The notes under the pieces: generated by a model
What the model was told of the DNA's origin: nothing
The model's database searches: none
The model's input: the letters and a program-made list of their open reading frames with translations, nothing else
Position numbers and translations under genes: made by a program
Part shown: piece after piece, positions 1 through 42,724 of the stretch
Numbering within the stretch: the first letter of the stretch is position 1
Layout of the letters: every line of letters begins with the position of its first letter
Assembly (NCBI GenBank): GCA_905234505.1
Contig: CAJOIA010000002.1
Span: 1-42,724 of the forward strand
Length of the DNA stretch: 42,724 bases
Source: an uncultured Selenomonadaceae bacterium
Lineage (GTDB): Bacteria; Bacillota; Negativicutes; Selenomonadales; Selenomonadaceae
Reading direction: 5' to 3'

Positions 1-10
1 TATCTAATCA

Positions 11-61
11 ATGGAAAAATTTAATTGCAATCGTTGTAGCTTGTGTTGTCGAAATATTTAA
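11..61 (+). pseudogene. Possible 5' remnant of a YkgJ-type Cys-cluster protein gene
   Basis: A 16-codon reading frame begins with ATG and ends with TAA. It carries a CxxCxxCC cluster followed by Arg, the hallmark of the N-terminus of YkgJ-family Zn/Fe-chelating proteins. The frame stops right after the cluster, and the convergent propeller gene begins three bases later, so only the beginning of such a gene would remain. No Shine-Dalgarno sequence is visible in the ten bases before it. It could also be a chance frame. Confidence 0.25.
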
Positions 62-63
62 AT

Positions 64-954
64 TCAGCGATTCAAATTAATCTCGATAATGCGGCTGGTG
101 ACTAAATCTGGAATGTATAAAATGCCGCGCGCTTGAGCAATGTCCGCCGGACCGATACCGTTTTCTCGGTACATCACGCGGACTTTTTTTGTTTTAATGT
201 CAATCGATTTGACGCTGGAAGTCAGCCAATCCGAAAAGTACAGCGTCTTAGCATTATCCGAAAGTGCGACGCCGTCATAAAGTCCAGGCACATTGTAAAA
301 AATTTCGGCGCTGGGATTTTCCAAATCTCGCACGCGATAAATTACATTTTCATCGGTTACATTGCTATAATCGGCGGGGATTGACGCAATGTACATTACG
401 CCTCCGCCTACCGCTAAACCATTTGGACCAGGAATTTCAAGCCAAATTTGCGGTTGCACTTCAATCATTCGCGCAGGATTGCTTATGTCCAGTGAATAAA
501 TTCTGCCGCTGTCAGTCACCGAAATATAAAGCGTTGTACCATTTGAGGCAAGTGCATTTAAAACTTTATCATCTTCAGCGAAAGTTATAATCTGCGGTTC
601 GACATTACGATCTTTCAAATCGTAGACAATCAGCCGCGTTTCGTCGCAAACAAACAAATGACCGAATTTCGCAAGCATAGCCGTTGGTTTGTGCAGATTT
701 TCAACCACTGTTTGATTGACGCCGTTTTTGCGAAAAATAATGTAGCCTTTGTTTTCGTCGGGCGCTGGATTCATTGTAGCAGAACCGAAATTTGAAATTA
801 AAAGCCCGCCTTCGTACGGCAAAATACTTTCGGAAAATCTAATATCGTCGTCGTAAACTTCAACCACCGGCGTATTATCAACAGATTTAGCTTGCGCAGA
901 AAAGCAATTCGCCGCGAAAAACACAGCCGCAGTTAATGCGGTAATTTTTTTCAT
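64..954 (-). CDS. Secreted SMP-30/NHL-like beta-propeller protein
   Basis: The 296-residue product has a classic signal peptide (MKK, hydrophobic core, cleavage near AQA-K at about residue 22), so it is exported across the inner membrane. The rest is a run of short beta-rich blades with motifs such as GPNGLAVGG and DGVALSDNAKTLYFSD, typical of SMP-30/gluconolactonase or NHL-type propellers. No metal-site signature is clear enough to assign a reaction. The start is supported by GGAGG eight bases upstream. It is the last gene of the run that includes cbiT, 16 bp downstream of it, but nothing ties it to cobalamin synthesis. A ligand-binding or lactonase role is a guess. Confidence 0.7.
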   Translation of the reverse strand: MKKITALTAAVFFAANCFSAQAKSVDNTPVVEVYDDDIRFSESILPYEGGLLISNFGSATMNPAPDENKGYIIFRKNGVNQTVVENLHKPTAMLAKFGHLFVCDETRLIVYDLKDRNVEPQIITFAEDDKVLNALASNGTTLYISVTDSGRIYSLDISNPARMIEVQPQIWLEIPGPNGLAVGGGVMYIASIPADYSNVTDENVIYRVRDLENPSAEIFYNVPGLYDGVALSDNAKTLYFSDWLTSSVKSIDIKTKKVRVMYRENGIGPADIAQARGILYIPDLVTSRIIEINLNR

Positions 955-970
955 AAATTAAGCCTCCAAT

Positions 971-1627
971 TTAATCTTGTACGAAACTCCTAAAAATGTG
1001 CGTGAATTTTGATTTAGCGTCGGAAAAATTAACTAAGTTGGACGTTTGGCACTGGCAAATTTTTTTAGCCGTCACGATATGCACGGGATTAATCGCCTCC
1101 GCCATATCATAAAATCCAATACTTTTCAGCCGGTTAATCTGAACTTGAATTGCGCTGTATTTATAATCGGTGTGATTTTTGAACCAATTGAGGCACGCGG
1201 CAAGCGATTGAATCGTGATAAAATTCATAACGATTCGCCCGCCCACTTTCAATTTTGGGTCAATAGTATGTAAAATTTCTTCGAGAAAACCGCCGCTTCC
1301 GCCTATAATCGCAACATCAATGCGCGGAATTTCCTGTAAACCGTCCGGCGCTTCAGCATTTATTATTGTTATATTTTTGACGCGAAATTTTTCAGCATTT
1401 TGACGGATAAGTTGAATAGCTTCCAATTTTCTTTCCAGCGCGTAAATATGTCCCTCGGTTGCAATACGCGCCGCCTCAATCGAAATGGAGCCGGTACCCG
1501 CGCCAATATCCACAACCCTATCTGCAGCGCCAATTTCCGCATTAGCCAGCGTCAAAATTCTAACCTCGCGCTTCGTCATTGGAATTTTGCCGCGAATAAA
1601 ATTTTCATCGTCAATGCCGATCATCAA
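971..1627 (-). CDS. cbiT: Cobalt-precorrin-6B C15-methyltransferase (decarboxylating) CbiT
   Basis: CbiT methylates C15 and removes the C12 acetate carboxyl group of the corrin ring in the anaerobic cobalamin pathway, using S-adenosylmethionine. The 218-residue protein shows the family start (IPMTKREVR), the Rossmann SAM motif DIGAGTGSISIE near residues 41-52, an acidic strand end (ALERK) and the internal AIIGGSGG loop. Family members are about 190-200 residues, so the C-terminus has a roughly 20-residue extension rich in Lys and Phe. It follows the cbiD-cbiE fusion by only 3 bp, so the three activities are made together. Initiation at the first or second Met cannot be decided. Confidence 0.9.
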   Translation of the reverse strand: MMIGIDDENFIRGKIPMTKREVRILTLANAEIGAADRVVDIGAGTGSISIEAARIATEGHIYALERKLEAIQLIRQNAEKFRVKNITIINAEAPDGLQEIPRIDVAIIGGSGGFLEEILHTIDPKLKVGGRIVMNFITIQSLAACLNWFKNHTDYKYSAIQVQINRLKSIGFYDMAEAINPVHIVTAKKICQCQTSNLVNFSDAKSKFTHIFRSFVQD

Positions 1628-1630
1628 TAA

Positions 1631-3289
1631 TCACTCACTTACAATTAAAATACAGTGTTTAACCGGTTCAAGTTTAATTGCGTCGGTTAAAGTAGTGCGA
1701 ATAATTTTTTCATCGGGATAGGAGAGCCGCGCGCAAATCGCCACGTTAGAATTTTCTTTCCAGCCGCAGCCAAGCAGAATTTTTGAAATGGTAACTGAAT
1801 TAAAATCGGCGTCGGTGAGCAAACCTAAAATTTTTCCCTGCGCGAATTTTAAATCTGAATCAGCCGGTCGCCGTCCGTGAAAACTGAGCAAAGTTGCCGA
1901 GTGCCACGGCAGAGCCAACCGCGCGAAGGCTAATTGAATGGCGCTGATTGACGGTATCACTTCGATTGATTGAAAATTTTTCCGCAGTAAATCCAGTAGC
2001 GAATAATAGCCAGGGTCGCCGCTTACCATTACGACAACTTCATCAATTAAAATTTTTTCGCGAATAAAATTTATTGCCGCGTCCAAATCGCCGGTTATCG
2101 CGCAGGTTTCTTGAGTTGTAGCGAATTGAGCCAGCGCGCGCCGCCCGCCTAATAAAAATTTCGCCGCCTGAATTTTCTCCAACGCGGCTGGTGTTATGAA
2201 TTTTTCGCCGCCTGGTCCTTTCCAATTAAAATCAGTCCCTAAAATATTTCCGGCATAGTCAACAAGAATTGTGCTGACTTTAATTTTGCCGAAAACATAA
2301 CGTTCTGCGCGAAAACTCGCCCGCGCCGCAATTTTTTCATAGACAATCTCAAGGTTATTCGCCGAAATAATTTGCGTGGCGTCTTCAGTGGTATTTGCAG
2401 ATAAAATTTTTTGAACTTCAACAGCCGATAAACCTTCAGCCGCCGCATAAGCCGCCAAAGTTTCAAGCCGCGCATCGGCAATTCGATTGTGCGTGTGAAA
2501 AATCCCAGCTGCAACTTTTATCAATTTGCCGATATGCCCGCACAAAATTATTTTCGCAATCTGCCGCTCTGCCGCAGCTTCCAACATAAAGCCGATAAAA
2601 TTGCTTGTCTGAATAATCGCCGCCGCCTCAAAGCCAATTTTTTTAGCAATGGTCTCACCAATTTTGCCAGGAACAAAAATTAAATTTTCAAAGCCTGCCG
2701 CCTTAGCCACGTCAATTTGCGGAACAAGCGAATTTTTAAAAGCCTCCTCGCTCATTGGGCGCAAAACTCCGGTCGTGCCGATAATCGACAAACCGCCCTC
2801 TACGCCCAAAATCGGATTCAAAGTTTTTTTCGCAAGTTCGACGCCCGCCGGTATTGAAATTTCAACTTCAAGCCCCGCGATATTAAATTCCTGCGCGACA
2901 TTTTTAATAAGTTTGCGCGGACCAGGATTAATGGCAGGCTCGCCTATTGGTAACTGCAAACCGCGCTTAGTTATTCTGCCGACGCCCGCTCCTGCGCGAA
3001 AAATTATTTCATTGCCGGTAATTTTGGTTGTGGTGAAAATCGAAACGCCGTTAGTAATGTCGGGGTCATCGCCGGAATCTTTGATAACTTCAACTTTGAC
3101 GGTATCAGAAATTTTTTCAACGCGGTTAATCGAGATATTTAAAGTCGTGCCGTCCAACGCTGTAATTTCAACCGAGCTGACAATTTCATTGCTTGTAAAA
3201 TAAATCAGAGCCGCCTTGACGCCCGCAGCAGCCGCCGCGCCAGTGGTAAAGCCGCCGCGCATTACAATAGCAGGCTCATTTGCGCCCAT
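1631..3289 (-). CDS. cbiD-cbiE: CbiD-CbiE fusion: cobalt-precorrin-5B C1-methyltransferase / C5-methyltransferase
   Basis: The 552-residue protein joins two corrin methyltransferases. Residues 1 to about 345 are CbiD, recognisable from the N-terminal GFTTGAAAAAG motif, a Gly-rich middle (GTTGVLRPMSEEA) and the typical C-terminal ILVDYAGNILG end. Residues from about 365 to the C-terminus are CbiE, a tetrapyrrole methylase with TPAALEKI, GGRRAL and the VMVSGDPGYYSLL loop. The first strand of CbiE, normally VVGIGPG, is reduced to a short KGPGG stretch at the junction, so the fusion trimmed the usual SAM-domain start. The first ATG overlaps the upstream HicB-like gene by 28 bp; a Met nine residues later is an alternative start. 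Confidence 0.88.
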   Translation of the reverse strand: MGANEPAIVMRGGFTTGAAAAAGVKAALIYFTSNEIVSSVEITALDGTTLNISINRVEKISDTVKVEVIKDSGDDPDITNGVSIFTTTKITGNEIIFRAGAGVGRITKRGLQLPIGEPAINPGPRKLIKNVAQEFNIAGLEVEISIPAGVELAKKTLNPILGVEGGLSIIGTTGVLRPMSEEAFKNSLVPQIDVAKAAGFENLIFVPGKIGETIAKKIGFEAAAIIQTSNFIGFMLEAAAERQIAKIILCGHIGKLIKVAAGIFHTHNRIADARLETLAAYAAAEGLSAVEVQKILSANTTEDATQIISANNLEIVYEKIAARASFRAERYVFGKIKVSTILVDYAGNILGTDFNWKGPGGEKFITPAALEKIQAAKFLLGGRRALAQFATTQETCAITGDLDAAINFIREKILIDEVVVMVSGDPGYYSLLDLLRKNFQSIEVIPSISAIQLAFARLALPWHSATLLSFHGRRPADSDLKFAQGKILGLLTDADFNSVTISKILLGCGWKENSNVAICARLSYPDEKIIRTTLTDAIKLEPVKHCILIVSE

Positions 3290-3648
3290 AATAATCTGTG
3301 AACCTCAGTATCCGCTCGAATCAAGATTACAAATGCATCTGTCGAATCTTCTATGAATTCTTCGCTAGAATATTTGTCAAGGTCAGCTATTAGAGTTTTA
3401 ATTGGCGTTGGTGGCAAAATCGTTTCGTTCCAATCTTCAATTTTGTTACCCTTAATATCGGTAAGAGTACCCGCCCTAAAATCTTCATGACAGATAAATT
3501 CTAACGCGAGAAGATCTTCCGCCATGTATATTGCTTCATATAAAGTTTCTCCAAAAGTAAATACACCGAGATCCGGAAACTCGACGTAGTAGCCGCCCTT
3601 GCCCTCGTTAATAGCGCAACGAAAAATCGCAGGATAAACATATTTCAT
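3262..3648 (-). CDS. HicB-like antitoxin-fold protein (second of pair), no HicA
   Basis: The 128-residue protein begins MKYVYPAIF and has YYVEFPDLGVFTFGETLYEAI, the HicB half-RNase-H-like fold of type II toxin-antitoxin systems. HicB proteins normally continue into an Arc-type or helix-turn-helix DNA-binding tail; this one ends in a divergent segment with VILIRADTEVHRLL and lacks an obvious DNA-binding domain. No HicA toxin (small dsRBD-like protein) lies beside it. It sits between the paralogue (12 bp upstream) and cbiD (28-bp overlap), so it is co-transcribed with housekeeping genes. CGGAG upstream supports the start. It may be an orphan antitoxin or a domesticated regulator. Confidence 0.72.
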   Translation of the reverse strand: MKYVYPAIFRCAINEGKGGYYVEFPDLGVFTFGETLYEAIYMAEDLLALEFICHEDFRAGTLTDIKGNKIEDWNETILPPTPIKTLIADLDKYSSEEFIEDSTDAFVILIRADTEVHRLLWAQMSLLL

Positions 3649-3660
3649 AAAGAAACTCCG

Positions 3661-3957
3661 TTACATAGTTGTAATTTTTGCTCTAATCAATCTGTAGGCG
3701 TCGGTATCGGCTTTAATCAGCGTCACAATTTCGTCGCCGTCAACCTTGATATTTCTAATATCGGTAGGTTCGGGAATTTTCGCGCCGGTATCTTCCAGCT
3801 TTGTCATAAATTCATTCAAAACTTCAGCCGCCCTAAATAAAGCACCATACAGATCGCCATCTTCAGTTTCGCAACCTTCCAAATCCGGAAAGCGAATCAA
3901 ATACCAATCAGCAACTTCTTTATCGGGCGTCAAAATCGCAGGGTAAACATAACGCAT
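3661..3957 (-). CDS. HicB-like antitoxin-fold protein (first of pair), no HicA
   Basis: The ORF track opens further upstream, but the Met that gives MRYVYPAILTP has GGAG nine bases before it and matches the paralogue, so I use 3957 (98 residues). The sequence contains the HicB core (YLIRFPDLEGCETEDGDL, then a helix with RAAEVLNEFM and IPEPTDI) and ends at DAYRLIRAK, without the DNA-binding tail of full-length HicB antitoxins. It lies 10 bp after rfbB and 12 bp before the second HicB-like gene. The pair look like a tandem duplication whose copies have diverged strongly. Function beyond the fold is unknown. Confidence 0.75.
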   Translation of the reverse strand: MRYVYPAILTPDKEVADWYLIRFPDLEGCETEDGDLYGALFRAAEVLNEFMTKLEDTGAKIPEPTDIRNIKVDGDEIVTLIKADTDAYRLIRAKITTM

Positions 3958-3967
3958 AAAAAGTCTC

Positions 3968-4984
3968 CTACCGATTGTCATACATTTTCGCGTAATAATT
4001 TTGGTATTCGCCGCTGATTATTTTTTCCCACCAAGATTTATTTTGCAAATACCAATCCACCGTGAGCTTAATGCCGGAGTCAAATTTTGTTTTGGGCGTC
4101 CAACCTAATTCAGTTTCAATTTTCGTCGGGTCAATCGCGTAACGCTGGTCATGCCCCTTGCGGTCAGTTACAAATTCAATCAAATCTTCGCTCTTGCCCA
4201 AAATCTTTAAAATTGTCTTAACCACGTCAAGATTAGTTTTTTCATTGTGCCCGCCGACATTGTAAATTTCGCCAATCTTGCCTTCGCGCAGAATTAAATC
4301 AATCGCCGCGCAATGATCCTCAACGTACAGCCAATCGCGCACATTTTCACCAGTACCATATACCGGCAACTTTTTACCATTCAACGCGTTAATAATCATC
4401 AGCGGAATTAATTTTTCCGGAAAATGATAAGGACCATAATTATTTGAGCAGCGGCTGATAGTGGCGGGAATTTTATATGTGCGGCAATAAGCTTGCGTTA
4501 ATAAATCGGCAGAGGCTTTACTTGCGGAATAAGGGCTGGACGTGTGCAGATTAGTTTTCTCAGTGAAAAATAAATCCGGTCTGTCAAGCGGCAAATCGCC
4601 GTAAACTTCATCAGTAGAAACTTGGTGATAACGCTGAATGCCGTACTTTTTACAAGCGTCAAGCAAAATGCTCGTGCCAATAATATTCGTGCGCAAAAAA
4701 AGTTCTGGGTCTTCAATCGAGCGGTCAACGTGACTTTCAGCCGCAAAATTTATTACAGCGTCTGGCTTTTCCGCCTCAAACAGATTGTAAACTTCTGCGC
4801 GATTGGAAATGTCGCCGCGAATGAACTTGAAATTTTTATTGGGCTCAGCGTCTTTCAAAGTTTCCAAATTGCCCGCGTAAGTCAGCTTATCGTAGCAAAT
4901 AATTTCGTCGTCGTGATTTTTCAGCTCATAGTAAACAAAATTAGCACCGATAAAGCCCGCGCCACCCGTAACTACAATTTTCAT
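3968..4984 (-). CDS. rfbB: dTDP-glucose 4,6-dehydratase RfbB
   Basis: RfbB converts dTDP-glucose to dTDP-4-keto-6-deoxyglucose with bound NAD+, the second step towards dTDP-rhamnose and related sugars. The 338-residue protein has the N-terminal GGAGFIGANF Rossmann motif, the STDEVYGDL catalytic segment and the YSASK Tyr/Lys catalytic pair near residue 150, and family length is normal. Its GGAGG ribosome binding site lies within the last codons of rfbC, only 1 bp away, so the two are tightly coupled. The reductase RfbD is not in this run, so it is encoded elsewhere or the pathway makes another deoxysugar. Confidence 0.95.
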   Translation of the reverse strand: MKIVVTGGAGFIGANFVYYELKNHDDEIICYDKLTYAGNLETLKDAEPNKNFKFIRGDISNRAEVYNLFEAEKPDAVINFAAESHVDRSIEDPELFLRTNIIGTSILLDACKKYGIQRYHQVSTDEVYGDLPLDRPDLFFTEKTNLHTSSPYSASKASADLLTQAYCRTYKIPATISRCSNNYGPYHFPEKLIPLMIINALNGKKLPVYGTGENVRDWLYVEDHCAAIDLILREGKIGEIYNVGGHNEKTNLDVVKTILKILGKSEDLIEFVTDRKGHDQRYAIDPTKIETELGWTPKTKFDSGIKLTVDWYLQNKSWWEKIISGEYQNYYAKMYDNR

Positions 4985-4985
4985 T

Positions 4986-5561
4986 TCAATCCTCCTCGTC
5001 GAAGATAAAATTTAATTCATCACGTTCAAGGCGCTCATTTAAAAGCGGAGCGTTGGCGTCTTTGTCGGCAAGAATCGTCGGCTGAATCGTCCAGTCAATT
5101 CCAATTTGCGGGTCGTCCCAGCGAATATTGCCCTCACAATGCGGCGCGTAATAATTATCCGTCTTGTATTGAATTTCGACGTCGTCAGTGAGCGTAATAA
5201 AACCGTGAGCAAAACCACGCGGAATCATCAACTGTCGCTTATTTTCAGCGGAAAGTTCCACAGCAACCCACTTTGCAAATTGCGGCGAATTTTTGCGAAT
5301 GTCAACCGCCACGTCCAAAACTTTTCCGCGCGTGCAACGTACCAATTTAGCCTGCGCCATCGGATTAAGCTGATAATGCAAGCCGCGCAATGTGCCTTTC
5401 TGCGCAGAATAAGATTGATTATCTTGAACAAAATCATAATTCAAGCCCGCTGCATCAAATTTCGCCTTCGACCAACTTTCCATAAACCAGCCGCGAGCGT
5501 CGCCAAAAACTTGAGGCTCAACAATATATACGCTCTTCAATGCAGTTTCAATAACCGCCAT
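4986..5561 (-). CDS. rfbC: dTDP-4-dehydrorhamnose 3,5-epimerase RfbC
   Basis: RfbC epimerises dTDP-4-keto-6-deoxyglucose at C3 and C5. The 191-residue cupin protein has the family motifs LRGLHYQ (catalytic His), VDIRKNSP and the IPRGFAHGF segment with the second active-site region, at the usual spacing. The start is preceded by GGAGG. The gene lies between the repeat-bearing gap after rfbA and rfbB. The short acidic C-terminus (FDEED) overlaps the rfbB ribosome binding site. Confidence 0.95.
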   Translation of the reverse strand: MAVIETALKSVYIVEPQVFGDARGWFMESWSKAKFDAAGLNYDFVQDNQSYSAQKGTLRGLHYQLNPMAQAKLVRCTRGKVLDVAVDIRKNSPQFAKWVAVELSAENKRQLMIPRGFAHGFITLTDDVEIQYKTDNYYAPHCEGNIRWDDPQIGIDWTIQPTILADKDANAPLLNERLERDELNFIFDEED

Positions 5562-5585
5562 TTTAAATTCCTCCTTCGTCGGAAT

Positions 5586-5648
5586 TTAGGGGTTAGTGTA
5601 AAGGGGCTAGGGATTAGTGTTTTTTACCTATTCCCTATTCCCTACACC

Positions 5649-5666
<18 letters not shown>
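5586..5666. repeat. Telomere-like TAGGG/CCCTA palindromic repeat, copy 1
   Basis: The left part reads as TAGGG-type units (GGGGCTAGGGATTAGTG), followed by TTTTTTACC, and the right part as CCCTA-type units, so the element can fold back on itself. It has five C3-4 runs in the right arm, so the minus strand (the coding strand here) could form a G-quadruplex. It fills the rfbA-rfbC gap and encodes the last residues (LGDRG) and TAG stop of rfbA. Related copies are at 25719 and 30744. Confidence 0.85.
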
Positions 5667-6527
<861 letters not shown>

Positions 6528-6636
6528 AAAAATTACCTCCAATCTGCGAATTATATACAACACCGCTGCCAATTTTCCTTTTTAAGCGCCTTGTAAAAAT
6601 TCTGTTACAATGATATACTTCAAAAATCATGGCAAT

Positions 6637-6670
6637 AAAAAAGTTCCGGCTGGCTAGAGTCGAAACTTTT
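6637..6670 (-). terminator. Intrinsic terminator of the small coiled-coil gene
   Basis: On the minus strand, AAAAGTTTCGACT pairs with AGCCGGAACTTTT across a short loop with one mismatch, followed by a run of T. It lies 24 bp past the stop of the 101-residue gene and separates it from rfbA. Confidence 0.65.
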
Positions 6671-6693
6671 GTTTGAAAATTGGTTTTTAGGTT

Positions 6694-6999
6694 TTACTTG
6701 AAGATAACTGAAAAGACGAATCCGACGACTGAAACTGAAATTGCGCCAATACCGACGATTGCGGCGATTGTTATATTGCTGACGCTTTTAGTCATGCTGT
6801 CAATCTTGGTATTCATTTTTTCAATACTTGAACGAATTTCACGAATTTCTTCAGCACGTTGATTGTCACGGTCGCGCATTTCTGTTTTGAAGTCGCGCAT
6901 TTCGCCAATGAACATCTCAAATTTCGTTTCAAGACTGCTTACACGAGATTCAATGCTAAGCGGTTGACCTTCACGGACTTTTGAATTTTCGTCTGCCAT
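6694..6999 (-). CDS. Small coiled-coil protein with C-terminal membrane anchor
   Basis: The product is 101 residues from the Met at 6999, chosen because GAGGAGG lies eight bases upstream; the ORF track starts three codons earlier at a GTG inside that site. Residues from about 15 to 65 are heptad-rich and highly charged (SRVSSLETKFEMF, EEIREIRSSIEKM), predicting a coiled coil. Residues about 75-100 form one hydrophobic segment (AAIVGIGAISVSVVGFVFSVIF) with a single Lys at the end. It therefore looks like a tail-anchored oligomeric protein. Similar small proteins are common near phage and transporter genes, but no function can be assigned. It has its own promoter within the end of clcA and its own terminator. 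Confidence 0.7.
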   Translation of the reverse strand: MADENSKVREGQPLSIESRVSSLETKFEMFIGEMRDFKTEMRDRDNQRAEEIREIRSSIEKMNTKIDSMTKSVSNITIAAIVGIGAISVSVVGFVFSVIFK

Positions 7000-7020
7000 G
7001 ATAAACACCTCCTCTGTGTA

Positions 7021-7029
7021 ATTATAACA
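7021..7029 (-). promoter_or_regulatory. Extended -10 promoter inside the clcA stop region
   Basis: On the minus strand TGTTATAAT is formed by the last codons and the stop of the CLC gene. Transcription would begin about 7 bases on, right at the GAGGAGG ribosome binding site, giving a leader of about 16 nt. No -35 box is clear. Inferred from consensus only. Confidence 0.4.
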
Positions 7030-8353
7030 CGGGAGGATTTTTTTTACTATTTGAACGATTCATAAGCGCTGAAAAAATCGGTTCGCCACCAAGTAAATCA
7101 GCCGTCATAAAAGCCGCGCCCGAAACTATCATTAACGTTAGCAAGTATGAAAATTGTCCCGTGATTTCCATCATTAGCAGGCAACCGGTAACTGGCGCTT
7201 TGACCACAGCTGCAAACATCGCCGTCATTCCAAAAATTATTAACAGCGTCGTCCATTCTTCTGAAAAAAATCCTAGCCGAATTCCAATTTCCGCAAAAAT
7301 ATTTCCGCCCAATGCGCCCAATGTCATCAGAGGCAAAAATACTCCGCCAGGCGCGCCAGTTCCAAAACAAACCAGCGTAAATAAAAACTTTCCTATAAAC
7401 AATATCAGTGTCATTTTCAAGTCAAATTCGGCGCTCAAAAGTTCGTCGACTAAAACATTGCCGCAACCTAAAATCTGCGGCAAATTTAAGCCGATTGGAA
7501 TTATTAAAAGCGTCGGTATTAAAAATCTGCGCGAGCCGAAAATTTTTAGATTATCGTAAACGTCCAGCGATTTTAGCATTGCCTTATTAAAAATCACGCC
7601 GAGCATTCCTAAAAAAATTCCGAGCATAACAAAACACAAAAATATTTTGAGCGGCACGGCGGACATTGCGGCGAAAATTTCTAGCGTCGGCACTTTCAAA
7701 ATTTCCGGTATTGCTAGCGGTTTTGCCGTAATTGTTTCAAAAATCGGTCGCACGCCAAAAACTAATTCGACAACTGCTGACGCTGAAACAGACGCGGTTA
7801 ATGTGGCAACAAGTATTTCTGGCGTAAATTTTTTGTGCAAATCTTCAAGGCAGAAAATTACTCCGGCAAGTGGCGCATTGAAAACGGCGGCTAATCCTGC
7901 GCTTGCTCCTGCGGTTAATAAAATATCGCCCTCAACGCGGCTTTTGTGGCTGAAAAATTTTCCGATGCATGCGCCGAATTGTATGCTGATTCCTGCGCGA
8001 CCTAATGATATTCCCGCGCCTATTCCCGTAACTGTTGCTAAAAATTTCAGCGCCAATAATCGGAGTGGCTTAAACATTTGTGCCGATCCTTGCAACATTG
8101 CCTTGATTTGTGGGACGCCGCTTCCCGCAATTTGCCCGTCGAATTTTATTACGCGCGCTAAAAATATTCCAAGCAAAATCATCGCGCAGGATGTTAATAA
8201 AAATTTTTCCGCGTCGAAACTTTTAAACCATATCGGACGGTAAATATCCGCCTGGTCAATTAAAATTCTCAGTGCCGCTATGACCACGCCGGTTGAAATT
8301 CCTATTGTCAGTCCTTCAACGCAAAGTCGTATCCTGTACCTGCGCCGTATCAT
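7022..8353 (-). CDS. CLC-family chloride channel/transporter lacking the gating glutamate
   Basis: The product is a 443-residue polytopic CLC protein. I place the start at the Met of MIRRRYRIRLCVEG, preceded by GGGGG; the ORF continues upstream into tandem repeats. Conserved elements are GSGVPQIKAML (anion-site helix), GAGISLGRAGISIQ, the GVIFCLEDL helix and GTGAPGGVFLPL. In ClcA-type exchangers the second motif is GREGP, whose Glu gates chloride and couples protons; here it reads GRAGI. The C-terminal Tyr that coordinates the central anion (KPLY in E. coli) is Phe here (EPIF). Channel-like or uncoupled anion transport is therefore a reasonable inference, and neither cytosolic CBS domains nor a partner gene is present. 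Confidence 0.9.
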   Translation of the reverse strand: MIRRRYRIRLCVEGLTIGISTGVVIAALRILIDQADIYRPIWFKSFDAEKFLLTSCAMILLGIFLARVIKFDGQIAGSGVPQIKAMLQGSAQMFKPLRLLALKFLATVTGIGAGISLGRAGISIQFGACIGKFFSHKSRVEGDILLTAGASAGLAAVFNAPLAGVIFCLEDLHKKFTPEILVATLTASVSASAVVELVFGVRPIFETITAKPLAIPEILKVPTLEIFAAMSAVPLKIFLCFVMLGIFLGMLGVIFNKAMLKSLDVYDNLKIFGSRRFLIPTLLIIPIGLNLPQILGCGNVLVDELLSAEFDLKMTLILFIGKFLFTLVCFGTGAPGGVFLPLMTLGALGGNIFAEIGIRLGFFSEEWTTLLIIFGMTAMFAAVVKAPVTGCLLMMEITGQFSYLLTLMIVSGAAFMTADLLGGEPIFSALMNRSNSKKNPPVL

Positions 8354-8960
8354 TATTCGTTCCCCCACTGTAAAGTATTTGCAATGTTTTTTCCCATGCA
8401 GAAGTAGAAAATCAGCGTTTTCAAAAATCGATTTGGCGTATTGACGCCATTTCTGCCAATTATGTTGTTTTTTACCGAGGAAAAGTCCAAAATCCACGTT
8501 TTAAAAAATGAGAATCGCGTACTGACGCCATTTCTGCCAATTATGTTATTTTTTCACGCCAAAATCGGCGTTTTAAAAAATGAGAATCGCGTACTGACGC
8601 CATTTGTCGCATTTGTGTTGTTTTTTCCCAGTGAAAAGTCCAAAATCAGCGTTTTAAAAAATGAGAATCGCGTACTGACGCCATTTTTGCCAATTATGTT
8701 GTTTTTTACCAGTGAAAAGTCCAAAATCGGCGTTTTCAAAAATGAGAATCGCGTATTGACGCCATTTGTGCCATTTATGTTGTTTTTTACCGGGGAAAAG
8801 TTAAAAATCAGCGTTTTCAAAAATGAGAATCGCATACTGACGCCATTTCTGTCAATTATGTTATTTTTTCCCATGGAAAAGTTAAAAATCACCATGCAAA
8901 AAAATAAAGGTCGCGCCGTGACGCCACCTTTGCGAATGTATTTGTTTTTCCCGTGTCAAT
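8354..8960. repeat. 81-bp tandem repeat array between the chemoreceptor and CLC genes
   Basis: The landmark TGACGCC recurs at 8442, 8523, 8595, 8676, 8757, 8838 and 8919, giving periods of 81, 72, 81, 81, 81 and 81 bp. Each unit carries a GTTTTTT tract, GAAAAGTCCAAAATC, GCGTTTT and GAGAATCGCGTACTGACGCC. A degenerate partial unit begins near 8375 and the last unit is the most diverged. The odd unit lacks 9 bp, so every period is a multiple of three and long open frames exist on both strands. I see no ribosome binding site at their starts and no spacer-like unique segments, so neither a gene nor a CRISPR is supported. The array forms the upstream region of the CLC gene. Confidence 0.93.
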
Positions 8961-10754
8961 TTAGATTTTGAACTTAGCAACAACGTCTTGCATTTGCTGC
9001 GCCATAACTGCTAAAGAGCGGCTCGCGTCGGCAATTTCATGCATTGTGGCAGATTGCTCTTCGCCCGAAGCCGATACTGTTTCAGATTCTTTCGCAACTT
9101 CGCGGCTCTTTTCATTAATCTTATCCACAGAATTTATAATGACGTCCGTACTCTTAGACAGTTCAACAACAAGCTTATCCATTGTATCGGAGCTGTCGGC
9201 AACGGCGGTAATTTTCAACATAATTTCGCCAAAAGTATTGCCCGCCTGGTCAACAGCTTCAGCGCCGGTTTTAACATTGTGAACGCCTTGCTGCATTGCG
9301 GTAACTGCGTCTTGAGATTTATTTTGAATTGAGCCAATCAGCGTGGAAATTTCTTTCGCGGAACTTTGAGACTGCTCAGCCAATTTTCTAACTTCATCTG
9401 CAACGACCGCAAAGCCTCTGCCGTGCTCACCGGCTCTTGCAGCTTCAATCGCCGCATTCAACGCCAGCAAATTAGTTTGGTCGGCAATGGCGGAAATTGC
9501 ATCAACGATCTTGCCGATTTTTTCGGATTCTTCGCCGAGCTGCGCAATAACTTCAGCAGAAGAATTGACAGAAGTCTCAATCGTCGACATTTGGTCAATT
9601 GCATTTTTAACAGCAGAAACGCCTCTTTCTGCGGCAATGCTTGTATCGTTAATTTCACGCGAAGAATCATGCAAAGTATCAGTGAAAGTTTTCATATGCC
9701 CGCGCAATTCATCTGCTTTAGTCGTGGCGTTTTCAACTTCGGTAAATTGCTCAGTGCAAGCGCCCGCAACATTTACAATTGATTCAGCTACTTGGTTAAT
9801 GGCGGTTGTCGATTGATCAGCGCTGGCGGTTAATTGCTGCGAAGCGGCGGCAACTTGCTCGGCTGAAGTGATAACTTTATTAACCATTCCACGCACATTC
9901 TCGCGCAGTTGCGAAACAGCCCGCGCCATTACTCCAATTTCGTCAGTGCGCGTAACGTCTTTTTCTTCAGGCTGATTAGTCATTCGAAAATCGCCTGTGC
10001 CCAAAATTCCCAGCGCCTGCGTCAAATTACGAATTGGAGTGACAAGATGATTTGCAAAGAAATTCGCCACTGCTATAAAAATAACTTCCAAAATTACGCA
10101 AAGCATAGTCATTTTAATAACTATGCCTCTTAAATTTTCGTCAGAGCGCGCTTTCATTTCTGCAACGTGGATGTCAATATAATCAACCCAAACGCCCGTG
10201 CCGATAACCCAACCATAGGGTTCAAAAGCGGCAGTGTAATTAATTTTCGGCAATAATTCAGTTTGATTCGGCTTTGCGAACATTAAATCTGTAAAGCCGC
10301 CGCCAGGTTTTTTGCCGTTTTCAATCATTTCACGAATAAATTGCTTGCCAGTCGGGTCTGTTGCATCGATACGCGATTTGCCTTCGCTGTCTCTGCCCAA
10401 TAAAACTATATTCACGCCTTCATAGGTATCAATCCAAAAATAGCCGCCGTCGCCTTCGTAGCGCATATTTCGAATGAGATTTGCAGCAGATCTTTTAGCT
10501 TGTTCCTCTGAAAAAAGTCCGGCTTGTTGGTCTTTGTAAATTCGCTCAATGGTACTAATTGCGGTTTTGGTTTGGTTTTTCAATTCGCGCTGAATGTCCG
10601 ATATCAGCATTTCGCGAAACGCTTTCAGCTCTTGTTCGTTGTTGTCAATTATGTCGAAAGTAAAAACCGTACCAATTACAAACATTGTTGCCAAAGACGC
10701 CGCCACCATCATTAGCACAAATTGCGTCTTCATTGACGACTGAGATTTTTCCAT
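8961..10754 (-). CDS. Methyl-accepting chemotaxis protein (Cache-HAMP-MCP)
   Basis: The 597-residue receptor has an N-terminal membrane segment (about residues 10-32), then a periplasmic single-Cache domain of the sCache_2 type to about residue 195 ([33 protein letters not shown]). A second membrane segment is at about 205-232, then a HAMP domain ([14 protein letters not shown]) and a cytoplasmic signalling coiled coil. The kinase-contacting hairpin is intact ([21 protein letters not shown]). sCache_2 domains commonly bind small carboxylates; the ligand here is unknown. GGGAGAGA supports the ATG start. No che genes are nearby, so it feeds a chemosensory array encoded elsewhere. Confidence 0.95.
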
Positions 10755-10794
10755 GGTAATCTCTCCCTACATTTTAATTTTTAAGAAAAATTTC

Positions 10795-10825
10795 GCGTTG
10801 TAGGTGAAAGTTCCTGCCGCAACGC
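10795..10825 (-). terminator. Probable intrinsic terminator after the 223-residue gene
   Basis: On the minus strand GCGTTG and CAACGC form a stem whose inner part also pairs AGG with CCT, followed by GAAATTTTTC. It directly abuts the TAG stop at 10826. The T-run is short and interrupted, so the call is moderate. Confidence 0.45.
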
Positions 10826-11497
10826 CTAAAAATTTCTGATGCTTTGAAGTTCCGCCGCCAGATTTTGTTTCAATTTAATCTGCAATTCGTCCAAATTCTT
10901 TGCGTCAAAAAGATAACTCACGCGCGGCACAAGTTTAATCCGCGATTCGCCGCTGTAACTGTCGGTGAAGATATTATAAAAAATCGTGAAGTCGCTCTGA
11001 TTTTCAAAATTGCTGTAGTTCAAAATAATGTATGAGCCGTTCGTAATTTTAACCGGATTATCGGGCGTAATGAAAAGTTCAAAGCCTTCAAGATTTTTCG
11101 GCAAAGTTTTAGCATAAGTCCAGCCGCCGAGATGTTTTTCTCCAACGAATAAATCATTTTCAGTATCAATGCGCTCGGTCAGAATTTTAATCACGGCGTC
11201 GAGTTTAGCTTTGAGGGTATTAATAAATTTGTCAAAATTCCTTGTGAAAAAGTTAGTCAAACAGAATTCAGTCAGACCGATTTTCAGCCGCACTTTGTAT
11301 TCTGCGGTTTCGTTGTGGAAATAAACAATAACAGCGCGGTGAGCGTTTTCATCGGCGTAGGTAAAATAAATAAATTTGTCGCCGCGTTCGTCAAAAATTT
11401 TTGTCAGAGTGTAGCCGCGAATTTCCTCGGGCAATTCATTAAAAAAGTTCGTCGCCTCAATTTCAGCGGCAAGTTTATTTTTGGTATCAGCTTTCAC
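10826..11497 (-). CDS. Hypothetical cytosolic protein
   Basis: I do not recognise this gene. The ORF track starts at an ATG whose next codons are themselves the Shine-Dalgarno AAGGAG; the GTG six codons later, giving VKADTKNKL, is the better start (223 residues). There is no signal peptide or membrane segment. It is rich in Phe, Asn and Lys with alternating beta-like stretches (KFIYFTYADENAHRAVIVYF, then an amphipathic helix FDKFINTLKAKLDAVIKIL, then a second beta-rich half). The pattern suggests two related alpha/beta halves. It is transcribed alone from an extended -10 promoter and followed by a hairpin, divergent from the CsgG-type operon. Confidence 0.7.
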   Translation of the reverse strand: MKADTKNKLAAEIEATNFFNELPEEIRGYTLTKIFDERGDKFIYFTYADENAHRAVIVYFHNETAEYKVRLKIGLTEFCLTNFFTRNFDKFINTLKAKLDAVIKILTERIDTENDLFVGEKHLGGWTYAKTLPKNLEGFELFITPDNPVKITNGSYIILNYSNFENQSDFTIFYNIFTDSYSGESRIKLVPRVSYLFDAKNLDELQIKLKQNLAAELQSIRNF

Positions 11498-11524
11498 ACA
11501 ATCAGCTCCTTGCATTTTTCAGCA

Positions 11525-11533
11525 AGTATAACA
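11525..11533 (-). promoter_or_regulatory. Extended -10 promoter of the 223-residue gene
   Basis: On the minus strand the sequence TGTTATACT is an extended -10 box about 27 bases before the GTG start. No good -35 is seen 17 bases further up. The same TGTGTTATACT string recurs before the Lrp gene. Confidence 0.5.
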
Positions 11534-11590
11534 CAAATTAGAGAAATCTGCGCGAAAGATTAATTTTTCATTAAAATAATTCATATAATC

Positions 11591-11619
11591 TTGTCGAAGA
11601 AAAAAGTACATGATATGAT
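11591..11619 (+). promoter_or_regulatory. Sigma-A type promoter of the CsgG-type operon
   Basis: TTGTCG and TATGAT are separated by exactly 17 bp. The predicted start near 11626 gives a leader of about 80 nt before the TTG start at 11709. An upstream TATAAT at 11584 has no partner box. Confidence 0.6.
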
Positions 11620-11708
11620 CTTTTAACGTTATTTTTGGCTCAATTTTTTTAGAGAGGAGGCGAAATTTTCTTTGTAGATTTACTATATTCATGGGAGGGC
11701 AGATTATT

Positions 11709-12887
11709 TTGAAAAAGTTTCTAGTATTGTTAGCGTTTATACTGGTTACGTCATTTAAAACGGTTCTTGCTCAAGAAGTTACAGTTGAAGGATATGGTAT
11801 CGACAGAGATTCAGCCATTCGCAATGCCACTCAAACGGCAGTAGAGCAAGTTGTCGGCGTTTATATCAGTTCGCAAACGCTTATGGAAGATTTTCAGCTT
11901 CAACTCGATGAAATTTATCAAAAATCTCAAGGTTTCGTGAAGGGAATAAAAATTCTAGAGGAAGGCAAGGTCAATTCTTCCACTTACAAAGTAAAAGCCA
12001 GAATTGACGTTGATACAAGCCCGAACGGTAAATTGCTTGACGAACTGACGATGATTTTACAGCTAAATGACCCGCGAGTTGCCGTGATTGTTATTGGCGT
12101 TGACCAATATAGACACAGCGCGCGCGATGTTTTTGCTGAAAGCTGTTTGAATGAAAAACTTGTAAGCATGGGATTCAATCACGTTTTGGACGCCGACAGA
12201 GTTATCAAAATCAACAACGCGGACCTTCTGAATTATATTGCTTCTGGCAAAAGCGGTACTTTTAAAAGCAAAGACAATTCCATTGATTATTTGGTTTTAG
12301 GCAAATACAACAAATTTTCTAATGCAGTGTCCATTCCAAAATTTGGCAATAGCGGAAATGACAACAATCAGCCGAATATAAATCCTGACAATGTTTATGA
12401 TGTCCCGCCGAGGTCAAATGACGCCAGCAGTGTAAAAACTAATTTTAAAAATATCAAGGTGGTTTTGAAAGTTGACGTAATTAAATACGATACCGGCGAT
12501 ATTGTCGGTACCTTCACTGTTGAAGGCAATAATATTAATGTTTATGAAGAAATTGCCTCTCAAAATGCTATCGCGCAGGCTTCCAATGAAGCGGCTGAAA
12601 AACTTGGCGATACTTTAAAAAAATTCAGTTCCAATCCGGTTCAAGGGCTGAGCTTTACACTCGCTGCGAATAATGAAAAAAAACTTCAGCAATGCATTGA
12701 AGAAATTCGCGAGCTTGGTATGGTTAGAAATGTTTACATTCGCGAAATAAAATCTAACGAGGCAGTATTGACGATTGATTCTGAGCAGAAGCCACACGCA
12801 ATTTTTATGGCGCTTAAAGGGAAAACGAAGCTTGAAATTTCTATTGCGAATATGAGCGCCAATAGTTGTAAATTAAAAATTAGTTGA
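11709..12887 (+). CDS. Exported FlgT-N/CsgG-like envelope protein, first gene of operon
   Basis: The TTG at 11709 is preferred over the ATG at 11691 because GGGAGG lies 9 bases before it and the product then begins with a clean signal peptide (MKKFLVLLAFILV, cleavage after LAQ or near it). Residues about 24-105 (VEGYGIDRDSAIRNATQTAVEQVVG) match the pattern of the FlgT N-terminal domain of the Vibrio flagellar H-ring. From about 115 (DPRVAVIVIG) a CsgG/TolB-N-like alpha/beta domain follows, with a polar linker rich in Asn. The C-terminal ~90 residues form a separate beta-alpha module. There is no lipobox. It probably acts in the periplasm or at the outer membrane, with the five genes behind it. 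Confidence 0.65.
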   Translation: MKKFLVLLAFILVTSFKTVLAQEVTVEGYGIDRDSAIRNATQTAVEQVVGVYISSQTLMEDFQLQLDEIYQKSQGFVKGIKILEEGKVNSSTYKVKARIDVDTSPNGKLLDELTMILQLNDPRVAVIVIGVDQYRHSARDVFAESCLNEKLVSMGFNHVLDADRVIKINNADLLNYIASGKSGTFKSKDNSIDYLVLGKYNKFSNAVSIPKFGNSGNDNNQPNINPDNVYDVPPRSNDASSVKTNFKNIKVVLKVDVIKYDTGDIVGTFTVEGNNINVYEEIASQNAIAQASNEAAEKLGDTLKKFSSNPVQGLSFTLAANNEKKLQQCIEEIRELGMVRNVYIREIKSNEAVLTIDSEQKPHAIFMALKGKTKLEISIANMSANSCKLKIS

Positions 12888-12900
12888 GGAGGCGAAAAAA

Positions 12901-13689
12901 GTGGCACGGATTTTTTTGTTAAGTTTAATGTTTTCCTTTATTTTGGGAATAAACGCGGCGCTGGCGGAGCCAATAATCGAGAAAGAGCTTGCAGAACGTC
13001 CAAACGTTTCAATTTTGCCATTTAAAAATAAATCTACCATAGTTCCGGAATTTGCCCAAAAAATAGCATTAAGGGACGCGTCGATTGTATCAGATTTTTT
13101 ACTGGAGCGGCTTTGGCACACGGGGCGATTTAGGACCATCGATCGCGAAGAGCTTGAAGAAATTATCAAGGAACTTGAATTTAGCCAAAGCGGGCTGGTT
13201 AGTTCTGTATCGGCCACAACTGCAGGCAAGCAGCTGGGCGTAAAGTACATAATCAGAGGCAGTGTCACCGATATTAGCGTAAAACCGACTACCGCGGCAG
13301 ATATTTCAGTGGCAAATAAAGGCGGCTTTTCGGCTAATAAAGTAACTGTCAGCGCAAGTATTTCTGTAAAATTTGTTAATGTTGAAACTGGCGAGGCGGT
13401 GCTTATAGCTTCTGGCACGGGCAAATCTTCGCGGGGAGATGCCGAATTAAGTATCAACGAAAAATATTATGAAATCTCCGGCACTATCAGCGATGGTAGC
13501 GGTGAACATTTTGAAGCGACAGCCAAAATAAAAAAAGATATTGGATACTCAGTTAAAGTTGGTAGCAGTGAAGTCAGCCAAATTCAAGTTAGAAACGCTC
13601 TTTACAAAGCCGTAATTGATGCTGTTGAAGACAAAGATTATGGACTTTTGGCGCTAATTGACGGCTCGACAAAAAAGAGAAAGGTTTAA
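12901..13689 (+). CDS. CsgG-family exported protein (copy 1)
   Basis: The product is 262 residues with a GTG start and GAGGAGG upstream. A signal peptide ends near ALAEP. The CsgG core is clear: NVSILPFKN at the first strand, a helix with SDFLLERLWHTGRFRTIDREELEEII, then GVKYIIRGSVTDI and a repeated beta segment with VSVKFVNVETGEAVLIASG-type residues. Canonical CsgG is a lipoprotein that forms the curli secretion pore; this one has no Cys lipobox and no curli subunit gene is present, so a pore role is not implied. The C-terminus is basic (KKRKV). It lies 13 bp after the first gene. Confidence 0.85.
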   Translation: MARIFLLSLMFSFILGINAALAEPIIEKELAERPNVSILPFKNKSTIVPEFAQKIALRDASIVSDFLLERLWHTGRFRTIDREELEEIIKELEFSQSGLVSSVSATTAGKQLGVKYIIRGSVTDISVKPTTAADISVANKGGFSANKVTVSASISVKFVNVETGEAVLIASGTGKSSRGDAELSINEKYYEISGTISDGSGEHFEATAKIKKDIGYSVKVGSSEVSQIQVRNALYKAVIDAVEDKDYGLLALIDGSTKKRKV

Positions 13690-13692
13690 AAT

Positions 13693-14508
13693 ATGACTGT
13701 GAGATTTTTAATACTGGCGCTGTTTTTTTGCATTTTTAACTTTAACGTGGCGAATGCTGAGCAAGCGGCGGCGGAGGAATATCGGAAAATTTTTAGCTCT
13801 GGCAATTTTTACATCGAATTTCGCGATAAATGGGGGACGCGAATTTTAGCCGGTAAAAATGGCATGCGCATGGAAAGAATGCGCTACGATGCAGAAAGCG
13901 GCGATATAGCTTGGTTGAATCCGCTCGGCGCAATTTTCCACAAAGAAGATAAAAATCCTGAAGTATTATACAGGGACGGCAAATTTTATAATTTCATTGA
14001 AAAAAAGCGCGCTAATGTTTGCGACGCCGACAAAATTAATAGCGAAGAATTAAATCCACGTAGCGGCTGGAATAAAATTTCTCAGAAGTTGGCTCTGCCG
14101 GATGAATTAGCTGTTTTTTATTGGGAAGATTCATTTAGATTGAAAAGCTCCGCAATTCCCGCGCCGACCTTCAAGGAAAGCCTCAAAAAAAAGGTCGACG
14201 GCAAAGATTACGATTGCGACCGCTACAGCTGCGATATAAAAAATTTGGCCGGTGGCGGCGCGGCGGCTTTGGTTTACGAAATGTTTTACAAAGACGGCAA
14301 TTTATTTCGCGCAGAAAGTTACCTGGTGCGCGGCGGCAAAATTTATCCGATTAACATTTTAAAGATACAGAAAATCCAATCGGAAATTCCTAAGGATACT
14401 TTTAAAATTGAAAAAAATACTGAGCTTTATGCAGCGGGGATGGGCGACATGAACGACCTTCTAGAAAAGCCGGTAAAAATCGGTACAATGGAGGCTGAAA
14501 CTTTATGA
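13693..14508 (+). CDS. Exported LolA-like protein of unknown role (paralogue A)
   Basis: The 271-residue product has a signal peptide (residues 1-22, ending VANAEQ). After it come YRKIFSSGNFYIEFRDK, many short beta strands and a C-terminal part in which a strand pair (YEMFYKDGNLFRAESYL) is followed by IPKDTFKIEKN. This order resembles LolA/LolB or DUF4412-type half-barrel proteins that bind lipid-like ligands, but I cannot identify the family firmly. Four Cys residues, two close together (DCDRYSCD), could form a disulfide. The gene starts 3 bp after csgG copy 1 and overlaps the next gene by 4 bp (ATGA), so translation is coupled. Confidence 0.6.
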   Translation: MTVRFLILALFFCIFNFNVANAEQAAAEEYRKIFSSGNFYIEFRDKWGTRILAGKNGMRMERMRYDAESGDIAWLNPLGAIFHKEDKNPEVLYRDGKFYNFIEKKRANVCDADKINSEELNPRSGWNKISQKLALPDELAVFYWEDSFRLKSSAIPAPTFKESLKKKVDGKDYDCDRYSCDIKNLAGGGAAALVYEMFYKDGNLFRAESYLVRGGKIYPINILKIQKIQSEIPKDTFKIEKNTELYAAGMGDMNDLLEKPVKIGTMEAETL

Positions 14509-15284
14509 GAAATTTTTTAATTGCCGTCCTGCTCATTTTTTTGTGTCAGGCGGAAGCGGAGGCGGCAAAAATTGATATATATCGCGAAATGCTTTTGCGA
14601 AATTCTTATACAATTCGCTATGAAAATTTGACTCCGCCGCCACGTGAGACCAATAAAGATCGCGTTGAACTTTATGGTAAAAGCGGCTTGGCTGTTTCTG
14701 AAAATGATTATTTGACGTACCGCTCAACCAGTGGCGTTGTTACGGCGGACGGACAAAATCGCTATGAAGAAGTTGGCGACGAAGATTTTAAACTTTGTAG
14801 GCTTTCGAAAGACGAGGAAGATTTTTTCTTCAGCAAGTACAAGAAAAAAGATCGCTGGGAATATTTTGGCACGCGCAAAAATCGCGTTGTTGCCAATGAA
14901 AAGAATTATCTGGCTGAAATTCTTGAAGGCAAAAGCTACGGCGATTCTGATATGTCTCACTTTTTAAACGCCATTCTTCCAAATACTGAAAAGAGCGCTC
15001 AAAATTCCAGTTATCGATTTATCGCGCAGGGCAGATTGGCTAATGGGCTTTTTTATGAAGATTATCGCTCGGACGATAATGGGATAACTGAAGCGGTTCG
15101 TTATTATTTTTCCGGAAATAATTTGGTAAAGATAGCCGCTGCTTCTTATCACAAAAATAGCGACGGCAAAATTGACGGGCGCAGATGCATTATTAAAATC
15201 CAAGAATTTTCTTCGACGCCGGATAAATCTCTATTGAAATTGCCGGAAGGTGTTAAAGATGAAACTAAACGTAAGAAAAAATAA
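14505..15284 (+). CDS. Exported LolA-like protein of unknown role (paralogue B)
   Basis: The 259-residue product has a signal peptide ending near AEAAK. It is a distant paralogue of the previous gene: YREMLLRNSYTIRYENL aligns with YRKIFSSGNFYIEFRDK, and RYYFSGNNLVKIAAASY plus SLLKLPEGVK align with the C-terminal strand pair and the closing segment of paralogue A. The final motif is common in LolA/DUF4412-like beta half-barrels. The C-terminus is strongly basic. It overlaps paralogue A by 4 bp and the following CsgG-like gene by 26 bp. Function is unknown; periplasmic binding of a lipid or polymer is only an inference. Confidence 0.6.
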   Translation: MRNFLIAVLLIFLCQAEAEAAKIDIYREMLLRNSYTIRYENLTPPPRETNKDRVELYGKSGLAVSENDYLTYRSTSGVVTADGQNRYEEVGDEDFKLCRLSKDEEDFFFSKYKKKDRWEYFGTRKNRVVANEKNYLAEILEGKSYGDSDMSHFLNAILPNTEKSAQNSSYRFIAQGRLANGLFYEDYRSDDNGITEAVRYYFSGNNLVKIAAASYHKNSDGKIDGRRCIIKIQEFSSTPDKSLLKLPEGVKDETKRKKK

Positions 15285-16125
15285 ATTGTTGGCGGCAATT
15301 ATTTTTATATTAGCTGCAATTTTTTTTATCCCTGCGCCGACTTCTGCGCGAGGAAATAATCCAACTTGTGTCTTGCTTAAATTTACTGATGATACGCGCT
15401 ATGACAAAATTGATTCCGCCGGTAACCTTTCAGAGCTGTTGCTTGAAAAAATGCAGAAGAGTAAACGCTTTAATTTTATCGAGACTGAAATTATTGACGC
15501 GAATTTGGAGGCGCGACTTTATGACGAAAAAGTTGACGAACTAACCAGATTTGATTCAGCAATAAACAGCGGCAATTACAATGAACTTTTTGAAGGCGAT
15601 GGTTTTAATGAAAATAAAGCTCAGTCCATCGTTATGGCGCAGGTTGGACAATTTATCACGCCGGAAATTACAGCTGAAATTGGCAAGCTTCACAATGCTG
15701 AATATCTTATTCAAGGTACGATTATAAATCTTGGCACGGGCAGCTGGCTCAGTGAAGATTTAGAATTTGTTTCCGGTGCAGTCAGCGGCATTGCACGGCT
15801 GGCCAGTTCTCAAGCTTCAAATCTTGTTGGGAAATCATTAAGCGCTTTGAAATTTATGGGGGAGTTGGGCGAAGTTAGCGTTACGCTTAAAGGTATTGGT
15901 GTTCAATGCGACGTACGCGTTATAAAAGCGGCGACGGGCGAAGTTGTTTGGAGCAAGCGCGTGGTTGGCAAAGGGCAAAGTGAATTTGTGCAGGTTAATT
16001 TTCTCAGATTCGGTCACGAGAATTTAAGTAGCGCGCTTTATACCAAGGCAATGAATGACGCGACGGATAAAATTGTCAAGGCGCTGATTGACGATTTGGA
16101 TTCAAATAAACTTTTCCTGAAATGA
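15259..16125 (+). CDS. CsgG-family exported protein (copy 2)
   Basis: I start at the ATG giving MKLNVRKNK (GGAAGG upstream); the track begins three codons earlier. The 288-residue product has a signal peptide ending near TSARG. The CsgG core includes CVLLKFTDDTRYDK, LSELLLEKMQKSKRFNFIE, an insertion of about 60 residues, then NAEYLIQGTIINLG and a strand with CDVRVIKAATGEVVWSKRVVGKG. The closing helix (AMNDATDKIVKALIDDL) is typical. The insertion and the Gly/Ser-rich stretch after it (residues about 160-195) distinguish it from copies 1 and 3. There is no lipobox. Confidence 0.78.
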   Translation: MKLNVRKNKLLAAIIFILAAIFFIPAPTSARGNNPTCVLLKFTDDTRYDKIDSAGNLSELLLEKMQKSKRFNFIETEIIDANLEARLYDEKVDELTRFDSAINSGNYNELFEGDGFNENKAQSIVMAQVGQFITPEITAEIGKLHNAEYLIQGTIINLGTGSWLSEDLEFVSGAVSGIARLASSQASNLVGKSLSALKFMGELGEVSVTLKGIGVQCDVRVIKAATGEVVWSKRVVGKGQSEFVQVNFLRFGHENLSSALYTKAMNDATDKIVKALIDDLDSNKLFLK

Positions 16126-16134
16126 GGGCTTAAC

Positions 16135-16767
16135 GTGTTGAAAAGTATTTTCGCTACGATTTTATGTTTTGCCATTTTTGCTAATATCGCGCAGGCGGCG
16201 GAAAAACCGCGCGTCGTTGTAATGGATTTGGGCGCGCGCCATTCCAGCGAAATATCTTCTGAAAATATTGGAGCGATGGCCTCGGATTATCTTTTAGAAG
16301 CGCTTTGGTCAACTAATAGATTTGCGGTCATGGATTGGGAAAATGCGGAAGAGGAAATTATTACCTCAAAATTGCCGACCAGTGGACTTATCCCACCGAG
16401 CGCGGCGCGGGAAATCGCTAAGCTTTTGAATGCCGATTATATAATTTACGGCAACATCAGCAGCGTTGACAGCAAAGATTTAGTTTTTGAAATTGCGGGC
16501 AACGGCGGAAATTTTCGCTCTATCAAATCGGCTCTGATTGTTCGCATGATGGATGTTAAAACTGGCGAAATTCTTGTTGTGGCAAAAGGCAAAGGCGCGT
16601 CCAAAAGCTCGGAAATTAGAGGCGGCGCGAAAAATCTTGCTTACATAACGATAGGTACCAAAAAAGTTCCTTCAATCTGCGTCCACAATGCCATTAAGAA
16701 AGCCACCTTTGCCGCGGCTGAAGAAATTGTTGCAGAGTTTTTTAATGAGCCGCTGAAGAAAAAATAA
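16135..16767 (+). CDS. CsgG-family exported protein (copy 3)
   Basis: The 210-residue product starts at GTG with GAGGG seven bases before; the adjacent TTG is an alternative. The signal peptide ends at AQAAE. It has the plainest CsgG core of the three: RVVVMDLGARHSSE, DYLLEALWSTNRFAVMDWENAEEEI, LNADYIIYGNISSVD, then VRMMDVKTGEILVVAKGKG and a final helix. It is the last gene of the run, 9 bp after copy 2, with the terminator about 65 bp downstream. The FlgO/CsgG/LpoB families share this fold, so it could be a ring or activator subunit rather than a pore. Confidence 0.82.
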   Translation: MLKSIFATILCFAIFANIAQAAEKPRVVVMDLGARHSSEISSENIGAMASDYLLEALWSTNRFAVMDWENAEEEIITSKLPTSGLIPPSAAREIAKLLNADYIIYGNISSVDSKDLVFEIAGNGGNFRSIKSALIVRMMDVKTGEILVVAKGKGASKSSEIRGGAKNLAYITIGTKKVPSICVHNAIKKATFAAAEEIVAEFFNEPLKKK

Positions 16768-16821
16768 TTACCACTGATTTTTAGGGCAAGTGAGATTTTG
16801 AGGTGTTCAAAGGATATTTTC

Positions 16822-16851
16822 TTGCAACAAAAAAAAATCCTGTAGTATAAT
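16822..16851 (+). promoter_or_regulatory. Sigma-A type promoter of the DJ-1/PfpI gene
   Basis: TTGCAA and TATAAT are 18 bp apart, and the predicted start near 16858 is about 25 bases before the ATG. The -10 box lies in the loop of the terminator hairpin that closes the upstream operon. Confidence 0.65.
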
Positions 16852-16866
16852 TACCGCAGGATTTTT
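16833..16866 (+). terminator. Intrinsic terminator of the CsgG-type operon
   Basis: AAAAATCCTG pairs perfectly with CAGGATTTTT around a 14-base loop. The T-run forms part of the stem, so it could work in both directions. The promoter of the next gene overlaps it. Confidence 0.6.
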
Positions 16867-16882
16867 CAAGGAGGTTTGAAAT

Positions 16883-17446
16883 ATGAAAGTTGCAATTTTG
16901 TTGGCGAATGGCTTTGAGGAAGGCGAAGCGCTTTTCACTATGGATATCATTCGTCGCGCAGGTATCGAAGTAGATTCTTATTCACTGGCTGAAGAATTTG
17001 TTACCAGCAGCCGCAAAATCACAGTGAAGGCTGATAAAATTTTGGGCGATAATGATTTGGTTGATTATGATATGGTGATTCTGCCTGGCGGTCAACCTGG
17101 TTCAACGACACTTTCAAAGGATGAGCGCGTTTTGAAAATTGTTCGTGACTTTATGAATAAGAAAAAATTTGTAGCCGCAATTTGCGCCGCGCCAATGGTT
17201 TTGAAAGCCGCTGGTGTTAGCAAGGGCAGAACTTTGACGTCATATCCTGGCGAGAATTTTACCGAAATGTTCAGCGATGCAAATTACGTTGAAGATAAAC
17301 TTGTCGTGCAGGACGGCAATTTAATTACCAGCCGCGCCGCCGCTACCTGTCTGCCTTTTGCGTATAAGATTATTGACGTACTCGGCGGAGATTCTGAGCC
17401 GATAAAAAAATCTATGCTCTACGATAAACTTTTAGCCGAAAAATAA
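16883..17446 (+). CDS. DJ-1/PfpI (ThiJ/YajL-like) family protein
   Basis: The 187-residue protein matches the DJ-1 group: LLANGFEEGEAL with the conserved Glu near residue 17, VILPGGQPGS, and the nucleophile elbow AAICAAPMVL with Cys near residue 100, followed by LTSYPG and ITSRAAATCLPFA. DJ-1/YajL proteins are implicated in oxidative and carbonyl stress; the exact activity is debated and cannot be read from sequence. AAGGAGG precedes the ATG. It is a single-gene transcript with its own promoter, and its stop codon directly abuts the stop of the convergent adaptor gene with no spacer. Confidence 0.93.
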   Translation: MKVAILLANGFEEGEALFTMDIIRRAGIEVDSYSLAEEFVTSSRKITVKADKILGDNDLVDYDMVILPGGQPGSTTLSKDERVLKIVRDFMNKKKFVAAICAAPMVLKAAGVSKGRTLTSYPGENFTEMFSDANYVEDKLVVQDGNLITSRAAATCLPFAYKIIDVLGGDSEPIKKSMLYDKLLAEK

Positions 17447-18595
17447 TTACATTGGTGGAGGACCACCAGGACCGCCCATACGACGCCCACCGCCCATTGG
17501 ATTTTGAGTGGTGGTCTTTTTTTCTGCCGCTTGATATGTCACTGAAATATCATCTCCCACTTCAAGATTATTCGCGGTAACTTCAACAAATTCTTCACCG
17601 TACAAACCAATCGACACATAAACTTTTTCCGCTACGTCGTGGTTTTTCGCGTCTTTAGTAATTTTTTCGACGTATGAGCCTTTGCCGTCAGTTTTAATCG
17701 CCTCAATCGGCACGCACAGTGCATTTTCCACTTTGCCAACTGTTATATCCAATCGCGCAGTCATTGCCGGTAAAAGCAAATTTTTAGGATCGGGCGCGTT
17801 AAACGTCACATAGTAATAAATAACTGAATTTGAAGAACTTGACGAACTCGAAGACGAACTGCTAACGTCCCAAGAATTATTTGTATCGGTTTGCGAAATT
17901 TTATTGACAATGGCTAAAAATTTTTCGTCCGGATAAGCGTCAACTGTAAATGACGCGCTTTCACCAACTTTAACACTGCCAATATCGGTTTCGTCAACTT
18001 TTGCCTTAACAAGTTTTTCGCTCAAATCGGCAATGCGCAAAATAACTGTCGGGTTGCTATTGCCCTGAACTGCCATAGTTCCCGCAGTCAACGGCTCGCC
18101 GACAACAATTCCATCCATTGGCGCGGTTATCACGGTTTCGTTAACGTCGGATTCGGCAAGTTCTAATTCAGATTTAGCGCGATCGTAATTATATTGCGCG
18201 TCTTCAAGTTCCTCTCGGGATTTTGCTCCGATATTGTACAGCCTCTTAATTCGTTCCAATTTCTGTGACGTATTCGTTAAAGCGAAATTGGCTTGATTTA
18301 GTTTCGCCTCATAATCTTTGCCGTCCAAAATCGCTACAACTTGACCGGCTTTAACTTGCTGATTTTCCTCAACTAATACTTCTTTAATTCGCGCAGTGAT
18401 TTTACTTGAAACTTCAACGCTTTCGCGCGGTTGAACCGTGCCCGTTGCTGATACTGTTTTGGTTAAATCCATTCGAATAACTTTTGCTGTTTCGTACGTT
18501 TTATAAGATTCTTCCTCGATTTTGTCATTGTAAAATTTATAGCCGATTAACGCGCCGATTATTAACGCGACCACTAGTCCGATTTTCCACTTCAA
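17447..18595 (-). CDS. HlyD/MacA-type periplasmic adaptor (membrane fusion) protein
   Basis: The 382-residue protein has a TTG start with AAGGTGA upstream and one N-terminal membrane anchor (residues 4-20). Then come the split lipoyl/barrel-sandwich halves (VSSKITARIKEVLVEENQQVKAGQVVA and ITAPMDGIVVGEPLTAGT) around an alpha-helical hairpin, and a beta-barrel domain. Such proteins link an inner membrane pump to TolC. An 11-residue poly-Ser insert interrupts the barrel near residue 250, and the tail is Gly/Pro/Met-rich (GGGRRMGGPGG), a possible metal-binding or disordered end. No pump gene (MacB-like ABC or RND) follows in this window. It lies 12 bp after the tolC-like gene. Confidence 0.9.
   Translation of the reverse strand: MKWKIGLVVALIIGALIGYKFYNDKIEEESYKTYETAKVIRMDLTKTVSATGTVQPRESVEVSSKITARIKEVLVEENQQVKAGQVVAILDGKDYEAKLNQANFALTNTSQKLERIKRLYNIGAKSREELEDAQYNYDRAKSELELAESDVNETVITAPMDGIVVGEPLTAGTMAVQGNSNPTVILRIADLSEKLVKAKVDETDIGSVKVGESASFTVDAYPDEKFLAIVNKISQTDTNNSWDVSSSSSSSSSSSNSVIYYYVTFNAPDPKNLLLPAMTARLDITVGKVENALCVPIEAIKTDGKGSYVEKITKDAKNHDVAEKVYVSIGLYGEEFVEVTANNLEVGDDISVTYQAAEKKTTTQNPMGGGRRMGGPGGPPPM
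17461..17513 (+). terminator. Possible terminator of the DJ-1 gene within the convergent gene
   Basis: GACCACC and GGTGGTC form a 7-bp stem with a long internally structured loop, followed by seven T. It lies within the adaptor coding region and would act on plus-strand transcripts leaving the DJ-1 gene, which has no room for a terminator of its own. Confidence 0.4.
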
Positions 18596-18607
18596 AATAA
18601 ATCACCT

Positions 18608-19855
18608 TCACTTAATCGCAAGCATTGTATCGCCGATAGCGTGCGCCAAATCAATTCTGTAGCGCGCTACGTCATAAGTTGCGCTAACGTGATTTTTTCG
18701 CGCAGTGGCAAGTGAAACTTCGGCGTCAAGAATATCAAGCAAAATGCCTTCACCTGCGCGATATTTTTCAGTGGCAATATAGCGTTCCTCTTCAGCCAAA
18801 TTAACCGCGCGCTGAGTTGTCTTTAACCTGAGCAAAGCGATTTTCAAATTTTTATAAGCCGTTACAACTTCTTCATTGACAGCGTTAATATCGTTGTGCA
18901 TAGCAAGATAGAGTTGCTCTAATGCAATTTCAGCCTGAAGAATTTCAGATTTGGTGATACCGCCGTCGAAAATATTCCATGACGCGCTTAATCCAGCGGA
19001 AGCGTCGGGCGAAAAATGCCAGCGCTTAGATTGCCCGCCAAGCCCCGCGCCAACTTCAGCTGAAATAGTCGGACGTTTGCCTGCGCGAGCCAATTCGATA
19101 TTAATTTCGCCTTGATCTATCTTCAAAGAATCCGCCCGCAAATCTGCGCGATTTTCACTTGCCAAGACAATAAAATCTTCCACATCGCCCAAATAAAGCG
19201 CAGTCTGAACCGGCTCAACTGTTAAAGTGGCGATTGAATCCATAGACATTAAAGTTGCCAAATTCGCTAAACTGACTTCATATGCGGCGTGAGATTTAGC
19301 CGTGTCTTGTTGAGCATTGCTAGTTTCAACCTGCGCGCGTATCAAATCAATTCGCGCTTTTGAGCCGGCGTCGTACAATGCGGCGATATTTTTTTCATGC
19401 TCGGCAAGATTTTCTTCAGTCTTTAAATTAACCTGCGTTGTGGCAAGATTTTCAAGCGCGTTAATATAAGCAGTGGCCACGCGATAAATTAAATCGTCCT
19501 GCGCCTGCAAAAATTCCAGACGCGCAACGTCAATTTCTAATTCCGCCGAATCAATTTGATTTTCTAAGCGCTTGCCAGAATACAGCGTTAAAGAGCCCCT
19601 GAGCCGCGCAGACAAGCTTTCGGACGTGGCTGAGCCTTCTGACTTAGACGCGTTTGCAGAGCCGCTTAAAGCCACTGAGACGCCTTTATTCGCCTTTGCC
19701 ACTTTCAGCGATTCTTCCGCCAATTCGATTGAGCGGCCAGTTCTTTGCAGGCTTGGATTTTTTTCCAATGCAATTTGAGCCGCCTCGCTTAAACTTATTG
19801 CGTTTGCTGTTGCTGGCAATAAAAATACCAATAATGCTGTAAATATTTTTTTCAT
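18608..19855 (-). CDS. TolC-family outer membrane efflux protein
   Basis: The 415-residue protein has a signal peptide ending near ANAIS and two internally repeated halves of long amphipathic helices, as in TolC. Typical segments are LSEAAQIALEKNPSLQ at the mature start, YINALENLATTQVNLKTEE, and the second-half repeat LSASWNIFDGG followed by coiled-coil helices. Trimers of such proteins form the outer membrane exit duct for the adjacent adaptor. Its presence shows that the organism has an outer membrane. The ATG overlaps the sbcD stop codon (ATGA) with no clear ribosome binding site, so translation is probably coupled to sbcD. Confidence 0.93.
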   Translation of the reverse strand: MKKIFTALLVFLLPATANAISLSEAAQIALEKNPSLQRTGRSIELAEESLKVAKANKGVSVALSGSANASKSEGSATSESLSARLRGSLTLYSGKRLENQIDSAELEIDVARLEFLQAQDDLIYRVATAYINALENLATTQVNLKTEENLAEHEKNIAALYDAGSKARIDLIRAQVETSNAQQDTAKSHAAYEVSLANLATLMSMDSIATLTVEPVQTALYLGDVEDFIVLASENRADLRADSLKIDQGEINIELARAGKRPTISAEVGAGLGGQSKRWHFSPDASAGLSASWNIFDGGITKSEILQAEIALEQLYLAMHNDINAVNEEVVTAYKNLKIALLRLKTTQRAVNLAEEERYIATEKYRAGEGILLDILDAEVSLATARKNHVSATYDVARYRIDLAHAIGDTMLAIK

Positions 19856-20985
19856 AGTTGTTCGCTTTCTAGTTTTGATAAAAATTTTTCCATAGCTTGC
19901 CTATATTCGCCGGTTAATTTTTCTCCGGTCTCAAATTCAAAGAAATCAGCGAAATTTTCAATGATGGAAACATTTTCGCGCATTTCCATTGCTCGCGCAG
20001 GATTTTCAATTTTCCTCTCCAGATTAATAAATTGCACGCTTAAAATATTTGGAAAGGCGCTGTCTCTCAGCTTTTCCATAGCATAAAGCACGTGATTTTT
20101 ATCTGTCAAATTCGCGTGAATATAATCTAGACTTCGCGCAGAATTTTTCAATTCGTCAACAGTTCCCTCGATAATTCGCACGTCTCGACGCGGTTTTAAA
20201 TCGATATGCTCAAATGAAGTTTTGCCAGCGCCGTCTAAATTAATCAGCGTCACGCCCTTGTTATATCTGGCTTCGTCGAAAGAATATTTCAAGAGCGAGC
20301 CGCTGTAACGCACAATATAATTGTTTTTTTTCATAGTCTGCGGTTTGTGCAGATGCCCCAGCGCGGTGTAGTTATAATCGGCGAAATTAGCCGCGTCGAC
20401 ATTTTCAACAGCGCCGACAAATTTTCTCTCGGATTCGGAAGTCAAGCCGCCCGCTGCGAAAAGATGAGCCACTGCCACGCTACGTTTACCGGCGGGAATT
20501 TTTTTTCTGCACTCGGCAATATAAAATTTATTGGCGGCGTTAATGTCAAGTTCGTTCTGCGCGAAAACATTTTTAATTTCAGCAGCCTCAAAAAAAGGTA
20601 TAAGCGAAAAATAAACTTCACCAAATTTATCAGACAAAACAATTGGCGCAGGATTTTTAACCGGCTTGGTATTAATAAAAAAATTGGACTGCGCGAAAAG
20701 TTTTCTGCCAAAATGTAAGCGCTCGGCGCTGTCGTGGTTGCCGGAAATGCTGAGTACTGGAATTTTTCGCTCAATCAATTTGGAAATAATTTCGTCCAAA
20801 AGATTAATAGCGTCAACCGGCGGAATAGCTCTGTCGTAAATATCGCCCGCAATTATTACCGCGTCAATTTTGCTGGCGTCCAACAGCTTCAAAAATTCGT
20901 CCAAAATGTATTTCTGATCGTCAATTAGCGATTGATTTTTCAATGTCTTGCCCAAGTGCCAATCAGCCGTGTGAATAATTCGCAT
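19852..20985 (-). CDS. sbcD: Exonuclease subunit SbcD (Mre11-type nuclease)
   Basis: SbcD with SbcC cleaves DNA hairpins and double-strand ends. The 377-residue protein has the metallophosphoesterase motifs in order: HTADWHLGK (residues 5-13), IAGDIYDR, SGNHDSAERL, and ALGHLHKPQ near residue 210, so the two-metal site is complete. Family length is normal. SbcC, usually the next gene, is absent; instead the stop overlaps the start of a TolC-type gene. A good promoter lies just upstream, divergent from the Lrp gene. Confidence 0.92.
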   Translation of the reverse strand: MRIIHTADWHLGKTLKNQSLIDDQKYILDEFLKLLDASKIDAVIIAGDIYDRAIPPVDAINLLDEIISKLIERKIPVLSISGNHDSAERLHFGRKLFAQSNFFINTKPVKNPAPIVLSDKFGEVYFSLIPFFEAAEIKNVFAQNELDINAANKFYIAECRKKIPAGKRSVAVAHLFAAGGLTSESERKFVGAVENVDAANFADYNYTALGHLHKPQTMKKNNYIVRYSGSLLKYSFDEARYNKGVTLINLDGAGKTSFEHIDLKPRRDVRIIEGTVDELKNSARSLDYIHANLTDKNHVLYAMEKLRDSAFPNILSVQFINLERKIENPARAMEMRENVSIIENFADFFEFETGEKLTGEYRQAMEKFLSKLESEQL

Positions 20986-21006
20986 AAAAACTTCCCTCCT
21001 ACAAGT

Positions 21007-21035
21007 ATTTTAACACGCCGCTGAAATTTTAACAA
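21007..21035 (-). promoter_or_regulatory. Sigma-A promoter of sbcD
   Basis: On the minus strand TTGTTA and TAAAAT are 17 bp apart, and TG one base before the -10 box makes it an extended -10. The predicted start is about 15 bases before the sbcD ATG. Confidence 0.6.
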
Positions 21036-21043
21036 TTCTATAG

Positions 21044-21073
21044 TTCGACTTTTGATTAAGCCTGTGTTATACT
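21044..21073 (+). promoter_or_regulatory. Promoter of the Lrp-type regulator gene
   Basis: TTCGAC and TATACT are 18 bp apart with a TG extension (TGTTATACT). The leader to the ATG at 21105 would be about 25 nt. It lies back to back with the sbcD promoter. Confidence 0.5.
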
Positions 21074-21104
21074 TTGCCGAAAAAATTTTTATCTGGAGGA
21101 CATT

Positions 21105-21584
21105 ATGAGAGAATTACTTGAAATCCTTGAACACAACGCGCGAATTTCCGTCAGTGAATTGGCGGTTATGTTGCAGAAATCCGAATACGAAATTGAAAAG
21201 GAAATTTCCCGCCTTGAGCGCGAAAAAATTATTTTGTCATATGGCGCGCTTATAAATTGGGAGCGTTTCGGCGAAGATACCGTTACTGCCGTGATTGAAA
21301 TAAATTTGACGCCGCAGCGCGAAGTTGGATTCGATGCCATTGCCGAAAGAATTTATCGCTTTGACGAAGTGCGAACGGTTTATCTTATGAGCGGCAATTT
21401 TGATTTGCTCGTTATCATTGAAGGCAAATCGCTAAAGGACGTGGCAAATTTTGTTGCAACGCGCCTTTCGACGATTGAAGGCGTAACCCAGACGCGCAGT
21501 CATTTTATGTTGAAGGCTTATAAAAAAGACGGCGTAATTATTGACGACGAAGAGCAAGATAGAAGGCTGGTGGTGACGCCGTGA
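21105..21584 (+). CDS. Lrp/AsnC-family transcriptional regulator
   Basis: The 159-residue protein has the N-terminal winged helix (LLEILEHNARISVSELAVML, then SRLEREKIILSYGALINW) and the C-terminal RAM effector domain (DEVRTVYLMSGNFDLLVII). Such proteins sense amino acids and control their metabolism. GGAGG lies seven bases before the ATG. Its last codons overlap the aminotransferase start by 4 bp (GTGA), so the neighbour is probably its target or a functional partner. Confidence 0.93.
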   Translation: MRELLEILEHNARISVSELAVMLQKSEYEIEKEISRLEREKIILSYGALINWERFGEDTVTAVIEINLTPQREVGFDAIAERIYRFDEVRTVYLMSGNFDLLVIIEGKSLKDVANFVATRLSTIEGVTQTRSHFMLKAYKKDGVIIDDEEQDRRLVVTP

Positions 21585-22744
21585 ATTGGAGCGAAAAGCT
21601 TTCAAATTCTGTTCAATCCATCGCGCCGAGCGGTATCAGAAAATTTTTTGACATAGCGGCGCAAATGCAGGACGTTATCTCATTGGGCGTAGGTGAGCCG
21701 GATTTTGTAACGCCCTGGACAATTCGCGAAAGTTGCGTTTATGGTTTAGAGCGCGGCTATACAAGTTACACTGCCAATCGCGGTATGCCCGAACTTCGCG
21801 CAGAAATCGCCAATCACTTTAAAAAGCGTTACAATCTCAACTACAACAGCGACAAAGAAATTTTAGTTACAGTTGGCGTTAGCGAGGCAATGGATTTAGC
21901 CATTCGCGCAGTGCTCAATCCTGGCGATGAAGTTTTAATTCCGGAACCGTGCTATGTTTCATATCAAGCCTGCACAGTTTTAGCGGGCGGCATTCCTGTT
22001 TCAGTTCCCGCTAAGATTGAAAATGAATTTCGCATAACACCAGAGGAACTTGAGCCGTACGTTACGCCGAAAACCAAAGTTTTGCTTATTGGCTATCCGA
22101 ATAATCCGACCGGCGCAATTATGGAGCGCGACGATTTATTGAAAATTGCTGACTTTGCCGAAGCTCATGATCTGATTGTTATCAGCGACGAAATTTACGG
22201 CGATTTAACTTATAACGGCGTCCATGAATGTTTTGCCGCGTTGCCCAATATGCGCGACCGCACGATACTTTTGAACGGTTTCAGCAAAGCTTATGCGATG
22301 ACCGGTTGGCGCATTGGTTATGCTCTGAGCAATGCTGATTTCATTGGTGCTATGACGAAAATTCACCAATACACTATGCTTTGCGCGCCGATAACTGCGC
22401 AAGTTGCGGCGATTGAAGCTTTGAAACGCGGCGAAAAGTATATGCAAAAAATGGTTGCTGAATACGACCGGCGCAGAAAATTAATTTATGACGGCTTTAA
22501 ACAGCTTGGTATGGATAGTTTTGAGCCGCGCGGCGCTTTTTACATTTTCCCCAATATCGAATCCAGCGGTTTGACGTCTGAAGAATTTGCTGAAAAGTTG
22601 ATTATGGCGGAGCACGTCGCGCTTGTACCAGGAACGGCTTTTGGCAAATCGGGCGCAGGGCATGTTCGTTGCTCATACGCCACCAGCATTGATAAAATTT
22701 CTGAGGCTTTAAATCGCATTGAGCATTTTTTAACCAAGAGGTGA
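21581..22744 (+). CDS. Class I/II PLP-dependent aminotransferase
   Basis: The 387-residue fold-type I aminotransferase uses pyridoxal phosphate. It shows ISLGVGEPDF, YPNNPTGAIM, the cofactor Asp/Tyr segment VISDEIYGDL, the Schiff-base Lys in NGFSKAYAMTGWRIGY and the substrate carboxylate-binding Arg in VRCSYA near the C-terminus. It falls in the AspC/PatA-like subgroup often coupled to Lrp regulators in Firmicutes; the amino acid used is not clear. The GTG start overlaps the regulator stop. Confidence 0.92.
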   Translation: MNWSEKLSNSVQSIAPSGIRKFFDIAAQMQDVISLGVGEPDFVTPWTIRESCVYGLERGYTSYTANRGMPELRAEIANHFKKRYNLNYNSDKEILVTVGVSEAMDLAIRAVLNPGDEVLIPEPCYVSYQACTVLAGGIPVSVPAKIENEFRITPEELEPYVTPKTKVLLIGYPNNPTGAIMERDDLLKIADFAEAHDLIVISDEIYGDLTYNGVHECFAALPNMRDRTILLNGFSKAYAMTGWRIGYALSNADFIGAMTKIHQYTMLCAPITAQVAAIEALKRGEKYMQKMVAEYDRRRKLIYDGFKQLGMDSFEPRGAFYIFPNIESSGLTSEEFAEKLIMAEHVALVPGTAFGKSGAGHVRCSYATSIDKISEALNRIEHFLTKR

Positions 22745-22749
22745 TTAAA

Positions 22750-23850
22750 ATGTTTAAATCGTTAACAAAAAAAGTAACTGCGGGAATAACGGCGGCGGCT
22801 TTAGGTTTGTCAATAACTTTTTCAGCTCCTGCGACGGCTGAAGCAATTAGTTTGGGCGATGTTATCGGCGTTACAGTATCTGCAGTGGCAGCGCGTCAAC
22901 AAATCAAAAAGCAAATCGCCAATTTCAATGACACTGAAACCGGCAGATCAAACCTTTTATCTCAATTTCAAAAAGAACACGGCGTCAATGACGATCCTGT
23001 CCTCAACGCTCGCCTTGACAAAATTATGCAAGAGTTGACTTATGCTGTGGGCAAGGTCGACTCTTCGATTTATGAGAAACCCTACAAATATTTTGTTTCT
23101 GCCGATAAAACTTTGAATGCTGCTTGCTCGCTTGGACATGTAATGATGGTTAATACCGGAGCTTTTGATTACCTCGCTACCGACGACGAAATTGCGGCTA
23201 TTGTCGGTCACGAAATGGGACACGGTCAAAAAAATCACGTTGCCAAAGGCAATGAAAAAAATATCACCAAAGCGGCACTGGCTCAAATGGGCGTAATAGC
23301 TGCGGGCGGCGGAACTTTGGCAAATGTTGTTGGCGCGCTCACTTTAAAAAATTCAACCGCTCACGGAAGCAAGAAATACGAAACTGAAGCCGACAATCTC
23401 GCTTGGGAATATATGTTGAATACCGATTATAATATTGGTGCGTGCGCGGCAGTTATGCAAAGACTTTCCGAATTGTACGGCGGTAAAGCTCAAAATAAAT
23501 TTGCTTCCTTCCTTAATCCGTCTGATCATCCAAATACTGATAGTCGCCGCGATAATTACGCTAAAAAACTTTACGAATACAGCGGCAAACACGCCAGCGC
23601 TAAAGACGGCGTCATTACAATTAATGGCAAAAAATTTACCACAATAGCTAAAACTACGAATATGTCATCTGCTGAACGTTCATTTTTTGTTTTAGGAAAT
23701 TTAGCAAAAGCGTATCATAACGGTAAAATGGCTGGCAAGGCAATTGTACATAACGGCTCAATTTATATTGAAGACCAGTTGATTATGTCGCCCTCTGCCG
23801 GTGATGAAGACGTCTATACACTTGCCGAAAGACTAAATGCAATTAAATGA
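22750..23850 (+). CDS. Exported M48-family metalloprotease
   Basis: The ATG at 22750 is chosen over the track's GTG because AGAGGTGA precedes it. The 366-residue protein has an N-terminal export signal (about residues 10-35, ending ATAEA). The zinc motif is GHEMGHGQKNH with the third ligand in TEADNLAWEY, so the M48 active site is intact. The C-terminal third, after the protease domain, has no known domain (KDGVITINGKKFTTIAKT). It resembles LoiP/YcaL or BepA-type periplasmic quality control proteases, without TPR repeats. It starts 5 bp after the aminotransferase, but a functional link is not obvious. Confidence 0.88.
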   Translation: MFKSLTKKVTAGITAAALGLSITFSAPATAEAISLGDVIGVTVSAVAARQQIKKQIANFNDTETGRSNLLSQFQKEHGVNDDPVLNARLDKIMQELTYAVGKVDSSIYEKPYKYFVSADKTLNAACSLGHVMMVNTGAFDYLATDDEIAAIVGHEMGHGQKNHVAKGNEKNITKAALAQMGVIAAGGGTLANVVGALTLKNSTAHGSKKYETEADNLAWEYMLNTDYNIGACAAVMQRLSELYGGKAQNKFASFLNPSDHPNTDSRRDNYAKKLYEYSGKHASAKDGVITINGKKFTTIAKTTNMSSAERSFFVLGNLAKAYHNGKMAGKAIVHNGSIYIEDQLIMSPSAGDEDVYTLAERLNAIK

Positions 23851-23863
23851 GTTTTAATCAGCA

Positions 23864-23943
23864 TTTCTTTCTTTTTGTAAAAAGCAAGAAACGCTTGCGC
23901 GGTTTGCGAAAGCAAAGCGTGCTCTTTAGTACAAAGAAAGAAA
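23864..23943. repeat. Nested inverted repeat element
   Basis: The outer arms TTTCTTTCTTTTTGTA and TACAAAGAAAGAAA are nearly perfect inverted copies, and an inner pair (ACGCTTGC and GCAAAGCGT) makes a second stem. The element sits just past the M48 gene and could act as a terminator or be a small mobile (MITE/REP-like) element. No transposase is near. Confidence 0.65.
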
Positions 23944-24010
23944 AACAAAAGTAGGATCGATCGTGAGAGTTAAGACGAGAGTGATTAAGAAATAGGTAGT
24001 AGCCGCGCAA

Positions 24011-24092
24011 ATTTTCAATCCTGAAAATGGCGCGGAGGGCGCGCGTCCTTGCGCGCCTCACTTGTCTATTGTCTACTGTCTATTGTGGAGGG
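24011..24092 (+). other. Tannase gene leader: two hairpins and TTGTCTA short repeats
   Basis: ATTTTCA and TGAAAAT form a perfect 7-bp hairpin (24011-24028). GGCGCGC and GCGCGCC form a second one (24038-24057), without a T-run. Then TGTCTATTGTCTACTGTCTA repeats a 7- to 8-base unit up to the GGAGGG ribosome binding site. The stretch is unusually structured for this genome, but I cannot assign it to a known regulatory RNA. Confidence 0.5.
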
Positions 24093-24099
24093 TTTCTTT

Positions 24100-25722
24100 A
24101 TGCAAAAAAAATTTATAGCAAAAACTTTAGCCGTTCTATTGGGTGTCGGAGTATTTACTGCCGCCGTTCCGAATGTCGGTGCTGTCAACACTTGCAATGC
24201 GGCTTTCACTTTTAAAAATATCGGGCAAACTTACGACCTAACCTTTGATTCAACGCGCGGCGTAGAAAAAACTTTAATTTACGAGGGCAAAGAAATTCGA
24301 TTTATAGCCTATGAAAATATTGTTTATGTCAAAAAGCCCGTCAATGTCGAAGCACAAAGTTTGAGTATTTACGTTCCTGCTGAATACCTTGAAGGCGGCA
24401 CAATTAACGATTACACGGCTGAAACCGCGCCAATATTTATGCCAAATGGCGTCGGCGGCTATATGCCTGGCGAAATTAAACCGCCGACTGATAATGATCC
24501 AATGAGCAAAGGTCCAAATGCGGCGCTTGTGGCTCTTTCGCGCGGTATGGTTGTCGTTTGTCCGGCTATTCGCGGCAGAACTACCGTTACTGATGGCGTG
24601 TATGTCGGTAAAGCCCCTGCGTTGATTGTCGATTACAAGGCGGCTGTGCGTTATTTGCGCTTCAATCAAGATAAATTGCCTGCAGGCGATACCAATAAAA
24701 TTATTTCCAATGGAACTTCGGCAGGCGGCGCATTATCGGCAGCTCTCGGCACTATGGGTAATGCACCTGAATTTGAGCCATACCTTGAAGAAATTGGCGC
24801 GGCTGAAGAACGCGACGATATTTTTGCCTCGAGCGATTATTGCCCGATAACCAACCTTGAAAATGCTGATAAAGCCTACGAATGGATTTTTTATGGCGAA
24901 AATAAATATTACCAGGCAATGTGGCAAATTCAAGATTTAAAAGAGCGGCTCAACAATAAAAAATTTAAAATCAATGCTGACAGCGCCAATAATCCTAAAA
25001 CCGTTAAAGATGCAAGTACCATGACTAAGGCTGAAATTCAAATTTCCGGTGTCCTGCGCGACGCTTTCCCTGAATACGTCAACAGTTTAAAACTGCGCGA
25101 CGAACGCGGAAAAACTTTGACATTGAACAAAAAAGGCGAAGGCTCTTTCAAAGATTATATTAAACGCAAATACATTGAATCTGCGCAAAAAGCCCTTGAC
25201 GCCGGTGAAGATTTATCCAATGTGAATTGGGTGATTATCAAGAAAGATAAAGTTGTTGACGTGGATTTATCGAAATATCCTGCCGCTGTAACTCGCCAGA
25301 AAGCTGCGCCCGCGTTTGACAAAATGGATTTAAGCTCCGCTGAAAATGATGAATTTGGAACCACAGAAAATCGCCCACGTCATTTCACCGAGATTATTCA
25401 AAAAAATTCCGGCGGCACGATGGCTAAGGCTGAACAAATTATGCTGATGAATCCTATGAATTTTATTGGTCGCGCAGATGTTACAATGGCTAAACATTTT
25501 CGCATTCGGCACGGCGCGGCTGACAGAGATACCAGCTTGGCAATTCCGGCGATTTTGGCGCTGAAACTTCAAAATAGCGGCGTTGACGTAGATTTTTTCA
25601 GCCCATGGGGCGTTGGACATAAAGGCGATTATGATTTAGAAGAACTTTTTGATTGGATTGACAATATTTGTAAAGTTGACGAAGTAAAATTTAATATGAA
25701 AGATTTAACAAATAGAGATTAG
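24100..25722 (+). CDS. Exported subtype-B tannase-like alpha/beta-hydrolase
   Basis: The ATG at 24100 has GGAGGG upstream and starts a signal peptide (MQKKFIAKTLAVLLGVGVF, cleavage near VGA); the track's longer start runs through repeats. The 540-residue protein matches bacterial tannases: VNVEAQSLSIYVPAEY, a nucleophile elbow NGTSAGGALS with catalytic Ser, the cap region with SDYCPITNLENAD, a late Asp in RHGAADRDTS and the catalytic His in GVGHKGDYD. Such enzymes hydrolyse galloyl esters of plant tannins, though relatives act on other esters. The TAG stop is the first unit of the TAGGG repeat. Confidence 0.85.
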   Translation: MQKKFIAKTLAVLLGVGVFTAAVPNVGAVNTCNAAFTFKNIGQTYDLTFDSTRGVEKTLIYEGKEIRFIAYENIVYVKKPVNVEAQSLSIYVPAEYLEGGTINDYTAETAPIFMPNGVGGYMPGEIKPPTDNDPMSKGPNAALVALSRGMVVVCPAIRGRTTVTDGVYVGKAPALIVDYKAAVRYLRFNQDKLPAGDTNKIISNGTSAGGALSAALGTMGNAPEFEPYLEEIGAAEERDDIFASSDYCPITNLENADKAYEWIFYGENKYYQAMWQIQDLKERLNNKKFKINADSANNPKTVKDASTMTKAEIQISGVLRDAFPEYVNSLKLRDERGKTLTLNKKGEGSFKDYIKRKYIESAQKALDAGEDLSNVNWVIIKKDKVVDVDLSKYPAAVTRQKAAPAFDKMDLSSAENDEFGTTENRPRHFTEIIQKNSGGTMAKAEQIMLMNPMNFIGRADVTMAKHFRIRHGAADRDTSLAIPAILALKLQNSGVDVDFFSPWGVGHKGDYDLEELFDWIDNICKVDEVKFNMKDLTNRD

Positions 25723-25779
25723 GGAAAAGGGAATAGTGTTTTTTACCCTAATCCCTAGCCCCTAAACCCTAAACCCTAA
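25719..25779. repeat. Telomere-like TAGGG/CCCTA palindromic repeat, copy 2
   Basis: TAGGG units and GGGAATAGTG lead into TTTTTTACCC and then CCCTAA-type units, ending CCCTAAACCCTAAA, the same word as a plant-type telomere repeat. The minus strand has five G3-4 runs with short loops and could form a G-quadruplex. The element provides the TAG stop of the tannase-like gene and directly abuts the TPP riboswitch. It could fold as a hairpin terminator for the upstream gene. Confidence 0.85.
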
Positions 25780-25866
25780 AAAAGGGGAGCTTGCAGACAA
25801 GCTGAGAGGAAGTTGAACACTTCGACCCATGAACCTGATTCGGATAATGCCGACGTAGGAATTTTT
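25778..25866 (+). ncRNA. TPP riboswitch (THI element)
   Basis: The conserved TPP-aptamer strings appear in order: GGGGAGC, GCTGAGAGGA, GACCC, then GAACCTGATTCGGATAATGCCGACGTAGGAA, here given with its usual spacing. The P1 ends (AAAAAGGGG and TAGGAATTTTT) can pair loosely. The aptamer binds thiamine pyrophosphate and here precedes thiT, so thiamine uptake is turned off when TPP is plentiful. Confidence 0.95.
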
Positions 25867-25878
25867 AACAGTAAAAAT

Positions 25879-25917
25879 GGAGAAGATTCCGCGCGGGAGT
25901 CTTCTCCAAATTTTTTT
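25879..25917 (+). terminator. Riboswitch-controlled intrinsic terminator
   Basis: GGAGAAGA pairs with TCTTCTCC, with further pairing inside (TTCC with GGGA), followed by AAA and seven T. It lies between the TPP aptamer and the thiT ribosome binding site, the expected place for the off-switch hairpin. Confidence 0.85.
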
Positions 25918-25929
25918 GAGGTGACATTA

Positions 25930-26580
25930 ATGTTAGAAAACGTTTTAACGATTTTGCAAACCCCAAGCAGTTCATTCGCGCTTTTGGGCGTTTTATTTTT
26001 GATAGGATTTGGTTTGTACCTGCGGCGAATAAAATTAACAACCAGCATATTGATAAATATTTCGCTGATGTTGGCGCTGGCGTTTTTGCTTCATCAACTG
26101 CGGCTTTATCATTTCCCACAAGGCGGCTCTGTCACGCCGGGCGGAATGATACCTTTGCTGATAATTTCGTTTCGATATGGTGCGGGCGTCGGCGCATTGG
26201 CGGGCTTCGTATTCGGCTTATTAAATATGATTCAAGATCCTTTCATACTGCACCCAATTCAAGTGCTGTTCGATTATCCGCTGCCGTATATGGCAATGGG
26301 CTTAGCGGGACTGTCGCGGAATTTTATTTTAGCGGCGATAATTGCATTTGCAGGAAGATTCGCCTGTCATTTTATTTCGGGCGTGGTATTTTTCGCGTCG
26401 TACGCACCTGAAGGAATGTCGCCAGTCATTTATTCACTGACGGCAAACGCGACTTATATGTTGCCGGAAATGCTAATTTGTTGCGTGATTTTAAAATTTT
26501 TACCAGTCGAAAGATTATTGCGGGCAATGGACAAAAATACGCCGAATCCTTATCTAGCGGCAAATTCCAATACACGCTGA
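25930..26580 (+). CDS. thiT: ThiT, thiamine-binding S component of ECF transporter
   Basis: ThiT captures thiamine in the membrane and works with the shared ECF energising module encoded elsewhere. The ATG at 25930 has GAGGTGA upstream; the track's start lies inside the riboswitch and is not real. The 216-residue protein has about six hydrophobic helices and the ThiT-type features PGGMIPLLIISFRYG, GALAGFVFGLLNMI and the signature stretch RFACHFISGVVFFASYAP with its aromatic residues. Its 3' end overlaps the convergent thrC end by 31 bp. The riboswitch upstream agrees with the assignment. Confidence 0.93.
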   Translation: MLENVLTILQTPSSSFALLGVLFLIGFGLYLRRIKLTTSILINISLMLALAFLLHQLRLYHFPQGGSVTPGGMIPLLIISFRYGAGVGALAGFVFGLLNMIQDPFILHPIQVLFDYPLPYMAMGLAGLSRNFILAAIIAFAGRFACHFISGVVFFASYAPEGMSPVIYSLTANATYMLPEMLICCVILKFLPVERLLRAMDKNTPNPYLAANSNTR

Positions 26581-28058
26581 GGCATTTCTTCCTGGTCGCA
26601 AATATTTTCGTGAAGAATTTTAGCAGTTTCCAGAGCCGCGAGGTTTTTGGGAACTTTTTTATTGGAAAGCAAACTCAATTTGTCGAACTGCGCGAAATCG
26701 TCAAGCCCTTCAAATTTTTCACCGAGCGCATTTAAAACCGAACTGGTAAATTTAAATGGGCTGGCAGTCGACGCCAAAATCACCGGCAACATATCTTTTG
26801 TAGCGCGGCGATATTTACCAAGAACCTGCATGGCAACGGCGGTGTGCGTGTCAACCAGATATTTGAAATTGCCGAAAACCTCTTTAATAATGCTGGCGGT
26901 TTCTTCTTCGGTGGCGAAATCAGCGTAGAAAATTTTATCGAGTTTCTTTTTCAGCGGCGTATCAATTTTATATTTGCCGGTGGTCTGCAATTCAGTCATA
27001 TAACGTTTCACAGCTTTAATATCGCCGCCGGTTTCGTGATAAAGCAGGCGCTCAAGGTTGCTGGAAATTAAAATATCCATCGAAGGCGAGACTGTTTTAT
27101 GAAATTCGCGGTTGCGATTATAAACGCCGGTATTGAAAAAATCTGTCAGCACATTATTAATATTCGACGCGCAAATCAGCTTTTTAACGGGCAAACCCAT
27201 TCTGCGGGCGTAATACGCGGCTAAAATATTTCCAAAATTGCCGGTAGGCACAATGACATTCACCAAATCGCCGAGTTTAATTGAACCGGCTTTGACAAAT
27301 TCAGCGTAGGACGAAAAATAATAAACGATCTGCGGCACTAAACGCCCCCAGTTAATTGAATTGGCAGAGCTGAGTTTGACATTGGCTTTTTCAAGTTCTG
27401 CGCGAATATTTTCGTCACTGAAAATTTTTTTTACGCCGTTTTGGCAATCGTCGAAATTGCCATTAACCGCCACCACGTTAACATTTTTGCCAATTTGAGT
27501 AACCATCTGCAGACGCTGAATTTTGCTAACGCCGCCGTCCGGATAAAACACCATAATCTTTGTTTGCGGCACATCGGCAAATCCCGCCAAAGCAGCCTTG
27601 CCAGTATCTCCTGAAGTAGCCACAAGTATTAAAATTTCTTTGGTTTCACCAATTTTTTTCAAAGCTTTGCTCATAAGTTGCGGCAACATTTGAAGAGCCA
27701 AATCTTTAAAAGCGCTCGTTGGTCCATGCCACAATTCCATTACTCCAACAGGCGATTTAGTATTTTGCGGGTCGCGTATCAAAATTGACAGCGGAACTTT
27801 TGAAGGTACGTCGAACCAGTCATAAGCAAGTTCCGCGCATTCGGCAAGTTCGTTGTCTGTGTAATCGGTTAAATATTGCCTCAAAATTGCAACCGCGCGC
27901 TGCGAGTAAGTCATATTTACCAGTGCGTTTATATCGTCGAGCTTCATTCTTGGAATTGACTCCGGCACGAATAATCCGCCGTCCGCCGCTAATCCTTGCA
28001 GTATTGCTTCTGCAGAGCTTATTGGTTTTATTTTGGAGCGTGTGCTAATGTAATTCAC
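26550..28058 (-). CDS. thrC: Threonine synthase ThrC
   Basis: ThrC converts O-phosphohomoserine to threonine with pyridoxal phosphate. The GTG at 28058 is chosen because GGAGG lies seven bases upstream and the product then begins with NYISTRSK, the usual family start; the track's 66 extra codons cross the divergent promoter region. The 502-residue protein has the cofactor Lys in GPTSAFKDLALQ, the VATSGDTGKAAL phosphate loop and IVPTGNFGNILAAYY. The C-terminal part is the extended form of the family. It is divergent from hom-thrB, completing the homoserine-to-threonine branch. Confidence 0.95.
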   Translation of the reverse strand: MNYISTRSKIKPISSAEAILQGLAADGGLFVPESIPRMKLDDINALVNMTYSQRAVAILRQYLTDYTDNELAECAELAYDWFDVPSKVPLSILIRDPQNTKSPVGVMELWHGPTSAFKDLALQMLPQLMSKALKKIGETKEILILVATSGDTGKAALAGFADVPQTKIMVFYPDGGVSKIQRLQMVTQIGKNVNVVAVNGNFDDCQNGVKKIFSDENIRAELEKANVKLSSANSINWGRLVPQIVYYFSSYAEFVKAGSIKLGDLVNVIVPTGNFGNILAAYYARRMGLPVKKLICASNINNVLTDFFNTGVYNRNREFHKTVSPSMDILISSNLERLLYHETGGDIKAVKRYMTELQTTGKYKIDTPLKKKLDKIFYADFATEEETASIIKEVFGNFKYLVDTHTAVAMQVLGKYRRATKDMLPVILASTASPFKFTSSVLNALGEKFEGLDDFAQFDKLSLLSNKKVPKNLAALETAKILHENICDQEEMPQRVLEFAAR

Positions 28059-28086
28059 AAAACAACCTCCTAGAATTTTTTTTTCG

Positions 28087-28095
28087 ATTGTATCA
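28087..28095 (-). promoter_or_regulatory. Extended -10 promoter of thrC
   Basis: On the minus strand TGATACAAT is an extended -10 box about 30 bases before the GTG start; no clear -35. It lies back to back with the hom promoter. Confidence 0.45.
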
Positions 28096-28098
28096 CTT

Positions 28099-28127
28099 TT
28101 GCCACGAATAGGAAAGATTTTTATATT
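28099..28127 (+). promoter_or_regulatory. Sigma-A promoter of hom-thrB
   Basis: TTGCCA and TATATT are 17 bp apart, with a predicted start near 28134 and a leader of about 55 nt. No T-box or attenuator is seen in the leader. Confidence 0.6.
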
Positions 28128-28188
28128 GAAGGAATTATAACGCCCGCCGCCGAATATTTTGTAATTCAAGATAAGGAGGAAATTTTTT

Positions 28189-29469
28189 ATGCAAGTAACG
28201 AAAATTGCACTTCTTGGAGCCGGAACGATCGGCGGAAGTGTTATCAAATCGCTCAAAGATAATCGCGAAATTATTAATCAGCGCGCAGAGACCGATATTC
28301 AAATTAAAAATATTCTCGTCCTGCCGCACGAAATACCGAAACTTCAAGAACAAGGTTTGCCCGCTACAAGCAATTATGACGATATTTTGAACGACGAAGA
28401 AATTTCCATAGTTGTTGAATTAATCGGCGGCATTAAGCCCGCTAAAGATTTTATGCTCAAGGCGATTGAACACGGCAAGAGCGTTGTAACTGCCAATAAA
28501 GATGTGGTTGCTCAATTTGGACACGAACTTTTTGAAGCGGCTGAAAAAAAACACGTCGATTTTCTGTTCGAGGCGTCGGTCGGCGGCGCTATTCCAATTA
28601 TTATGCCGCTCAAGCGCTCATTAACAGCAAATAGAATCACTGAAATTTTGGGTATTGTCAACGGCACGACCAATTATATGCTGACGAAAATGACTGAAGA
28701 CGGCGCAGATTACGACACAGTTTTAAAAGAGGCGCAAGCTAAAGGTTATGCTGAGGCGAATCCTGCATCTGACGTTGAAGGCAAAGACGCCGCCCGCAAA
28801 ATCGCTATCCTTGCGTCAATCGCCTTTAATTCGCGCATTAAATTTGAAGACGTTTCGATTGAAGGCATTACCAAAATCACGCCTAAAGATATTCAACACG
28901 CCGCTAATCTCGGTTACGTCGTTAAACTTTTGGCTATTGGTAAAGAATCTGAAGCAGGTGTTGACGTACGAGTTCACCCTGTGCTTTTGCCGAAAATTCA
29001 TCCGCTCGCTAATGTCAATGGCGTTTTCAATGCTATTTTCGTGCGCGGCTATCCGATTAATGAAGCTATGTTTTTTGGTCCCGGCGCAGGTTTCCCGACT
29101 GCTTCTGCTGTCATTGCTGATATTATCGAAATTGCGCGCGACCTGCAGACTAAAAGCGTTGGTAAATTTGGTTGCACTTGCTACAACGAAAAGCCGATTT
29201 GCCCCATTGAAGAAACTGTTTCTTCATATTACATTCGCCTGCTTGTTGACGATAAGCCAGGAGTTTTGGGCGCGGTTGCAACTACGCTAGGTGATTCTGG
29301 CGTTAGTTTAAAATCCGTCGCGCAGACAAACAGCAATCTCGAAGAGCACGCTGAATTGGTTGTTGTCACTCACCAAGTTAAGCATAAAAATATCTTAGCC
29401 GCGCAGGAAGCTTTAATAAAATTAGCGGCGGTCGATGAAATTTCAAGTGTCATGCGCGTTGAGAGTTGA
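28189..29469 (+). CDS. hom: Homoserine dehydrogenase (with ACT domain)
   Basis: Hom reduces aspartate semialdehyde to homoserine. The 426-residue protein has an N-terminal NAD(P) motif (LLGAGTIGGSVI), VVELIGGIKPAKDF, VVTANKDVVA, the substrate motif GIVNGTTNYMLTKM with LKEAQAKGYAEANPASDVEGKDAARK, and a C-terminal ACT domain (IRLLVDDKPGVLGAVA) that usually mediates feedback by threonine. AGGAGGA precedes the ATG. It is followed by thrB 6 bp later. Confidence 0.96.
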   Translation: MQVTKIALLGAGTIGGSVIKSLKDNREIINQRAETDIQIKNILVLPHEIPKLQEQGLPATSNYDDILNDEEISIVVELIGGIKPAKDFMLKAIEHGKSVVTANKDVVAQFGHELFEAAEKKHVDFLFEASVGGAIPIIMPLKRSLTANRITEILGIVNGTTNYMLTKMTEDGADYDTVLKEAQAKGYAEANPASDVEGKDAARKIAILASIAFNSRIKFEDVSIEGITKITPKDIQHAANLGYVVKLLAIGKESEAGVDVRVHPVLLPKIHPLANVNGVFNAIFVRGYPINEAMFFGPGAGFPTASAVIADIIEIARDLQTKSVGKFGCTCYNEKPICPIEETVSSYYIRLLVDDKPGVLGAVATTLGDSGVSLKSVAQTNSNLEEHAELVVVTHQVKHKNILAAQEALIKLAAVDEISSVMRVES

Positions 29470-29475
29470 TTTTTT

Positions 29476-30408
29476 ATGGATTCAAATAAAATTACTGTTA
29501 GAGTTCCTGGCACTTCGGCGAATTGCGGACCTGGCTTTGATTGTCTTGGACTTGCCGCCACGATTTATAACGATTTAGAAATGACTTTGCTTGAAGACGA
29601 GCGGCTGATTATCGAATCGAAAGGCGACGGCGCAGATACTATTCCAACTGACGATAAAAATATTGTTTGGAAATCTGCGCGAATGATTTTGGAGCGCTCG
29701 GGCAATGGCGATAAATTCAAGGGCGGAATTTTGCGCATGGAAAATCATATACCGATGTCGCGCGGTTTAGGTTCAAGTGCAGCGGCGATTGTTGCGGGTT
29801 TAGTGGCAGCTAATGAGCTTGTCGATAAACCTTTCAATCGGCAAGACATTTTGAAATTCGCAACTGAAATTGAAGGACATCCCGATAACGTCGCGCCTGC
29901 GATTTTCGGCGGCTTTACTGTCAGCATTGTTGAGCGCGGGCAAGTTCAAACGTTTTCATTCTTGCCCAAAATAAGATTAAAATTGATTGTGGCGGTGCCG
30001 AATTTTCCGCTTTCAACGAGAATGGCGCGGCAAGTTTTACCAAAATCTGTGCCAATGAAAGACGCGGTTTTTAATATCGGTCGGGCGTCAATGTTAATCG
30101 CGGCGCTGATTAATGGCAAGGAAAGATTTTTAGCGAACGCATTTGACGACGCACTTCATCAACCATACCGAACAAAATTAGTTCCAGGCATGCAGGAAGT
30201 TTTCAGTGCAGCGAAAAAAGCCGGAGCTTTGGGCGTTTGTTTAAGCGGCGCTGGTCCCTGTTTAATCGCATTTGCGGCGGCGAATAAGCACATTGAAAAT
30301 AATATCGCGGTTGAAATGATGCAGGCTTTCAAGAGAAATAACGTGCAGGCGGGCGCGCTGATTTTGGATTTGGATACACGCGGCGCATATGTTTTAAAAA
30401 ATGAATAG
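29476..30408 (+). CDS. thrB: Homoserine kinase ThrB
   Basis: ThrB phosphorylates homoserine to give the substrate of ThrC. The 310-residue GHMP kinase begins VRVPGTSANCGPGFDCLGLA, contains the ATP loop HIPMSRGLGSSAAAIVAG, and the C-terminal GVCLSGAGPCLIAF motif. Family length is normal. It is co-transcribed with hom, and its stop is 30 bp from the small downstream gene. Confidence 0.96.
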   Translation: MDSNKITVRVPGTSANCGPGFDCLGLAATIYNDLEMTLLEDERLIIESKGDGADTIPTDDKNIVWKSARMILERSGNGDKFKGGILRMENHIPMSRGLGSSAAAIVAGLVAANELVDKPFNRQDILKFATEIEGHPDNVAPAIFGGFTVSIVERGQVQTFSFLPKIRLKLIVAVPNFPLSTRMARQVLPKSVPMKDAVFNIGRASMLIAALINGKERFLANAFDDALHQPYRTKLVPGMQEVFSAAKKAGALGVCLSGAGPCLIAFAAANKHIENNIAVEMMQAFKRNNVQAGALILDLDTRGAYVLKNE

Positions 30409-30438
30409 GACTTTGAAATTTTTTGAGGGGGTGAAATC

Positions 30439-30747
30439 TTGACGGAAAATTTTAGCGTTGCGATTAGTTACGGCGAAAATCTTGGTTACGTTGAATATGA
30501 CGGCGGCAAAATTAATGTTGTACTTGATAATGAAACCGGACGGCGGAAAGCTGAAGAATTTCTCGCGCAGGAACATGAAATTAAAATACCGCACGAAACG
30601 CTGTTAGACTTCACCGCAGAAAAAATAAACCCACAAGCCAGCGTCGAGGATTTAAAATTAGCCTTAACGCGCCTGTGGGAGGTAACGGGCGTTCACGTGG
30701 ATTGGAGCCGCCCTGTCGAATTTGTGAAACTTCACCCGCATTATTAG
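30439..30747 (+). CDS. Hypothetical small protein downstream of thrB
   Basis: I do not recognise this gene. The 102-residue product has a TTG start with GAGGGGGTG upstream, so translation is well supported. It has no signal peptide. The first half is beta-rich (FSVAISYGENLGYVEYDGGKINVVL, then ETGRRKAEEFL), the second half has an Asp/Glu-rich helix and ends in WSRPVEFVKLHPHY. It probably belongs to the hom-thrB transcript. Its TAG stop is the first unit of the TAGGG repeat. Confidence 0.75.
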   Translation: MTENFSVAISYGENLGYVEYDGGKINVVLDNETGRRKAEEFLAQEHEIKIPHETLLDFTAEKINPQASVEDLKLALTRLWEVTGVHVDWSRPVEFVKLHPHY

Positions 30748-30810
30748 GGATTAGTGGATAGGGGTTAGGGATTAGGGGAAAACACTATTCCCTATTCACT
30801 AGCCCCTAAC
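30744..30810. repeat. Telomere-like TAGGG/CCCTA palindromic repeat, copy 3
   Basis: TAGTGGATAGGG at the left pairs with CCCTATTCACTA at the right with a single wobble, so the element can form a long stem. The centre has GGGGTTAGGGATTAGGGG. It lies between two convergent genes and supplies the TAG stop of both: the small gene from the left and, on the minus strand, the last five residues (LGASE) and stop of the M48-TPR gene. It may act as a bidirectional terminator. It is in inverted orientation relative to copies 1 and 2. Confidence 0.85.
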
Positions 30811-32516
30811 TTCTCAGCGGCTTTCGCGTCAATTCTTTTGAGATACTTCAGAGGAATTGAACGCGGATTTTTTTTTGCTAATTCGTAACACGTGCGATAA
30901 TTTTTTTCAGCATTAACTTCGTCGCCAATTTCATCAAAAATATCACCGCGCAGTTGATAAGACACAGCAACTTTTTCGTCAATCGCAAGCGCCCTGTCAA
31001 TATCGGCAAAAGCTAAATTAAATTCGCCGCGCATTCGTCGAACGTCCGCTCTGTTCAAAAAGTTGTACAAATTTTTATTGTCCTGCGCGACAGCTTGATT
31101 AACGTCAGTCAAAGCGCCGTCAAAATCTTTACAAATAGCCTTAGCGCGCCCACGAATTGCAAGACATTCAGCAAGATTATCTTGATTTTTCGCCTGCATA
31201 GCGCGTTCAATTTCAATCAAGGCAAGTTTGCCTTCCTTGTGGTCGTTGTAAGCGTCAGCGTTAATTCTGAGCTTTTCAGCGTCTTTTATATCGGCGTTAA
31301 GATTCCCGGCTTTAATTTTTTTCAGCGCGTCAAGGCGTTTATTTTCAGCGTCGAGATATTTTTTTCGAATATCGGACTTTTCATTTTTATAAGCGGCGGC
31401 AACGGCAACGCGAATTTTATTGCCGATATTTTCAAGAAAAGCAATATCACGAACCTGCCGAAAAACTTTATCGTCCGTCAAAAAATCAGTGGTATTGCCC
31501 GCGCCTTGCCTAAAATTCCAAGCGTCAAAATTATCATAATCATGAAAAGCCTTAGCAAGCCCGCCCGCGAAATAATATGCTTTGTCAGCGGCTTTGGCGT
31601 AATAGGCAGAATAAATTTCCTTGCCGTCGATATAAACATTGTATTGGCGTTCGACTTTTTTAACCGTGACATGCCCCATACTATAATCAGTCATAAGTTG
31701 CGAAAGTTTTTCCTCGCGCACTTCAGTATCGGGGTGGTCGCTGAAAGTTTGCTCATTCGGTTTATCATGCAGATCCACCTCAAAAATATCTTGCGTCTCA
31801 TAGCGAAAATAATAATTCATACGCGCCATAGCCGCCGCTCCGCCGCCAGGATTAAAGCCCGCGCTTGTCATAATGTAAAAGCCGCCCTCGTCAGCTTCGA
31901 CTTCCGCAGGCAAAATGATACTTTTCGCAACCGAATAATTCACCATACCGGAAAATTTATTCCAATCAATATGCGCATTATCGGCGTTCATACCAATAAA
32001 AATAGCGCCCAACGATTGAGCCGACGCCTGCGCATAACTTTTCGCCGAATGCTGATTGAGCCCGTGAATCATTTCGTGAGCCAATACCGCCGCAATTTGG
32101 TCTTCTTCCATATTTAAGCCGTTAAGCAAGCCGCGATTTATAGCAATATAATTCATCGGGTAACAAGCGGCGTTGAATTTTTCACTGTTATTGACGTGCC
32201 AAACGAACGGCAGAGAATTAACCTTCAGCTCATAATCGGCAGAATTAACAAGGCGCGTCATAATTTCATTAACAAGCGCAATGTCGGCGGGATTTTCATC
32301 GGAACCGTTTTTTTTAATATCTTGCTCGCGCGCTGCCATTTGTGCATTAGCATTATTACCGAGCGCTAAAATGGATTTCAGCGTATTGTTGTAAGTTGCC
32401 AAAACTCCAAGAGATTGAGCCGCCAATAACCAAGCGTCAACTGCTTCTGCGCGAATAGGAGCAAAGAATATTAATCCTGTTAATGCCGCCGCCGCTATTT
32501 TCGATAAAATTTTCAT
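30792..32516 (-). CDS. Exported M48 metalloprotease with TPR repeats (BepA-like)
   Basis: The 574-residue protein has a signal peptide (KILSKIAAAALTGLIFF, ending AEA), an M48 domain with LAHEMIHGLNQH and the third zinc ligand in EVEADEGGFYIM, and C-terminal tetratricopeptide repeats from about residue 440 (LAECLAIRGRAKAICKDFDGAL, YNFLNRADVRRMRGEFNLAFAD). This order is that of BepA/YfgC periplasmic proteases, which monitor outer membrane protein assembly. The start overlaps the histidine kinase stop by 4 bp, so the two-component pair and the protease form one unit. The last five residues come from the TAGGG repeat. Confidence 0.9.
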   Translation of the reverse strand: MKILSKIAAAALTGLIFFAPIRAEAVDAWLLAAQSLGVLATYNNTLKSILALGNNANAQMAAREQDIKKNGSDENPADIALVNEIMTRLVNSADYELKVNSLPFVWHVNNSEKFNAACYPMNYIAINRGLLNGLNMEEDQIAAVLAHEMIHGLNQHSAKSYAQASAQSLGAIFIGMNADNAHIDWNKFSGMVNYSVAKSIILPAEVEADEGGFYIMTSAGFNPGGGAAAMARMNYYFRYETQDIFEVDLHDKPNEQTFSDHPDTEVREEKLSQLMTDYSMGHVTVKKVERQYNVYIDGKEIYSAYYAKAADKAYYFAGGLAKAFHDYDNFDAWNFRQGAGNTTDFLTDDKVFRQVRDIAFLENIGNKIRVAVAAAYKNEKSDIRKKYLDAENKRLDALKKIKAGNLNADIKDAEKLRINADAYNDHKEGKLALIEIERAMQAKNQDNLAECLAIRGRAKAICKDFDGALTDVNQAVAQDNKNLYNFLNRADVRRMRGEFNLAFADIDRALAIDEKVAVSYQLRGDIFDEIGDEVNAEKNYRTCYELAKKNPRSIPLKYLKRIDAKAAEKLGASE

Positions 32517-33805
32517 GCTGCATTCAACTGCCTTTGCAATTCAACAGTAAATTTCGTACCGACGCCAAGCTCAGATTCAACTGAAATTTTACCTTTGTGA
32601 AGGCGCAAAATCTCAGTGGCAATTGACAAACCTAAACCATTGCCGCCCATTTCACGCGAGCGCGCCTTATCCACTCTGTAAAATCTTTCAAAAATTTTAT
32701 CTTGATCCTCCTTAGCAATTCCAATGCCGCTGTCTTGAACGGAAAATACCGCCTTATCTTTTTCCGAGCTTTCCAAATTCACCCAAACGCTACCGCCGCG
32801 TGCCGTGTATTTAATCGCGTTGTCAACCAAAATTAAAATCAGCTGTTTAATTTTCTGCTCGTCACCCATTATAGGCATTTTCCGAAAACCAACGCCCAAA
32901 AGCGTCACGCCTTTTTTTTCAGCTAGGGGCGTCATCATTCGGACGTTTTGCTCTAAGATTTTTCCAATATCTATTTTCTGCAGTTTCAATTTCAATGCGT
33001 CGTTGTCACTGCGCGCTATTATTAGCAAATCGCTGACAAGCTTTGACATTTTTTTTACTTCGTCCTTAACGTCGCTTATAACTTCGCGCAGGAGCGGATT
33101 TTGAATTGATTGATCAGATAAAAGCAATTCAGTTGAAGTCAAAACCACAGCAAGAGGCGTTCTAAGTTCATGGGAGGCGTCGGCGGCAAATTGTTTCTGT
33201 TTTTCATACGCTTCTTTCAGCGGAATTATCGCCCAGCCCGCCATTGTGTAACCAATCGCAGTTGATATTGCCAGCGCCAATACGCCCAAAGCTGCCAGCC
33301 CATAAGTTTCTTTTTGCAAACCGGAATAAAGCGCCGTGACATCTTTACCAATGTAAACAATTTGTTCGACATCGCCAATTCTGATTTTTTTCGATATCAT
33401 CATTATATTTGTTCGACCGGATTCACTCGGATAATTGAAAACTTTTACCTCACCATTTTTAAGGCGCTCCGGATTCATCAAATCCACAATGAAAGGCTCA
33501 ACGCGAAACGACGCCCGCATAAAATTAACCAAATTATTATTTTCATCAAAGACATAAAAAAATAATCGGTCGTTGGTATTCTTATAATAGCGGGTTTCGT
33601 CAATGGCGGCGTTAGGATGCTGAATGCTGTAAGCCTGCACATCTGCAACACTGTCCGCCGCGTCTAAAAGTTCCCGCTCTTGCTCCGAAAACATCGACCA
33701 ATCCATTGTAATTCGCACTACAACAATTAGCGCGACCAAAAATACGCACATTATCACCGAGTAGACGAGCGTTAAGCGCAAGCGGCTGCTACGGAACATT
33801 TCCAC
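32513..33805 (-). CDS. Sensor histidine kinase
   Basis: The 430-residue kinase starts at GTG with GGAGG nine bases upstream. It has two membrane segments (about 10-32 and 170-195) flanking an extracytoplasmic sensor domain of about 135 residues with no family I can name. The H-box FAADASHELRTPLAVV, N-box LVDNAIKYTARGG, G1 QDSGIGIAKED and G2 GGNGLGLSIA are intact. Transcribed 4 bp after the response regulator and overlapping the M48-TPR protease gene, it probably senses an envelope condition and controls, or is controlled with, the protease. Confidence 0.94.
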   Translation of the reverse strand: MEMFRSSRLRLTLVYSVIMCVFLVALIVVVRITMDWSMFSEQERELLDAADSVADVQAYSIQHPNAAIDETRYYKNTNDRLFFYVFDENNNLVNFMRASFRVEPFIVDLMNPERLKNGEVKVFNYPSESGRTNIMMISKKIRIGDVEQIVYIGKDVTALYSGLQKETYGLAALGVLALAISTAIGYTMAGWAIIPLKEAYEKQKQFAADASHELRTPLAVVLTSTELLLSDQSIQNPLLREVISDVKDEVKKMSKLVSDLLIIARSDNDALKLKLQKIDIGKILEQNVRMMTPLAEKKGVTLLGVGFRKMPIMGDEQKIKQLILILVDNAIKYTARGGSVWVNLESSEKDKAVFSVQDSGIGIAKEDQDKIFERFYRVDKARSREMGGNGLGLSIATEILRLHKGKISVESELGVGTKFTVELQRQLNAA

Positions 33806-33809
33806 GCGT

Positions 33810-34484
33810 TTAAGCCTCCAGCCGGTATCCTATGCCGCGAACCGTTTTAATTGAGATATTGCCGTCAACTTCATTTAATTTTTTGCGCAAAATCTTCATA
33901 TAAGAATCAATGTTATTTGAAGTAATATCGCGCTCAATTCCCCAAATCCTGTCAAGAATAATTTCACGCGGCACAACTACGCCTAAATTCTGTGAAAGTA
34001 AATCGAACAACTGAAATTCACGCGGCGAAAGTTGAATAACTTGATTTTTCTTCTTAAGAACTTTTGTCGTGCGGTTAAGCGTAAAATCGCCGACTTCAAC
34101 AATTTCCTGCTGAATTTTTTGGTTGCTGCGGCGGCTTAAAGCCCTTAATCTTGCAAGCAATTCATCAAATTCAAACGGCTTAACAAGATAATCATCAGCG
34201 CCCGCGTCCAAACCTGCAACTCTGTCTTCAAGTGAATCTTTCGCAGTCAACATTAAAATCGCCTTTTCGTAACCGGCGTCGCGCAGTGAGCGGCAAGCGT
34301 CCAAGCCAGAAACATTCGGCATCATCCAATCTAAAATTAAAATATCATACTCAGAATACATCGCGTATTCGTAAATGTCAGCGCCGTTGGTTATCCATTC
34401 AACCTGGATTCGATTTTGCATTAGCATATACGCTATCAATTTGCCGAGTTTTTTATCATCTTCAGCCAGTAATACTCGCGTCAT
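33810..34484 (-). CDS. OmpR/PhoB-family response regulator
   Basis: I start at the second Met (MTRVLLAEDD) because AGGAGG is eight bases before it; the first Met is too close. The 224-residue protein has a receiver domain with the acidic pair in AEDDKK, the phospho-acceptor Asp in LILDWMMPN, Thr in MLTAKD and Lys in LVKPF, then a winged-helix DNA-binding domain (LSPREFQLFDLLSQNLG, SYMKILRKKLNEVDG, GIGYRLEA). Its start overlaps the end of pth by 23 bp. Confidence 0.95.
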   Translation of the reverse strand: MTRVLLAEDDKKLGKLIAYMLMQNRIQVEWITNGADIYEYAMYSEYDILILDWMMPNVSGLDACRSLRDAGYEKAILMLTAKDSLEDRVAGLDAGADDYLVKPFEFDELLARLRALSRRSNQKIQQEIVEVGDFTLNRTTKVLKKKNQVIQLSPREFQLFDLLSQNLGVVVPREIILDRIWGIERDITSNNIDSYMKILRKKLNEVDGNISIKTVRGIGYRLEA

Positions 34485-35058
34485 TTCCATTCCTCCTTGG
34501 ATTAAATTTATTCATAGCTTTATTAATACCTTCGCGAAAAATGCAAAGCACGGCAGGAACAAGATTTTCAATAGTGGCGGAAATTTTATCCTTGTCCTGC
34601 GCGAAAAATGGGCTAAGTACATGCGAATTGACAGCCCAATTTTCCGGCGGGCGACCTATTCCAATTCTAACGCGCGGAAAATTCTGCTTACCGCCCAAAT
34701 GCTGAATAATCGAATCAACGCCGCGATGACCGCCGCCGCTGCCTTTTGGGCGAAGTCTTATAGTTCCAAGCGGCAAATCCATATCATCGTGTGCAACGAT
34801 TAAATTTTCAAGCTCGACTTTATAAAAATTAATAATAGGAGCAACAGCCTCGCCGCTCAAATTCATAAAAGTTTGCGGCTTAACAATTAAAATTTTTTCG
34901 CCGTCAAGAAAAGTTTCAGCCACCAGCGCATTAAAATTCGACCGCCATTCAGACGCGCCAATTTCGCCAGCCAGTTTATCAGCCAGCATAAAACCAACAT
35001 TGTGCTTAGTATTTGCATATTCAGCGCCAGGATTGCCCAACCCTACAAAAATTTTCAT
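34462..35058 (-). CDS. pth: Peptidyl-tRNA hydrolase Pth
   Basis: Pth releases tRNA from prematurely dropped peptidyl-tRNA. The 198-residue protein has the family start FVGLGNPGAEYANTKHNVGF with the catalytic His, the KPQTFMNLSG segment, VAHDDMDLPLG with the catalytic Asp, and GGHRGVDSII. The tail of about 15 residues is Asn/Arg-rich. It lies 8 bp after the M50 protease gene and overlaps the response regulator. Confidence 0.96.
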   Translation of the reverse strand: MKIFVGLGNPGAEYANTKHNVGFMLADKLAGEIGASEWRSNFNALVAETFLDGEKILIVKPQTFMNLSGEAVAPIINFYKVELENLIVAHDDMDLPLGTIRLRPKGSGGGHRGVDSIIQHLGGKQNFPRVRIGIGRPPENWAVNSHVLSPFFAQDKDKISATIENLVPAVLCIFREGINKAMNKFNPRRNGNDASITG

Positions 35059-35066
35059 AGCGTCAC

Positions 35067-35693
35067 CTATAGCAAGATATTAGCAATCACGGTAAAAATA
35101 CCGAGTACAAATTGTTGCATTGGCACAAATACCACGCTCAAAATCGGCGTCACTAAAATTATTAACAAAATCCACATGCTGTAGCGTTCGACAATTTCAT
35201 ATTTCTGCGCGAGTTCGTAAGGCAGGATTTGTTTCAGTACGTGCGAACCGTCAAGCGGCGGCAGCGGTATCAAATTAAAAATACCGAAATTTATATTGAT
35301 AATCATAATGTAATTCAGCACAATTTTCATTCCGTCCGACATGGGCACGCCAAATTTTATCATTAATATCATAAAGAGCAACGTTATAAAAGCGATTAAA
35401 AAATTTGCGCCTGGTCCTGCAAGCGACACTAAAATATCATCACGCTTTGGGTTGCTGAAATTGTACGGGTTTATCTGTACCGGCTTTGCCCAGCCAAAAT
35501 GAGCCACCAACAGCATTAGCAAACCAAAAGGGTCAACGTGTGCCAGTGGGTTTAGCGTCAAGCGCCCCTGCATTTTCGGCGTAAAATCGCCCAGTGCGTA
35601 GGCAACCCGCGCGTGTGCCCATTCGTGAATTACCATCGCTATGACTATTCCTGGCAGACTGATTATCGTCTTCATTATAAAGTTTTCAAACAT
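35067..35693 (-). CDS. Site-2 protease family membrane metalloprotease (M50)
   Basis: The 208-residue integral membrane protein has the zinc motif HEWAH near residue 24 in the first hydrophobic segment and the distal ligand motif NLIPLPPLDGSHVL near residue 140. There are about five to six membrane helices and no PDZ domain, which places it with the short M50B / SpoIVFB-like bacterial homologues (also called Rhomboid-unrelated FtsH-independent S2P). The substrate is unknown. GGAGG precedes the ATG. Confidence 0.92.
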   Translation of the reverse strand: MFENFIMKTIISLPGIVIAMVIHEWAHARVAYALGDFTPKMQGRLTLNPLAHVDPFGLLMLLVAHFGWAKPVQINPYNFSNPKRDDILVSLAGPGANFLIAFITLLFMILMIKFGVPMSDGMKIVLNYIMIININFGIFNLIPLPPLDGSHVLKQILPYELAQKYEIVERYSMWILLIILVTPILSVVFVPMQQFVLGIFTVIANILL

Positions 35694-35707
35694 TAATTCG
35701 CCTCCAA

Positions 35708-36067
35708 TTAATTTCTGTAAGCTACTTTGTGACCTTCGCGGTACAACCGAATTTCGGACAGATTAAAAATATCCAGCCCGAACCAAGTTTCTTGTGTAAA
35801 ATCATCGTAGTTTACACCAATATCAAAATAGCGCAACATTTGTCGCGGCGAAAATTGCTTTGGGTTAATAATAATTGTGATTGAATCTCCGTCGCGCAGA
35901 AAATTTGCACTGTGCATAATCCATTCAATAGGCGCGTCTGTCGGCGAAAGGTAAATCTGCGTTATGGTCTTGCCGGTGTTATTGACAATCCTAAGGTCAG
36001 TGCTGGCAAATGCTACTGAATTTAACGCAATGAGCATTAGCGCTGCCAAGAAAAATTTTTTAAGCAT
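35708..36067 (-). CDS. Exported hypothetical protein
   Basis: I do not recognise this family with certainty. The Met giving MLKKFFLAALMLIAL, with GAGG nine bases before it, begins a clear signal peptide ending at AFA-S; the track's start is five codons further up. The mature part of about 95 residues is all-beta in pattern (DLRIVNNTGKTITQIYLSPTD), with IIINPKQFSPRQMLRYFD and a final REGHKVAYRN, reminiscent of small immunoglobulin-like periplasmic proteins. It overlaps the nudF end by 8 bp. Confidence 0.75.
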   Translation of the reverse strand: MLKKFFLAALMLIALNSVAFASTDLRIVNNTGKTITQIYLSPTDAPIEWIMHSANFLRDGDSITIIINPKQFSPRQMLRYFDIGVNYDDFTQETWFGLDIFNLSEIRLYREGHKVAYRN

Positions 36068-36635
36068 TTGTATCAGCCTCAATTTGTTTAGCCAACATTA
36101 AAATTGAAATAATCGTTTTGGAGTCGATGATTTTTCCATTTTCAACGAGTTTCACGGCGTCAGCCAGCGGCATTTTCACTGTATTAATAAATTCGTCGTC
36201 GTCAGGATGTTTTTTGCCAGGCGTCAAACCGGTGGCGGCGTAAAGGTGAATATATTCATTGGTGAAGCCGACCGTCGTTGCAATTGTTGTAAGTTTCCAC
36301 ATTTTTTCTGCAGTGTAGCCGGTTTCTTCAGAAAGCTCGCGTTCGGCGCAAAATACCGGATCTTCGTCCGGCGCGTCGAGTTTACCGGCGGGAACTTCAA
36401 GTGTGACCTGCGCGACAGGATAACGATATTGCTTGACCAAAATAATCTGATTATCGGGCAAAAGCGGAATTACGGCTGAAGCGCCAGGATGTTTAATCCA
36501 TTCGCGGACGGATTTATGACCGTTGGGAAGTTCGACATCATCTTTGAAAACGTGCAGAAGTACGCCGTCAAAAACTTTTTCGCTGGAAATTTTTTTTTCG
36601 ACCAAATTTTTATCGTCATTGTCATTATTCGCCAT
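36060..36635 (-). CDS. nudF: NUDIX hydrolase, ADP-ribose pyrophosphatase (NudF-like)
   Basis: The 191-residue protein carries a full Nudix box, G-x5-E-x7-RELSEETGYT, near residue 90-110, preceded by VKQYRYPVAQVTLEVPAGKL, the ADP-ribose pyrophosphatase subgroup pattern. The enzyme hydrolyses ADP-ribose and similar nucleoside diphosphate derivatives using Mg2+. AGGGGG precedes the ATG. It is the first gene of the run nudF to M48-TPR, with its promoter overlapping the terminator region of the pyr operon. Confidence 0.92.
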   Translation of the reverse strand: MANNDNDDKNLVEKKISSEKVFDGVLLHVFKDDVELPNGHKSVREWIKHPGASAVIPLLPDNQIILVKQYRYPVAQVTLEVPAGKLDAPDEDPVFCAERELSEETGYTAEKMWKLTTIATTVGFTNEYIHLYAATGLTPGKKHPDDDEFINTVKMPLADAVKLVENGKIIDSKTIISILMLAKQIEADTNA

Positions 36636-36662
36636 GTTAAATCCCCCTAAATATTTTCCGAA

Positions 36663-36671
36663 ATTATATCA
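36663..36671 (-). promoter_or_regulatory. Extended -10 promoter of nudF
   Basis: On the minus strand TGATATAAT is an extended -10 box about 28 bases before the nudF ATG. The -35 position falls in the T-run of the pyr terminator, so it is poor. Confidence 0.5.
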
Positions 36672-36683
36672 TATTTAGCCAAT

Positions 36684-36713
36684 AAAAAAAGCCCTCGACA
36701 TTTCGTCAAGAGC
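36684..36713 (-). terminator. Intrinsic terminator of the pyrimidine operon
   Basis: On the minus strand GCTCTTGAC pairs with GTCGAGGGC (9 bp with two G-T pairs) around GAAAT, followed by seven T. It lies just past the pyrE stop. Confidence 0.9.
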
Positions 36714-36725
36714 TCGAAGTTCAAA

Positions 36726-37304
36726 TTATTTTTTACCGGTAGAGCCGCGCTTTGTAAGTGGAATGCCCTTCGCGCAGAGCGGGCAATTTTCCGGCTCGTA
36801 AGTTTCAACGTTCATATGAAGGAGCGCAAAACTCGGTACGCCGCCGAAATCAGCCTTGCCGCCCGACCTATCCACTAACATTGAAACTGCAACCGGCACG
36901 CCGCCAAATTCTTTAACAACGTCTATAACTTCGCGCACAGAGCCGCCCGTCGTTACAACGTCTTCAACAATCAAAACGCGCTCGCCTTCGTGCAAAGTAA
37001 AGCCGCGCCGAAATGTCATTTTGCCATCAACGCGCTCAGTGAAAATCGCTCGCGTCCCCAACGCTTTGCCGGTTTCATGCGCTAAAATTATTCCGCCAGT
37101 CACCGGTCCAACAACTGTCTCAATCTGTGCGTCCTGGAAATGTTCAGCCATTGCGCAGCAAAGTTTTTCGGTCATTTTCGGGTGCTGGAGAACATTAAAT
37201 TTTTCTACGTAGTGCGGTGAATGTTTTCCCGACGTAAGTTTAAAATGTCCATTCATAATTGCGCCCGTCTCGACGAGCATATCATAAACTTCTTTTTCAG
37301 TCAT
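36726..37304 (-). CDS. pyrE: Orotate phosphoribosyltransferase PyrE
   Basis: PyrE joins orotate to PRPP to give OMP. The 192-residue protein has the PRPP motif VLIVEDVVTTGGSV near residue 112-125, the LTSGKHSPHYVEKF start and the FRRGFTLHEGE loop. GAGGTG precedes the ATG and the gap after pyrF is 2 bp. The C-terminal tail carries a CxxC pair (CPLCAKG) as seen in the longer PyrE form of some Firmicutes. It is the last gene of the operon. Confidence 0.95.
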   Translation of the reverse strand: MTEKEVYDMLVETGAIMNGHFKLTSGKHSPHYVEKFNVLQHPKMTEKLCCAMAEHFQDAQIETVVGPVTGGIILAHETGKALGTRAIFTERVDGKMTFRRGFTLHEGERVLIVEDVVTTGGSVREVIDVVKEFGGVPVAVSMLVDRSGGKADFGGVPSFALLHMNVETYEPENCPLCAKGIPLTKRGSTGKK

Positions 37305-37306
37305 AA

Positions 37307-38011
37307 TTACACCTCGCTCATTTCAGCTAAGATTTTTTCGGCGGCAAGTTTCGGATTTTCGGCTGCGCGAATTGGTCTGCCAATAACTAAATAATTTGCG
37401 CCATTTTTTAACGCGGCGGCTGGCGTAGAAATGCGGCTTTGATCGTTGATATCGCTGCCTGCCGGACGAATGCCAGGCGTTACAATCAAAAAGTTTTCAC
37501 CGCAATTTTCGCGAATAAGTTTAGCCTCTTGCGGCGACGCCACAACGCCATCAAGTCCGGCGTCCTGCGCGAGTTTTGCAAATTGAACAACTTGCTCGGA
37601 AATTTTCAGTGCCCCGCACCATTCAGCTTGATTTATGCTTGTCAAAACTGTTATGGCAATTAATTTTGGCTTGACAATTCCGCGTTTAGCGGATTCTTCG
37701 CGCAGTGCTTCAGCCGCATTTTTCATCATTGTAAAGCCGCCCGCCGCGTGAACATTTAAAATATCCGCGCCCAAATTCATAAGTGAGCACAAACCGCCCG
37801 CTACTGTATTTGGTATGTCGTGCAGTTTCAAATCCAAGAAAACTTTTTTGTTTTGAGACTTCAGCCAATCTATAACGCCAGCACCGACGCTATAAAAAAG
37901 TTCCATACCAACCTTGTAAAAAATCACGCTGTCGCCCAAATCATTTACCAAATTCTTAACTTCGTCGAACTTGTGAAAATCCAGCGCTACAATCAATCTT
38001 TCGTCAGCCAT
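37307..38011 (-). CDS. pyrF: Orotidine 5'-phosphate decarboxylase PyrF
   Basis: PyrF decarboxylates OMP to UMP, the last step of the pathway. The 234-residue TIM-barrel protein begins LIVALDFHKFDEV, contains the catalytic DLKLHDIPNTV, and ends with the phosphate-binding VIGRPIRAAENP segment. It starts 12 bp after the second GTPase gene, so those genes are within the pyr transcript. Confidence 0.96.
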   Translation of the reverse strand: MADERLIVALDFHKFDEVKNLVNDLGDSVIFYKVGMELFYSVGAGVIDWLKSQNKKVFLDLKLHDIPNTVAGGLCSLMNLGADILNVHAAGGFTMMKNAAEALREESAKRGIVKPKLIAITVLTSINQAEWCGALKISEQVVQFAKLAQDAGLDGVVASPQEAKLIRENCGENFLIVTPGIRPAGSDINDQSRISTPAAALKNGANYLVIGRPIRAAENPKLAAEKILAEMSEV

Positions 38012-38023
38012 TTAAACCACCGC

Positions 38024-39085
38024 CTATTTGCCCTCAACAAAATTTTCAAGATAAAGCTCCGCGACCTTGTAACAATCATCAATATAGTTTTCGCCCAATT
38101 TTTTAATCAAATAATAGCCGCTAATCGCAGAAATCGCCCAGCCCGCTATCGGCACGTACTTAACAACTTCCTTGCTGACAAAGCGCGCGCCGACCTTTTC
38201 AATCAATTTCATAACGCCGCTCTTGGTAACATAATTAAACACAGTCTTAAGCGCAGGCGTCATAATTTCATATTTCGTTAACGCCGCCTGCACTTCCTCA
38301 TTAATGCCAAAAGTTTTGCGAACCTCAAAAAACATATCGGTAATAACGCCCAAATCTACCGCCACGTCCACGCCTGGAATCGGATTAATCGCATTAGCCG
38401 CCCCGCCCCACGCATAATAATTCAACTGCTCAAGGCAAAGTTTTTTCTTATTGTCTAAATCTTGCTTGGAAGTCGCTTTAAATTCAAAAACCAGCTTAGA
38501 CTTTTTAACTTTCGGCAAATCTGAATTAAAAATATCTCGCTTAAGCTCTTCAATGCCGGTATTTTTTCTGCAGCTCGTGAAATAAATTTTTTCCGAATAA
38601 CTTTTCATTTTGCTTGAAACGTCCTGCGCGATTTCCTCTTCAAGCCGCTCTAAAGTTTTAAAATCATCCCAAATCTGATCTTCCTTGTTTCGCACAATAA
38701 AAAATGGATGTTCGCGTTCGTCACGCCAGCGCTTGAGATTTTCAAATAAAACCGCGTCAGAATCGTGCAATTTCCCGTCGAATACGAATAAATACAAATC
38801 GTACTGTTCCGGCTGAAATTTTTTAAGCCATTGCTCAATCGGAAACATATTCGTGCCGTAGCCTGGCAGGTCAACAATCGTCAAATTATTATCAAGTTTT
38901 CGCTTCTGAACTTCAACCGTTGTATCAGTCTGAACGCCAACTTCAAAAATTTCTCTGCCAATTAATTTGTTAATCAAACTGGATTTTCCCGCGCCTGGTT
39001 GCCCAATCAGCGCAATGGTTACCGAAACTTCACGCTCATGAACTTTTTCCTCATAATCGCGCTTTAAATCTTCAGCCAAACTCAT
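38024..39085 (-). CDS. IRG-like (interferon-inducible GTPase type) GTPase, paralogue 2
   Basis: The 353-residue protein begins with a basic coiled helix, then a G domain: P-loop GQPGAGKSS (residues 28-36), G3 DLPGYG, and G4 RNKEDQ. The stretch from DLPGYGT through FQPEQYDLYLFVFDG to FIVRNKED follows the pattern of vertebrate immunity-related GTPases (DLPGxGTxxF...YDxFxxx...FxVRxKxD). The C-terminal half is helical with membrane-prone segments (NPIPGVDVAVDLGV, VPIAGWAISAISGYYLI). Proteins of this type oligomerise on membranes. GGGGGA precedes the ATG. It may form a pair with paralogue 1; the role in a pyrimidine operon is unknown. Confidence 0.85.
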   Translation of the reverse strand: MSLAEDLKRDYEEKVHEREVSVTIALIGQPGAGKSSLINKLIGREIFEVGVQTDTTVEVQKRKLDNNLTIVDLPGYGTNMFPIEQWLKKFQPEQYDLYLFVFDGKLHDSDAVLFENLKRWRDEREHPFFIVRNKEDQIWDDFKTLERLEEEIAQDVSSKMKSYSEKIYFTSCRKNTGIEELKRDIFNSDLPKVKKSKLVFEFKATSKQDLDNKKKLCLEQLNYYAWGGAANAINPIPGVDVAVDLGVITDMFFEVRKTFGINEEVQAALTKYEIMTPALKTVFNYVTKSGVMKLIEKVGARFVSKEVVKYVPIAGWAISAISGYYLIKKLGENYIDDCYKVAELYLENFVEGK

Positions 39086-39439
39086 AAAACATTCCCCCTA
39101 ATTTTTTGCGGCAAGTAGCGGAATTTCATTTTCAAACTCGGAAATTTTTTCAGCAATTAATTTGTCCATAACGCCGCCCGCGAAATTAAAACAATCTTCA
39201 CTGTAACTTTTGCCCGCATTACCCAATCAGCGCAATGGTTACCGAAACTTCACGCTCATGAACTTTTTCCTCGTAATCGCGCTTTAAATCTTCAGCCAAA
39301 CTCATAAAACATTCCCCCTAATTTTTTGCGGCAAGTAGCGGAATTTCATTTTCAAACTCGGAAATTTTTTCGGCAATTAATTTGTCCATAACGCCGCCCG
39401 CGAAATTAAAACAATCTTCACTGTAACTTTTGCCCGCAT
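39002..39439. repeat. 218-bp tandem direct duplication at the GTPase gene junction
   Basis: Copies at 39002-39219 and 39222-39439 differ at only two positions I can find (CTCATAATC against CTCGTAATC, and TTTTCAGC against TTTTCGGC). Each copy spans the first 28 codons and ribosome binding site of the downstream GTPase gene plus the last ~40 codons of the upstream one. Two bases (TA) separate them. The near identity points to a recent event, or to an assembly artefact. Confidence 0.95.
39219..39305 (-). pseudogene. 28-codon minigene left by the duplication (5' end of GTPase 2)
   Basis: Inside the second repeat copy the start and GGGGGA ribosome binding site of GTPase 2 are intact, so translation would give MSLAEDLKRDYEEK and so on up to the first Gly of the P-loop (residue 28). 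The next codon, formed by the junction bases, is TAA. It is therefore a truncated duplicate that could still be translated; no function is implied. Confidence 0.85.
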
Positions 39440-40397
39440 AATCCGCCATTTTGTAGCCAATCGCTGCCGCCGCCGCTTGTCCGACAAATGGAATATATTT
39501 CGCCACGCTCTTAACCATCTGCCGCCCCGCAAAATTTTTCAGCAAAATTGCAATGCCCTCTTTAGTCAAAAGCTCCAGCAATTTTTTAGCTATCGGCAAC
39601 GCGTAATATTTCATATCGCCTTCTTCAATGTCGTAGCATTTGCGAATATCGGCGAACATTTTAAAATAAATTCCTAAATCCACCGCGACATCGGCGCCTA
39701 GAATCGGATTGAGCCCATTGACGCCCGCAATTTTATTGTACGTCGAAATTTCGTTTTCTGCGCGAGAATTGGCTGAGGCAAGATATTCATTTTTGGCTTT
39801 AATGTAAGCCGTGCGAAGTTTGGTCTGCCACAGCGTTTTAAAATCAGTCTGAATCAAAGCCGCGCGCAATTCGTCAATGCCGGTTTTTTCTCTGCCGCAG
39901 TCCACAAAAAATAATTCACTGGTATCAAGCCCGCTAGTTTTGGCGGAAATATCTGCGCGAATTTTATTTTTATCGGCGTCGGTTTCAATATCGGTGCAAT
40001 GGTTTCTCACCAAAAAAATTGGGTGGCGTCGCTCAAGATTGTAATTTTTCAGCTCAATAAAAAGTCGGCTGTCTTCCTCGTGCAATTTGCCGCGAAATAC
40101 AAAAATATAAACGTCGTACTGTTGCGGCTGAAATTTATCGCGCCAATCATCGAACTTAAACATTTTCGTACCATAACCTGGCAGGTCGACGATTTTTTGA
40201 AAATTATATTCGTATTCGTTAGCCTCAGTGGTAACGTCAGTAGTTTGACCGGTTTCAGCAACGCGTTTACCGAGCAGATTATTAATCAAGCTGGATTTTC
40301 CCGCGCCAGGTTGACCTACCACCGCAATTCTCGCATAAGCGCCTTCATTTTTTTTAATATCGTCCAAAATGCTGTTGAATCTGTCTTTCAGTGCCAT
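39318..40397 (-). CDS. IRG-like GTPase, paralogue 1
   Basis: The 359-residue protein shares the plan of its neighbour: P-loop GQPGAGKSS near residue 28, TTDVTTEANEY switch region, G3 DLPGYGTKMF, then FQPQQYDVYIFVFRGKLHEED and FLVRN. The G4 motif, NKED in paralogue 2, reads NHCTD here, so the base-specificity Lys is missing. The C-terminal half again has LNPILGADVAVDLGIYFKMF and an Ala/Gly-rich hydrophobic stretch (VGQAAAAAIGYKMA). The start codon directly abuts the pyrD stop. A paired arrangement of one canonical and one altered GTPase suggests a hetero-oligomer, by inference. Confidence 0.83.
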   Translation of the reverse strand: MALKDRFNSILDDIKKNEGAYARIAVVGQPGAGKSSLINNLLGKRVAETGQTTDVTTEANEYEYNFQKIVDLPGYGTKMFKFDDWRDKFQPQQYDVYIFVFRGKLHEEDSRLFIELKNYNLERRHPIFLVRNHCTDIETDADKNKIRADISAKTSGLDTSELFFVDCGREKTGIDELRAALIQTDFKTLWQTKLRTAYIKAKNEYLASANSRAENEISTYNKIAGVNGLNPILGADVAVDLGIYFKMFADIRKCYDIEEGDMKYYALPIAKKLLELLTKEGIAILLKNFAGRQMVKSVAKYIPFVGQAAAAAIGYKMADYAGKSYSEDCFNFAGGVMDKLIAEKISEFENEIPLLAAKN

Positions 40398-41303
40398 TTA
40401 AATTTTCACCTGTCCAATAATCTCGCGCAGATTTAAATTGCGGCTCGCTAAATAATTTTCCAGATCGTTAGCAATTTCCATAGTGACCGCCGGATTAGCA
40501 AAATTCGCCGTGCCAACTGCAACCGCCGACGCTCCCGCTAAGAAAAATTCAATAGCATCAGCCGCCGTGCAAATTCCGCCCATGCCAATTACCGGAACTT
40601 TGACTGCCTGCGCGACTTGATAAACCATACGCACCGCAACCGGCTTAACTGCGCCGCCACTAAGCCCGCCCGTTATATTTCCAAGCGTCGGCTTCCACGT
40701 GTTAATATTAATTTCCATACCCATCAGCGTATTAATTAGCGAAATGCAATCTGCGCCCGCGCTTTCAACAGAGCGCGCAATTTCGGTAATATCAGTAACA
40801 TTCGGACTGAGTTTCACTATAACCGGCTTGCTTGTAAATTTTTTCGCAGTCGAAGTAACTTCCGCCGCAGCCTTTGGATTCGTGCCGAAAATTATTCCGC
40901 CGTCTTTTACATTCGGGCAAGAAATATTTAATTCAATCGCCGCCACGCCGTCCACATTTAAAAGTTTCGCCAGCTCGCCGTAATCTTCAACGCTACTGCC
41001 GCTGATATTTACAATGACATTCATTTTGTTTTTAATGCGCGGCAAAATTTCAATTAAAAATTTCTCGACGCCTGGATTTTCTAAGCCAATGCAATTCAGC
41101 ATACCCGCCGGAGTTTCAGTAATTCGCACGCCTTTATTACCTGCGCGCGGCTTCAAAGTAATGCATTTCACCATAACGCCGCCGAGTTTCTCAAGGTCGA
41201 CAAAATCAGCAAATTCTTCGCCAAAGCCAAATGTCCCCGACGCCGCTAAGATTGGCGTGTTCATCTTTATTCCGCAAATTTCAGTTTTCAGTCGCTCGCT
41301 CAT
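40398..41303 (-). CDS. pyrD: Dihydroorotate dehydrogenase B, catalytic subunit PyrD
   Basis: PyrD oxidises dihydroorotate to orotate with FMN and passes electrons via PyrK to NAD+. The 301-residue TIM barrel has ILAASGTFGFGEE, the catalytic Cys in NISCPNVKDGG (class 1B uses Cys), and the FMN phosphate motifs GLSGGAVKP and GMGGI. GAGG precedes the ATG. A DUF4145-like gene separates it from pyrK, which is unusual, since the two subunits are normally adjacent. Confidence 0.96.
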   Translation of the reverse strand: MSERLKTEICGIKMNTPILAASGTFGFGEEFADFVDLEKLGGVMVKCITLKPRAGNKGVRITETPAGMLNCIGLENPGVEKFLIEILPRIKNKMNVIVNISGSSVEDYGELAKLLNVDGVAAIELNISCPNVKDGGIIFGTNPKAAAEVTSTAKKFTSKPVIVKLSPNVTDITEIARSVESAGADCISLINTLMGMEININTWKPTLGNITGGLSGGAVKPVAVRMVYQVAQAVKVPVIGMGGICTAADAIEFFLAGASAVAVGTANFANPAVTMEIANDLENYLASRNLNLREIIGQVKI

Positions 41304-41318
41304 AAATTTTTCCTCAAC

Positions 41319-41825
41319 TTATTTTTTCGTGATAAAAAATGCTGCCAACGCGCCCAAAAGACCGACGCCAGCATATTTCGCCGCCTTCGCCCAAAAAGAT
41401 TCTTCAACCGGAATATCCTCTGCATTAAAACGTCGCGGCTGATAATTTTTGCTATAACGTTTATCAATCCATTGCACAAAATCAAAAAGGTTGCTCAAAC
41501 AGCGTACGCCTTCTTCAACATTAAAATCTTTTTCGTTGTGAAGAGCCTGGTTGCCCAATTTGCGGCAGTAATGAATTTTGCTAAGGAGACTTTGACCGAC
41601 GGCATTTTCAAAAGTCTTATTTGAAATGAGCGCGAAAAAATCATTGCTTGAGGATTTGAATTTTTTATCACGGCTATAAAGCCATTTCACGCTAGCTTCA
41701 AACGCCGATCTCACAAGTTTAACGCAAGCATTCGGCGATTTTTCAAATGACTCTTCGGCTTCGATACAATCATTGGCAAAATCGCTAAATTCCGGTTTGT
41801 CCTTGAGAAATGTAAAATTAGCCAC
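41319..41825 (-). CDS. DUF4145-like protein with C-terminal membrane anchor
   Basis: The 168-residue product starts at GTG with GGTGA upstream. Residues about 1-120 form an all-helical domain with FANDCIEAEESFEKSPNACVKLVRSAFEASVKWLY and YCRKLGNQALHNEKDF, which matches the pattern of DUF4145, a domain also attached to type I restriction subunits. The last 20 residues are hydrophobic (YAGVGLLGALAAFFITKK) and predict a tail anchor. It lies between pyrK and pyrD, 15 bp from each. Its function is unknown; it may belong with the IRG-like GTPases rather than with pyrimidine synthesis. Confidence 0.68.
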   Translation of the reverse strand: MANFTFLKDKPEFSDFANDCIEAEESFEKSPNACVKLVRSAFEASVKWLYSRDKKFKSSSNDFFALISNKTFENAVGQSLLSKIHYCRKLGNQALHNEKDFNVEEGVRCLSNLFDFVQWIDKRYSKNYQPRRFNAEDIPVEESFWAKAAKYAGVGLLGALAAFFITKK

Positions 41826-41840
41826 AATGTCACCAACTTT

Positions 41841-42587
41841 CTATGAAAAAACCGCGCGAGCTTCGAAAATTGGTCCGTCCTTGCAAACTTTTTTTCTGCC
41901 GCTGGCGGTATCAATCGAACAACTAAGACACGCGCCTAATCCGCAAGCCATCCGTCGCTCAAGCGAAACATAGCACGGCAAATTATTTTCTTCAGCAATT
42001 TTGTAAACGCTGCGCATCATAATTTCCGGACCGCACGTATAAATCGCCGCGTAATTATCATATTCAAGCACTTCAGGCAAAAGGCTTGTCACGAAACCGA
42101 GACTGCCAAAACTGCCGTCGTCTGTCGTTATGTAAATTCTATCAACTTCTGCGCGAAATTCTTTAATCCAAAAATCGACTTCGCTTTTATTTTTGCCGCC
42201 CATTAAAACATCAGCCTCAATTTTTTCAGCCACGCTAAGAAGCGGCGCCAGTCCCATACCACCGCCAACAAGCAAAATTCGCCCGCTAATATTAGTGTCA
42301 AAACCGTTGCCCAACGCACCCAAAATATTCAAATGCTCGCCAGTTTTTTTAGTGGACAAAATTTCAGTGCCCTTGCCAATAACGCGGTAAAAAATTTTAA
42401 CCATGCCATTTTTAGCAGAGGCAATACCGAGCGGGCGGCGCAATGTAAATTCGTCTGAAACTTTTACTTGAACAAATTGACCGGCTTTGGCTATTTGCGA
42501 AAGTTCCGGCGCGGCTACTTCCAGCTTGAAAATATTTGCCGATACTTCAGCGTTTGAAATTATTTCTGTATCAAAAATTTTAAGCAT
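41841..42587 (-). CDS. pyrK: Dihydroorotate dehydrogenase B electron transfer subunit PyrK
   Basis: PyrK carries FAD and a [2Fe-2S] cluster and moves electrons from PyrD to NAD+. I use the second Met (MLKIFDTEI) because the weak GGCGG site is better spaced for it; 248 residues. The FAD site RRPLGIAS, the NAD segment GGGMGLAPLLS, and the cluster Cys residues in CGLGACLSC with a later Cys before KDGPIF are all present. It overlaps the end of the upstream partial gene by 8 bp. Confidence 0.95.
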   Translation of the reverse strand: MLKIFDTEIISNAEVSANIFKLEVAAPELSQIAKAGQFVQVKVSDEFTLRRPLGIASAKNGMVKIFYRVIGKGTEILSTKKTGEHLNILGALGNGFDTNISGRILLVGGGMGLAPLLSVAEKIEADVLMGGKNKSEVDFWIKEFRAEVDRIYITTDDGSFGSLGFVTSLLPEVLEYDNYAAIYTCGPEIMMRSVYKIAEENNLPCYVSLERRMACGLGACLSCSIDTASGRKKVCKDGPIFEARAVFS

Positions 42588-42724
42588 TGTCATTCGCCGC
42601 CGGTTTACGTCTAGGATTTACGCGCTTAAATTGGCGCATTTCTTCTTCAGTGAGTTCGGGAAATTCTTCATCAAAAACGATAGGACGATTTTTAAGGGCT
42701 TGGATTCTTGCAATTTGTTCGGGC
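42580..42724 (-). CDS. C-terminal end of an unknown small protein (runs off the window)
   Basis: The open frame ends in TAA and encodes 47 visible residues: PEQIARIQALKNRP, a short acidic stretch (DEEFPELTEEEMRQ) and a basic tail (RVNPRRKPAANDNA). The ORF track omits it. The pattern resembles BrnA-type and similar small antitoxins (IxALKxRP ... PELTxEE), but the beginning is missing and I cannot confirm this. It overlaps pyrK by 8 bp, so it is probably co-transcribed with the pyr genes. Confidence 0.5.
   Translation of the reverse strand, partial: PEQIARIQALKNRPIVFDEEFPELTEEEMRQFKRVNPRRKPAANDNA

Follow-up and report, generated by a model that had tools for sequence, protein, structure and literature searches.

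Tandem IRG-like GTPase genes inside the pyrimidine operon of an uncultured Selenomonadaceae bacterium

The presence of two paralogous GTPase genes between pyrD and pyrF in an uncultured Selenomonadaceae bacterium raises the question of which GTPase family they belong to, what such a pair might do in the cell, and whether its location among genes of pyrimidine synthesis has any bearing on its function. The window, that is, the whole 42,724-nucleotide stretch of contig CAJOIA010000002.1 that was analysed, has the following genes and features at the locus.

41841..42593, minus strand: pyrK, dihydroorotate dehydrogenase electron transfer subunit (NCBIfam PRK00054.1-3, 232.1 bits)
41319..41825, minus strand: DUF4145 gene between pyrK and pyrD (Pfam DUF4145, 36.9 bits)
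40398..41303, minus strand: pyrD, dihydroorotate dehydrogenase, the upstream neighbour (NCBIfam PRK07259, 409.8 bits)
39318..40397, minus strand: gene A, IRG-like GTPase, the upstream partner (ORF, 359 aa; best PDB match IRGB10)
38999..39438, no strand: 220-bp tandem duplication over the A-B junction (copies 38999-39218 and 39219-39438, 3 mismatches)
38024..39085, minus strand: gene B, IRG-like GTPase, the downstream partner (ORF, 353 aa; best PDB match IRGB10, E=3e-14)
37307..38011, minus strand: pyrF, orotidine-5'-phosphate decarboxylase, the downstream neighbour (NCBIfam PRK00230, 287.1 bits)
36726..37304, minus strand: pyrE, orotate phosphoribosyltransferase (NCBIfam TIGR01367, 208.5 bits)

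The locus and its place among the pyr genes

The arrangement given by an earlier, sequence-only reading of the locus is accurate: two paralogues, 37% identical to each other, lie between pyrD and pyrF on the same strand, with A starting right after the pyrD stop codon (a gap of 0 bp) and B separated from pyrF by 12 bp, a spacing from which it is plausible that both are part of one transcript with the pyr genes. The gap between A and B themselves measures 232 bp because of the tandem duplication of the 220-bp junction stretch, which disrupts neither gene and may be either real or the product of an assembly of two strain variants. It is absent from the corresponding loci of two other species, L034 from a reindeer metagenome assembly and L035 from red deer, where the A-B gap is only 12 bp. 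Across the three species with a pyr-linked pair synonymous divergence is high, and the Ka/Ks of A and B is 0.05-0.10, with equally low values for the pyr genes, so both genes are evidently maintained by purifying selection. The low Ka/Ks, the Pfam IIGP scores given below and the conservation in separate assemblies together place the two genes beyond chance.

The DUF4145 gene weakly matches type I restriction-like PADLOC models. Copies about 55-58% identical occupy the same site in three loci of the source genus (L139, L148 and L170), it is absent from L034 and L035, and it is probably a further accessory gene of the operon, unrelated to A and B.

The suggestion that expression of the pair is tied to nucleotide supply by design is not supported, since the pyr linkage is limited to three close rumen Selenomonadaceae, namely the source genome and the genomes G005 (L034) and G203 (L035), and since pairs are elsewhere or missing in other genomes and pyr sites without them exist; as a general functional link it was rejected. 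Within the same genus, L139, L148 and L170 have the order pyrK-DUF4145-pyrD-pyrF-pyrE with no inserted GTPases, in most other genomes pyrFE is not adjacent to pyrD, the pair of G209 sits away from the pyr genes, and some members have no pair at all. Other accessory genes also interrupt pyrK-pyrD and pyrF-pyrE in relatives. Given the empty sites, the pairs found elsewhere and the other inserted genes, the pyr location looks opportunistic.

A functional meaning of the location, with the pair co-regulated with pyrimidine nucleotides or sensing them, and with A perhaps binding a nucleotide other than guanine, would fit the tight same-strand spacing, the retention of the pair in three species despite their high synonymous divergence, and the degenerate G4 motif of A described below. 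However, other genomes have pairs with the same A-type G4 outside the pyr loci, the pyr loci of L139, L148 and L170 do without the GTPases, unrelated genes interrupt the pyr operons of the genus at pyrK-pyrD and pyrF-pyrE, and an Rfam scan of the pyr loci of three relatives for a leader gave nothing at the gathering threshold. We therefore consider such a link very improbable.

The pyrF-pyrE junction of L138, L144, L165, L170, L173 and L175 carries various accessory genes; judged by eye, their products resemble a GIY-YIG nuclease, a carboxypeptidase-like protein, an acetyltransferase with a RelE-like protein, and a RecT-like protein.

Relationship to IRG proteins and the C-terminal domain

Both proteins contain the P-loop GQPGAGKSS and the G3 motif DLPGYGT that had been read from the sequence, and the two differ in G4. 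Their nucleotide-binding motifs are located as follows.

40290..40316, minus strand: P-loop GQPGAGKSS of A, residues 28-36 (alignments)
40167..40187, minus strand: G3 DLPGYGT of A, residues 71-77, with a hydrophobic residue at the position of Ras Gln61 (alignments)
39993..40004, minus strand: degenerate G4 of A, NHCT replacing NKxD (motif table, tree)
38978..39004, minus strand: P-loop GQPGAGKSS of B, residues 28-36 (alignments)
38852..38872, minus strand: G3 DLPGYGT of B, residues 72-78 (alignments)
38678..38689, minus strand: canonical G4 NKED of B, residues 133-136 (motif table)

The G1 and G3 motifs of both proteins are thus of IRG type, with a hydrophobic residue in place of the catalytic Gln, a feature that Bekpen et al. 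in 2005 treated as shared but not diagnostic (PMC1297648). The canonical G4, [N/T]KxD, is found in B, whereas A has NHCT.

Kinship with the IRGs, also proposed in the sequence-only reading, was borne out by a search with PF05049 (IIGP), which gave 55.0 bits for B and 46.7 bits for A at a cut-off of 24. MMR_HSR1, the generic Pfam model of the G domain, scores slightly higher (59.5 bits for B, 55.8 for A), and the Era model on B alone reaches 55.2 bits, a near tie with IIGP; with single sequences scoring so nearly equal, one sequence cannot decide the family. A family profile built from 24 members finds the mouse IRGs IRGB10 (E=4e-29), Irgb6 (4e-26) and Irga6 (2e-23) over most of its length, while the best non-IRG match, EngA/Der (4e-18), covers the G domain only. 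In bits, the full profile places IRGB10 ahead of EngA/Der by 36 (105 vs 69). When the profile is restricted to the G domain, the scores are 83 for IRGB10, 71 for Irgb6 and 72.7 for Irga6 vs 73.7 for EngA, so that the three IRGs gain 14-24 bits from the C-terminal half and EngA loses 5.

These comparisons bear directly on the possibility that A and B are ribosome-assembly GTPases of the Era/EngA type, for which the score of the Era model on B, taken as a single sequence, is the argument. The scores of B (55.2 of 237 for Era, 53.9 of 124 for YsxC, and 49.9 of 307) nevertheless all lie far below the Era/EngA/YsxC cut-offs, a KH-type RNA domain is absent among the Pfam matches, and the family profile ranks the IRGs first over its whole length, only IRGs aligning past the G domain. 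A ribosomal function appears scarcely credible on these grounds, and the Era/EngA matches are not the stronger ones.

AlphaFold models of the two proteins have mean pLDDT values of 77 and 73; in Foldseek searches of the PDB with both models, ranks 1-36 are all IRGs, followed by mitofusins and, for A, also by BDLP. The G domain of both proteins is of IRG type. The full IRG fold is not demonstrated, since the global TM-scores of both models to IRGs are only 0.3-0.4. The C-terminal profile, when used alone against the PDB, retrieves no IRG; what it does retrieve are TALE-repeat artefacts and matches without significance.

Two hydrophobic segments are found in the C-terminal half of B.

38327..38383, minus strand: hydrophobic segment 1 of B, residues 235-253 (hydropathy; HMM alignment to IRGB10 putative membrane region 1)
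38111..38167, minus strand: hydrophobic segment 2 of B, residues 307-325 (hydropathy; HMM alignment to IRGB10 putative membrane region 2)

Since two putative transmembrane regions have been named for IRGB10 (PMC7815755), the alignment of these segments with them upholds one half of the earlier description of the C-terminal halves as membrane-prone. The other half is not upheld, as no 19-residue window reaches the usual transmembrane score (maximum hydropathy 1.25), which makes a peripheral insertion likelier than a spanning helix.

The C-terminal domain resembles the GTPase-associated domain DUF697 (PF05128), weakly, in 17 of the 24 family members; A (26.5 bits) and B (20.5 bits) both stay under the Pfam cut-off of 27.7, and a distant relative, L096, passes the cut-offs of both DUF697 (29.5 bits) and IIGP. 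The family therefore bridges IIGP and DUF697, and homology of its C-terminal domain to the helical domain of IRGs is suggested by the profile alignments rather than proved. Compared with the immunity-related GTPases of mammals, which attack the membranes of microbes (IRGs, also known as p47 or IIGP1 proteins; PF05049; here IRGB10, Irgb6 and Irga6), A and B are also shorter, at about 355 vs about 410 residues, and their C-terminal domain, taken on its own, resembles DUF697. In a genome of the source genus, a stand-alone DUF697-like C-terminal domain protein of 154 aa, without a G domain, is encoded at L135:2697-3161 and adjoins a gene resembling alaS.

Bacterial IRG-like GTPases, for example in cyanobacteria, were already noted by Bekpen et al. 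in 2005 (PMC1297648), and appear to be of the same kind as A and B, having IRG-like G domains; their phylogenetic relation to the vertebrate IRGs was unclear, and they could be called only reminiscent of them. Putative GTPases alone are named there and, as far as the available part of that paper goes, neither operons with such pairs nor an asymmetry of motifs nor copies in phages are described. Public annotation labels such relatives plainly as GTPase, and a search of the open-access literature found no functional study of bacterial PF05049 proteins.

Distribution, origin and asymmetry of the pair

A class-wide search found the IIGP cut-off passed in 40 of 381 genomes of the host class, and a sample of 399 genomes of the phylum gave only two matches, both from Selenomonadaceae; the distribution beyond the phylum rests on plasmid and viral records. 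Most full-strength matches are tandem, with A upstream of B, and occur in many unrelated neighbourhoods. The pair, with this fixed gene order, spans two bacterial families, the Selenomonadaceae and a second one, and its presence within genera is patchy. Single genes are found in genus g34 and in G050. The single-copy B-type genes come from one genus and nine genomes, in part from fragmentary contigs, and suggest that A is not needed everywhere.

In the phylogenetic tree the Selenomonadaceae-type A and B group together, apart from A' and B' of the second family, and constraint tests that force A with either A' or B' are rejected (p=0.0015 each). With the usual caution about long branches, the pairs thus seem to have arisen twice, by independent duplications, which in turn suggests that pairing has been selected for. 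One member of the second family, G063 (genus g53), carries a pair of the Selenomonadaceae type, which suggests that the two genes were transferred together.

The asymmetry between the partners is consistent. All ten A-clade proteins lack the Asp of the G4 NKxD motif, and in nine (NHCx or NHGx) the Lys is missing too. The 20 B-clade members that have the motif all retain the Asp, with Phe replacing Lys in four. Both partners of the second family keep NKxD, and the difference is instead in G3, which reads DLPGYD in A' (DLPGYN in one case) and DLPGYG in B'. The arrangement loosely recalls the regulator-effector sets of animal IRGs, in which GMS proteins, whose P-loop Lys is altered, hold GKS proteins in check via the catalytic interface (PMC3042988). 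The analogy is our own, and the altered motif is a different one, G4 in A and the P-loop, with Lys changed to Met, in the GMS IRGs.

Pairs of the second family (L097, L098, L099, L101-L105, L108 and L109) are often near genes for an asparaginase, an M48 peptidase whose start resembles a signal peptide, and an M20 peptidase. Another cassette, with two GTPases of about 330-359 and 228-232 aa, is present in L129, L130, L132 and L133, in some of them followed by a long protein of up to 1392 aa that appears kinase-like by eye, and L131 has the GTPases only. GTPase matches of 22-42 bits in L129-L134 belong to other families and were left out.

A possible membrane-acting module

The reading that we prefer, at a probability of roughly 45%, is that A and B form a membrane-acting module of IRG-type GTPases, with B as the working and A as the regulating partner, that gives protection under phage attack or envelope stress. 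In each protein an IRG-like G domain precedes a helical domain that is related to DUF697 and has two hydrophobic segments. The two proteins would contact each other via their G domains and assemble into a hetero-oligomer at the cytoplasmic face of the inner membrane, where B would bind and hydrolyse GTP, change its shape and insert its hydrophobic segments into the membrane. Without the canonical guanine-specificity motif, A could be a partner that is altered or insensitive to nucleotides and that holds B or sets its timing. The purpose would most likely be protection of the membrane, or of the whole cell, when phages attack or another stress acts on the envelope, and the pyr operon would be a mere host site that supplies transcription. 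The segments aligned with IRGB10 and the phage-borne and BREX-adjacent relatives described below lend some help to a putative membrane or defence role. The analysis establishes the family relationship, the conserved tandem order, the independent origin of the pairs, the asymmetry of their motifs and the purifying selection; the hetero-oligomer, the action on the membrane, regulation by A and the part played in defence or stress are inferred.

Comparable pairs are known among the dynamin-like proteins (Cj-DLP1/2, DynA/DynB, LeoABC), which share with A and B the adjacent genes, the related G domains and a probable action on membranes, and have a different C-terminal domain, A and B being shorter at about 355 aa. 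Among bacterial dynamin-like proteins in general the majority occur in pairs, one of which assembles into a hetero-oligomer (PMC6104087). Assignment of A and B themselves to this group, which would call for a dynamin-type G domain and a long helical trunk with a membrane paddle, was rejected, as their Dynamin_N matches (42.6 and 30.8 bits, cut-off 27) are limited to the P-loop region, their length is only about 355 aa, and IRGs come before BDLP and mitofusins in the Foldseek rankings of the models.

Relatives on mobile elements are mostly single genes, about 30-36% identical. Two viral contigs (L178 and L179) each carry one relative, with IIGP scores of 81.8 and 58.8 bits, inverted between genes for a tail assembly chaperone and a tail protein (PHROGs 313 and 290). 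On a Deinococcus plasmid a relative and then a second GTPase gene lie between brxL/pglZ of a BREX system and DarT/methylase genes, and an Azospirillum plasmid has a single relative in a metabolic setting. Around the pairs of the host class, the neighbours carry mostly metabolic domains. Among 67 neighbouring proteins there is no repeated defence family, the PADLOC matches being isolated single neighbours, and an enrichment of the kind expected of a defence island was not found, which weakens a defence reading.

The extra tail-module gene of the two viral contigs and the BREX-adjacent Deinococcus relative would suit a dedicated phage-exclusion module, spread by phages and islands, that detects infection at the membrane and prevents DNA from entering or progeny from being released. 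Its patchy distribution (40 of 381 genomes in the class, two among 399 in the phylum) and the Selenomonadaceae-type pair in genus g53 of the second family point the same way, and there is a precedent in DynA of B. subtilis, which delays phage lysis (PMC8844932). The metabolic neighbours within the class speak against it, as do the distance of the viral and plasmid relatives and their occurrence as single genes rather than as the pair. The PADLOC matches of B are likewise weak and partial, covering the G domain (residues 59-229 of 601 in LeoBC and 43-113 of 559 in LeoA, proteins that we take to be of Eleos-type defence). Identity of A and B with LeoA or LeoBC themselves was rejected, since neither of these large proteins is matched over its full length. 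On balance such a dedicated exclusion module is possible yet doubtful.

The same neighbourhoods leave room for a housekeeping pair, engaged in dynamin-like membrane repair or curvature and unrelated to phages. Strong purifying selection, the metabolic and partly conserved surroundings in the second family (asparaginase, M48 and M20 peptidases) and the pairing typical of bacterial dynamin-like proteins (PMC6104087) agree with it, while the patchy presence within genera is unlike that of a core function and phage-borne relatives do exist, so that we regard pure housekeeping, too, as rather unlikely. Defence is possible and, as the class neighbours are mostly metabolic with no repeated defence family, is not favoured over general membrane maintenance.

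Beyond the protective membrane module that we prefer, a broader and clearly speculative proposal is a bacterial counterpart of animal IRG defence, in which an active effector and a motif-degenerate regulator would exclude or contain phages by acting on the membrane of the cell itself, pairing would have evolved at least twice in one class, and the single phage relatives would be superinfection-exclusion genes. While IRG-like GTPases in bacteria are already known, the new points are that pairing is convergent, that A has consistently lost G4 and that copies lie in phage tail modules. The pairs are compact candidates for asking whether the membrane attack and the effector-regulator partnership of animal IRGs have bacterial equivalents, and the phage-tail copies allow a direct and easy test in laboratory hosts.

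GTPases encoded on Klebsiella plasmids of about 111 kb (L187:7941-9047), 24% identical, are of the DUF697 type without an IIGP match and were left out of the family. The plasmids themselves carry phage-like genes of nucleotide metabolism and may be phage-plasmids.
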